NCBI GenBank assembly: GCA_020860755.1
Contig: JAJBTQ010000023.1
Location: forward strand, 1-40,881
Reading direction: 5' to 3'
Length of the DNA stretch: 40,881 bases
Source: Lachnospiraceae bacterium
GTDB lineage: Bacteria; Bacillota; Clostridia; Lachnospirales; Lachnospiraceae
Shown: piece after piece, positions 1 to 40,881 of the stretch
Layout: each line of letters opens with the position of its first letter
Numbering within the stretch: position 1 is the stretch's first letter
Program-made: the position numbers and the translations under genes
The notes under the pieces: generated by a model
What the model was told of the DNA's origin: nothing
The model's database searches: none
What the model saw: the letters and a program-made list of their open reading frames with translations, nothing else

Positions 1-55
1 CTCCCGCAAAGTCCAAACACTTTATCTAAATGTGTCAAGTTCCGAAAAAACAGAT

Positions 56-92
56 AAAAAAAGGGGAAAGCCGTATGCCGGCTTCCCCCCCC
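56..92 (-). terminator. Intrinsic terminator downstream of the HXXEE gene
   Basis: Read on the minus strand, a GC-rich stem (GGGGAAGCCG paired with CGGCTTTCCCC, one bulged base, about 5-base loop) runs straight into a tract of seven T. It lies about 50 bases past the stop at 143, so it ends transcription of the broken HXXEE gene. Nothing else is recognisable in bases 1-142. Confidence 0.75.
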
Positions 93-142
93 TTCAAACT
101 TTGCTGTTTTGGGATTTAATGTTTTCGTACCATAACCATTTT

Positions 143-831
143 TTAATCATCCAAAAACCTGGAAAAATAATATCCCGGATTTGCAGCTGCAGAATTTTCT
201 TTAAACGGGAATGGGCTCTCCGGGTTTTTAAGAAGTCTCTCGGGTATATTAACGAGAAGCATGAAATATGCAAATGTAGCCAATGCCCCGAGTATCCAAT
301 AGAGCCACCCGCCGAACGGATGATACATCGCACCGTAAATAATCGTTATAACGGACATCGGCGCCCACAAAAACCAGATTGATGCAGATCCCGGATTATA
401 GATTCCTTCACACCCCTTATCTTTGAACTTTTTGTAATCACCCACTCCTGAGCCGAAATGAGCACCAAGTTCAGCAAACCCGAAAACATAAAAAGGAGGT
501 TTACAAACGGCCGATACCACACCAGGGCACACAGAGTGAAGATAACAGTCGCCGCACAGTCAACGACGAACCAGGAAAGGCGGTTCATTGGATAAGCCAA
601 CGGGTTTGTCCCTTCCGGATCCTGCAGTATATTATAGTTCCACACAAAACCTCCGGGGAAACGGCTCTCCTCCATTTGATGAACGGTAAGAGCCAGTATC
701 CAGAAATGAGCTAACTTAGCGAGAAAAGTCAGATCATTCCATTTAAACAACAGATCCAAAACAACAAGACAATCTACAACAACAAAAATATACAGAATGC
801 TGTAAGTTAGTTTTAATAGAAACTTTTTCAT
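143..831 (-). pseudogene. HXXEE-domain membrane protein, frameshifted
   Basis: The first frame (831 down to about 490) begins MKKFLLKLTY, preceded by a good AAAGGAGGA ribosome site, and carries the family signature H51-Q-M-E-E55 within hydrophobic segments. Near 482-490 the reading moves to another frame, which continues FGFAELGAH and then YNPGSASIWF and further membrane segments to a stop at 143. Joining the frames needs one extra base, probably a lost T in a short T run, and gives about 229 residues, a normal size for the family. Function of HXXEE proteins is unknown. A sequencing error could explain the shift, but two neighbours (LysR and orphan tails) are also degraded, which favours true decay. 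Confidence 0.72.
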
Positions 832-861
832 ACCATCTCCTCCTTTAATGACAAATCCTCA

Positions 862-1033
862 CTATCTGTAATACTTACTTCCATACTTTTGCAGCTCGTC
901 CTGAATGACGGAAAGACGCCGCTCCGTCCCGGCCCACTGTTCCCAGGGGTACTGATCCAAATCCGGGAACTTAACAATGTCTCTCCTGTCCGTGAAAAAC
1001 AATGCCAATCCATGTCTAAAATCCACGCAAATA
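862..1033 (-). pseudogene. Orphan C-terminal coding fragment
   Basis: An open frame without a credible start reads GLALFFTDRRD, then VKFPDLDQYPWEQWAG and ends DELQKYGSKYYR before a TAG at 862-864. The composition (aromatic, charged, amphipathic helix at the end) looks like a genuine protein C-terminus. It stops 30 bases before the HXXEE start, as an upstream operon partner would. On its 5' side it is cut off at the inverted repeat 1034-1085. I do not recognise the family. No start codon with a ribosome site is visible, so I call it a remnant. Confidence 0.45.
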
Positions 1034-1085
1034 TGGAGCCCTATATTTGTTATATTTGTATAATATCATCCAAATACGGGCTCCA
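1034..1085. repeat. Long imperfect inverted repeat
   Basis: TGGAGCCC followed by TATATTTG (1034-1049) is mirrored by CAAATA and CGGGCTCCA (1071-1085), separated by about 21 AT-rich bases that contain TATAAT-like hexamers on both strands. It lies exactly between two orphan coding tails. It could be a scar of an insertion or rearrangement, a small miniature element end, or an operator/promoter. It lacks a T tract next to the stem, so it is not a classical terminator. Confidence 0.5.
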
Positions 1086-1158
1086 CAATTAGCACTTTTT
1101 CATATTCAGTTAGCCAAATGGCTATGTCGCCAACGATTGGAAATTCGACGAGAAAGCG
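1066..1158 (-). pseudogene. Second orphan C-terminal fragment
   Basis: Directly after the LysR stop, in the same frame, about 30 codons read RFLVEFPIVGD, then IAIWLTEYEKVLIVEPVFG, before TGA at 1066-1068. It resembles the tail of a globular regulator (the final VEP segment recalls WYL-domain regulators), but the match is too short to name. There is no start codon or ribosome site. Together with the 862-1033 fragment it accounts for the stretch 832-1158, which has no intact gene. Confidence 0.3.
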
Positions 1159-2038
1159 TCATTCCTTTTCAGTCAGATTTTGCCGATAGATCTCTTGCAA
1201 TTCTTTGAGATATTTTGAGTGTTTTTTTGTCTTACAGACTGCCACCAGATTGGTTTTCATGTCCAGCTCTATGCCGGAGATATCTTTTGACCGGGTGTTC
1301 TCATCCGTCTTGGTTGCGATCCAGTAGCCCGTTCCGCAGGCCAGCTCCATCTGCAGTTCCTGGAACTAGCGCTCGGCCTTTTGCCGCTTTGGCCGAAAGC
1401 CCAGGATCTCCCAGAGGGATTTTTGCAGATTCACGGAAAACTCTTCGCTCCCTTCCTGTGTATATGAAACATACAGATAACACTCATCCCGGAAAGAGTC
1501 CAGAGTCGGCTGATTGAAGTAGACATTGCTGTAGAGGAGCATCATCGGCACTTCCTCCAATGCAACTCTCTCATACTGATCCTTTAGTCCCGGCATCATC
1601 TCAAAGAGCACCATGATATCAAATTTATCGTTCTCGAATTCATTTAAGAGTTGTTCTGTCGCGGTTAAATACAGCCGGATCTCCAAGTCGGGATGAGCCT
1701 TTCTTAATTCATGGATACTCCGGTTTAAGCTGGATAATTTGATTTCCCCGATGATCCCGATGCGCAGCACTTCCCCGGCATTCTCTTTCGGGTGAATATC
1801 CTCATATAATTGGGCAAATTCCTCGTTTGCATTGTAAAAGAACGCATACAGCCGCTCTCCGGGCATCGTCAGCGTCAACTTATGGTACTCGCGGTGAAAC
1901 AGCTTGATATCCAGCTCTCTCCAGAGCAGAGATGCTCTTGCTTAACGTAGGCTGTGAAACATTCAATTCTTCCGCAGCCTTTGACAAACTTCCGCATTTT
2001 ACCACGGTCAAAAAGTTTTTAATCTGCAAACTGTTCAT
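1159..2038 (-). pseudogene. LysR-family transcriptional regulator, frameshift plus internal stop
   Basis: The start at 2038 gives MNSLQIKNFLTVV and a typical winged-helix N-terminus with KAAEELNVSQPTLSKSI. At about 1913-1922 the frame breaks inside a GAGAGA run: two bases are missing from the expected LERELDIKLF. The effector-binding part then continues in the new frame (TMPGERLYAFF, EVLRIGIIGEI) to an in-frame TAG at 1366-1368. The same frame continues FQELQMELACG to a second stop at 1159. With both lesions repaired the protein would be about 293 residues, the normal LysR length. It sits 38 bases downstream of the alcohol dehydrogenase on the same strand and may once have controlled it. Two independent lesions make a real pseudogene much likelier than sequencing error. 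Confidence 0.85.
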
Positions 2039-2076
2039 AGCTGCCCCTGCCTGACGGCACGCTTTCTATCACTTTG

Positions 2077-3264
2077 TTATCTGTGGTTCGCCATGCGGTA
2101 GACCGCGATCACATCGTCCATGTCAAGGGGCTGGAACGTCCCAAGTTTTACCGTGTCACCGTCTGTGGCGCTGTCCGCCAGTTTCTTTATGAGATCATCT
2201 GTCTGCACGCCGGGCCTGAGCTCTCCGATGCATGTGGGCATGTCAAGATCCCGGAAAAACTGCTCCGTGCGCTTGATCGCAGCCTGCGCTGCCTCATCCG
2301 TATCTTCGATGTCGATCCCCCATACTTTTCTCCCGTAGTTGGCAAAGCGCTCCGGATCTGTCTGGTAGACATAGCGGGCCCAGCTTCCCCAGAGAGCGGA
2401 GAGGGACGCCCCGTGCGGGGTGTCAAACATTCCGCTAAGCTCATGTCCCAGCTTGTGACAGGTGAAGTCATTTGCCCGGCCAAGTCCGGTGAGGCCGTTG
2501 TGGGACAGGCTGCTGCACCACATCACCTCACTTAAGGCCTCATAATCCGAAGGGTTTTGGTATGCCTTAAGTCCCTGTGTCGTAATGGTCCGCATCAGGC
2601 CCTCCGCGATCTCATCAGTGAGCATGTTTCCCTCCACCGGGGTGAAATAGCGCTCAAGCGTATGCATCAGGATGTCCACGACTCCGCAGGCGATCTGATC
2701 TTTCGGAAGGGTGAACATGAGCGCCGGATCCATCACGGCAAAGATCGGACGGATAATGTCCAGAGAAAAGCCTTTCTTCTTCCCGGTCTCCTCATTGGTG
2801 AGCACAGCGGAATCGCTCATCTCACTCCCTGCTGCCGCGATCGTGAGCACAACACCCACCGGCAGTGCGCAATCGGGTGCCGGGATCTGTCTTGTCCAGA
2901 TATCCCACAGCTCTGAATCCTGATTGACGGCACTGAGCGCCGCGGCTTTCGCCGTGTCAATGACACTGCCGCCGCCCACGGCAAGAATCATGTTCGCCTT
3001 GAACTTGATCGCGCTCATACCCGCTTTTTGCGCCAGGGCCAGGCGTGCGTTGGGCTGCACTCCTCCAATCGAGGTGTGCTCAATACCCTCTTTATCCAGC
3101 TGCTGCTCGACGGACTTTAACAGCCCGCTTTTAACCACGCTTCCGCCGCCGTATATGATCAGCACTCTCTCGGCGCCCCACTTTTTCGCCAGCCTTCCGG
3201 TCTCCTTTTCCGCATCCCTGCCGAATACGATGTCTGTCGGTGTATATTGTGTAAAATCCTGCAT
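2077..3264 (-). CDS. Iron-containing alcohol dehydrogenase (YqhD/butanol dehydrogenase type)
   Basis: A 395-residue NAD(P)H-dependent alcohol/aldehyde oxidoreductase of the iron-dependent (group III) family. GGGS at about 39-42 and GGGSVIDTAKA at about 97-107 form the dinucleotide site. Metal ligands are D197, H201, H270 and H284, spaced as in YqhD of E. coli. The GGGS element near residue 40 is typical of members that prefer NADPH, so aldehyde reduction is likely. Ribosome site AAAGGAGT lies before the ATG at 3264, and a promoter is visible at 3303-3331. The likely role is disposal of reducing power or aldehydes in fermentation; the real substrate cannot be read from sequence. Confidence 0.9.
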   Translation of the reverse strand: MQDFTQYTPTDIVFGRDAEKETGRLAKKWGAERVLIIYGGGSVVKSGLLKSVEQQLDKEGIEHTSIGGVQPNARLALAQKAGMSAIKFKANMILAVGGGSVIDTAKAAALSAVNQDSELWDIWTRQIPAPDCALPVGVVLTIAAAGSEMSDSAVLTNEETGKKKGFSLDIIRPIFAVMDPALMFTLPKDQIACGVVDILMHTLERYFTPVEGNMLTDEIAEGLMRTITTQGLKAYQNPSDYEALSEVMWCSSLSHNGLTGLGRANDFTCHKLGHELSGMFDTPHGASLSALWGSWARYVYQTDPERFANYGRKVWGIDIEDTDEAAQAAIKRTEQFFRDLDMPTCIGELRPGVQTDDLIKKLADSATDGDTVKLGTFQPLDMDDVIAVYRMANHR

Positions 3265-3302
3265 AGTTGTGACTCCTTTTCTTCAAAAATTACTCTGCTA
3301 AC

Positions 3303-3331
3303 ATTTTATCACCGTCGCGTCAAGATTTCAA
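3303..3331 (-). promoter_or_regulatory. Sigma-A-type promoter of the alcohol dehydrogenase
   Basis: Minus strand: TTGAAA (3331-3326), 17-base spacer, TAAAAT (3308-3303). It is about 40 bases before the start codon and correctly oriented. Confidence 0.55.
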
Positions 3332-3415
3332 ATCATTCGCGTTTTCAGTATCCCCTTATTCTCATAAAATTCCATTTGCTCTGAAAGTTGTTTATCCAGA
3401 CGTGTTGTTTTAGTG

Positions 3416-3421
3416 TATAAT
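3416..3421 (+). promoter_or_regulatory. -10 box ahead of the two-component pair
   Basis: A consensus TATAAT lies 33 bases before the response regulator ATG. No good -35 hexamer is present at 16-18 bases upstream, so activation by a regulator (perhaps the response regulator itself) is possible. Confidence 0.35.
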
Positions 3422-3453
3422 GATTAAAATGTAATGCATCAGGAGGCATTTTC

Positions 3454-4131
3454 ATGTTTAACATACTTGTGGTGGAAGACAATGATGATATGCGCGAGCT
3501 GTTTTGCACCGTGCTGGAAACTCAGGGCTACAACAGCATTCCCGCTGTCGATGGATTAGAGGCCTTAGACGTGATCGACACAAAATATATCGACCTTATC
3601 ATCGCAGACATCATGATGCCGCGGATGAACGGATATGAGCTGGTTGTCGCGCTTCGGGATGCCGGCTACACCGTGCCCGTTTTGATGGTCACGGCGAAGG
3701 ATCAGTTCGATGATATGCGGCAGGGATTCCGTGCTGGGGCGGATGACTATATGGTTAAACCCATCAATGTCCGGGAGCTTGTGCTCCGCGTCGAGGCTCT
3801 TCTGCGCCGCTCGAAAATTTCCAGCGAGAAGATGATCACCGTGGGTGATACCGTGTTAAAGTACGATGCCCTGACCGTTACGCTGGATGGCAAGGAGACG
3901 ATCCTCCCGCAAAAAGAATTTTATCTGCTGTACAAGCTGCTGTCTTATCCCAACAAGATCTTCACCCGTCAACAGCTGATGGATGAGATCTGGGGAATGT
4001 CTACGGAAACAGACGAGAGAACGATCAACACACATATCAACCGGCTTCGTGAGCGTTTTGCCAACTGTTCGGATTTTGAGATCGTCACCGTTCGCGGGCT
4101 TGGATACAAGGCGGTGAAGAATGAAGAATAA
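3454..4131 (+). CDS. OmpR/PhoB-family response regulator
   Basis: A 225-residue regulator with an N-terminal receiver domain (about 1-118) and a C-terminal winged-helix DNA-binding domain (about 128-222). The acidic pair E8-D9, phospho-acceptor D52 (in IIADIMMPRMNG), T80 and K102 are all present, so it should be phosphorylated normally. The DNA-binding part shows TRQQLMDEIWG and the RTINTHINRLRERF recognition helix region. The ribosome site AGGAGG is well placed. The gene overlaps the downstream histidine kinase by 11 bases, which indicates translational coupling and a cognate pair. The regulon cannot be told from this window. Confidence 0.93.
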   Translation: MFNILVVEDNDDMRELFCTVLETQGYNSIPAVDGLEALDVIDTKYIDLIIADIMMPRMNGYELVVALRDAGYTVPVLMVTAKDQFDDMRQGFRAGADDYMVKPINVRELVLRVEALLRRSKISSEKMITVGDTVLKYDALTVTLDGKETILPQKEFYLLYKLLSYPNKIFTRQQLMDEIWGMSTETDERTINTHINRLRERFANCSDFEIVTVRGLGYKAVKNEE

Positions 4132-5158
4132 TAAAACCCGTTCTCGTCTTTGGCTTTATTTTACTCTGATCATCTTCGTTACGATCATTGTGATCTTCCT
4201 GATCATCCTGATCTTGTGGGTCATCCTCTACCGCAATCAGATCATTGCTTTTCCTCCTGCAGCCACAGGTTTTTTCCCTATCCTTCTCCTGATCGCCAGC
4301 GGCATCATCGGCGCCATAGTCTCCATCTTTGTCGGCCGTCTGATCATCCGTCCGATCCAGCATATCCGAGATGCGTTTGGGCAGCTGGCAGAAGGAGATT
4401 TTTCCGTGCGCGTACCCACGGATCAGCTCTTGTCAGAGATCCGCGAGATGGCGGAGCGCTTTAACGCCATGGCCTACGACCTCTCTCAGATCGAGACCCT
4501 GCGCAGCGACTTCGTGGCAAACGTCTCCCACGAGTTCAAGACGCCCATCGCGGCCATCGAGGGATATGCCACCCTCCTGCAAGGCGAGAACCTTAATCCG
4601 GAAAAGCGAAGTCTCTATATTGAAAAGATCATATCCAATTCCCGGAAGTTATCGGTTCTCACCAGCAACATCCTCACGCTTTCCAAGCTCGAGAATCAGG
4701 AGTCTGTCCCCGACATGGAATCCTATCGTCTGGATGAACAGATCCGGAGAAATATCCTGCTGTTGGAAAATCAGTGGTCTGAAAAAAATATTGAGTTTGA
4801 CCTGACCCTTCCAAGCGTCACGTTTTTCGGAAGCGAGGCCCTGTTGGATGAGGTCTGGTTTAATCTGTTGGACAATGCCATAAAACACTCTCCCGAAGGA
4901 GGAACGATCCAACTCGTTTTATCTGCCTCCGGCTCCGGCGTGAAGGTCCGGATCGCGGATCACGGTGAGGGAATGAGTGAAGAGATCCAGAAACATATCT
5001 TTGAAAAATTCTATCAGGGCGATACCTCCCACATCAGCGAAGGGAACGGCCTGGGCCTGGCTCTTGTCAAGAGCATTGTTGATCTGTGCCACGGCGAGAT
5101 CCATGTAAAAAGCGCCCCCGGCGAGGGCGCTGAATTTACTGTCTTACTTCCTCTTTAG
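4121..5158 (+). CDS. Membrane sensor histidine kinase with minimal sensor loop
   Basis: A 345-residue kinase. Transmembrane segments are at about 11-37 and 50-72, so only about 12 residues lie outside the membrane. A HAMP linker (about 73-125), HisKA with phospho-acceptor H137 (NVSHEFKTPIAAIEGY), and a HATPase domain follow, the latter with the N box (NLLDNAIKHSPEGG), G1 (ADHGEGMSEE) and G2 (GNGLGLALVKSIV). Such intramembrane-sensing kinases usually detect envelope stress or partner with a transporter, but no peptide transporter is adjacent. The start overlaps the regulator gene. The last codons also encode the terminator of the convergent gene. Its stop codon abuts the stop of the DJ-1 gene with no bases between. 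Confidence 0.92.
   Translation: MKNNKTRSRLWLYFTLIIFVTIIVIFLIILILWVILYRNQIIAFPPAATGFFPILLLIASGIIGAIVSIFVGRLIIRPIQHIRDAFGQLAEGDFSVRVPTDQLLSEIREMAERFNAMAYDLSQIETLRSDFVANVSHEFKTPIAAIEGYATLLQGENLNPEKRSLYIEKIISNSRKLSVLTSNILTLSKLENQESVPDMESYRLDEQIRRNILLLENQWSEKNIEFDLTLPSVTFFGSEALLDEVWFNLLDNAIKHSPEGGTIQLVLSASGSGVKVRIADHGEGMSEEIQKHIFEKFYQGDTSHISEGNGLGLALVKSIVDLCHGEIHVKSAPGEGAEFTVLLPL
5106..5131 (-). terminator. Terminator of the DJ-1 gene located inside the kinase coding end
   Basis: AGCGCCC (5111-5117) and GGGCGCT (5125-5131) form a perfect 7-bp GC-rich stem with a 7-base loop. On the minus strand the stem is followed immediately by TTTTTAC. This is a standard intrinsic terminator for the DJ-1/PfpI gene (stop at 5159), lying wholly within the last 50 bases of the convergent kinase gene. 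Confidence 0.7.
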
Positions 5159-5704
5159 TTAAATGGGCATCACGATCTTGTCTCGGATCTCCTCATACTT
5201 CTCGTCTCCGCAGAGATAACGGATGATCTCCAGCGCAAACAGCGATGCGCACCCGGCTCCGCGGCCCGTGATGAGGTTGCCGTCGGACTCTGTAGGATTT
5301 TCGGTCCAGTCTGCACAACCCTCCGGCTTGCAGCCCGGATATCCGGTCGCTGTTTTTCCTTTTAAGAGACCTGTCTCGGACAACATGCCCGGCGCAGCGC
5401 AGATGGCCGCCAGCATCTTCCCGCCTGTCAAAAACTGTTCTGCCAGCTCACGGGTTCCTTTGACGTTTCCCAGAGCGGCCGTTCCGGCTCCTCCCGGAAA
5501 AACAATGCCGTCAAACTCTTTAAAATCCGTCTCCTCAAACAGTGTATCCGTGCAAAACACTATGTTGTGGCTGCCTTTGACCTCGCGTTTCCCGGTTACC
5601 GACACTGTTGTCACCTCGATACCGGCCCTTCTGCAAAAATCCACCGGCGTCAGACATTCGATCTCTTCCACCCTGTCGATTACCAATACTGCTATCTTCT
5701 TCAT
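5159..5704 (-). CDS. DJ-1/PfpI family protein
   Basis: A 181-residue single-domain protein of the DJ-1/ThiJ/PfpI superfamily. The nucleophile-elbow cysteine is C102 in AAICAAPGML, and the partner acidic residue E16 is present in RVEEIE. GGAGTAALG at about 71-79 is the usual glycine-rich turn. Length fits the YajL/DJ-1 branch rather than the longer PfpI peptidases. Members act as glyoxalase or deglycase-like enzymes or redox chaperones; which applies here cannot be decided. It is transcribed towards the histidine kinase and away from the CYTH gene. Confidence 0.88.
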   Translation of the reverse strand: MKKIAVLVIDRVEEIECLTPVDFCRRAGIEVTTVSVTGKREVKGSHNIVFCTDTLFEETDFKEFDGIVFPGGAGTAALGNVKGTRELAEQFLTGGKMLAAICAAPGMLSETGLLKGKTATGYPGCKPEGCADWTENPTESDGNLITGRGAGCASLFALEIIRYLCGDEKYEEIRDKIVMPI

Positions 5705-5812
5705 AACATTGACGCTTTCCGCCCGTCTCCCGTTTTCGGGCTTTTCTTTTTTTATTTTAATTATATAATAAAATAAATAAGACGATTATACAATGTATAA
5801 AAGGAGTATGTG

Positions 5813-6280
5813 ATGGAAATCGAACGCAAATTTCTGATATCCGGGCTTCCGGAAGATCTGGAAGAATACCCCTGCCGCAAGATTGAGCAGGGCTACCTGT
5901 GCACGGATCCGGTGATCCGTATCCGGCGGCAGGATGACGACTACATCCTGACCTACAAATCCGGCGGCATGATGAGCCATGAGGAGTATAATCTTCCGCT
6001 TAGCGCGGAGGCATATGAGCACTTAAAGCCAAAAGCCGACGGCATTTATATCGAAAAAAAGCGGTACTGCATCCCGTTCGGAGACTATACCATCGAGCTG
6101 GATGTGTTTGAACAGGATACGGCGCCGCTCATCCTCGCCGAAGTGGAATTCCCCACTGTCGAAGAGGCCGAAGCCTTTGTGCCCCCGGACTGGTTTGTTA
6201 AAGACGTCACTTACGACGAGCGCTACCACAATAGTTATCTGAGTCAGCACGGATACCATAAAGCAGATATTCAGACATAA
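5813..6280 (+). CDS. CYTH-domain (triphosphate tunnel) protein
   Basis: About 155 residues. The N-terminal signature E2-I-E-R-K6 is the ExExK motif of CYTH/triphosphate tunnel metalloenzymes. Later strands carry alternating charged residues (RIRRQDDDYILTYKSG, EKKRYCIPFGDYTIELDVF, LAEVEFPTVEEAE) as expected for a tunnel lined with Lys, Arg and Glu. Bacterial members mostly hydrolyse inorganic triphosphate or bind triphosphorylated ligands. I chose the ATG at 5813 because AAGGAG at 5801-5806 is 6 bases away; a GTG at 5810 is also in frame but too close to that site. Confidence 0.85.
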   Translation: MEIERKFLISGLPEDLEEYPCRKIEQGYLCTDPVIRIRRQDDDYILTYKSGGMMSHEEYNLPLSAEAYEHLKPKADGIYIEKKRYCIPFGDYTIELDVFEQDTAPLILAEVEFPTVEEAEAFVPPDWFVKDVTYDERYHNSYLSQHGYHKADIQT

Positions 6281-6348
6281 ATACACCGCCCTCCCTAAAG
6301 AAGCACTGTCATTAAGTTAAGAGAAAACCTGGCCTTAAATTTAAAATA

Positions 6349-6386
6349 CCGCTCTGTCATCAAAAAGTGGCAGGGCGGATTTTTTT
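6349..6386. terminator. Bidirectional terminator between CYTH gene and K+ channel gene
   Basis: An 11-bp stem with GU/AC tolerance (CCGCTCTGTCA against TGGCAGGGCGG) around an 8-base loop is followed on the plus strand by seven T, and on the minus strand by TATTTT. It sits between convergent genes. Strongest in the plus direction. Confidence 0.8.
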
Positions 6387-6423
6387 GTCTGTATTTTATT
6401 TAATATAAAGGCTTGATCATTGT

Positions 6424-7278
6424 TTAAATACGCGTAAGCAGTTCGGCCTTTTTAGAGATAAACTCTTCTTCCGTAACAATACCTTTGTCCTTCAGGTCAC
6501 TTAGTTTTTCTATCTGTACGAGGGGATTGTCCTGTTCAGGGGCGGAAGTGACTTCCTCCCCGGTGTCTTCTTGCACTTTATTGACTTCATCTATAAACCC
6601 GCCCGCGATGATGCCGGACGGAAGTGCGATGACGGCAACGCCTACAAAAGCGGATATGATCGTAAACGCCTGCCCGAGCGTAGACAGCGGATAAACGTCG
6701 CCGTAACCGATCGTTGTCAGCGTTACCGTGGCCCAATATACCGCATGGAAGAAATGGTCGAACGTGTCCGGCTCTATGTTAAACATAACAAGGGCGACAA
6801 CAAGGACATAACCAACTGCTATGGCAAGTACGGTCATCAGTGCGCGCCACTGGTCCCTGATCACGTTCCAGATGATCTTGATGCTCTTGGAGTTCCGTAA
6901 AAGCTTTATCGAACGGAACACCCTGAGCGTACGGAACAGCCGTGCCACTTTAAGGATGCGGAAGGCGCCCGCTATTACCTGGAACGACGGCAGGATACAT
7001 ACGAGGTCTAAGATCGCCCACGGCGTTACCGGATACAATGCAAAAGACTTCGTCCCCCTCTTTAACCTTAAGTCTGCCGTGAACCACCGGAGGATATAAT
7101 CGATGATGAAGATGGTGACCGTGATATGGTCCAGCCATAAGAGCACGGTGTTCTCCTGCTTAAAGACAAGCGGCACAAGGCTTACCACGATGACGACCAT
7201 CATGATGACGTCATAAAACGACCCCACCTTTGACTTCCCGTCAAACATATCCCATATGTTCTGCCTTACCTGTTTCAT
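6424..7278 (-). CDS. Voltage-gated-type potassium channel with C-terminal SHOCT segment
   Basis: A six-transmembrane channel of about 284 residues. S1 lies near 22-40, S2 49-66, S3 85-100, an arginine-rich S4 near 106-128 (FRILKVARLFRTLRVFRSIK), S5 145-165 and S6 202-228. The selectivity filter T189-I-G-Y-G-D194 sits in the pore loop. The cytoplasmic end (about 252-284) has the short SHOCT-like helix pair, LSDLKDKGIVTEEEF. I take the ATG at 7278 because a GGGGGAA site lies just upstream; an earlier ATG at 7311 has no ribosome site. It should conduct K+ across the cell membrane; SHOCT segments are thought to mediate oligomerisation. Confidence 0.9.
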   Translation of the reverse strand: MKQVRQNIWDMFDGKSKVGSFYDVIMMVVIVVSLVPLVFKQENTVLLWLDHITVTIFIIDYILRWFTADLRLKRGTKSFALYPVTPWAILDLVCILPSFQVIAGAFRILKVARLFRTLRVFRSIKLLRNSKSIKIIWNVIRDQWRALMTVLAIAVGYVLVVALVMFNIEPDTFDHFFHAVYWATVTLTTIGYGDVYPLSTLGQAFTIISAFVGVAVIALPSGIIAGGFIDEVNKVQEDTGEEVTSAPEQDNPLVQIEKLSDLKDKGIVTEEEFISKKAELLTRI

Positions 7279-7362
7279 GGCTGTTCCCCCATAACCGGTT
7301 ACCGGATACATGGAATATTATAATACAGATGCAATGCTTTGAACAGACGGAGAGTATAAATT

Positions 7363-7391
7363 GCACAAGAGTGCCGTCAGCACTCTTGTGC
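7363..7391. promoter_or_regulatory. Perfect 12-bp palindrome in divergent intergenic region
   Basis: GCACAAGAGTGC (7363-7374) and GCACTCTTGTGC (7380-7391) are exact inverted copies with a 5-base spacer. There is no T tract on either side, so it is not a terminator. Its right arm includes the -35 hexamer TTGTGC proposed for the zinc-ribbon gene, so it probably serves as an operator. It shares half-site letters with CIRCE (GCACTC/GAGTGC) but in the reversed arm order, so it is not a CIRCE element. Confidence 0.65.
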
Positions 7392-7415
7392 GTAGATGTC
7401 GTTATGTGCTATCAT
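7386..7415 (+). promoter_or_regulatory. Promoter of the zinc-ribbon gene
   Basis: TTGTGC (7386-7391), 18-base spacer, TATCAT (7410-7415) with a TGC extension ahead of the -10. The start codon is 24 bases further on. The -35 lies inside the palindrome. Confidence 0.4.
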
Positions 7416-7438
7416 GTCTATTGAAAAGAGGTGAGGAT

Positions 7439-7702
7439 ATGGCACTCATTAAATGTCCCGAATGCGGTGAGATGGTCTCCGACCAGGCCCCGGCGTGCAT
7501 CCACTGCGGTTACCCGTTAAAGCCGCAGCCGCAGGAAAATCCGGCTGAAGATCAGCTCAAATGTCCGAAATGCGGGTCGACGAACATTTCAACAAACATG
7601 CGCGGATGGAATATCAAGACGGGTTTACTCGGCAGCAGCCAGCCTGTCAACCGCTGCGGGAACTGCGGATATCAATGGAACCCGAAAAGAAAAAGACAGT
7701 AG
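7439..7702 (+). CDS. Double zinc-ribbon small protein
   Basis: An 87-residue protein with two four-cysteine zinc ribbons: CPECG/CIHCG at about 6-24 and CPKCG/CGNCG at about 43-77. The tail is basic (KRKRQ). The first ribbon is of the widespread zinc_ribbon_2 kind. No catalytic domain is present, so it may be an adaptor or a nucleic-acid-associated protein. The start at 7439 is chosen because GAGGTGAGG precedes it; the open frame extends upstream through the palindrome but without a ribosome site. It is alone in its transcript, followed by a terminator. Confidence 0.75.
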   Translation: MALIKCPECGEMVSDQAPACIHCGYPLKPQPQENPAEDQLKCPKCGSTNISTNMRGWNIKTGLLGSSQPVNRCGNCGYQWNPKRKRQ

Positions 7703-7710
7703 ATACGATA

Positions 7711-7747
7711 AAGGGCCAGACAAAATGTCTGACCTTTTCGTTTTTTT
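7711..7747 (+). terminator. Terminator of the zinc-ribbon gene
   Basis: GGCCAGACA pairs with TGTCTGACC (one mismatch, 3-base loop), followed by TTTTCG and seven T. Confidence 0.8.
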
Positions 7748-7775
7748 AAGTATTTCTGCTTAGCATAATAAGAAG

Positions 7776-7952
7776 TCACAGTTCGAAGTCTTCTTCCTCT
7801 GCATCCATATCCTGAACATCTGTTTCCGGTTTTTCGGCATCTTGGTCATCGGGTTTAATAATTGGTGAACGGGCTGTTCTGTTTTCGTATGAATCCCTTA
7901 ACTTAATGACATTGCCTAAAAGAGGGCGGCGTTTTTTCTGTAGGCAGTACGC
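7776..7952 (-). pseudogene. Acidic C-terminal coding remnant
   Basis: In the frame just past the DUF1653 stop, codons read KKRRPLLGNVIKLRDSYEN, then RTARSPIIKPDDQDAEK and end in AEEEDFEL before TGA. No start codon or ribosome site exists. The sequence has protein-like composition (basic, then strongly acidic) and looks like the tail of a lost gene; family not recognised. Chance open frame remains possible. The rest of 7748-7952 shows nothing else. Confidence 0.3.
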
Positions 7953-8459
7953 TTACCGGAGTCGTCCCGACTCATACTTCTGTATCGTGCGCATGCAATA
8001 TTTCAACTGTTCATAGCGGTCGTTTAAGTCGCCCTCCGGGATTGAGAGATCCAAAACCGTCGCGATATCATCGATCAGTTCGTCATTGATCTCACCTTTT
8101 ATGGTGCAGACAACGTCATACCGCTGCTCCGGGGTTTCCGCATCCAGAAGACGGTCCAGCCATGGACTTGCCGCCTGCTCTTCGCCGTCAGCCTCGTCCG
8201 TTTCCTCTTTTCCGGCGTCCTCATCCGGTCCCACATATTGGAACCGGTATTTCTGAGTAACAAGCGGATATTTTTCGTGGTCGACCTCGCTTACAAACAT
8301 CTCATACGGGCGGACATAGGTCTTGCCGTCATCGTACAGAGCCTTGTAGACCACATACTTTTCCATCGTCTCCGAGTGATATGCGATGGCGATCACCTCG
8401 TACATGCGGTCCTTAAAATGCAGATATTGTTCTCCAGGCTGCGGATTTCCCTGTGCCAT
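7953..8459 (-). CDS. DUF1653-domain protein
   Basis: A 168-residue protein. The N-terminal 65 residues form a DUF1653 domain (PGEQYLHFKDRMYEV, followed by VVYKALYDDGKTYVRPYEMF and a VDHEKYP end). An acidic linker (about 78-95) joins it to a helical C-terminal part with an acidic ATVLDLSIPEGDLNDRYEQL segment. DUF1653 proteins are small beta-barrel-like folds of unknown role. Ribosome site AGAAGGGA precedes the ATG. The tRNA-Leu gene lies 77 bases upstream on the same strand with no evident terminator between, so the two may share a transcript. Confidence 0.8.
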   Translation of the reverse strand: MAQGNPQPGEQYLHFKDRMYEVIAIAYHSETMEKYVVYKALYDDGKTYVRPYEMFVSEVDHEKYPLVTQKYRFQYVGPDEDAGKEETDEADGEEQAASPWLDRLLDAETPEQRYDVVCTIKGEINDELIDDIATVLDLSIPEGDLNDRYEQLKYCMRTIQKYESGRLR

Positions 8460-8536
8460 AGGTAATTCCCTTCTTTCATAAATATAAAACGGTCGCTCCG
8501 TGCTGCGTGTACGGTGAGGGCACTGTCACAACAAAG

Positions 8537-8617
8537 TGCGGATAGCAGGACTCGAACCTGCATGGTTTCCCAACCGGCTTCTAAAACCAGCGCGTCTGCC
8601 AATTCCGCCATATCCGC
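8537..8617 (-). tRNA. tRNA-Leu (anticodon TAG)
   Basis: On the minus strand a class II tRNA folds with acceptor GCGGATA/TATCCGC and discriminator A. The anticodon stem CTGGT/GCCGG holds the loop TTTAGAA, so the anticodon is TAG. A short variable arm (TGG GAAA CCA) and a T arm GCAGG-TTCGAGT-CCTGC follow. CCA is not encoded. It reads CUN leucine codons. It lies between nrdG and the DUF1653 gene. Confidence 0.95.
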
Positions 8618-8629
8618 AAATGCGTGTTA

Positions 8630-8658
8630 AGTATAGCGAAGATCCTCCGGGTTTTCAA
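8630..8658 (-). promoter_or_regulatory. Promoter of tRNA-Leu overlapping the nrdG stop codon
   Basis: Minus strand TTGAAA (8658-8653), 17-base spacer, TATACT (8635-8630), ending 12 bases before the mature tRNA 5' end. The TGA stop of nrdG (8657-8655) is part of the -35 hexamer. Confidence 0.65.
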
Positions 8659-9188
8659 CCCCTTTCATCCATGAGCGGCGACAGAACAACACTGCCCGCT
8701 TTCCGCGTCTCATCCATTAGGATGATCCTCTGATTTTCAGAACCCCTGTATGGAAGCATGAGGCTCTTTTTTTCCAGTACGAACGGGCCGTCTACCAGTA
8801 CATCCATATATCCGAGCAGTTCATCCGTCACATCTGTGTGGTTCTTTCCTTCCATCAGCTCTGTCTCTAAGAGATAGCCGGTGAACGCCCAGATCGTCTT
8901 GTCCGGGTAAGTCTGTTTCACGAGCCGGATGAAGTCGATCAGATCGGCCTGGTTTTCCGGCTCGAACGGGTCTCCGCCGAGGAGCGTAAGTCCCGAGATA
9001 TAGTCCGGCTTTAAGTACTCTATGATCTCCTGCTGCACATCTTCGGTAAACGGCTCTCCGTGTTTAAAGTTCCACGTATCCGGTTGGAAGCAGCCCTCAC
9101 AGGCGTTCCGGCAGCCCGATACGAACAGGCTGACGCGGACGCCCGGACCGTTCTCTGTGCTGAAGGGTTTGATCCCGGAATAATACAT
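8655..9188 (-). CDS. nrdG: Anaerobic ribonucleotide reductase activating protein NrdG
   Basis: A 177-residue radical-SAM enzyme that makes the glycyl radical on NrdD using S-adenosylmethionine and an iron-sulfur cluster. Cluster ligands are C26, C30 and C33 (CRNACEGC). FSTENGPGVRVSLF before them and the GGDPF turn after them match the family. Length is usual for NrdG. It lies directly downstream of nrdD in the same orientation, about 80 bases apart, with a hairpin between. The stop codon is shared with the promoter of the following tRNA. Confidence 0.95.
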   Translation of the reverse strand: MYYSGIKPFSTENGPGVRVSLFVSGCRNACEGCFQPDTWNFKHGEPFTEDVQQEIIEYLKPDYISGLTLLGGDPFEPENQADLIDFIRLVKQTYPDKTIWAFTGYLLETELMEGKNHTDVTDELLGYMDVLVDGPFVLEKKSLMLPYRGSENQRIILMDETRKAGSVVLSPLMDERG

Positions 9189-9214
9189 AAAGATCCCTCC
9201 GGTTTTCCATTGTT

Positions 9215-9242
9215 AAGGCACGGCCTTTCGCAGCCGTGCCTT
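9215..9242 (-). promoter_or_regulatory. Intercistronic hairpin between nrdD and nrdG
   Basis: AAGGCACGGC (9215-9224) and GCCGTGCCTT (9233-9242) form a perfect 10-bp stem with an 8-base loop. In the direction of the operon the stem is followed by AACA, not by T residues. It therefore looks like an RNA stability or partial attenuation element that lowers nrdG relative to nrdD rather than a full terminator. Confidence 0.6.
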
Positions 9243-9269
9243 TTAACTGTGATAAGTTTGGAACAGTGT

Positions 9270-11447
9270 CTACAGATGCAGCACCCGCTCCTTGATCTCC
9301 TGCGTGCGACCCTGGTTCCAGAACTGGGTTCCGATGTAGCCGCAGGTCCGCCGCGCCACGTTCAGTTTGTTCTGATCGCGGTTGCCGCAGTTCGGGCACT
9401 CCCAGTAGAGCTTGCCGTCCTCCTCCTGAATGAGGATCTCACCGTTGTAGCCGCACTCCTGACAGTAGTCGCTCTTGGTATTGAGCTCCGCGTACATGAT
9501 GTTATCGTAGATGTACTGCATCACGGCGAGGACCGCCTCCAGATTGTTTTGGAGATCCGGAACCTCCACATAGCTGATCGCGCCGCCCGGGGAAAGTGCC
9601 TGGAACTGGGATTCGAATCTCAGCTTCTCAAACGCGTCGATCTCCTCGGTGACATGCACATGGTAGCTGTTGGTGATGTAGTTCTTATCTGTCACGTTCG
9701 GGATCACGCCAAAGCGCTGCTGCAAGCATTTCGCGAACTTGTATGTCGTAGATTCCAGCGGTGTGCCGTAGAGAGAGAAGGCTATGCTCGTCTCTTCTCT
9801 CCACTTTGCGCAGGCATCGTTCATGTGCTGCATCACTTCGAGAGCAAACGGCGTTGCCGCCGGATCCGTGTGGGACTTGCCCGTCATGTAACGGACACAC
9901 TCGTTTAAGCCCGCATAGCCGAGGGAGATCGTGGAATAACCGTTGTAGAGGAGCTTGTCGATCTTCTCGCCCTTCTCAAGGCGGGCCAGTGCTCCGTGCT
10001 GCCACAGGATCGGCGCTACATCGGACGGCGTTCCCTTCAGGCGGTTGTGCCGGCACATCAGTGCCCGGTGACACAGATCCAGACGCTCGTCAAAGATCTG
10101 CCAGAACAGGCTCATGTTTCCGCCGGAGGAGCAAGCCACATCCACAAGGTTCAGCGTGACAACTCCCTGGTTAAACCGGCCGTAGTACTTCGGCTGTCCG
10201 GTCTCCGCATCCACATAAGGGGTCAGGAAAGAGCGGCAGCCCATGCAGGTATAGCAATGGCCCTCGCCGTTCTCGTCGATCTTGTTCTGCAGCATGATCT
10301 TCTCGGAGATGTAATCCGGTACCATCCGCTTTGCCGTGCACTCCGCGGCGAGCTGGGTCAGGTACCAGTACTTGCTTCCCTCACGGATGTTGTCCTCCTC
10401 GAGGACATAGATGAGCTTCGGGAATGCCGGGGTGATGTACACGCCCTGCTCGTTCTTGATGCCCTGAATCCGCTGTTTTAAGACTTCCTCCGTGACCATG
10501 GCAAGATCATCTCTCATCTGTCCCTCGGGGACCTCGTCCAGATACATGAAGATCGTGATAAACGGAGCCTGTCCGTTCGTAGTCATCAGTGTGATTACCT
10601 GATACTGGATCATCTGAACGCCCTGCTTGACTTCCTTGCGCACACGCATCTCCGCGACCTTGTCGACCATCTCCTGCGTCGCCTCAATGCCGTTTGCTTT
10701 AAACTCTTCGGCCACTTCTTCCTTATACTTCTGTCTGCTGACCTCCACAAACGGGACCAGATGAGCCAGTGAAATGCTCTGCCCGCCATACTGGGAGCTC
10801 GCGATCTGTGCGACAGCCTGTGTCGCTACATTGCAGGCCGTGGAGAAGCTCTTCGGGGTCTCGATCATCGTCTCGCTGATGACGGTCCCGTTCTGGAGCA
10901 TGTCCTCTAAGTTGACCAGGCAGCAGTTGTGCATATGCTGCGCAAAGTAATCCGAATCATGGAAGTGGATCAGGCCCTCCTCGTGCGCTTCCACAATATC
11001 CTGCGGGAGCAGGAACCGCTTTGTGATGTCCTTGCTGACCTCACCCGCCATGTAGTCGCGCTGAACGCTGTTGACGGCCGGGTTCTTGTTGGAGTTCTCC
11101 TGCTTAACCTCCTCATTGTCAAACTCCAGCAGGCTTAAGATCTGCTGATCCGTCGAATTCGCCTTACGTACCAGAGCCCTCTTGTAGCGATAAGTGATAT
11201 AGTTGCGCGCCACAGAGAACGCTCTCTGGTTCATGATCTGGTTCTCGACTAAGTCCTGGATCTCCTCCACGCCGAGCGCACGGTTTTGTCCCTCACAGAT
11301 CGTCTTCATGTTCGCGGAGATCACTGCAATCTGCTCCGGCGTCATCTTTTCTACGTCAGAAACACTCTCATTCGCTTTTACCACCGCGTTGGTGATCTTT
11401 TCCAGGTCGAACGGTACTTCCGTTCCGCTTCTCTTGATAATTTTCAT
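9270..11447 (-). CDS. nrdD: Anaerobic ribonucleoside-triphosphate reductase NrdD
   Basis: A 725-residue class III ribonucleotide reductase that reduces NTPs to dNTPs without oxygen. An ATP-cone allosteric domain fills about 1-95 (MKIIKRSGTEVPFDLEKI). The ten-stranded barrel core follows. Near the C-terminus a four-cysteine zinc site is visible (CQECG and CPNCG), then the glycyl-radical loop RRTCGYIGTQFW at about 700-710. All are intact. It is followed by its activase gene and preceded by a promoter overlapped by NrdR-type boxes. A long opposite-strand open frame inside it is a shadow. Confidence 0.96.
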   Translation of the reverse strand: MKIIKRSGTEVPFDLEKITNAVVKANESVSDVEKMTPEQIAVISANMKTICEGQNRALGVEEIQDLVENQIMNQRAFSVARNYITYRYKRALVRKANSTDQQILSLLEFDNEEVKQENSNKNPAVNSVQRDYMAGEVSKDITKRFLLPQDIVEAHEEGLIHFHDSDYFAQHMHNCCLVNLEDMLQNGTVISETMIETPKSFSTACNVATQAVAQIASSQYGGQSISLAHLVPFVEVSRQKYKEEVAEEFKANGIEATQEMVDKVAEMRVRKEVKQGVQMIQYQVITLMTTNGQAPFITIFMYLDEVPEGQMRDDLAMVTEEVLKQRIQGIKNEQGVYITPAFPKLIYVLEEDNIREGSKYWYLTQLAAECTAKRMVPDYISEKIMLQNKIDENGEGHCYTCMGCRSFLTPYVDAETGQPKYYGRFNQGVVTLNLVDVACSSGGNMSLFWQIFDERLDLCHRALMCRHNRLKGTPSDVAPILWQHGALARLEKGEKIDKLLYNGYSTISLGYAGLNECVRYMTGKSHTDPAATPFALEVMQHMNDACAKWREETSIAFSLYGTPLESTTYKFAKCLQQRFGVIPNVTDKNYITNSYHVHVTEEIDAFEKLRFESQFQALSPGGAISYVEVPDLQNNLEAVLAVMQYIYDNIMYAELNTKSDYCQECGYNGEILIQEEDGKLYWECPNCGNRDQNKLNVARRTCGYIGTQFWNQGRTQEIKERVLHL

Positions 11448-11540
11448 ACTCTTCTACCTCTCGCCTTATTTATATTAACTTTTCCTCAGAACCCTATTAA
11501 AAACGGCAAAACAAGCAAGATTTTCCTGTCTGCATTTCAC

Positions 11541-11569
11541 ATTCTACTACATCTTGTGGTTGAATGCAA
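11541..11569 (-). promoter_or_regulatory. Promoter of nrdDG
   Basis: Minus strand TTGCAT (11569-11564), 17-base spacer, TAGAAT (11546-11541). The proximal NrdR-like box at 11545-11556 overlaps the -10 and spacer. Confidence 0.6.
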
Positions 11570-11588
11570 GAGGAAATTCTATATATTG
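11545..11588 (-). promoter_or_regulatory. Tandem NrdR boxes upstream of nrdD
   Basis: Minus strand CAAGATGTAGTA (11556-11545) and CAATATATAGAA (11588-11577). As I recall it, the NrdR box core is near CWAKATVTAGTR; the first copy fits throughout, the second differs at the end. Centres are 32 bases apart, the three-helical-turn spacing typical of NrdR pairs. NrdR represses ribonucleotide reductase genes when dATP is high. The nrdR gene itself is not in this window. Confidence 0.65.
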
Positions 11589-11641
11589 TATGTTTTTTTT
11601 GCGGCAGGAAGTTTTCTTCCCCAAATTACAAAGGCTCTCGT

Positions 11642-11670
11642 TTGTCAGGAGATATCGTCCATGCTATAAT
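11642..11670 (+). promoter_or_regulatory. Promoter of the lactonase-like gene
   Basis: TTGTCA (11642-11647), 17-base spacer, TATAAT (11665-11670) with a TGC extended -10. The leader is about 50 bases. Together with nrdDG promoter elements this explains the 282-base divergent gap 11448-11729. Confidence 0.65.
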
Positions 11671-11729
11671 ATTTTAACTTAAAGATGCATATTTTCTGCA
11701 ATTTTTAACCGAGGAAAGGAAGGATTTTT

Positions 11730-12527
11730 ATGAGATTTTATATTCTGGATACCGGTTATGAGTCTCTCGATAAAAACTGGATGGTCGCCATGTCAACGGT
11801 GGGGACAGAGGATCAGCATCAGGTGGAAAACCAGTGGATCAACATTCCGATCCTGGCTTTTTTGATCGAGACCGATGACGGATATATCCTGTATGATACA
11901 GGGTGCAACCCGGAAGCGATGAACGGATATTGGAGCAATTACCTGCAAAAAGTTTATCCGCTGCATCAGACGAAGGAGCAGCGCCTGGAGAATCAGCTGG
12001 CCCTCTGCGGAGTAAAGCCGGAGGATATCCAGACAGTCATTTTATCCCACCTGCATCTGGACCACGCCGGCAATCTGCAGCTGTTCCCGCACGCGGATAT
12101 CTATGTCCCGTGCGAGGAGTACAAAAACGCCCTGGTAGCGACACACGCCAGTCCGGATCCGGATCAGCACGGGCCCTATGTCAAAGGCGATCTGGAGAGA
12201 CCCGGGCATTATATCCCAGTGACCGAAGAGTTTGAGATCGTCCCCGGCGTCGAAGTGATCAACCTTCCGGGTCATACCGAGGATCTTTTAGGGTTGGTCC
12301 TTCATCTTAAGGGAGGCACCTATATCCTTCCGCAGGACTGCGTCTATACGGAGGAAAATTACGGCCCTCCCGTAAAGTTTTCCGGTTTGGTATATGACTC
12401 GCTCGCTTTCCCGAAATCAATCGAGCGGGTGCGGAAGCTGCAGAAAAAGTACAATGCGAAAGTGATCTTCGCCCACGACTGGGACTTCTTCCAGACATTG
12501 GATCTCGCCCCGAAGTACTATGAGTGA
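11730..12527 (+). CDS. AHL-lactonase-like metallo-beta-lactamase hydrolase
   Basis: A 265-residue cytoplasmic metallo-beta-lactamase fold protein, close in layout to the AiiA/AttM N-acyl-homoserine lactonases. The dinuclear zinc ligands are all present: H107, H109, D111, H112 (SHLHLDHAGN), H182 (LPGHTEDLLG), D203 (PQDCVYTEENYG) and H249 (FAHDWDFF). It could open acyl-homoserine lactones or another lactone or ester; many anaerobes with this fold do not meet AHLs, so the physiological substrate is open. Ribosome site GAGGAAAGGAAGG. It converges with the surface-protein gene, 11 bases apart, without a clear terminator between. Confidence 0.82.
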   Translation: MRFYILDTGYESLDKNWMVAMSTVGTEDQHQVENQWINIPILAFLIETDDGYILYDTGCNPEAMNGYWSNYLQKVYPLHQTKEQRLENQLALCGVKPEDIQTVILSHLHLDHAGNLQLFPHADIYVPCEEYKNALVATHASPDPDQHGPYVKGDLERPGHYIPVTEEFEIVPGVEVINLPGHTEDLLGLVLHLKGGTYILPQDCVYTEENYGPPVKFSGLVYDSLAFPKSIERVRKLQKKYNAKVIFAHDWDFFQTLDLAPKYYE

Positions 12528-12538
12528 GCGATCGCGGA

Positions 12539-15046
12539 TTAGCTGCGCTTCTTCCTCACAGCCAGCAGGATGAGGATGAAAGCCGCCGCGGCCGCGGCGC
12601 CCTCTGCGATCGGAAACCATACGCCGTCACCCGCCAGCTGTTCCAAAGCTGCTGCGGGTGAGGCGATCAACTCCTGAAACGTGTGGATCCCGGGCGGCAC
12701 TCCGTAGTTGATATCCGTAATGTTGCCTGCCAGATCCCTCGCCACCAGCCGGACTTCCTGCTCTTTAAGGGTCCCCTCAAGGGAAAGGCTGCCGGCATAG
12801 TGATTGGCATCTTCCCCGAATTCTGAGATCTCATATGACGCGTTCTCGTCATTCACATACAACTCTATAGATTTTAATCCTATCGTATCGTATACACTGT
12901 ACTCAAAATTCTCCCCTTCCGCGAGGATCCCGTTCTCATCCGTTTTTACAGTTCCCATGATCTCCGGCGCCGTGCTGTCCACCCGGAACAGAATGTCCGT
13001 GCCGGCCGCTTTTGTATTGTCCGCTGTGTTGCCCGCCTCGTCTTTCGAGGAGATGGACATCTTGTAGACCCCGTCTTTTTCAAAGTTTTCTTTTTTGATC
13101 GTATACTGATACGCCTGCCATCCGTGCCGGCCGGCAGACGCCGTTTTTCGTTCACCGGAAGACAAGATCCAGCTGATATCCGTCATCGGTCTGCCATCCT
13201 TTGTGATGTCTAAGAGCATAGACCCTTTCACAAGCCGGTTTACATTGTACTCCGTGATCACCAGATCTTCCTCTATCTTCTGCGTGTATATGCCCCCGTT
13301 TTTAATCAGAGAGATCAGATAATCGCCGAACACATAGACCGACCCGAACCGGTTCACGGAAAAAGTGACCGTTTCTTCCCGTTCGTTCCCCGCCAGATCC
13401 GACACTAGGGCGTGCAGGGTATAGATCCCGTCATTGTCCCGGCTCTTTTCCGGAGAACGACAGATGGCGTTTCCGCCCCGATCGGTCCGCTCACTTTCAG
13501 ACAAAAACTGCTCCGTCACATCGATATCTGTCTCATCCATCCTGGTCCGGGTCAGGGATAACTCGCAGTCGTCGAAATTGGGGTCGTCAAACCGAACGAT
13601 CGGCGCAACCGCTCCCCGATATGCGCACTCATCCTCCACACCCGTGATCTGCACATCTGGCTGCGTCGTATCGATCGTAAATTCCCGCGCTGCCCGGGAG
13701 TCACCGTAGTCTGCCGCTGCGTTTTTATTTCCGGCCAGATCCGTCAGGGAAACGTCAAACGTGTAGTCTCCGTCCCCTGAGAAGCGGACCGTCGCTTTAT
13801 GTATATCCCCGTCGTGCTGCCATGACACGGACGGAGCTGCGCTTTGTCCGTTTTCCGGCACGTATGTCTGTTTAAGATCCACGAGTTCCATATCAAAATT
13901 GTGTTCCGTAATCACGACATATGCGGTGCGCGGCGCGCGGAAATATCGGTCATTCGCAGCCCGGTCATTGTCGTAGCTTACGGTAACCAGCGGTTTTGTA
14001 CGGTCGATGGTGAATGCCTCCCCGTCTGTCGTACCCTCCGCAAATAAAACACCTTCCGAACGGTTTCCCGCCGCATCCACACAGCTCACCGCAAGGGTAT
14101 AATCCCCGTCCGCTTCAAATGTGACTGTGGAAAAATAGACCGGCTCCTCTTCCCCGGTGCCGGTTACGCTTCGTCTCCATCCGCCTGTTACGGGCACGGT
14201 GCCGGCTGAATTTGTGATCGCGACATCCGCGCCGTTCGGGTCAAAATTCCGCTCCTGGACCCGGATCGTCGCCGTCCGGATGCTGCCATAACACGAAGAG
14301 GCAAACGGGGTGTTGTTGTCATAGCTGACCCAGACAACCGGCACATCCGTGTCGATCTCCAGCCGCACCGCATTCTCTTTTACACTGCCCGTGCAGTCTG
14401 TAGTCCTTACGTGAACCGCGACTTCGTTGCTGTGAAGGCGCACCTTGTCAACGGCTACTTTTCCCTCCCAGCGCGTCAGGAATTGATGCGGTTCCGGCTT
14501 TTCGGGTTCCGGCTCATCCGGCTCAGGCTCTTCGGGTATCGGTTCTTCGGGCTCCGGTTCTTCAGGCTCCGGCTCCACAGGCTCCGGTTCCACAGGCTCC
14601 GGTTCTTCGGGCTCTGGCTTCGCAGACTCCTCCACATATCCGTCCTCGTACAGAACCTGCATCTGCGTGACCGCCTCCGGGCGCTGCGACTCGTCCGTGA
14701 TCCAGGCTTCGATCTTGCGGATGCCGAACCCCTCTTCCCCTTCCGCCTGCACAAGAACATCCACAGACACGTCACTGTCCCGATTATAATAGCCATATAC
14801 ATTCGGGATCCCGTTATCAGCCGCCGGAGCAGAGGGCGCCAGCAGAATACTTACCCCCTGATCTTTGGCCTGTACCGGCTGTATATGCATTGCCGGAAGG
14901 ATCAGGCAGACTGCCGCGGCCGCCGCGAGCACCGCCAGCGCGCCCCGTGCTTTCATGTCTCTTTTGTTTCCGCTCCTTTTGCCTGCTGTATTTTTTCTTC
15001 TGACACTTTCTATGTCTTTTCTTCTGCCGCCGCTTTTTCCTCTCAT
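12539..15046 (-). CDS. Large surface protein with Ig-like repeats and E/P-rich stalk
   Basis: An 835-residue exported protein. A basic N-terminus leads to a hydrophobic segment (about 36-55) with a likely cleavage after VQA60. A Glu-Pro repeat spans about 143-187. Several Ig/bacterial-surface-like beta modules follow, marked by recurring phrases: VSYDN, ERNFD or EHNFD, and GDYT with D-A-G-N or DLAGN. The end (about 812-832) is a transmembrane segment followed by RKKRS, so it is anchored on the outside of the membrane. It is the last gene of the PP2C-kinase operon. ATG 15046 has a distant AGAGGGGG; a second ATG (codon 31) is just before the hydrophobic part and may be the real start. Ligand unknown. 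Confidence 0.75.
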   Translation of the reverse strand: MRGKSGGRRKDIESVRRKNTAGKRSGNKRDMKARGALAVLAAAAAVCLILPAMHIQPVQAKDQGVSILLAPSAPAADNGIPNVYGYYNRDSDVSVDVLVQAEGEEGFGIRKIEAWITDESQRPEAVTQMQVLYEDGYVEESAKPEPEEPEPVEPEPVEPEPEEPEPEEPIPEEPEPDEPEPEKPEPHQFLTRWEGKVAVDKVRLHSNEVAVHVRTTDCTGSVKENAVRLEIDTDVPVVWVSYDNNTPFASSCYGSIRTATIRVQERNFDPNGADVAITNSAGTVPVTGGWRRSVTGTGEEEPVYFSTVTFEADGDYTLAVSCVDAAGNRSEGVLFAEGTTDGEAFTIDRTKPLVTVSYDNDRAANDRYFRAPRTAYVVITEHNFDMELVDLKQTYVPENGQSAAPSVSWQHDGDIHKATVRFSGDGDYTFDVSLTDLAGNKNAAADYGDSRAAREFTIDTTQPDVQITGVEDECAYRGAVAPIVRFDDPNFDDCELSLTRTRMDETDIDVTEQFLSESERTDRGGNAICRSPEKSRDNDGIYTLHALVSDLAGNEREETVTFSVNRFGSVYVFGDYLISLIKNGGIYTQKIEEDLVITEYNVNRLVKGSMLLDITKDGRPMTDISWILSSGERKTASAGRHGWQAYQYTIKKENFEKDGVYKMSISSKDEAGNTADNTKAAGTDILFRVDSTAPEIMGTVKTDENGILAEGENFEYSVYDTIGLKSIELYVNDENASYEISEFGEDANHYAGSLSLEGTLKEQEVRLVARDLAGNITDINYGVPPGIHTFQELIASPAAALEQLAGDGVWFPIAEGAAAAAAFILILLAVRKKRS

Positions 15047-15064
15047 TCCTGTTTTAAGCCCCCT

Positions 15065-15301
15065 CTATATCACTTCATCCGTGTGTACGATCATGATGTT
15101 GTCCAGCTGCTTTGTCACATCCTCTGTCTCCTGTTCACTTGCTTCCCGGGCCCTCCGGGCCGATCTCTTTGCCGACCGGCCGGTCAGTTCCCCCAGGATC
15201 TTAAAAATGTCAAGCTGGAGCCAGAGGGCAACCGAGGCCATCCCGAGCACTCCGGCCAGCAAAAAAGAGACCACGGATAAGACTGTCAATGTATCAGCCA
15301 T
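15065..15301 (-). CDS. Small single-pass membrane protein in the kinase operon
   Basis: About 78 residues from the ATG at 15301 (MADTLTVLSVVSFLLAG). One transmembrane helix occupies about 6-30, then a basic stretch (RSAKRSARRARE) and an acidic tail ending HTDEVI. The start overlaps the stop of the kinase gene and has GGAGGAAA in front, so I prefer it to the ATG at 15325. The Ser/Thr-rich, charged cytoplasmic tail could be a substrate or partner of the kinase, which is inference only. No family recognised. Confidence 0.65.
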   Translation of the reverse strand: MADTLTVLSVVSFLLAGVLGMASVALWLQLDIFKILGELTGRSAKRSARRAREASEQETEDVTKQLDNIMIVHTDEVI

Positions 15302-16988
15302 ACATATTTTCCTCCGCATTGTCATAGGCTCTCTCGATCGCGTCCCGATACTCGCTGTAATGCTCTAAGATCTCATCCCGCAAAAGAGTTGACTGCTCCT
15401 TCTGCACGCTCAGCACAACGGTTCTGGCGCGGACCCGGTCAAACAGCCTCAGCACCCGCTCCCGATCTACGCGAACCGCGGCCATGTTCTCCCTCTGGTC
15501 GTACAGCAGCAGAAACACGCTGTTGTACAGCGTCAGCTGGTCGTAAGCGCTCATATCCAGCACGAGGTCGATACTGCCGTCCATCGCCGCGATCAGATCC
15601 AGGTAGCTGCCCTTCGAAGGCTCCTCCTTTCCGACAGGGCCCAGGATATAAGTCCTGTAAAAACTGCAGATCTGATAGTAGCATTCGGACAGGACCGAAT
15701 CCGCGTAGTCCTGCTCCCCGTTCTCATGGTTCGCCGCGAAAAAGGGATATGCTTTCTGGAGCCGGGTGGAAAAGCTGCCATCTTCCTCCCCGTCGGTGTA
15801 ACAGGTAAAGTACAGGATCCCGATGCGGTAATTTAACTCCGCCCCCTCCGCGCCCGCCTCATCTAAGGCATTCCGATTGGCATTGTACAGAGACAAAAAC
15901 GCATCGCTTATCGTCTGGTCAAATATCCCTTCTTCCTCGATCGCTTCGATCATACAGAGATATGCCGTCGTGTCGTCCGGTCGGATCTCAACAGCCTGTG
16001 CATAGTTTTTCAGTTTTTCTTCCAGGGAAAGGGAAGGGATCACGGACACGAGTGTGTCATAGCGATCCCGCCTGATGCGGGTCTCCTCTCCTTTCAGAGA
16101 AAACCCGGTGGTAAAAAGAGCTGCACTTAGAACTGCCGTGGTAAAAAAGATCTTAAGACATCTGCTTTGCCTTTTTCGGTGATCGGCCGTCAGATTTCCG
16201 ATGTGTTCCAGATCATAGAGGAGTTCCTCACAGTTCGGATATCGCTTATCCGGATCGAGCGCCGTGCAGCGGTCGATCACAGCCTCCACCCCCACGGACA
16301 GCTGCGGGTTCCAGTACCGCACCGGACGATACACGTAGCCCGGAGTCCTGGGGCTGACTCCAGTGAGCAGATGGTGCAGTGTCATGCCCAGCGTATAAAT
16401 ATCCGAGCGGGCATCTGTCTGTCGGGATCCGTAATGCTCAGGCGAGGCATAGCCCCTCGTGCCGAGTACCGTCGTGTCCGTGAGACCCTTTGCCTTGTAT
16501 TCCCGGGCAATTCCGAAATCGATGATCTTGATCTGCCCCTCCGAATCGAGCATGATGTTGGCCGGCTTCATGTCCCGGTAGATGATCGGGGGCTTCCGGG
16601 AGTGGAGATAGTTAAGCGCGTCGCAGATCTGCACCGCCCAGTTTAAGACCAGCTTTTCCGGAAGTACTCCGCGTTCTTTTAAGACCCGGTCTAGGGATCT
16701 CCCTTCTATATAATCCATGACGAGATAGATATTCTCCAAATCTTCCGTGATATCCACGATCCGCGGCAGCGCCGGGTGATTCAGCCGCTTCATGATGTCA
16801 GCCTCCGTCAGCAGGCTGTTCTCTATGATCTCCTCATGTTCCCCGTTCCCACACTTTCGGATCTCCTTTACGGCCCACGGCTTACTTATGCGCAGATCCC
16901 AAGCCAGATAAACGACAGACATGCCGCCCGTTCCGATCTGTTTTTGGATCTCGTATTTTTCACCGATCACAGACCCGATCTCAGCCAC
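15294..16988 (-). CDS. Membrane-bound Ser/Thr protein kinase with extracytoplasmic C-terminal domain
   Basis: A 564-residue Hanks-type kinase. The catalytic domain (about 1-265) has the glycine loop GTGGMSVVY, K41, E62, catalytic D139 in IIYRDMKPANIML (a tyrosine replaces the usual His of HRD), DFG at 157-159 and GTRGYASPEHYG. A transmembrane helix lies at about 278-297. The outer part (about 300-564) has no PASTA repeats; it is helical and TPR-like, with repeated short helices. It is translationally coupled to the PP2C gene upstream (8-base overlap) and to the small membrane gene downstream. The pair should control a phosphorylation switch whose outside domain may sense the surface protein or wall. 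Confidence 0.9.
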   Translation of the reverse strand: MAEIGSVIGEKYEIQKQIGTGGMSVVYLAWDLRISKPWAVKEIRKCGNGEHEEIIENSLLTEADIMKRLNHPALPRIVDITEDLENIYLVMDYIEGRSLDRVLKERGVLPEKLVLNWAVQICDALNYLHSRKPPIIYRDMKPANIMLDSEGQIKIIDFGIAREYKAKGLTDTTVLGTRGYASPEHYGSRQTDARSDIYTLGMTLHHLLTGVSPRTPGYVYRPVRYWNPQLSVGVEAVIDRCTALDPDKRYPNCEELLYDLEHIGNLTADHRKRQSRCLKIFFTTAVLSAALFTTGFSLKGEETRIRRDRYDTLVSVIPSLSLEEKLKNYAQAVEIRPDDTTAYLCMIEAIEEEGIFDQTISDAFLSLYNANRNALDEAGAEGAELNYRIGILYFTCYTDGEEDGSFSTRLQKAYPFFAANHENGEQDYADSVLSECYYQICSFYRTYILGPVGKEEPSKGSYLDLIAAMDGSIDLVLDMSAYDQLTLYNSVFLLLYDQRENMAAVRVDRERVLRLFDRVRARTVVLSVQKEQSTLLRDEILEHYSEYRDAIERAYDNAEENMYG

Positions 16989-17778
16989 ATCTTCCCCCTG
17001 CGCGCTTTTGGGACCCGCCCTGTACCCGCACGACGACAGCAGTGATATTGTCCGACTCTCCTCTGGACTTCGCCAGGTCGATCAAGTGCCGCGCTCCGCC
17101 GTGCATAGACTGCCTGCCGTCAAGCAAATCCGGACGGAGCGCGCGCTGCATATCCTCCTCTCTCGTCTCGTGACATAGTCCGTCTGAGCAGAGCAGATAG
17201 ACGCCGGGCCTGGCCTTCCCGTAGATCATCTGCGGCCTGATGGACGGGGAAGCCCCCACGCACTGAAGCAGAACATTTCTCCTCTCGTCCGCCCTTGCCT
17301 GCTCCTCTGTGAGGATGCCTGCACGTACCTCGCGGGCCACCACGGTCTGATCCTCCGTCAACTGCAGCGCATCTGTGTCGATGTGATAGATCCGGGAATC
17401 CCCCACATGGCAGATCAGATAGCTGCCGCCATAAAAAAGGATTCCGGAAAATGTGGTTCCCAGATTGATCTTTTCTTTTTCTCCGTACATCAAAAGTGTC
17501 CGGTTTACATGCGCGAGCATCGCTCCCCACTGCTCCCCGCTCTTTCGCAGATCGGGGAAGGGAGTCTTATTTTGCAGTTCCCGGTCAAACCAGTCGGAGA
17601 CCGCACGGACGGCTGTCGCGCTGGCAAGCTCGCCCCGCGAAAGTCCACCCATCCCGTCACAGACAACGCAAAGCAGTACTTCCCCTTCCGGCGTGTCCGC
17701 ATGGCGGATCAGCAAGCTGTCCTGGTTGGTCTTCCTGTGATTCCCGGTGTCGGTATCAGCCGTAGCCATAAACCTCAT
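16981..17778 (-). CDS. PP2C-family protein phosphatase
   Basis: A 265-residue Mn2+/Mg2+-dependent Ser/Thr phosphatase. The metal-binding motifs are present: D8/D10 with GNHRKTNQD20, CDGMGG at 40-45, HVGDSRIYHI in the middle, SDGL and ESDNITAVVV near the end. It lacks membrane segments, so it acts in the cytoplasm, most simply by reversing the kinase encoded next to it. The genes overlap by 8 bases. AAGGGG precedes the ATG at 17778. It is the first gene of the four-gene operon; the promoter is probably in 17779-17900 but I cannot place it surely. Confidence 0.92.
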   Translation of the reverse strand: MRFMATADTDTGNHRKTNQDSLLIRHADTPEGEVLLCVVCDGMGGLSRGELASATAVRAVSDWFDRELQNKTPFPDLRKSGEQWGAMLAHVNRTLLMYGEKEKINLGTTFSGILFYGGSYLICHVGDSRIYHIDTDALQLTEDQTVVAREVRAGILTEEQARADERRNVLLQCVGASPSIRPQMIYGKARPGVYLLCSDGLCHETREEDMQRALRPDLLDGRQSMHGGARHLIDLAKSRGESDNITAVVVRVQGGSQKRAGGRCG

Positions 17779-17905
17779 CGCGAAATACCCCTTATGAAAA
17801 TGGTAAATATCGGAATTCTAAAAGATAAGCTGGACAGATACGTCCAAAAGATATGTTTCAGATACAAAAAGTATAATACAGATTTTTTTAAATGTCATCT
17901 CGGAA

Positions 17906-17971
17906 AACCCGCCAAAAAATATTTCAGTTCCCTTGGTAAAAAGTTATGAAACATTTTTTCTCCGGCGGGTT
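17906..17971. repeat. Inverted repeat with long loop between gltX and the PP2C gene
   Basis: AACCCGCC (17906-17913) and GGCGGGTT (17964-17971) are exact inverted copies, 50 bases apart. The right copy runs into six T on the plus strand, but both flanking genes are on the minus strand. The loop is long for a terminator. Function undecided; possibly a decayed or complex terminator. Nothing else is evident in 17779-18001. Confidence 0.4.
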
Positions 17972-18001
17972 TTTTGACAGCAGCCATAAACGCAGCCGCA
18001 T

Positions 18002-19720
18002 TCAAAGGCGCTTTTGTGCCAGCTTAAGACGTGCACGGATCCGGTCCGTCCCCATCACCTGCATGATCTGATACAGGTCCGGCGTATTCCTGCGGCCGGT
18101 CAGTCCGACCCGAAGCGCGGTGCTCACATCGCCCACATGTCCCGGCCAGGCCTCCTTGTCCTGCTTCCAGATTTTCACTTCACGGGCATAGCCGATCCGC
18201 TCGGCGAGATCCTTCATCCGCTCGAACCACTGCCCATTGTCGTCCGCTGCGTTATAATATTCATCTACATACAGCGTAAAAATTTTTGTCAGTGTCTCCT
18301 TATCGGAGATCACCTGATACTCGTACTCTATGTCAGTGCTTTCAAACACATCGTCATACATATAGAAGATATAGTCCCTGACATCGGACCATCTCCCGAT
18401 GTCCTTCCGCTTCTTTTTGATATCGGCGCCGCGCTCGATGCCGAACACCCGGAGGGAATAGTCCTCGTCCTGAAGCATAGCGCAAAGCACGTCGTCGTAG
18501 CGCTTTGCCCAGGCATACACATCGTTGTATACCTTCTGCGCGGAAAAACGCGAGATGACATTTTTGGATACGTCGATCAGCTTATCCATGTCGAACAGCG
18601 CCCCCTCCGTTGTGCTCATCTTTTTCCATGCAAAGGGGAAGTCGTACAGATCCGCGTTCTCGTTATTGCGCCTCCACATCTCAAAATCGGAGTTCGCGAT
18701 GGTCATCAGATACTCTTTTACGGACTCGGCGGGGATCCCTTCCTCGTGGTAGTAGCTGACTGCCGCCTCCGGATCCTTCCGCTTGCTGATCTTGCGCTTG
18801 GTCATGACCGGCTCTCCGCTCTCGTCGAGGACCGGCTGCCCTTCCGCATCCGTCTTGACATCATTTTTCAGCATCGGAGCGTAATGGCAGTACTTCGGCG
18901 CCTTGAATCCGAGTGCATAAAATAACTCTAAGTGGAGCGGAACCGAAGTAAACCACTCGTTTGAGCGAATCACGTGGGTCGTTCTCATCAAATGATCGTC
19001 CACTGCGTGCGCAAAGTGGTAGGTCGGAAGCCCATCGCCCTTTATAAGGACAACGTCCATGATGTTCTGCGGCATCTCAGTCTTGCCCTTGACCAGATCC
19101 TTTACCGTGATCTTGCCGTCAGGCTTTCCGGTCGACTTAAACCGAATGACATAGGGGTCACCGTTTTGGATGCGCTTTGCGGCTTCATCCTCGGGATAGT
19201 CCCGATAGATCGCCCACTCGCCGTAGTATCCTATCGTGTCAAGGCCGGCCTCCTCCTGCTTTTTCCGGAGATCGGCCAGATCCTCCTCTGTGGCAAAACA
19301 GGGGTAGGCCCGGTCGTTTTCGATGAGATACTTCGCATATGCCTCATAGATCTCTTGGCGCAGTGTCTGCCGGTATGGCCCATAGGCGCCGACAGACTCT
19401 GTCTCTCCAGTCATACCCTCATCAAATGCGATGTCAAAGTCACGCATGGCATCGAGGATTCCTGCAACGCCGTTTTCGATCGTTCTTTTTTGGTCCGTGT
19501 CCTCGATCCGGAGGATCAGCACACCCTTCGACTGCTTCACGAGCAGAGTCTCTATGATACACTGTTCCAGCGCCCCGATGTGGACAAAACCGGTCGGGCT
19601 GGGCGCAAAACGCGTCACTACCGCCCCCTCCGGGAGCTCCCGTGCCGGATATTTTTCTTCATAATAAGAGACATCCTCCGCCCCCGGAAAGATCAGATCC
19701 GCAAGTTCCTGTTTATTCAT
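18002..19720 (-). CDS. gltX: Glutamate--tRNA ligase
   Basis: A 572-residue class I aminoacyl-tRNA synthetase. The HIGH element is H47-I-G-A in RFAPSPTGFVHIGAL and the KMSKS element is KRKISKRK at 308-315. FAHAVDDHLMRTTHVIRSNEW is shared by the family. It is longer than the usual 480-500-residue GltX and of the clostridial form. The absence of a full GlnRS signature and the clostridial context suggest the non-discriminating or discriminating status depends on gatCAB elsewhere. It follows trxA and a small gene on the same strand. Confidence 0.92.
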   Translation of the reverse strand: MNKQELADLIFPGAEDVSYYEEKYPARELPEGAVVTRFAPSPTGFVHIGALEQCIIETLLVKQSKGVLILRIEDTDQKRTIENGVAGILDAMRDFDIAFDEGMTGETESVGAYGPYRQTLRQEIYEAYAKYLIENDRAYPCFATEEDLADLRKKQEEAGLDTIGYYGEWAIYRDYPEDEAAKRIQNGDPYVIRFKSTGKPDGKITVKDLVKGKTEMPQNIMDVVLIKGDGLPTYHFAHAVDDHLMRTTHVIRSNEWFTSVPLHLELFYALGFKAPKYCHYAPMLKNDVKTDAEGQPVLDESGEPVMTKRKISKRKDPEAAVSYYHEEGIPAESVKEYLMTIANSDFEMWRRNNENADLYDFPFAWKKMSTTEGALFDMDKLIDVSKNVISRFSAQKVYNDVYAWAKRYDDVLCAMLQDEDYSLRVFGIERGADIKKKRKDIGRWSDVRDYIFYMYDDVFESTDIEYEYQVISDKETLTKIFTLYVDEYYNAADDNGQWFERMKDLAERIGYAREVKIWKQDKEAWPGHVGDVSTALRVGLTGRRNTPDLYQIMQVMGTDRIRARLKLAQKRL

Positions 19721-19747
19721 AGCGATATCCTCCGCGCCGCACTGCGC

Positions 19748-19972
19748 TCAATAAACCTTGTCAATGTCTTCCAGGCCGTATGTGTCCAGAAACTCCTGCA
19801 GATCCTTCTGGTCGTGGATAAACGCGATCTCTTCCACCTCGCCGGTCTGGATATTGCGAAATCCGGCCACCTGCTCTCCGTTGCAGATACTGCACTTTAA
19901 GATCGGCTTCCATATGGAGCGGTCATACTCTTTGTGCTCGATGTAAGACTTTTTCTTCTTTTTTTGAAACAT
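19748..19972 (-). CDS. Small conserved-looking hypothetical protein with one CxxC
   Basis: About 74 residues: a lysine run (MFQKKKKKSYIEHKEYD), then WKPILKCSICNGEQVAGF with a single CxxC, then an acidic helical end. I chose the ATG at 19972 because GGTGAG lies just upstream; a GTG three codons earlier is in frame but has no ribosome site. The strand-turn pattern (GEQVAGFRNIQTGEVEE) suggests a small beta domain. Similar short proteins occur in Lachnospiraceae and are sometimes mislabelled aspartate dehydrogenase, for which there is no support. It lies 27 bases before gltX. Confidence 0.65.
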   Translation of the reverse strand: MFQKKKKKSYIEHKEYDRSIWKPILKCSICNGEQVAGFRNIQTGEVEEIAFIHDQKDLQEFLDTYGLEDIDKVY

Positions 19973-20035
19973 CTCTCTCACCTGTATTTTCTTTCGGCCG
20001 GGATGGACAAAGTCCCGCTGCCTCCTGTCTGGTCT

Positions 20036-20344
20036 CTAGCCGAGCAGAGCCAAAATCTGCGCTTTCGGCATTGCGCCGACTGCCTGATTGGCAAGCTCTC
20101 CGTTCTTGAACACGAGCAGTGTGGGAATGCTCATAACCTGAAACTCAACGGCCAGCCCCTGCTCTTCATCCACGTTGACTTTGCCCACCTTGATATCGGA
20201 GCGCTCTTCGGCGATCTCGTCGACGATCGGGCTTACCATCTGACAAGGTCCGCACCAGCTTGCCCAAAAATCGAGCAGAACCGGCTTGTCACAGTTTAAC
20301 ACTTCATCCGCAAAATTTGCGCTTGTGATCGTTACTACACTCAT
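20036..20344 (-). CDS. trxA: Thioredoxin
   Basis: A 102-residue cytoplasmic thioredoxin. The active site is W30-C31-G-P-C34, with cis-proline in SIPTLLVF and the FKNGE turn after it. It uses electrons from thioredoxin reductase to reduce protein disulfides. GGAGGAAAAA precedes the ATG. It is the first gene of a probable trxA-hypothetical-gltX transcript and is divergent from the PTS gene. Confidence 0.96.
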   Translation of the reverse strand: MSVVTITSANFADEVLNCDKPVLLDFWASWCGPCQMVSPIVDEIAEERSDIKVGKVNVDEEQGLAVEFQVMSIPTLLVFKNGELANQAVGAMPKAQILALLG

Positions 20345-20459
20345 AACATTTTTCCTCCTGCAGTTCGCTTTACTTTCTTTTCTTAGTATAATCCCTTTTT
20401 ATCCGCTTATCCACCAAAATTTTTATCCCTGCGCAAAACGGCTCCCCACCCGCTAAAAC

Positions 20460-20489
20460 TTGACATGCAGCCAAAAAATATAGTATAGT
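20460..20489 (+). promoter_or_regulatory. Promoter of the PTS IIC-like gene
   Basis: TTGACA (20460-20465), 18-base spacer, TATAGT (20484-20489). The leader to the ATG is about 40 bases and holds GGAGG. Confidence 0.7.
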
Positions 20490-20537
20490 ACGCTGTAAGA
20501 TGTCAAGACACCTGTCAATATATTGTGGAGGCTTATC

Positions 20538-21629
20538 ATGGAGAGGGTAAAAGCTCTGTTAAAAAAGAAAAATATTGAGATATCCTGGAGGAAGTACGGC
20601 ATAGACGCCCTGGGCGCCATGGCGCAGGGTCTGTTCTGCACGCTGCTGATCGGAACGATCCTGGATACGCTGGGCACTCAGCTGCACATCCCATTTCTCG
20701 CGATGACCATTGCAAACATCAATGGGGTCGACTACACCGTCGGCGGACTTGCCTCGGCCCTTAGCGGGCCGGCCATGGCTATCGCGATCGGTTTTGCGCT
20801 CGAGAGTCCTCCCCTCGTGCTGTTCTCCCTGACTGCGGTCGGGTTTGCAGCCAACGCGCTTGGAGGCGCCGGAGGGCCTCTGGCCGTCTATTTTATCGCG
20901 ATCATCGCGGCGGAATTCGGCAAGCTGGTCTCCAAATCGACAAAAGTGGATATCCTCGTGACGCCGCTTGTCACGATAGGGGTGGGCGTGCTGGTCTCTG
21001 CCCTGCTCGCCCCGTTTCTCGGATTTGTCGCAACAAAGTTCGGCTCTCTCATCATGGTCGCCACAAACCTGCGGCCGTTCTGGATGGGCATCTTAGTCTC
21101 TGTCCTGGTGGGCATGGCTCTGACACTGCCCATCTCCTCCGCGGCGATCTGTGCCGCGCTGGGGCTGACCGGCTTAGCCGGCGGTGCCGCTTTGGCGGGC
21201 TGCTGTGCCCAGATGGTCGGGTTTGCCTTTATGTCCTTTCGGGAGAACCGCGTCGGCGGTCTCGTCTCCCAGGGGATCGGGACTTCCATGCTGCAGATGA
21301 GCAATATCCTAAAAAATCCCAAGATATGGATCGCACCGATCATAACCGCCGCCATCACAGGACCTCTTGCCACCTGTTTCTTCCATCTGGAGATGAACGG
21401 AACGCCTGTGTCCTCCGGCATGGGGACCTGTGGACTGGTGGGGCCGATCGGAGTCTATACCGGCTGGGCCACGGATGTCGCGGAAGGATTAAAGGCGGGT
21501 ATCACAGCATTTGACTGGGTCGGACTCATCCTGATCGCCTTTGCCATTCCCGCTGTCGTCTGCCCGCTGATCTGCTTTGTGATGCGGCGGGCCGGCTGGG
21601 TAAAGGAGGGCGACCTGAAACTGGAATGA
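20538..21629 (+). CDS. PTS IIC-like membrane permease (EIIC_2 family)
   Basis: A 363-residue polytopic membrane protein with about nine or ten hydrophobic segments, rich in Gly/Ala, with phrases such as GGLASALSGPAMAIAIGF and GTSMLQMSNILKNPKIW. This matches the stand-alone EIIC_2 branch of phosphotransferase permeases. No IIA or IIB domain or gene is nearby, so it may act as a simple transporter or borrow other PTS components. The ATG at 20538 is chosen because GGAGG lies 7 bases upstream. Substrate unknown. Confidence 0.8.
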   Translation: MERVKALLKKKNIEISWRKYGIDALGAMAQGLFCTLLIGTILDTLGTQLHIPFLAMTIANINGVDYTVGGLASALSGPAMAIAIGFALESPPLVLFSLTAVGFAANALGGAGGPLAVYFIAIIAAEFGKLVSKSTKVDILVTPLVTIGVGVLVSALLAPFLGFVATKFGSLIMVATNLRPFWMGILVSVLVGMALTLPISSAAICAALGLTGLAGGAALAGCCAQMVGFAFMSFRENRVGGLVSQGIGTSMLQMSNILKNPKIWIAPIITAAITGPLATCFFHLEMNGTPVSSGMGTCGLVGPIGVYTGWATDVAEGLKAGITAFDWVGLILIAFAIPAVVCPLICFVMRRAGWVKEGDLKLE

Positions 21630-21642
21630 CCTCCTGTACCGA

Positions 21643-22149
21643 TCAATCTTGTTTTTTTAAGTCGATCAACCGTCCCCAGTCCTCCACAAGCCGCGGCAGA
21701 CTCCACGCCGCATTGGCGGGGCTGGTGGACGGTAATTTTGTGATCTCCCGTCCCAGACTCGGATAGCAGTATTTCATATACAGCTCGTATGCCTTCAATC
21801 CGTTGGCGCAGATCTCCCGGATCGGGGCGCCATCCAAGACAACACTCAGATCATTTGCCGTGACGTTTCGGATCGAGCTGTCGCTGGAGCCCGCAATCTC
21901 GCACTCCGCGATCACATCCCAGACAGCGATATGGCAGCGCAGCAAAAAATCTCTCTTCTCGGGGACTGTCTCCGGCACATCTTCCCCGGTCAGTGCCGCC
22001 GTCACACTCCAAAACCGGTTCTGTGGATTGCCGTAATAAAAATGGTTATCCCGGGACTTCACCGACGGAAAGGTCCCAAGGATCAAAATCTCCGAATCAC
22101 CGTCAAAAACCGGCTCAAACATGTGCGATATTTTCTGATAATCCTGCAT
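21643..22149 (-). CDS. DNA-deoxyinosine/hypoxanthine glycosylase (UDG superfamily)
   Basis: A 168-residue base-excision enzyme of the uracil-DNA glycosylase fold. The catalytic-site strand ILGTFPSVKSR and FYYGNPQNRFW at about 37-47 are characteristic of the hypoxanthine-DNA glycosylase subfamily; LPSTSPANA near residue 140 forms the second DNA-contact loop. It would remove deaminated adenine (hypoxanthine) or related lesions from DNA. It converges on the PTS gene with a 13-base gap and no clear terminator. Confidence 0.85.
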   Translation of the reverse strand: MQDYQKISHMFEPVFDGDSEILILGTFPSVKSRDNHFYYGNPQNRFWSVTAALTGEDVPETVPEKRDFLLRCHIAVWDVIAECEIAGSSDSSIRNVTANDLSVVLDGAPIREICANGLKAYELYMKYCYPSLGREITKLPSTSPANAAWSLPRLVEDWGRLIDLKKQD

Positions 22150-22412
22150 GAAAACGCCCTCATTTTTTGTGTTCTGTATCTTATAGTATCAACATTTCTT
22201 CTCTTGTGCAAATCGCTGAATTTTTATCCGCTCATCCGAAAAAATTCCCTTTTTGCAGGCACACATTTTAATAAGAACATACAGGAAATTATCCTTTGTG
22301 CACCTTAGACAAAGACAAAAATAGTCGAAAAATGCGAGCTAAAATTTAAATAGACTTTGCTGTGCCGTCATGCTATACTTCTCTCACAACCATTTCAGAC
22401 AAGGAGGACTAT

Positions 22413-22790
22413 ATGGCTCTTACACAACAGGATCTTCAATCAGTATCCGACTTATTAAACCCCCTTGAAACTCATATTCAAAGTCTTCAAAAAGATGTGC
22501 TGGACATGCGGCAGGACATGACAGACATGCGGCAGGACATGACAGACATGCGGCAGGACATAACAGACATGCGGCAGGACATACAGGGACTCTCTCAGAG
22601 GATCTCCTCCGTAGAGATGCATCTCGAAAATGAGACAGACCGCAATATCCAGCTGCTTGCAGAAAACCATCTTGATCTGGTCGACAAGCTGAACACCGCG
22701 GTTGACGCGCACCGAAAGGATCTGATCTTTGAAGTGCAGATCTCCGACCTCCAGTCCAGAATGCGGCGGCTGGAAGAAGCTCGCACCTGA
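22413..22790 (+). CDS. Coiled-coil protein with tandem heptad repeat
   Basis: A 125-residue soluble protein that is helical nearly throughout. Residues about 31-58 are four copies of a heptad, D-M-R-Q-D-(M/I)-(T/Q), encoded by a 21-bp tandem repeat. A further coiled coil (QRISSVEMHLENETD, then LLAENHLDLVDKLN) follows. No enzymatic motif is present. AAGGAGG precedes the ATG at 22413; a TTG-type upstream extension is unlikely. The product probably oligomerises. Role unknown. Confidence 0.75.
   Translation: MALTQQDLQSVSDLLNPLETHIQSLQKDVLDMRQDMTDMRQDMTDMRQDITDMRQDIQGLSQRISSVEMHLENETDRNIQLLAENHLDLVDKLNTAVDAHRKDLIFEVQISDLQSRMRRLEEART
22503..22586 (+). repeat. 21-bp tandem repeat, four copies
   Basis: The unit GACATGCGGCAGGACATGAC (plus A) recurs at 22503, 22524, 22545 and 22566; the first two copies are exact and the later ones differ by one or two bases. 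The period equals seven codons, so gain or loss of copies keeps the frame and the coiled-coil phase. Confidence 0.9.
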
Positions 22791-22824
22791 CCCTGCTTTT
22801 TCTCTATGTAAAGACAGGTTGCTT

Positions 22825-22859
22825 AAAATCCCCTCTGACTCCATGTCAGAGGGGATTTT
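22825..22859. terminator. Strong bidirectional terminator
   Basis: AAAATCCCCTCTGAC (22825-22839) and GTCAGAGGGGATTTT (22845-22859) are a perfect 15-bp stem with a 5-base loop, with T tracts on both strands. It separates the convergent coiled-coil gene and the YczE-like gene at the end of the pot-like operon. Confidence 0.9.
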
Positions 22860-22875
22860 CCGGTACTAAAACATG

Positions 22876-23556
22876 TCAACTCCGCTTTTGAAGCGTTCCA
22901 TGCAAAAACGGTTCGGAAAATTTTCGGTTAAACCAATCGATCAGCGGACCCAAAAAACACGCCGCGACGATCGTTCCGATCCCGACTACGGACAGGATCT
23001 CCACCAGCCCGGCGCCGGATAAAAGAAGCAGGATCACGGCGGCGACTACGCAGCTAACATCCCCCACGACCCGGACAACCCGAAACTGTCCTTTTTGCCA
23101 GGTGCCCGTAATGATCAGAGCGATCGCGTCGTAGGGAGGCACGCCCAGATCGGCTGTAAAGTAGACGGACAGAGAAAAACAAAGAATCAGGATTCCCAGG
23201 ATCAGCAGCACGATCCTCCCGGCAATGCCGAGATCCGGGAACCAGAGATACAGGATGCGCTGCGTGCCATCTACGATATAGCCCACCAGGAGCATATTCA
23301 GCAGCGTACCTATCCCGATCTTATGCCAGTCCGCGATCAGGACGAACACCAGGATCAACAGGCATACGATCAGATAGAGTGTGCCGTAGGAGAGCGGGAC
23401 GAGCCGGTTAAGTCCGGTCACAAAGGCCGTAAATACGTCCACACCCAGACAGGCCCGCAGCATCATGCCTGCGGCGATTCCACACACCACACCGCCGGAC
23501 AGGCACATCAGCAATCTCCTGCGAAAATTCTCAATCGTGCGCAGTTTTTCTATCAC
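22876..23556 (-). CDS. YczE/YitT-like five-helix membrane protein
   Basis: About 226 residues with five to six transmembrane segments. Phrases typical of the YczE-like family are GVDVFTAFVTGL, LGVPPYDAIALII and a GIGTIVAACFLGPLIDWF ending. I place the start at GTG 23556 (then IEKLRTIENF) because TGGAGGGA lies just upstream; the frame is open further but that part runs over the end of the binding-protein gene and has no ribosome site. It is 56 bases downstream of the potD-like gene and probably in its transcript. Function unknown; a transport or export role is a guess. Confidence 0.75.
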   Translation of the reverse strand: MIEKLRTIENFRRRLLMCLSGGVVCGIAAGMMLRACLGVDVFTAFVTGLNRLVPLSYGTLYLIVCLLILVFVLIADWHKIGIGTLLNMLLVGYIVDGTQRILYLWFPDLGIAGRIVLLILGILILCFSLSVYFTADLGVPPYDAIALIITGTWQKGQFRVVRVVGDVSCVVAAVILLLLSGAGLVEILSVVGIGTIVAACFLGPLIDWFNRKFSEPFLHGTLQKRS

Positions 23557-23612
23557 AATTCCCTCCACATGACAACCCGCTCCGCCAAAAGCTGGGCTTT
23601 CATATCTATCTT

Positions 23613-25121
23613 CTATTTGTTTCGCGCCAGTTTCACCCTGCGGCGCACCGCAAAGACGATAGCCACCGCCAGCGCCGCTATTAGCAGTATCCAACCCCAG
23701 ACCGGCATATCAAGTATGTTGTAACATCGGACATGGATCCACATCTGATTGACGCGGTCATTTGTCTCCGAGTCAAAATAAGTCATAATGGAAGCGCGCT
23801 TAAGCGTCTCCTCCGCGGGATACTGGGCCGCCAACTGGCGGTTCACCTGATCGGCCGGAGCGGTGATCACATAGTCCTTATCGTCCGGGTCGCCGGAAAA
23901 GAAATAGCCCAGCGGGTATTCTGCCAGATCCTCCTCGTCCTCCTCCGCGCCGTAACACCAGTCCGCATACTCAAAGATACGGTCGTCATCTCCGCCTGCG
24001 ATGCAGGAGGTGTAGCCGACATAGTACATGTTCCGGATCACATTGTCCGGCCGGGAGATATAGTTGATAAAGGCTTCCGCCGCCTGCTGCTTGGCCGGAT
24101 CCTCGTTGATGCCGCTCTTTAACATGACCCAGCCGTCAAAATAGATGTTTGTGGCCTCCTCGGGGACGGTAAAGTCAAGCTCCATATCATCCTCTTCCGC
24201 CTCATCCAGCGTGTAGACGCCGTCGCCGGACCACTGATAGTTGGCGACTACTTTGCCGGTGACCATATCCGCCTTGCCGGCATCCGTCTCGAACGAGTAG
24301 GCCTTATCCTTCACTTCCTGCAGGTAGGTTTCCACAGCGGCAAGCGTCTCCGGGGATGTGTCGTTCATCTCTTCCTCAAGACGCGCGGAATAGTTCGGGT
24401 CATTTATAAATTCCTCGGAGGTCAGAAGGTCGCTTTTTAAGGCCCCCACCGCGGCAAAGTAAGAGTCGCGGACATTGTCCTTTATCGTGATCTGCCGCCG
24501 GAATTTTCCGTCGTTTAAGAGTTTCCAGCTGGAGGCCTCCTCCTCGGTTACCTCCTCCGGGTTGTAGACGATCCCGGTAATCCCCCACATGTAGCCGGCC
24601 ATGTACTTGCTCCAGCTCTCCCCGTCGATCTTCTGCTCATCAAAGATATTCCGGATAAAAGGAGAGACTCCCCTGCTGTAATAGTTATATGGATCCGATG
24701 TATCAAAAAATTCATCCGACAGCGGGACAAGCGCGTCCTCCGCCATCAGCTTCATGACCATGTACTCCGAGGGGCAGACCAGGTCAAACACATCGCCGAG
24801 TGTCAGCATATTGTAGAGGTCTTCATTTGTACCAAATGTGGAGTACTCCACATGCACGATAACTCCGTAGGTCCTGTAATACCAGTCCTCAAACTCATCT
24901 ATCATAGGCCAGTTGCCGATGATGTCGCCGCTGTCCAAGTCAATGGTCTCATCCTCATCCCAATCTCCCAGGTCAATATACTCTTCCCAGTTGCTGATGC
25001 GGAGCGTTACTTCCTCCGCCCATTCCGCCGCTTCCGCGGGTTCGGCCGCGCCGGGAACGACAAGTCCTGCTACAGCCAGAACACCTGCTAAAAGGATGGC
25101 ACACCACTTTTTTCTCCTCAT
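23613..25121 (-). CDS. potD: Polyamine-type ABC transporter binding protein with C-terminal membrane anchor
   Basis: About 502 residues. A signal sequence (MRRKKWCAILLAGVLAV) without a lipobox is followed by the PotD-like fold: LRISNWEEYIDLGDW, FDLVCPSEYMVMKLM, GYMWGITGIVYNP, FDGWVMLKSGIN. It is longer than usual PotD (about 350) through acidic inserts. The end, about 473-494, is a transmembrane helix followed by RRRVKLARNK. It is therefore held in the membrane at both its export and C-terminal stages rather than as a lipoprotein. The ATG overlaps the potC stop as ATGA. Polyamine specificity is inferred from fold and operon only. Confidence 0.82.
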   Translation of the reverse strand: MRRKKWCAILLAGVLAVAGLVVPGAAEPAEAAEWAEEVTLRISNWEEYIDLGDWDEDETIDLDSGDIIGNWPMIDEFEDWYYRTYGVIVHVEYSTFGTNEDLYNMLTLGDVFDLVCPSEYMVMKLMAEDALVPLSDEFFDTSDPYNYYSRGVSPFIRNIFDEQKIDGESWSKYMAGYMWGITGIVYNPEEVTEEEASSWKLLNDGKFRRQITIKDNVRDSYFAAVGALKSDLLTSEEFINDPNYSARLEEEMNDTSPETLAAVETYLQEVKDKAYSFETDAGKADMVTGKVVANYQWSGDGVYTLDEAEEDDMELDFTVPEEATNIYFDGWVMLKSGINEDPAKQQAAEAFINYISRPDNVIRNMYYVGYTSCIAGGDDDRIFEYADWCYGAEEDEEDLAEYPLGYFFSGDPDDKDYVITAPADQVNRQLAAQYPAEETLKRASIMTYFDSETNDRVNQMWIHVRCYNILDMPVWGWILLIAALAVAIVFAVRRRVKLARNK

Positions 25122-25921
25122 TGCTCCATCCTCCTTTTTCGCTGCTTGTTGGCCCGCACATTCAGACAGATCACGACTACCACAACGATCACAAAGATTA
25201 TCGTAGACAGAGCCCAAAGTGCCGTTTTGATGTTGGTCTGTGCTCCCTTAGTCGCATTTACAACATAGGTACTGATCGTGTCAAATGTCGCCGGCTTTGT
25301 ATAGGTCGCGATGAAGTAGTCATCCAGTGAGAGCGTGATCGCCAGCATAAAGCCGGTGCCGATGCCCGAGGCGATCTGAGGAATGATCACGCTCCGAAGC
25401 GCGTTAAACGGGGTGGCTCCAAGATCCAGTGCCGCCTCATAGGTGCTGGGGTCCATCTGCTTTAATTTCGGCATGACCGAGAGGAAGACAAACGGCGCGC
25501 AGAGTGTCACATGCCCCGCCACGAGAGGGATGTAAGTGTCTTTGCTGATGCCGAATACGACCACCAACAGGATGCAGATGGAGAATCCGGTCACGACGTC
25601 CGCATTGACGACAGGCACCTGATTCATCGTCGAGATAAAGGAAGCAGGGCCCCTCTTCGAGTAAAACGCCCCGATGGCCCCGATCGTACCAAGCACCGCC
25701 GCTATGGCCGCTGCGCCCAGAGCGAGCAGGACTGTTCCGGCGATCATGCTGAGGAGCTCCGGCGTCGTAAACAACGTCACATAGTTTTGCAGGGAGAATC
25801 CCCGGATCGCTCCTATGTGGGTAGAAGTCGTAAAACTGTAAACCACCAGGATCAGGATCGGCGCGTACAAAAATGCAAGGACCAGGGCCAGGAAAATATT
25901 TCTTCCGATTCGCTTTGTCAT
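25118..25921 (-). CDS. potC: Polyamine-type ABC permease, PotC-like
   Basis: A 267-residue inner-membrane permease with six helices and the ABC coupling loop EAALDLGATPFNALRSVIIP at about 160-180. Overlaps potB (ATGA) upstream and potD (ATGA) downstream, so the three are translationally coupled. GGAGGTGC inside the potB end is its ribosome site. Confidence 0.9.
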   Translation of the reverse strand: MTKRIGRNIFLALVLAFLYAPILILVVYSFTTSTHIGAIRGFSLQNYVTLFTTPELLSMIAGTVLLALGAAAIAAVLGTIGAIGAFYSKRGPASFISTMNQVPVVNADVVTGFSICILLVVVFGISKDTYIPLVAGHVTLCAPFVFLSVMPKLKQMDPSTYEAALDLGATPFNALRSVIIPQIASGIGTGFMLAITLSLDDYFIATYTKPATFDTISTYVVNATKGAQTNIKTALWALSTIIFVIVVVVVICLNVRANKQRKRRMEQ

Positions 25922-26721
25922 AACAATGCACCTCCTCCCTGCACTCTCTCCTCACTATCCCCGCCGGTCAGCAGAGTGATGACACAGATGATCGCGAGCA
26001 GGATCAGAGCGATCATGGAGCCTCCGTGCCAGTCATATGCGTTAAAATAGCTTCCGATCAGGCTGCCCATGATATAGGTGTTGTTGCTCAGCATCTCCAA
26101 AATGACATAGTTAGTCATGGAAGGCAAAAACACCATCATCACGCCGCTGATGATCCCCGGCACCGTGAGGGGCAGGGTCACGGAAAAAAACGCTCTGCGG
26201 TTGTCCGCACCCAGATCCAGCGCCGCCTCGGTGAGGGATCCGTCAAGCTTGGATATCGTCGTATAAAGCGGCAGGATCATAAATGGCAGGAAGTCATAGG
26301 TCATGCCGACGATCGTATTAAAGAAGGGATAAAACGCCATGTTCCCTTCCAGCACGGTAAGAATCTCCTTTAGTGCCGTAATGCGGAGCGAAAAATTGAT
26401 CCACATCGGCATGATGAACAGCATCAGCATCACCGTCTGATTCTTCCACCCGCTCATAGCCAGAAAGTACGCGGTCGGATAGGCGATGGCCAGACAGACG
26501 ATCGTAGTTACGACGGCGATCGCCAAGCTGTATAAAAGGGTGCCCAGTGTATTCGCATTTGTAAAAAAATCGAGAAGATGCGCCAGGGTCACCTGTCCCT
26601 GTCCGTTTGTAAACGCATAAAAGACGATAACCACGAGCGGCATCACGACAAAAAACAACAGAAAGATCGCATATGGAATGCCCAGTGTTTTTCTGGAAAA
26701 TCTGAATCTTCTCATAGCCAT
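25918..26721 (-). CDS. potB: Polyamine-type ABC permease, PotB-like
   Basis: A 267-residue permease with six helices; the coupling loop EAALDLGADNRRAFFSVTLP contacts the ATPase. The N-terminus (about 1-30) begins basic and enters the first helix, typical of PotB. Five bases separate its start from the potA stop, and the ribosome site AGGAGGGAT lies at the end of potA. Confidence 0.9.
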   Translation of the reverse strand: MAMRRFRFSRKTLGIPYAIFLLFFVVMPLVVIVFYAFTNGQGQVTLAHLLDFFTNANTLGTLLYSLAIAVVTTIVCLAIAYPTAYFLAMSGWKNQTVMLMLFIMPMWINFSLRITALKEILTVLEGNMAFYPFFNTIVGMTYDFLPFMILPLYTTISKLDGSLTEAALDLGADNRRAFFSVTLPLTVPGIISGVMMVFLPSMTNYVILEMLSNNTYIMGSLIGSYFNAYDWHGGSMIALILLAIICVITLLTGGDSEERVQGGGALL

Positions 26722-26726
26722 CCCTC

Positions 26727-28166
26727 CTATTTTTTCGCGCGAAACCGCATCTTCTTAACAGGCATAATAAGTCCCACATAGTCGTCCATGTTCCACAGCT
26801 CCTCGTCATCCACGACAAAGTCCTGTCCCAGATCCGTGTGGACTACATAGCTGTAGTGGTCGCCCTTATAGATCAGATCGCTGATGTTTCCGTAAACAAT
26901 ACCCTCATCCGCGTGATCCGTCATCAGGATATCTTCGGGTTCGATCTCGATCGTCACCTTCCTGCGCTTCGGATCGATCTCTTTTCCGTTCTCATCCACG
27001 AGCACACCATCCTCGAAGCGGCTGCCTTTAAAAATGCTTGTCACATCAATATCCAGCTCGTGCTCGTTGTATTCCAGCCGGTAGTCTTTGTTCAGTTCAG
27101 CCTTAAAGAAGTTCGTCTCGTCCTGTGCCACCATGACATGGAAATCTTCCGGATCCACACTGATACCGACCTTGGCTCCCTCCTTCACCGAACGAACCGA
27201 ATGAATCACGATCTCATATTTCCCGGACTCCACTGTAATCTCATAGTGCATCCCTTTAAAGACTACGTCCTCGACCACGCCGGTAATGATCCCCTTGTCC
27301 GGCTTTGTAAGCTCTATCACTTCCGGGCGCACGACTGCGGTGATCGCAGTGCCTGCAGGAATGTCTGTGTTGCATTTGAACACACCGCCGCAGAAACGGG
27401 CCTTCTTCTTACTCGTCATAATGCCGTTGAAGATATTGCTGTCTCCGATAAAATCAGCTACAAACGCATTCACCGGCTCATTGTAGATGTCCTCCGGTGT
27501 CCCCACCTGCTGCACCTCGCCGTCGGAAATGACCACGATCTTATCCGACATGGTCAGCGCCTCTTCCTGGTCGTGGGTCACATAGATGAACGTGATCCCC
27601 AGCTCCTCGTGCATATCTTTTAACTCCTGCTGCATCTCCTGCCGCATCTTTAAATCCAGAGCACCAAGAGGCTCATCCAAAAGGAGGATCTCCGGCTCAT
27701 TTACCAGCGCACGGGCGATGGCTACCCTCTGCTGCTGCCCGCCGGAGAGGGTGCTGATGGACCGCTCTTCAAAGCCTTCCAGGTCGACGAGATCCAACAC
27801 CTTTTTTACTCTCTTTAAGATCGCACCCTTCGAGACCTTTTGCTGTTTCAATCCGTAGGACACATTCTCGAAGACGTTCATATGCGGAAAAAGGGCATAG
27901 CGCTGAAACACGGTGTTGATCGGCCGCTTGTTTGGCGGCAGATTCGTGATGTCCTCTCCGTGCAGGTAGATCTTTCCCTTTGTCGGCTGGTCGAAGCCGG
28001 CGATCATCCGAAGCGTCGTCGTCTTGCCGCAGCCGGAGGGGCCGAGCAGGGTGACAAACTCCCCCTGTTTGATCTCCAGATTCATGTCATCCACAGCCTT
28101 AAAGTCCTCCCCGTAGACCTTGGTGATATGTTGTAATTCAATGATATTTGGCTTGTTTTTGGGCAT
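26727..28166 (-). CDS. potA: Polyamine-type ABC transporter ATPase, PotA-like, with extended C-terminus
   Basis: A 479-residue ATPase. Walker A GPSGCGKTT at 42-50, Q88, signature LSGGQQQR at 140-147, Walker B ILLLDEP at 160-166 and switch H198 are intact. Usual PotA proteins have about 360 residues; here the regulatory part has extra sequence between about 330 and 430 (charged, with GVLVDENGKEIDPKRRK) that splits or duplicates the TOBE region. The ATG at 28166 is chosen for its GGGGAGG site; the open frame runs 29 codons further upstream into the leader without one. First transporter gene of the operon. Confidence 0.88.
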   Translation of the reverse strand: MPKNKPNIIELQHITKVYGEDFKAVDDMNLEIKQGEFVTLLGPSGCGKTTTLRMIAGFDQPTKGKIYLHGEDITNLPPNKRPINTVFQRYALFPHMNVFENVSYGLKQQKVSKGAILKRVKKVLDLVDLEGFEERSISTLSGGQQQRVAIARALVNEPEILLLDEPLGALDLKMRQEMQQELKDMHEELGITFIYVTHDQEEALTMSDKIVVISDGEVQQVGTPEDIYNEPVNAFVADFIGDSNIFNGIMTSKKKARFCGGVFKCNTDIPAGTAITAVVRPEVIELTKPDKGIITGVVEDVVFKGMHYEITVESGKYEIVIHSVRSVKEGAKVGISVDPEDFHVMVAQDETNFFKAELNKDYRLEYNEHELDIDVTSIFKGSRFEDGVLVDENGKEIDPKRRKVTIEIEPEDILMTDHADEGIVYGNISDLIYKGDHYSYVVHTDLGQDFVVDDEELWNMDDYVGLIMPVKKMRFRAKK

Positions 28167-28211
28167 AGTATACCTCCCCTGTGTATGACGAGAAGGACCG
28201 TCCGGGCACAC

Positions 28212-28231
28212 AAAAAACAGGGCATACCTGT
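28212..28231 (-). promoter_or_regulatory. Weak terminator-like hairpin in the pot leader
   Basis: Minus strand ACAGG-TATGC-CCTGT followed by a run of T, 45-65 bases before potA. The 5-bp stem alone is weak, but its location in the leader fits an attenuator. Confidence 0.3.
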
Positions 28232-28312
28232 AGCGTGACGATCCTGCGGTCACACAGAATGCTCTAACAAACTGTCGGTGGTGTACTGACCCAAAGAAAT
28301 TGTGCGGGAAAT

Positions 28313-28342
28313 CCGCCCGTATTTAAGATCCGCTTCGGGCGG
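28313..28342 (-). promoter_or_regulatory. Hairpin between the small ORF and potA
   Basis: CCGCCCG and CGGGCGG pair perfectly around a 16-base loop, 30 bases after the small ORF stop. No T tract follows on the minus strand, so it is not a simple terminator. It belongs to the 206-base untranslated stretch 28167-28372, which I could not match to a known riboswitch. Confidence 0.45.
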
Positions 28343-28372
28343 CCTGCATGAAAAGAAAAGCCTTCACGAGAC

Positions 28373-28516
28373 TTAAAGTCCTCCGCCTTCCGGCAGGGAG
28401 ATGAAGTCTGCGGCAGGCCCGGATAGATCGGCCGGCTCTTCATAGGTCAGCGCACAGCAGCTGCCTGAGTTTTCAGTTTTGTTGCTGATCCGTTCGTGTA
28501 GCTGGTCTGCTTCCAT
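28373..28516 (-). CDS. 47-residue ORF in the leader of the pot-like operon
   Basis: ATG 28516 is preceded by AAAGGAGGGAG, one of the best ribosome sites here. The peptide begins MEADQLHERISNKTENSG, continues SCCALTYEEPADLSG and ends DFISLPEGGGL. It has two adjacent cysteines and no hydrophobic segment. It lies between the promoter at 28600-28629 and potA. It could be a leader peptide that senses the transported solute, a small regulator, or a peptide precursor; no modifying enzyme is nearby. It resembles no family I know. Confidence 0.5.
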   Translation of the reverse strand: MEADQLHERISNKTENSGSCCALTYEEPADLSGPAADFISLPEGGGL

Positions 28517-28575
28517 GAACACTCTCCCTCCTTTTGCGTTGGTTCTCATGAGGATAAGAATCAAAAAATAGGTTT

Positions 28576-28594
28576 GCGAAGCAAAACGCTTCGC
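28576..28594 (-). promoter_or_regulatory. 5'-end hairpin of the pot-like transcript
   Basis: GCGAAGC and GCTTCGC pair perfectly around 5 bases. With the promoter just upstream, transcription should start at about 28593, so the hairpin would cap the RNA 5' end. A run of six T follows after a 7-base gap, too far for a normal terminator. Confidence 0.45.
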
Positions 28595-28599
28595 TTTGC

Positions 28600-28629
28600 A
28601 TTATATACTGATGCGAGATAAAATGTCAA
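28600..28629 (-). promoter_or_regulatory. Near-consensus promoter of the pot-like operon
   Basis: Minus strand TTGACA (28629-28624), 18-base spacer, TATAAT (28605-28600). Both hexamers are perfect. It drives the small ORF and then potABCD. Confidence 0.8.
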
Positions 28630-28635
28630 TGCTGC

Positions 28636-28667
28636 AAAAATTCCCGGCTGAGATCTGCAGCCGGGAA
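28636..28667 (-). terminator. Terminator of the lipoprotein-PspC transcript
   Basis: TTCCCGGCTG and CAGCCGGGAA pair over 10 bp around a 7-base loop and are followed on the minus strand by TTTTT, 17 bases after the pspC-like stop and just before the next promoter. Confidence 0.85.
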
Positions 28668-28683
28668 TCCGTCATTGTTCGGT

Positions 28684-28878
28684 TTAATCCACCGGCTCTC
28701 TCGGCATGATAAAGATAGCCAGAATGTAGAGCCCCAAGCCCAGTCCGCACAGCAGCGTCAAGCCTGCCCAGACCAGTCTAACGATCGTCGGATCGACTCC
28801 GAGAAATTCGCCTACCCCTCCACAGATACCGAAAAACACTTTATTATCCGCAGATTTGTATAATTTCTTCCTTCTCAT
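28684..28878 (-). CDS. PspC-domain protein
   Basis: A 64-residue stand-alone PspC domain: RRKKLYKSADNKVFFGICGG, GEFLGVDPTIVRLVWA and one or two hydrophobic helices to IMPRE. It is membrane-embedded. PspC domains belong to envelope-stress responses, though single-domain members in Firmicutes have no proven role. AAAGGAGGGG precedes the ATG. It is 50 bases behind the lipoprotein gene and shares its terminator. Confidence 0.9.
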   Translation of the reverse strand: MRRKKLYKSADNKVFFGICGGVGEFLGVDPTIVRLVWAGLTLLCGLGLGLYILAIFIMPREPVD

Positions 28879-28928
28879 AAATATAGCCCCTCCTTTTGCT
28901 CCTTTCTTTTATTTGTTTCTGCCTCTAC

Positions 28929-29879
28929 TCAAAAATTCAGTGTGATCGGATCGGAGGTGTAGATTACCTCCATCTTGTCCTGATCTAAGATCATCAGCTG
29001 AAATGAAATCTCTTTTACATCCGCAATACTCTCGATGTCCAGATCTTCGATATCCAACAGATACATACCGGTCACGATCCGGGTGTCCGCATACAGATCG
29101 GCCCAAAGCGTGGCATTTTCATCTTCCGGCTGTCCATTGATGGAGACATCCGTGCAGGAGACACCGATAAACATATCTGTATCATTCTCTATATAGAGTA
29201 CGAGATCACCCGCCCAGTTGCCATCCTCTTTTAACCCCTGGTTGACCACGCGGACGCCGTCCTGCTCGAGGATCACATCTCCGCTGTCGTCCACCGGCTG
29301 GGTGTACCCCTCCGCCGCGGAGGTTGTCAGTGTGATCCGGTCTCCTGTCCCGATCTCCTCATAGGTCTCTGCATCCATGACCTCGATCGTCAAGGCTACC
29401 GTGGCCACCGTATCGATCCCGCGGGCATCCAGATAAATATCATACAGCGAGATATCTTCTTCGATCGTGTCTCCCGGCATCGCTTCCACATAGAGCAGTC
29501 CGGGATCCAGCATATAGCCGTTGACAGCCACATTCTGCGCTATGACGTCCACGGTGACGTCGGACTCATTTTGGATCCGTACTTCAATCTCCGGTCCGTA
29601 ATACCCATCGGCATTAAAGTCGGTTGCTGTCACCGTAATGCCATCCGCATTATAGAGCTCTGTCTCCTCGATCGTCGCCTCGGTAAAATCTGTGTCACTG
29701 CTGTCAGCCCGTACCGGCGCCCCTTCTACCTCGTTCGAACTGATCGACGCCGTTTCAGCTGCGCTGCTTGCCATATCTTCGGAAACCTGACTCTCCTGTT
29801 CCACATCTTCGGAACCGCAGGCAGATAGTGCCAATACACTCGCCATCATCATGGCCGGGATTACCATTCTCTTTTTCAT
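28929..29879 (-). CDS. Lipoprotein with acidic N-terminal linker, unknown function
   Basis: 316 residues. The signal peptide ends in the lipobox L18-S-A-C21, so it is lipid-anchored outside the cell. An acidic Ser/Glu linker (about 22-65) is followed by two similar beta-rich halves, each with a VTA/VRV strand, a D-V-x-x-x-N phrase (NESDVTVDVIAQNVAVNG against IENDTDMFIGVSCTDVSING) and a late EISLYD/LYADTR element, so the body is an internal duplication. No family recognised. GGCAGGAGG precedes the ATG. Confidence 0.8.
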   Translation of the reverse strand: MKKRMVIPAMMMASVLALSACGSEDVEQESQVSEDMASSAAETASISSNEVEGAPVRADSSDTDFTEATIEETELYNADGITVTATDFNADGYYGPEIEVRIQNESDVTVDVIAQNVAVNGYMLDPGLLYVEAMPGDTIEEDISLYDIYLDARGIDTVATVALTIEVMDAETYEEIGTGDRITLTTSAAEGYTQPVDDSGDVILEQDGVRVVNQGLKEDGNWAGDLVLYIENDTDMFIGVSCTDVSINGQPEDENATLWADLYADTRIVTGMYLLDIEDLDIESIADVKEISFQLMILDQDKMEVIYTSDPITLNF

Positions 29880-29900
29880 AGCACAACCTCCTGCCTGTTA

Positions 29901-29929
29901 ATCATAACAAATTTTCAAAAAATTCTCAA
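29901..29929 (-). promoter_or_regulatory. Promoter of the lipoprotein gene
   Basis: Minus strand TTGAGA (29929-29924), 17-base spacer, TATGAT (29906-29901), about 22 bases before the start codon. Confidence 0.5.
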
Positions 29930-29947
29930 CCGTTTACATTATTAAAC

Positions 29948-29974
29948 AAAAAAGAGGATGCCGGCGTCATCCTC
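29948..29974 (-). terminator. Terminator after metY
   Basis: GAGGATG and CATCCTC pair around 7 bases and are followed on the minus strand by TTTTTTG, 35 bases past the metY stop. Confidence 0.85.
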
Positions 29975-30008
29975 CTGTCTCTAAAGCTCATCCAATGTTT
30001 CCAGGCGT

Positions 30009-31292
30009 TTAGATCGCATCCAGTGCCTGCGCGATATCCGCAATGAGGTCGTCCTTGTCCTCGATCCCGACAGACATACGGATCAGTCCCGCCGGGATAC
30101 CCGCTGCCGCAAGCTGCTCATCGGTCATCTGACGGTGCGTTGCAGTGGAAGGGTTTAAACAGCAGCTTCTTGCGTCTGCCACATGCGTCTCGATCGCGAT
30201 CAGCTTTAAGGCATGCATAAACCGCAGTGCCTCCGGCCGGCCGCCGTCAATCTCAAACGCGACCACACCGCAGCTTCCGTTCGGCAGATACTTCTGTGCC
30301 AGCTCGTGATATTTGTCTCCGGGCAGATCCGGGAAGGTGATGGATACCACCTTCGGATGCTTCTGCAAAAATTCCGCCACTGCCAGCGCGTTCTGCGCAT
30401 GGCACGGCATCCGCAGATGAAGGGACTCCAGGCCCAGGTTCAGATAGAATGCATTTTGCGGAGACTGAATACTTCCCAGGTCCCGCATCAGCTGCGCGGT
30501 ACACTTCGTGACAAACGCTCCCTCCAGGCCAAACCGCTCCGCAAAGACCAGTCCGTGATAGGACTCATCCGGTGTAGTAAACCCCGGATACTTGTCCGCA
30601 TGGGCAAACCAGTCAAACTTCCCGGCATCTACTATGGCTCCGCCGACTGCTGCGCCGTGACCGTCCATGTACTTTGTCGTGGAATGAGTGACTATGTCGG
30701 CTCCCCACTCGATCGGCCGGCAAAGCACCGGCGTCGGAAACGTGTTGTCGATGACAAAAGGCACTCCGTGTGCATGGGCAGCCTTTGCAAACATTTCGAT
30801 GTCCAAGACCGCCATCGCAGGGTTGGAAACAGTCTCACCGAAGACGGCTTTCGTATTCTCCTTAAACGCAGCATTTAATTCCTCTTCGGTGCAGTCAGGA
30901 GAGACAAATGTCGTCTCGATCCCCATCTTTGCCATCGTGACGGACATCAGATTGAATGTGCCCCCATAGATCGGAGAAGAGGACACGATGTGGTCGCCGC
31001 ACTCACAGAGATTGAACAGGGCAAAGAAGTTCGCTGCCTGTCCGGAGGATGTCAGCATTCCGGCCGTGCCACCCTCCATATCGGCAATCTTTGCCGCCAC
31101 ATGGTCATTTGTCGGATTCTGCAGACGGGTATAAAAATATCCGGCCTCTTCCAGGTCAAACAGTCTTCCCATCTGTTCGCTTGTATCATAACGAAATGTG
31201 GTAGACTGAATGATCGGAACCTGTCTCGGTTCTCCGTTTTCCGGACGATAACCCGACTGTACACATTTCGTATTGATTTTATAGTCGCCCAT
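30009..31292 (-). CDS. metY: O-acetylhomoserine sulfhydrylase (MetY-type)
   Basis: A 427-residue pyridoxal-phosphate enzyme of the Cys/Met metabolism family. The cofactor lysine is K207 in HSTTKYMDGHG, and D182 (VIDNTFPTPVL) contacts the ring. QSTTFRYDTSEQ and GYFYTRLQNPTND are typical of MetY rather than cystathionine gamma-synthase. It would make homocysteine from O-acetylhomoserine and sulfide, but substrate choice among sulfide and thiols cannot be seen. It begins 11 bases after the citrate synthase stop. Confidence 0.9.
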   Translation of the reverse strand: MGDYKINTKCVQSGYRPENGEPRQVPIIQSTTFRYDTSEQMGRLFDLEEAGYFYTRLQNPTNDHVAAKIADMEGGTAGMLTSSGQAANFFALFNLCECGDHIVSSSPIYGGTFNLMSVTMAKMGIETTFVSPDCTEEELNAAFKENTKAVFGETVSNPAMAVLDIEMFAKAAHAHGVPFVIDNTFPTPVLCRPIEWGADIVTHSTTKYMDGHGAAVGGAIVDAGKFDWFAHADKYPGFTTPDESYHGLVFAERFGLEGAFVTKCTAQLMRDLGSIQSPQNAFYLNLGLESLHLRMPCHAQNALAVAEFLQKHPKVVSITFPDLPGDKYHELAQKYLPNGSCGVVAFEIDGGRPEALRFMHALKLIAIETHVADARSCCLNPSTATHRQMTDEQLAAAGIPAGLIRMSVGIEDKDDLIADIAQALDAI

Positions 31293-31303
31293 AGATCTCT
31301 CCC

Positions 31304-32689
31304 CTACTCTCTCTCATCGATCGGAATATATTCATCGTGTTCGCCGACATACTTATATGCCGGACGGATGATCTTGCTGGCATTGATCAGCTCTTCCAGG
31401 CGATGCGCACTCCATCCCGGCATCCGGGCAATCGCGAAGAGCGGAGTAAAAAGTTCCTCCGGAATATCCAGCATCGAGTAAACAAATCCACTGTAAAAGT
31501 CTACATTAGCGCAGACATTCTTCTGCAGATTTCTCTGTTTCATAACCAGCTGGCCGGCCAGGCGCTCCACGAGATCGTAGAGCTCAAACTCTTTCATAAG
31601 GCCCTTCTCTTCCGCCAGCTTACTCGCATATTTTTTCAGAATGATCTCCCGAGGATCCGAAAGCGTGTAGACTGCATGTCCCATGCCGTAAATCAGTCCG
31701 CTGTGGTCGAACGCCTGCTTGTCGAGGATCTTCTGCAGGTATGCCGCGACCTCCTCCTCGTTCTTCCAATCCGTCACATGCTCTTTGATGTCGGCAAACA
31801 TATGCTGAACCTTTAAGTTCGCACCGCCGTGCCTTGGGCCCTTTAAGGAGCCTAAGGACGCCGCTGCAGCGGAGTAGGTGTCCGTACCTGTGGAGGTGAC
31901 TACGTGAGTCGTAAACGTAGAATTGTTGCCGCCGCCGTGCTCGGCGTGAAGGATCAGAGCCACATCCAACACCTTCGCCTCTAGTTCAGTATACTCGCCG
32001 CTCGGCCGCAGCATCAGCAAAAAGTTCTCCGCCATGGAAAGCCCGTGCTGCGGATTCCGGATAAACAGCGTCTCCCCTTTTCGGAAATGCCGGTAGGAGT
32101 GATAAGAGTAGATTGCGATCATGGGAAGCTTCGCGATCAGCTCCATACTCTGCCTTAATACATTCCCCGGCGAGATGTCTTCCGGATTCGGATCGTAGGT
32201 GTACAGCGTCAGGACGCAGCGCTGCATCGCGTTCATGATGCTCGCGTTGGATGCCTTCATGACGACATCGCGGACAAAGCGCACGGAGAGTTCCTGCATC
32301 TCATCCATGATCGTAAAAAAGCGGTCAAACTCCTCCTGATTCGGCAGCTGTCCAAACAAAAGCAGATAGATCGTCTCCTCAAATCCAAACTTTCTTGTCC
32401 TGGATCCGTTGACCAAATCCTCCACATTGATACCCTGATAGAACAGCCTGCCGTCTGCCGGGATATTTCGTCCGCTGGAAAGGCGGTAGGCATTTACATC
32501 CGAGATCTCAGTCAGGCCGGTCAACACGCCTTTTCCGGCAGAATCACGCAATCCCCTTTTTACATCGTACTCTAAATACAGATTAGGATCGATCCCAAAA
32601 TTCTCTTCCAGCTCCCGCTCTAACATTTCCATGCTGGAGCGGAGCTGCTTGCTCTCCTCCAAATTAAGCACGACTTCTTCTTCTGCCAT
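31304..32689 (-). CDS. gltA: Citrate synthase
   Basis: A 461-residue type II-like citrate synthase that joins oxaloacetate and acetyl-CoA. Catalytic residues are H287 (GPRHGGAN), H338 (GMGHAVY) and D397 (NVDFYSG); LHAEHGGGNNSTF at 248-259 is also conserved. An extra N-terminal part of about 35 residues and length above the usual 370-430 fit clostridial members that feed 2-oxoglutarate and glutamate synthesis. AGGAGGAT precedes the ATG. It lies 12 bases behind the sulfotransferase. Confidence 0.94.
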   Translation of the reverse strand: MAEEEVVLNLEESKQLRSSMEMLERELEENFGIDPNLYLEYDVKRGLRDSAGKGVLTGLTEISDVNAYRLSSGRNIPADGRLFYQGINVEDLVNGSRTRKFGFEETIYLLLFGQLPNQEEFDRFFTIMDEMQELSVRFVRDVVMKASNASIMNAMQRCVLTLYTYDPNPEDISPGNVLRQSMELIAKLPMIAIYSYHSYRHFRKGETLFIRNPQHGLSMAENFLLMLRPSGEYTELEAKVLDVALILHAEHGGGNNSTFTTHVVTSTGTDTYSAAAASLGSLKGPRHGGANLKVQHMFADIKEHVTDWKNEEEVAAYLQKILDKQAFDHSGLIYGMGHAVYTLSDPREIILKKYASKLAEEKGLMKEFELYDLVERLAGQLVMKQRNLQKNVCANVDFYSGFVYSMLDIPEELFTPLFAIARMPGWSAHRLEELINASKIIRPAYKYVGEHDEYIPIDERE

Positions 32690-32701
32690 TTATCCATCCT
32701 C

Positions 32702-33805
32702 CTATTCCGTGATCATCTCATAGCCGTAATACTGGAAATAAAAGTCCAGCCTGCTGTTGACCTTGTCCCTCAGCTCCGGCTCCAAAGAAAATATATTTTT
32801 CTGATAATCCTTCTGGCTCTCCAGATACTCTTCAAAATAGGGCTTCGCCTCCTCAAAGCCGGGAAGTTCAAGCTCCTCATATATCTTTTTTGTGTAGCCC
32901 ATCGGATCCTTGCAAAAATCCTCATAACAGATGTCGATGTGATCTGCTTGGGGCATGCTCTCCAACTCTCGGATCGCTTTTCTGTAAACGCGCGCACACA
33001 TATCGATCGCAACATTTTCTATCGTCTCCGGGCTTGCGGGCTCGTCGAGACACAAAAGATCCATCTCCTTCTCAAACATGTTGATCGCGGACATGACCAC
33101 TTTGTATGGGTTGCGGTAGATATTGATAAACTTCGCTCCCGGATAGCACCGCTTCAATTCGCCGAGACGGCAGGTGTTTTCCGGGCTCTTTAAGAGCAGC
33201 TGCTTGCCCTTGTTTAAGTAGGTCACTTTGCGCAGGATATAGCTGTAGGCCTTACGCCACTCCTGCTGCTTCTCTTCGTCCTGCTCATCGATAAAAGCTG
33301 TCTCAAAAAACTTTACGCCTCTACCCCCGTCCGGGAATGACAGCATATGGCTGATCGCCTGGGTGGAGATCGTCGCCTGGGCAAACACCTCCTCCATCGG
33401 CAGATCCAGCGCATATTCCATGTTGTCCATGGGGCGGGCATCCTTTAACAGGTTCTTCTGGATCCTGGCCAGAAGCGGCTTTAACAAAATGCAGTTGCTG
33501 AATGTAAGCGTCCTGACCGGGTCAAACCACGCATACTGGGGATCCCTTGTCAGGAGATTCTGCAAAAAGGTGGTTCCGGACCGCCAATACCCGACAATGT
33601 AGACCGGATCCTTCTCGATCACAGTCCGATTAATGGGAATATAAAAGATCAGCCATTCCAGCAAAGCGGGCAATCCCAATATCAGGGACACCAGAGTGAT
33701 AAACCGCCCCTGACGTTTGTCCGTGATCGGATTTTCCCGTCTAAGCCGCAGCCAGTTGTCAAACCTGCAGCCCAATAAGTTGTGTGCAAAATTCACCTTT
33801 GCCAT
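32702..33805 (-). CDS. PAPS-dependent sulfotransferase family protein
   Basis: 367 residues. The 5'-phosphosulfate-binding loop is VGYWRSGTTF at 71-80; the 3'-phosphate element is in KFINIYRNPYKVVMSA near 220-235. These mark the Sulfotransfer_3 type that moves sulfate from PAPS to a hydroxyl or amine. An N-terminal hydrophobic stretch (about 37-60) may dock it to a membrane. Bacterial examples modify glycans, lipids or, in gut species, steroids; the acceptor here is unknown. First gene of a three-gene operon, with a promoter at 33844-33873. Confidence 0.85.
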   Translation of the reverse strand: MAKVNFAHNLLGCRFDNWLRLRRENPITDKRQGRFITLVSLILGLPALLEWLIFYIPINRTVIEKDPVYIVGYWRSGTTFLQNLLTRDPQYAWFDPVRTLTFSNCILLKPLLARIQKNLLKDARPMDNMEYALDLPMEEVFAQATISTQAISHMLSFPDGGRGVKFFETAFIDEQDEEKQQEWRKAYSYILRKVTYLNKGKQLLLKSPENTCRLGELKRCYPGAKFINIYRNPYKVVMSAINMFEKEMDLLCLDEPASPETIENVAIDMCARVYRKAIRELESMPQADHIDICYEDFCKDPMGYTKKIYEELELPGFEEAKPYFEEYLESQKDYQKNIFSLEPELRDKVNSRLDFYFQYYGYEMITE

Positions 33806-33843
33806 TACAAACTGTCCATTTTCCCAAGTGTCGCGCTGTTTTT

Positions 33844-33873
33844 ATTATACCCCAGAGATCTTGATCTTTTCAA
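33844..33873 (-). promoter_or_regulatory. Promoter of the sulfotransferase-gltA-metY operon
   Basis: Minus strand TTGAAA (33873-33868), 18-base spacer, TATAAT (33849-33844). Confidence 0.6.
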
Positions 33874-33887
33874 CCGGAAGATTTCAT

Positions 33888-35150
33888 TTAGAATACGACA
33901 ACGATCACCTCATTGCCCGTATCGTTTAAATACTTCACCTGTGTAAGTCCGCCGCAATAGTCGAATATAGCCCCGTCATCCAGGAAATATTGGATCGCCT
34001 GTTCATAGAGTTCATCATCGGCAAATCGGATACGCACCAGGTCGCTGCCGGTTTCATAGCCCTGCCGGAAGATCTCTCCGATCCGGTCCGGGTCCCACGT
34101 GTCTATGTAGAGGCCCTCATGGACATAGTAATTGTCCGCCACCGCCTCGCATGTGGGAAGGGGAATTGTCCCATCCGGCTGATGCGTCTTTAAAAGCATC
34201 TCAGTCGTCATCCCAAAATAGTCATAGTCCACGTACTTATAAGGAATGATCTCCTCTGCCTCCTCGTCATTCCGGTTGATATATCTGGAATTCCCCCAGG
34301 TTGTATCGATATAGTAATATGCGCCGTCCAAAAAGACCAGATTCCATGCGTGCGATTCTCCGTCCGCGGTGCCGGTCACGGTCGAGCACGGAATATCCAG
34401 CCTGTCCAGCAGGTACTGCGTTGCGTAGGAATAGCCCTGGCACACTGTGGCATGACCGATAAAGGCACTGACAATCGTCTGGGAGTCCGCTGCATTTACA
34501 TCGTAGTCGACCTCGTCGACCAGCGTCTTATATACATAAAGCGCCTTGTCAAAGTCACTTCCCTCTACAGGCGCATCTGCCAGCATGCGGTCTGCCTCCG
34601 CATCAATCTGAGTCTGAAGTTCTTCCTGTTCTTCCGCCGACATCGCGTAGACAGGATTGATGTCAATGGATGTGACTGTGTCTCCCCGGGTGTAAGTCAC
34701 ATAACCAAACTCCTCCACCCAGAAAAACTCACAGTGATCGCATCGGACCGCCATATAGGCGTTTTCAAGCTCTCCGGCGTCGAGCGTTGAGATCGTAGCC
34801 TCCTCCTCCCGGTTCTCAAAAGCTGTGACGATCTCATCGTAAACTGCTTTTTCTGTATCGTTTAATGTCTGATACGCATATTGATCCGGCCCGACGGCCG
34901 CGGACTCTTCGCTCTCAGGGGCAATCTCTTCCGCGATGGCCTCTTCAGGAGCTTCCCCGGCAGCCGGTTCATCCACATAGGAGGATGCGCTCTCCTCCGA
35001 GGAGGAAGCGACCCCCTCGACAAAAGCCGTGATCTTATCTGTGGAAACGCCCCCTGTCTCTCCTCCCGAAAGGCCGCACCCGGCTGTCCCAATGCCAAGG
35101 CAGGCCACCAGTGTGGCGAAAACAAGCTTTTTTCTTCTAACCAAAACCAT
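33888..35150 (-). CDS. Transglutaminase-like lipoprotein
   Basis: 420 residues. A signal peptide ends in T-A-G-C25, giving a lipoprotein. An acidic, Ser-rich linker (about 27-90) leads to a helical part and then a transglutaminase-like core with triad C237 (HATVCQGYSYA), H267 (ESHAWNLV) and D282 (YYYIDTTWGN). Such proteins are extracellular cysteine proteases or peptide cross-linkers. The C-terminal 90 residues are unassigned. GGGAGAG precedes the ATG at 35150. It is followed by the sulfotransferase promoter. Confidence 0.85.
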   Translation of the reverse strand: MVLVRRKKLVFATLVACLGIGTAGCGLSGGETGGVSTDKITAFVEGVASSSEESASSYVDEPAAGEAPEEAIAEEIAPESEESAAVGPDQYAYQTLNDTEKAVYDEIVTAFENREEEATISTLDAGELENAYMAVRCDHCEFFWVEEFGYVTYTRGDTVTSIDINPVYAMSAEEQEELQTQIDAEADRMLADAPVEGSDFDKALYVYKTLVDEVDYDVNAADSQTIVSAFIGHATVCQGYSYATQYLLDRLDIPCSTVTGTADGESHAWNLVFLDGAYYYIDTTWGNSRYINRNDEEAEEIIPYKYVDYDYFGMTTEMLLKTHQPDGTIPLPTCEAVADNYYVHEGLYIDTWDPDRIGEIFRQGYETGSDLVRIRFADDELYEQAIQYFLDDGAIFDYCGGLTQVKYLNDTGNEVIVVVF

Positions 35151-35275
35151 CTCTCCCGATTGTAGTTGCTTTTCTGAAATGTATCCTATAATATATTTAA
35201 GAAAGCATCTTCTGTAGATGAGCGGTGCTTTTTAATCATATCACAATCCCTATCGTTTGTGAACAGGAGTTTTTT

Positions 35276-35779
35276 ATGGTTGCGCTTCAGATTGATGAGA
35301 TCGGTACACTGTTAAATCAAATGCTTAAAGGGGATATGTTTGACCATTTTCTGCTGCGGGAAGCCTCTGTGTCTCAGGCCTTTACCACTGAGATCGACGG
35401 GACGATAAGTCCCGGTTTTTACTCGGAGGAGGAGCTCGCCAAGCTCGGTCTGACCGGCCTGTCCTGCCTCCCGTTTTCCCGGGTACGCCCCTTATGCCTG
35501 GAGCTGTTAAAGGGCAGCCGAAAGCCGGCTTCCTTCCGGTTCGTGTTCCTTCTTTCTCCGGAAAATCAGGCAGCTACCATTGCGCAGGCTGACACCGGCA
35601 TCCGTACAGAAGACATCACCGGCCTTTTCCTGAATCTGAATTACAAAAAAGATACCCTGATCTGCACAACAGGCATCTCCTACCGGACCTTTATTACAGA
35701 TCGCTCTCTGGAGATGGAATGGGATCGTTTGGCCGCTCTGTTCTTAAAACAACACGGTATCCCCTATGATGAGATTTAA
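35276..35779 (+). CDS. DUF5721-like protein
   Basis: A 167-residue soluble protein starting MVALQIDEIGTLLNQML, with FDHFLLREASVSQAFTTEIDG in the first third and a helical basic middle. This resembles the DUF5721 family of Lachnospiraceae, of unknown function. The ATG at 35276 is preceded by AACAGGAG. The stop codon TAA lies inside the terminator of the convergent sugar operon. Family name from memory, moderate certainty. Confidence 0.7.
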   Translation: MVALQIDEIGTLLNQMLKGDMFDHFLLREASVSQAFTTEIDGTISPGFYSEEELAKLGLTGLSCLPFSRVRPLCLELLKGSRKPASFRFVFLLSPENQAATIAQADTGIRTEDITGLFLNLNYKKDTLICTTGISYRTFITDRSLEMEWDRLAALFLKQHGIPYDEI

Positions 35780-35804
35780 AAAGGACAGACCATTTGGTCT
35801 GTCC
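35778..35804 (-). terminator. Terminator of the sugar operon
   Basis: GGACAGACC and GGTCTGTCC pair perfectly (9 bp, small loop). On the minus strand TTTTTAAA follows. On the plus strand no good T tract follows, so it mainly serves the minus-strand operon. Its T tract overlaps the stop codon of the DUF5721-like gene. Confidence 0.75.
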
Positions 35805-35835
35805 CCAATTTAATCCTCTGTTATTGATCTGCCGA

Positions 35836-36690
35836 TCAGAAACGGCAGAGCGTCTTCATTCTCTCCTCCAAATAAGGCTGCAGCTTTGACTGCGCGTATT
35901 CCGGCAGATTAATGATCTTGACCGGATCCGGATTCTCTTTATTTTCTCCTACAAAGCCCGAAACTGCCTGATAATATCTGCCAAGAAATTCCGTTCCGAG
36001 ATTGAACTTGCGGATCCCCTTGGAAAAGGCGACCAGCAATTGATCATCCGGGATCCCGCTCCCACCGTGCAGCGCCAGCGGTACATCCACCGCGGCGCGG
36101 ATCTCTTCCAATCGTCCGATATCCAGGTGGGGCGTCTCCCGGTACTCCCCATGGGCATTGCCTATGGAAACGGCAAGCGCGTCCACCCCGGTCTCACGAC
36201 AGAACTTCTCCGCGGCATCCGGCTTGGTAAACAAGTCCCTGTTCGTGTTGTCTTCCTGCGAAGCAATCCCCGCATGTCCGATCTCGCCCTCCACAAACGC
36301 ACCGGCTTTGTGCGCGTCCATGACCACCTCTCGGGTCAGGGCGATGTTGGTATCCAGATCGTTCATGGATCCGTCCATCATCACGGACTCAAACCCGCTT
36401 TCGATCGTATGCATGATCGCATCATGCGTGTAATCGTGGTCCGCATGCAGGCCGATCGGAACCGTCACCTCGGAGGCGAGCTCCTTTACCATGGCGGCAT
36501 ACTCCCGAAATCCTGTTGTGTGCTGAACGGTGACATGCTCCGGATACAGCATGACGATCGCCGGCGTGTTCGTCGCCTGCGCTGCGCAGACAACAGACCT
36601 TGCCATGGTATAGTCCATGCAGATAAAGGCGATCGCCGCCGTGTTGCAATCCTCAGCTGTTTTCAAAATTTTATCTATTTTTTCGTACAT
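35836..36690 (-). CDS. Class II ketose-bisphosphate aldolase, first paralogue
   Basis: 284 residues of the zinc-dependent class II aldolase fold. LHADHDYTHD (H82, D84, H85) stands where the usual H-x-D-H-G zinc and catalytic element is, with an Asp replacing the common Gly. GEIGHAG, IGNAHGEYR, ALHGGSG and FNLGTEF are the other active-site segments. It should cleave a ketose mono- or bisphosphate to DHAP (or a similar ketone) and an aldehyde. The ATG at 36690 follows ACGGAG; a TTG two codons upstream is in frame. Last gene of the operon. Confidence 0.85.
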   Translation of the reverse strand: MYEKIDKILKTAEDCNTAAIAFICMDYTMARSVVCAAQATNTPAIVMLYPEHVTVQHTTGFREYAAMVKELASEVTVPIGLHADHDYTHDAIMHTIESGFESVMMDGSMNDLDTNIALTREVVMDAHKAGAFVEGEIGHAGIASQEDNTNRDLFTKPDAAEKFCRETGVDALAVSIGNAHGEYRETPHLDIGRLEEIRAAVDVPLALHGGSGIPDDQLLVAFSKGIRKFNLGTEFLGRYYQAVSGFVGENKENPDPVKIINLPEYAQSKLQPYLEERMKTLCRF

Positions 36691-36709
36691 AACCAAACTC
36701 CGTGTCTTG

Positions 36710-37912
36710 TTATCTGTTTTCGATCAAAAGCCCCGGGAGCAGTCCGCCGGCAAAGAAATCACCGAGCCCGACTACCGTGGGCACCTTCACATAACTCATA
36801 TCCTTACAGGGCAGACAGCAAACCCGGTCTCCCGCCAGCGCTCGCAGCTGATCGCAGAAATCCCATCCGCTTTCACTGTCTGTCAGCCGCATTGTCTCAT
36901 CGTAATCCGCTTCTCCAAACTCATCTCCAAGCCGGAAACGGGTCGCAGCCATAGCGATGCCGCCTTCCAACGCAGATTGCATGATCCCGCTCAGCTTTCC
37001 GTAAGCCACTGCCCATTTGGACGAATGCACCAGGATCGTAGAGAAACCAGACTGTTTTGCGGTATACTCTAAAGCTTTTAACACCGTCTCCGCATTCAAA
37101 ATGTCGATTCGTCTTCCTATATACTCCTGCAGCTCATCCTCATTCATACTGAGAATATCCACCACGGATGCAAGCGACTGGTGAACCAAATGACGAAGCT
37201 CTTCTTTTATGTAGTGTCCATCCTCTGCAACGATCAGTGCATTCTCCGGAAGCGTCTTAAGCAGCTGCCTGGTACTCTGTAGGCGGTCTTCCAAAATATC
37301 CCGATCCAGAACCTCGCTGAAGCAGGAGAGCAAGAACACCTCCGCATCCCGGATCATCGGTGCAAAATCTACCGAGACATGCATCTCAATACTGTCGATA
37401 TCACGGGAGAGCATCACCCGGTTCTCCCGCGGCGTGACAAAATCAATGTCGTTTGCCTGAATATGTACTCCCCCTGCACACTGCAGAACCACATGGGGAT
37501 ATACTGCCTCGTGATCCGTCCCGATACTGGAAAACAGTTGGATCCGATCGGGAAGCAGATCCCGGATATACTGATTGTAACAGCATGCCCGAAGCGCGCT
37601 GCTGTATCCCAACTTAGAGATAGCAATGGCGGCACGTGAAGCGGTGCCGCCAATGGTAATCCTGTACTCAAAATGATTTGCAAAGTTTTCGCATATCTCT
37701 GAAGTTTCCGGAACCATCTCGCAGCCGACACCTGCTTTTAGATACGCCAAACAGGCAATCACGGCAGACCGTTCTGATTCGGGGTCGTGTTTCATCTTTA
37801 AATCCGCATCGTGAATATCATAAGAACGGATCAGGCTTTCCATAACCGCCGTATCCCACTGAAGTTCGTAGTCTACGCAGACATGAAAACCCATTGCGAT
37901 TTTCTCACCCAT
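36710..37912 (-). CDS. ADP-dependent-type sugar (phosphate) kinase
   Basis: 400 residues of the ribokinase superfamily, closest to the ADP-dependent glucokinase/phosphofructokinase family. MGFHVCVDYE at 7-16, ITIGGTASRAAIAISKLG at 85-102, the NExE-like SMNEDELQE at 255-263, and the catalytic GLGD385 anion hole in VGLGDFFAGG. The size exceeds PfkB kinases (about 300) and matches ADP-dependent ones. VAEDGHYIKEELRHLV before the NEDE motif also fits that family. It is the phosphorylating step between two aldolases in a sugar operon. Nucleotide preference cannot be proven from sequence. Confidence 0.8.
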   Translation of the reverse strand: MGEKIAMGFHVCVDYELQWDTAVMESLIRSYDIHDADLKMKHDPESERSAVIACLAYLKAGVGCEMVPETSEICENFANHFEYRITIGGTASRAAIAISKLGYSSALRACCYNQYIRDLLPDRIQLFSSIGTDHEAVYPHVVLQCAGGVHIQANDIDFVTPRENRVMLSRDIDSIEMHVSVDFAPMIRDAEVFLLSCFSEVLDRDILEDRLQSTRQLLKTLPENALIVAEDGHYIKEELRHLVHQSLASVVDILSMNEDELQEYIGRRIDILNAETVLKALEYTAKQSGFSTILVHSSKWAVAYGKLSGIMQSALEGGIAMAATRFRLGDEFGEADYDETMRLTDSESGWDFCDQLRALAGDRVCCLPCKDMSYVKVPTVVGLGDFFAGGLLPGLLIENR

Positions 37913-37946
37913 ACCATTAAATCTCCATTAAAATATACAAAAACTA

Positions 37947-38807
37947 TTAGTAGAGGCTTGCTTTTCCGGTCGTTTGGAAAAGCTCTATCTTCTGATAAGC
38001 CACCTCCTTCATGGCAACAAGACAAGGAGGTTGGATCTGGTTGGGCTCTCGCAGGCTTTCATCCTTAAGCACCTCTCTCATCTTTTCATAATAAGCTGCT
38101 TTAATGTCACTGGAAATGTTTATCTTGTTAATCCCATGCTCCACTGACTTCGCGATCTCAGAATCTTTGTTGGAGGATCCCCCGTGAAGTACCAGGGGAA
38201 CCTCCACTATTTTTTTGATCGCGTCGAGGATGTCGATCCGAAGCTCCGGCTTCTTATCCTTCGGATAAATGCCGTGGCTCGTACCGATCGCAACTGCAAG
38301 GCAGTCGATCCCCGTTTTTTCTATAAAATCTTTTGCCTGCTCCGGATCAGTATACAATATCTCATCCGGTGCAGTAGTCTCAACAGAATCTGTATTGCCG
38401 ATAGTTCCCAATTCACCCTCTACTGAAACATTCACCGCATGAGCCGCCTCGGCGACTTTCTGGCATGCGGCTACATTGTCCTCATAGGGTTGGCTGGAAG
38501 CATCAATCATGACAGACGTAAAACCTGACTGGATCGCGAGTATAACCTGTCCGAAAGATGCGCCATGATCCAAGTGGATCACAGAGGGTACAACAGACTT
38601 GTTTAAGCGGTCTATAATACCCTTGACCATCTCCGGCGTCGTATGACTGAGTTCGTCCGGATGGATCGCTATGATAACAGGTGCGTTTTTTTCTTCCGCG
38701 GCCTCGATGATACCATTAAACATATTGTAATCACTGATATTAAACGCCGGAACCGCAAAATTGTTTTTATTCGCAACAGCCAGCAAATCTTTCATATTCA
38801 TCAACAT
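37947..38807 (-). CDS. Class II ketose-bisphosphate aldolase, second paralogue
   Basis: 286 residues. Canonical VIHLDHGAS (H78, D80, H81), VEGELGTIGN, VAIGTSHGIY, LVLHGGSSN and INISSDIK show a complete class II site (FbaA/GatY/KbaY type). It is clearly different from the first aldolase, about as far as different substrate families. TAGGAGGT precedes the ATG at 38807. It lies between the permease and kinase genes. Confidence 0.9.
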   Translation of the reverse strand: MLMNMKDLLAVANKNNFAVPAFNISDYNMFNGIIEAAEEKNAPVIIAIHPDELSHTTPEMVKGIIDRLNKSVVPSVIHLDHGASFGQVILAIQSGFTSVMIDASSQPYEDNVAACQKVAEAAHAVNVSVEGELGTIGNTDSVETTAPDEILYTDPEQAKDFIEKTGIDCLAVAIGTSHGIYPKDKKPELRIDILDAIKKIVEVPLVLHGGSSNKDSEIAKSVEHGINKINISSDIKAAYYEKMREVLKDESLREPNQIQPPCLVAMKEVAYQKIELFQTTGKASLY

Positions 38808-38848
38808 AGCTCATACCTCCTATATGTTGACTCCAGCTTCCTGAAACA

Positions 38849-39685
38849 TTAACCTTTCACACCACCGGCAGACATACCTTCGATAAAGTATCTCTGGAAG
38901 ATGATGAACAGGACTAATACGGGCAGAGAGCCAATCACGCTCATTGCCATCATCTGTGACCAATCCCATACGTGCTGGCCCATCAGCAGGTTGATGCCGA
39001 TTGGCACGGTACGCATGTTGGTTGTATTTGTCAAGACCAATGCGAACAGGTACTCGTTCCATGCCTGCATGAACGTATACATTCCAACAGAAACCATACC
39101 GGGTACAGAAATGGGTACCAGAACCTGCCACAGTGCTCTGAACCTTGACCCACCGTCGATCATGACTGCTTCGTCCAGCTCCGTCGACATCGAATTGAAG
39201 TAACCCGTCATCATCAGGATACAGTACGGCAGCGTTGTGACCAGATAGGTTAGGATCAGTGCAAGGTACGTGTTAAACAGATGCATTGCAACGATCATGC
39301 TCATGTACGGGATCAACAGCACGATAGGCGGAATCGCCTGCACGCTGACGATCAGGGAATTGATAATTCCTTTGCCTCCGAACCGGAACCGGCTGAACGC
39401 ATACGCAGCCAAAATACCAACGAACAGAGTGATGCCCACCACGCAGATCGCTACGATATAACTGTTAAGGAAGAACCGAAGTTTTTCCGGATCTGTAAAT
39501 ACTGCTGCATAAGATTTGAGGTTAAAAGAACTGTCTATTATCGTCGGGGGCCATGAGAAAATGGCCGCCGTCGTCTTAAACGAGTTCAGAATCATCCAAA
39601 CTACCGGTAACGCTGCAAACAGCGCACCAATCACTAATAATATACTTATAACGACTTTAACGCCTTTTTTCTTTGCTCCTACCAT
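38849..39685 (-). CDS. Carbohydrate ABC transporter permease, MalG-like
   Basis: 278 residues, six membrane helices and the coupling loop DEAVMIDGGSRFRALWQVLVP. Its ATG overlaps the stop of the previous permease (TGATG), and AAAGGAGG precedes it. The partner ATPase is not in this window and may be shared (MsmK-type). Confidence 0.92.
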   Translation of the reverse strand: MVGAKKKGVKVVISILLVIGALFAALPVVWMILNSFKTTAAIFSWPPTIIDSSFNLKSYAAVFTDPEKLRFFLNSYIVAICVVGITLFVGILAAYAFSRFRFGGKGIINSLIVSVQAIPPIVLLIPYMSMIVAMHLFNTYLALILTYLVTTLPYCILMMTGYFNSMSTELDEAVMIDGGSRFRALWQVLVPISVPGMVSVGMYTFMQAWNEYLFALVLTNTTNMRTVPIGINLLMGQHVWDWSQMMAMSVIGSLPVLVLFIIFQRYFIEGMSAGGVKG

Positions 39686-40578
39686 CAGTCATTCGCCCTC
39701 CTTTGCAGTCTTACATAGAAGATAGCCAGTATTACACAGACGATCAACACAATCGTAGCGACTGTAGATGCCAGACCGTACTGACTGCTGTTGAATGCTA
39801 GCTTGTATATGTAGATACTCAGAGTTTCCGTGACATTTAGCGGACCACCGCCCGTCAACATCCAGATGACGTTGAAGGATTGGATCGTCCAAATGATATC
39901 CAGCATCGCGATACTGATAAGAATCGGGCTCAGCTGCGGAATCGTGATATGAATGAAGCTCTTCCAACCGGTAGCTCCGTCAAGAGCTGCACTCTCATAG
40001 AGATCACCCGAAATTCCCTGCAGGCCGGCAAGAATACTGATCATATAGAACGGATATCCACACCAGATATTAACGAAAACCACAACAGCTAACGCTATGC
40101 CTGTCTCACCCAGCCAGCTAAACGACTTGTCTACCGCAGGAAGCCATGAGAACATGAAATCTGCGATACCTCCGGGTTGCAAGATTAGTCTCCATAAAAG
40201 AGCGATAACCGAAGCGGTGAAAATCCACGGTAAGATATAGAAAACACGGAAAACGGTTTTCGTTCTTGTTTTAAAATAATGTGAATTCAGCATGAGCGCA
40301 AATCCCATGCCCAGTAAGATGTGTGCTACCACACTTACAACCACAAATATAACGGTATGTTTGACAGCCCCCCAAAACTCAGAATCCGTAAGGATCTGTG
40401 CATAGTTCTGGAACCCCACCAAATAGTTGTCTTTTACAACGACCGCATTGTTATAGAACGAATAGGAGACCACCATTACGATCGGGATCACCAGAAATAC
40501 GACCAATAAGACAAGTGTAGGTGCCAGATATCCATACGCTTTTGCGCCCGTTCGAAGAGCCTTGGTTGATTTTTTCAC
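39685..40578 (-). CDS. Carbohydrate ABC transporter permease, MalF-like
   Basis: 297 residues, six helices, with ESAALDGATGWKSFIHITIP as the coupling loop and the EAA-like end LTGGGPLNVTETLSIYIYK. Start is GTG 40578 with GGAGGTG 8 bases before it. Follows the binding-protein gene after a hairpin. Confidence 0.92.
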   Translation of the reverse strand: MKKSTKALRTGAKAYGYLAPTLVLLVVFLVIPIVMVVSYSFYNNAVVVKDNYLVGFQNYAQILTDSEFWGAVKHTVIFVVVSVVAHILLGMGFALMLNSHYFKTRTKTVFRVFYILPWIFTASVIALLWRLILQPGGIADFMFSWLPAVDKSFSWLGETGIALAVVVFVNIWCGYPFYMISILAGLQGISGDLYESAALDGATGWKSFIHITIPQLSPILISIAMLDIIWTIQSFNVIWMLTGGGPLNVTETLSIYIYKLAFNSSQYGLASTVATIVLIVCVILAIFYVRLQRRAND

Positions 40579-40630
40579 CGGTACGACACCTCCATATTGC
40601 TTAAAATAAACCTTCCCTACAAAATTTGTA

Positions 40631-40674
40631 GAACAGAGTAGGGTTATAAGCAGTGCCTATAACCCCACTCGTTC
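40631..40674 (-). promoter_or_regulatory. Intercistronic hairpin between binding protein and permease genes
   Basis: GGGTTATA and TATAACCC pair perfectly; beyond one mismatch, GAGT/ACTC and then GAAC/GTTC continue the stem to about 16 bp around a 9-base loop. No T tract follows. Such stems after binding-protein genes stabilise the upstream mRNA and lower the permease level, as between malE and malF. Confidence 0.6.
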
Positions 40675-40710
40675 TAAATCACAGGCTAATACAATAATTC
40701 AGCTAAAATC

Positions 40711-40881
40711 TTACTGTACAGAGTCAATAGCTTCCTGCATCTGAGTCATGCACGTATCGAGATCGATGTCGCCCTGCAGATACTGCACAAATGCGTTGGT
40801 CATGTCGGTCTCAACAGTCTCGGTCTCCGGGATGCCGATGAACTGGTTCTCGGGATAACCTTCTGTGTAGATCTCATACAC
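40711..40881 (-). CDS. Sugar ABC transporter substrate-binding protein, C-terminal part
   Basis: An open frame enters from the right edge and ends at TAA 40711-40713. The 56 visible residues (VYEIYTEGYPENQFIG, then TNAFVQYLQGDIDLDT and MTQMQEAIDSVQ) have the final two helices of a family 1 sugar-binding protein. Its place ahead of two sugar permeases supports the call. The N-terminal and ligand site are outside the window. Confidence 0.85.
   Translation of the reverse strand: MYEIYTEGYPENQFIGIPETETVETDMTNAFVQYLQGDIDLDTCMTQMQEAIDSVQ

Follow-up and report, generated by a model that had tools for sequence, protein, structure and literature searches.

The window analyzed here is the whole 40,881 bp stretch, a contig of a metagenome-assembled genome (MAG) that is 79.25% complete and comprises 1.72 Mb on 36 contigs. 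Four genes lie together on its minus strand, all with open reading frames (ORFs). The first encodes a putative PP2C-type phosphatase (PPM; TseF/TsjF-like; 16981..17778) that matches PP2C_2 in Pfam (4.5e-10), and inspection of the sequence found the metal-site motifs DGMGG, GDSR, SDG, and SDN. It is followed by a membrane Ser/Thr kinase (TseD/TsjD-like; 15294..16988; Pfam Pkinase, 1.3e-52), a small single-TM protein of 78 aa in a TseH/TsjK-like place (15065..15301; recognized by alignment and a family profile), and a putative secreted, membrane-anchored Ig-like-repeat protein (TseI/TsjI-like; 12539..15046; Big_13 in four stretches, 1.1e-16). The tight packing of these genes reported in the initial annotation is borne out: the kinase begins with GTG and overlaps the phosphatase gene by 8 bp, the small gene overlaps the end of the kinase by another 8 bp, and 18 bp separate the small gene from the start of the surface gene. 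The second overlap assumes that the small gene starts at 15301. Its ORF is listed as 15065-15325 (86 aa), with an upstream ATG at 15325, but the start at 15301 is preceded by GGAGG and is the likelier one. By inspection, the surface protein has hydrophobic N-terminal and C-terminal stretches, the latter a putative TM helix with an RKKRS end, and no LPXTG was seen in it. It also carries a Glu-Pro stretch, which had been taken for a stalk; the stretch is there, but it separates two parts of the protein close to the N-terminus. Upstream of the phosphatase is a gltX-like gene (18002..19720, minus strand; tRNA-synt_1c, 3.8e-60). We draw no claim from the single promoter match before the phosphatase gene (0.9 expected) or the single terminator-like site (0.3 expected). 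The GC content of the module (0.54-0.59) gives no sign of recent transfer when set against the flanking kilobases (0.46-0.56).

The kinase consists of a cytoplasmic kinase domain, one TM helix, and an outer helical domain. Residues K41, E62, D139, N144, and D157 are invariant or nearly so between the window kinase and 15 relatives. The motif YRD replaces HRD, as first noted, but it is the norm of the family and not a special feature, being found in 105 of 113 kinase ORFs scoring above 150 bits (duplicates included); the idea that YRD marks an impaired kinase is thereby rejected. In the same set, the activation loop reads T..LGT in 101 ORFs (duplicates included), which may be a general feature of kinases and is not counted as part of the motif pattern described below. 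The window kinase has no Pfam match to PASTA repeats, in agreement with the initial annotation, and scores 224.5 bits against NCBIfam PknB_PASTA_kin, for which the cut-off is 450. A separate PASTA kinase/PP2C pair is encoded elsewhere in the same genome, on contig C33 beside the RsgA and Rpe genes. Thus, the window locus is distinct from prkC-prpC, as had been proposed. The outer part (15297..16160, minus strand, including the TM helix at the N-terminus) had been called a novel helical domain. Its predicted structure is indeed all helical (pLDDT 90.1, pTM 0.82), but a profile search matched TPR chains (1.4e-29) and a structure comparison placed PilW (9.5) and PilF (9.2) among the hits, amid designed helical repeats. 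By profile and model the domain is a TPR-like alpha-solenoid, and a new fold is ruled out. The level of the PilW and PilF scores may reflect the common helical arrangement alone.

All relatives of the module were found via the kinase, and the counts below therefore describe kinase loci. Used as a query, the outer kinase part matched 16 of 150 genomes of the family, our own included. A profile built from 15 of those 16 sequences reached 60/150 genomes at E ≤ 1e-3, many of the weak matches spanning the TPR-like stretch alone, and gave strong matches (E under 1e-25) in 29/150, again including our own. Neighborhoods were taken from all 29 strong genomes, from the best 80 of at least 573 matches, and from 13 loci of the genus. 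After removal of duplicate rows (L070, L108, L132, and L127, copies of L025, L040, L027, and L032), 117 kinase rows remained, 82 of which, the window included, are flanked by 3.5 kb or more on each side. The module genes of the relatives were called by custom profiles built from few seeds. The kinase tree, which also omits L153 and L163 (copies of L060 and L099), was made with FastTree and has long branches, and only well supported joins were used. One locus, L033, is a weak member of the kinase family.

Co-occurrence of the four genes in other genomes had been set as a check on the module, and phosphatase, kinase, small protein, and surface protein stand in this order on one strand at 59/82 loci, which rules out a chance neighborhood. 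A gene for a DUF6382-FHA protein lies upstream at 55/82 loci, and 46/82 have it together with the four genes in order. Individually, the phosphatase is found at the kinase at 75/82 loci, the small gene at 77/82, and relatives of the surface protein at 66/82. Where the surface gene is not in place (16/82), the phosphatase and small genes are always retained, and where the phosphatase is missing (7/82), the surface gene still follows the kinase in 7/7. Kinase and surface protein also stand alone at L024, L026, L049, L072, and L154. This co-retention in gene order suggests a partnership between the two, and the persistence of the surface gene where the phosphatase is missing fits the surface-protein side of the earlier proposal, in which the outer domain of the kinase senses the wall or the surface protein.

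The tails of the small proteins carry a repeated motif. In 96 tails from 106 loci, T..L occurs 426 times, compared with 92.6 expected by shuffling (sd 8.7), and ET.[VILAM]L occurs 150 times against 2.9 expected; S..L is at expectation (73 vs. 72). T.L is also raised (189 vs. 92.9), as ETTVL would produce, yet the excess is highest at +3 and applies to Thr, not Ser. Nine representatives with less than 42% kinase identity behave in the same way (T..L 40 vs. 11.5; S..L 5 vs. 7.6). The density of [ED]T.[VILAM]L is 11.1 per 1000 residues in the tails compared with 0.19 in other ORFs of at least 300 aa. The same motif, with E, D, or N in first position, recurs in the neighboring FHA proteins within the 70 residues that precede the FHA domain (72 vs. 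1.85 expected), where S..L is not raised (15 vs. 20.5). It is carried by 45 of the 74 neighboring proteins with a recognizable FHA core (duplicates included). FHA domains typically bind in a Thr-specific manner and have a preference at +3. A Thr-specific ladder shared with the FHA partners thus suggests a phosphothreonine scaffold, in which the kinase would write, the tail display, the FHA protein read, and the phosphatase erase. A literature search found in print neither the tail ladder nor the wider distribution of the block, outside type VII secretion systems (T7SS), that is described below; both are apparently new.

The window tail departs from this pattern. It retains the conserved C-terminal IMIVHTDEVI (HTDEV), and it contains a single T..L (TKQL) that is not of the E-T-x-V-L type; the ladder is absent. 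The initial annotation had the small protein relaying or receiving phosphate. Receipt is likely, judging from the T-x-x-L ladders of the relatives, but a relay is doubtful for the window protein, which has no ladder. We considered whether loss of the FHA gene explains loss of the ladder. The raw association with an adjacent FHA gene (p 0.012, 70 vs. 26 tails; p 0.025, 62 vs. 23) disappears over independent pairs (median p 0.69), and the explanation was dropped.

The relatives occupy three kinds of neighborhood, as identified by marker genes: those with T7SS genes, Tad-pilus loci, and those in which neither is seen. An FtsK-domain motor and WXG100 are encoded beside kinase relatives in L036 and in genome G157 (L157, L166, L167). 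T7SS profile matches also lie beside the kinase in L074, L075, L115, and L134, and YukD is present in L058 and, below cut-off, in L152, a locus whose T7SS label was given manually and whose genome gave no motor. Altogether, EssC or WXG100 markers occur at at least 10/82 loci and the Tad markers DUF5702 or A24 at at least 14/82, both being lower bounds since most flanks do not exceed 10 kb. Within these limited flanks, no locus has both kinds of marker and 58/82 have neither. The kinase genes of G073, G130, and G008 have a Tad-type ATPase gene ~12-13 kb upstream; Pfam identifies T2SSE and T2SSF in the first two of these, along with a TadZ domain in G130 and, in G073, an A24 peptidase and DUF5702. 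DUF6382 is present in 144/150 genomes of the family. Both DUF6382 and T2SSE were searched for in 29 genomes, and in 25 of them the best DUF6382 match shares a contig with a T2SSE match ~5-9 kb away. The DUF6382-FHA protein thus belongs widely to Tad loci. Genome G151 (97% complete) encodes the module, a second FHA protein, a TadZ-like ATPase, and YukD-like and LXG proteins, along with a 157-aa stub matching the EssC N-terminus; it has one FtsK match and no WXG100. The self-contained unit first envisaged therefore holds for orphans like the window copy only, and not for the relatives, with their upstream FHA genes and T7SS or Tad markers.

The many loci with neither marker within their limited flanks, and the kinase-surface pairs that stand alone, would also fit a general envelope-stress unit akin to PrkC/PrpC, whose likeness to the T7SS reflects shared ancestry without shared logic. 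We consider this unlikely, as the window kinase has no PASTA repeats, the genome already possesses a PASTA pair, and a Thr-specific +3 ladder is common to the tails and the FHA partners.

In the kinase tree the window sequence is sister to L060 (identical to L153, from genome G162) with a support of 94, and the two fall within a clade of 29 rows that mixes T7SS loci with loci showing none. Both modules lie just downstream of gltX, a matching 575-aa gene being immediately upstream of the kinase in L153, and in the window gltX occupies the site beside the phosphatase gene where the FHA gene is usually found. An orthologue of the surface gene is present in L153, its product bearing Glu/Ser-rich acidic stretches in place of Glu-Pro. 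No PP2C gene was found at L153, and a run of Ns obscures its small gene. Our search of the window's own genome (G000, 79% complete) for an EssC-type motor gave one FtsK_SpoIIIE match, an 879-aa frame of FtsK size, and the 94% complete G162 likewise has one FtsK match. WXG100 (PF06013) has no match in either genome; 8/20 genomes of the genus have some. DUF6382, present in 18/20 genomes of the genus, has no match in the 79% complete genome, and neither does T2SSE above cut-off. A 68-aa FHA fragment is located on contig C29, amid broken surroundings. With no match to EssC, WXG100, or DUF6382 in its own genome, the window module is an orphaned block and is not to be filed as a T7SS.

The module could instead serve an ordinary T7SSe or T7SSj whose machine genes sit in the missing fifth of the genome. 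The incompleteness of the MAG and the nesting of its kinase in a clade with T7SS loci leave room for this, as do the EssC-size FtsK frames of nine genus genomes (G150, G152, G153, G154, G157, G160, G163, G167, G168). We nevertheless judge it quite unlikely, given that the nearly complete sister genome with the same synteny shows the same single FtsK match and no WXG100, that gltX stands where the FHA gene is expected, and that the 23.9 kb upstream and the 15.3 kb downstream of the module contain no machine gene. A relic that is decaying and no longer functions is very unlikely as a reading of the window copy. The short tail, the missing adjacent FHA gene, the FHA fragment elsewhere, and the sister locus without PP2C might point to it, but all four frames are open, the key kinase residues and overlapping starts are retained, and two species keep the kinase and the surface gene at the same locus.

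We therefore favor, at somewhat better than even confidence, the reading of the window module as the signaling-and-surface block of a T7SSe/T7SSj-type locus, living apart from the motor and without its usual FHA protein, together with the phospho-circuit proposed here. In that circuit the outer solenoid and the Ig-like surface protein would make contact in the envelope, and this contact would activate the kinase, which would phosphorylate the tail of the single-pass protein at its threonines. Where the system is complete, the DUF6382-FHA protein may be held by its own ETTVL once this is phosphorylated, much as ETTS holds GarA; it would then be captured at the membrane and license a T7SS or Tad machine, and the phosphatase would reset the circuit. 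The circuit cannot run in the window as described, since the tail has no ladder and the genome no DUF6382 match. What the window retains is the sensor, kinase, phosphatase, shortened tail, and surface protein, and its output is thus probably local, acting on the surface protein or some other target, rather than secretion.

A broader idea, which we offer tentatively and which in its full form is more probably wrong than right, is that the block carries a portable Gram-positive phospho-code. A TPR-like contact-sensing kinase and its Ig-like partner would write E-pT-x-V-L on a dedicated membrane tail, and the tail would compete with the same motif in the DUF6382-FHA protein, licensing a T7SS or a Tad pilus; free of any machine, as in the window, the block would persist as a stand-alone surface sensor. 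The T7SSd, T7SSe, and T7SSj subtypes were proposed from gene neighborhood. Selective for Thr and for Leu at +3, the repeated motif points to a probable phosphate acceptor and to its probable writer, reader, and eraser, and peptides offer a way to test this switch. The occurrence of the block in Tad loci and in genomes where neither machine is seen suggests a modular signaling half that is more widespread than its matching secretion system.

Among known systems, PrkC/PknB with PrpC likewise pairs a Hanks-type membrane kinase with a PP2C partner, but the window kinase has no PASTA repeats, a TPR-like outer domain, and other neighbors. In GarA, as described in PMC5448819, the ETTS motif is bound, once phosphorylated, by the protein's own FHA domain. 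GarA/OdhI share with the FHA proteins here an E-T-T motif outside the FHA domain; GarA acts on metabolic enzymes, however, whereas in the present family a separate membrane tail carries repeats of the motif as well. The PpkA-Fha-TssL pathway of the type VI secretion system (T6SS), as given in PMC3953482, resembles the proposed circuit in having a membrane kinase, a phosphothreonine acceptor in the membrane, and an FHA reader that controls an envelope machine. It differs in machine and cell type and in using one TssL threonine instead of repeated motifs, and there are no T6SS genes here.

The closest likeness is to the T7SS subtypes described in PMC11217815. According to its available sections, the T7SSe includes a TseF phosphatase, a TseD kinase, an Ig-like TseI, and a DUF6382-FHA protein, TseJ, together with both TseH and TseK, each with one TM and a short unstructured cytoplasmic stretch. 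The TseI-type Ig-like protein has a signal peptide and a C-terminal TM, as given for the d subtype. In the T7SSj, F, D (with a TPR domain), I, J, and K are present and H is missing. Tad genes adjoining the T7SSg and T7SSh have also been reported (PMC11217815; Garrett, Higginson, Palmer 2024), and in those available sections there is no mention of a motif ladder in TseH/TseK, of copies of the block linked to Tad genes, or of copies with no motor. Matched by gene list and description, the window has counterparts of F, D, H or K, and I, and the relatives add the DUF6382-FHA protein (J), YukD, WXG100, and an EssC-type motor; the window differs in that genes for a motor, WXG100, YukD, and an FHA protein are missing from its vicinity. 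The initial annotation thus described its observations correctly and is supported in part of its interpretation, but its candidate for an undescribed system has the same gene list as the T7SSd/e/j group. A single subtype cannot be assigned from that list, because TsjD has the TPR domain but the T7SSj is without TseH, and the T7SSe has both TseH and TseK. Judged by gene list and described domains, the window set is the signaling-and-surface block of the T7SSd/e/j group.

The C-terminal end of the small single-TM protein is conserved and consists of a hydrophobic stretch and the motif H-T-[DE]-E-[VI]-I, as in the window and at the fetched kinase loci L034, L037 and L028. An H[TS] pattern is found in 58/96 small-protein tails. 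The conserved end is kept even where the ladder, the repeated E-T-x-V-L found in the tails of relatives, is gone. In ten relatives, a 145-168 aa protein predicted to cross the membrane with three or four helices is encoded between the small gene and the surface gene (L037:10944-11432, and loci L041, L047, L051, L062, L063, L064, L067, L071 and L096). The L037 protein, taken as the only representative, had no Pfam match.

One T7SS-like locus, on contig C41 of genome G151 (L152 and L165), carries the module together with a second FHA protein, a TadZ-like ATPase, a YukD-like protein and an LXG protein. A 157 aa EssC N-terminal stub is also present at this locus, and no motor or WXG100 matches were found in the G151 genome (97% complete).

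The window's own genome has a third kinase locus on contig C9 (L039:7964-12034), where genes for a PP2C and a multi-zinc-ribbon protein accompany one for a TPR-repeat kinase. The outer parts of this kinase and the window kinase are unrelated. Contig C29 of the same genome encodes a 68 aa FHA fragment (L138:10347-10553) surrounded by short frames only, possibly a remnant of a DUF6382-FHA gene. Contig C33 carries a gene (L038:3578-7768) for a 1396 aa protein that resembles adhesins and contains thioester, SpaA and T-Q ester-bond domains.

Convergent with the surface gene is a gene on the forward strand (window 11730-12527) for a metallo-beta-lactamase-fold protein. It scores 207 bits against the AhlS model, below the cut-off of 475, and resembles AHL lactonases.
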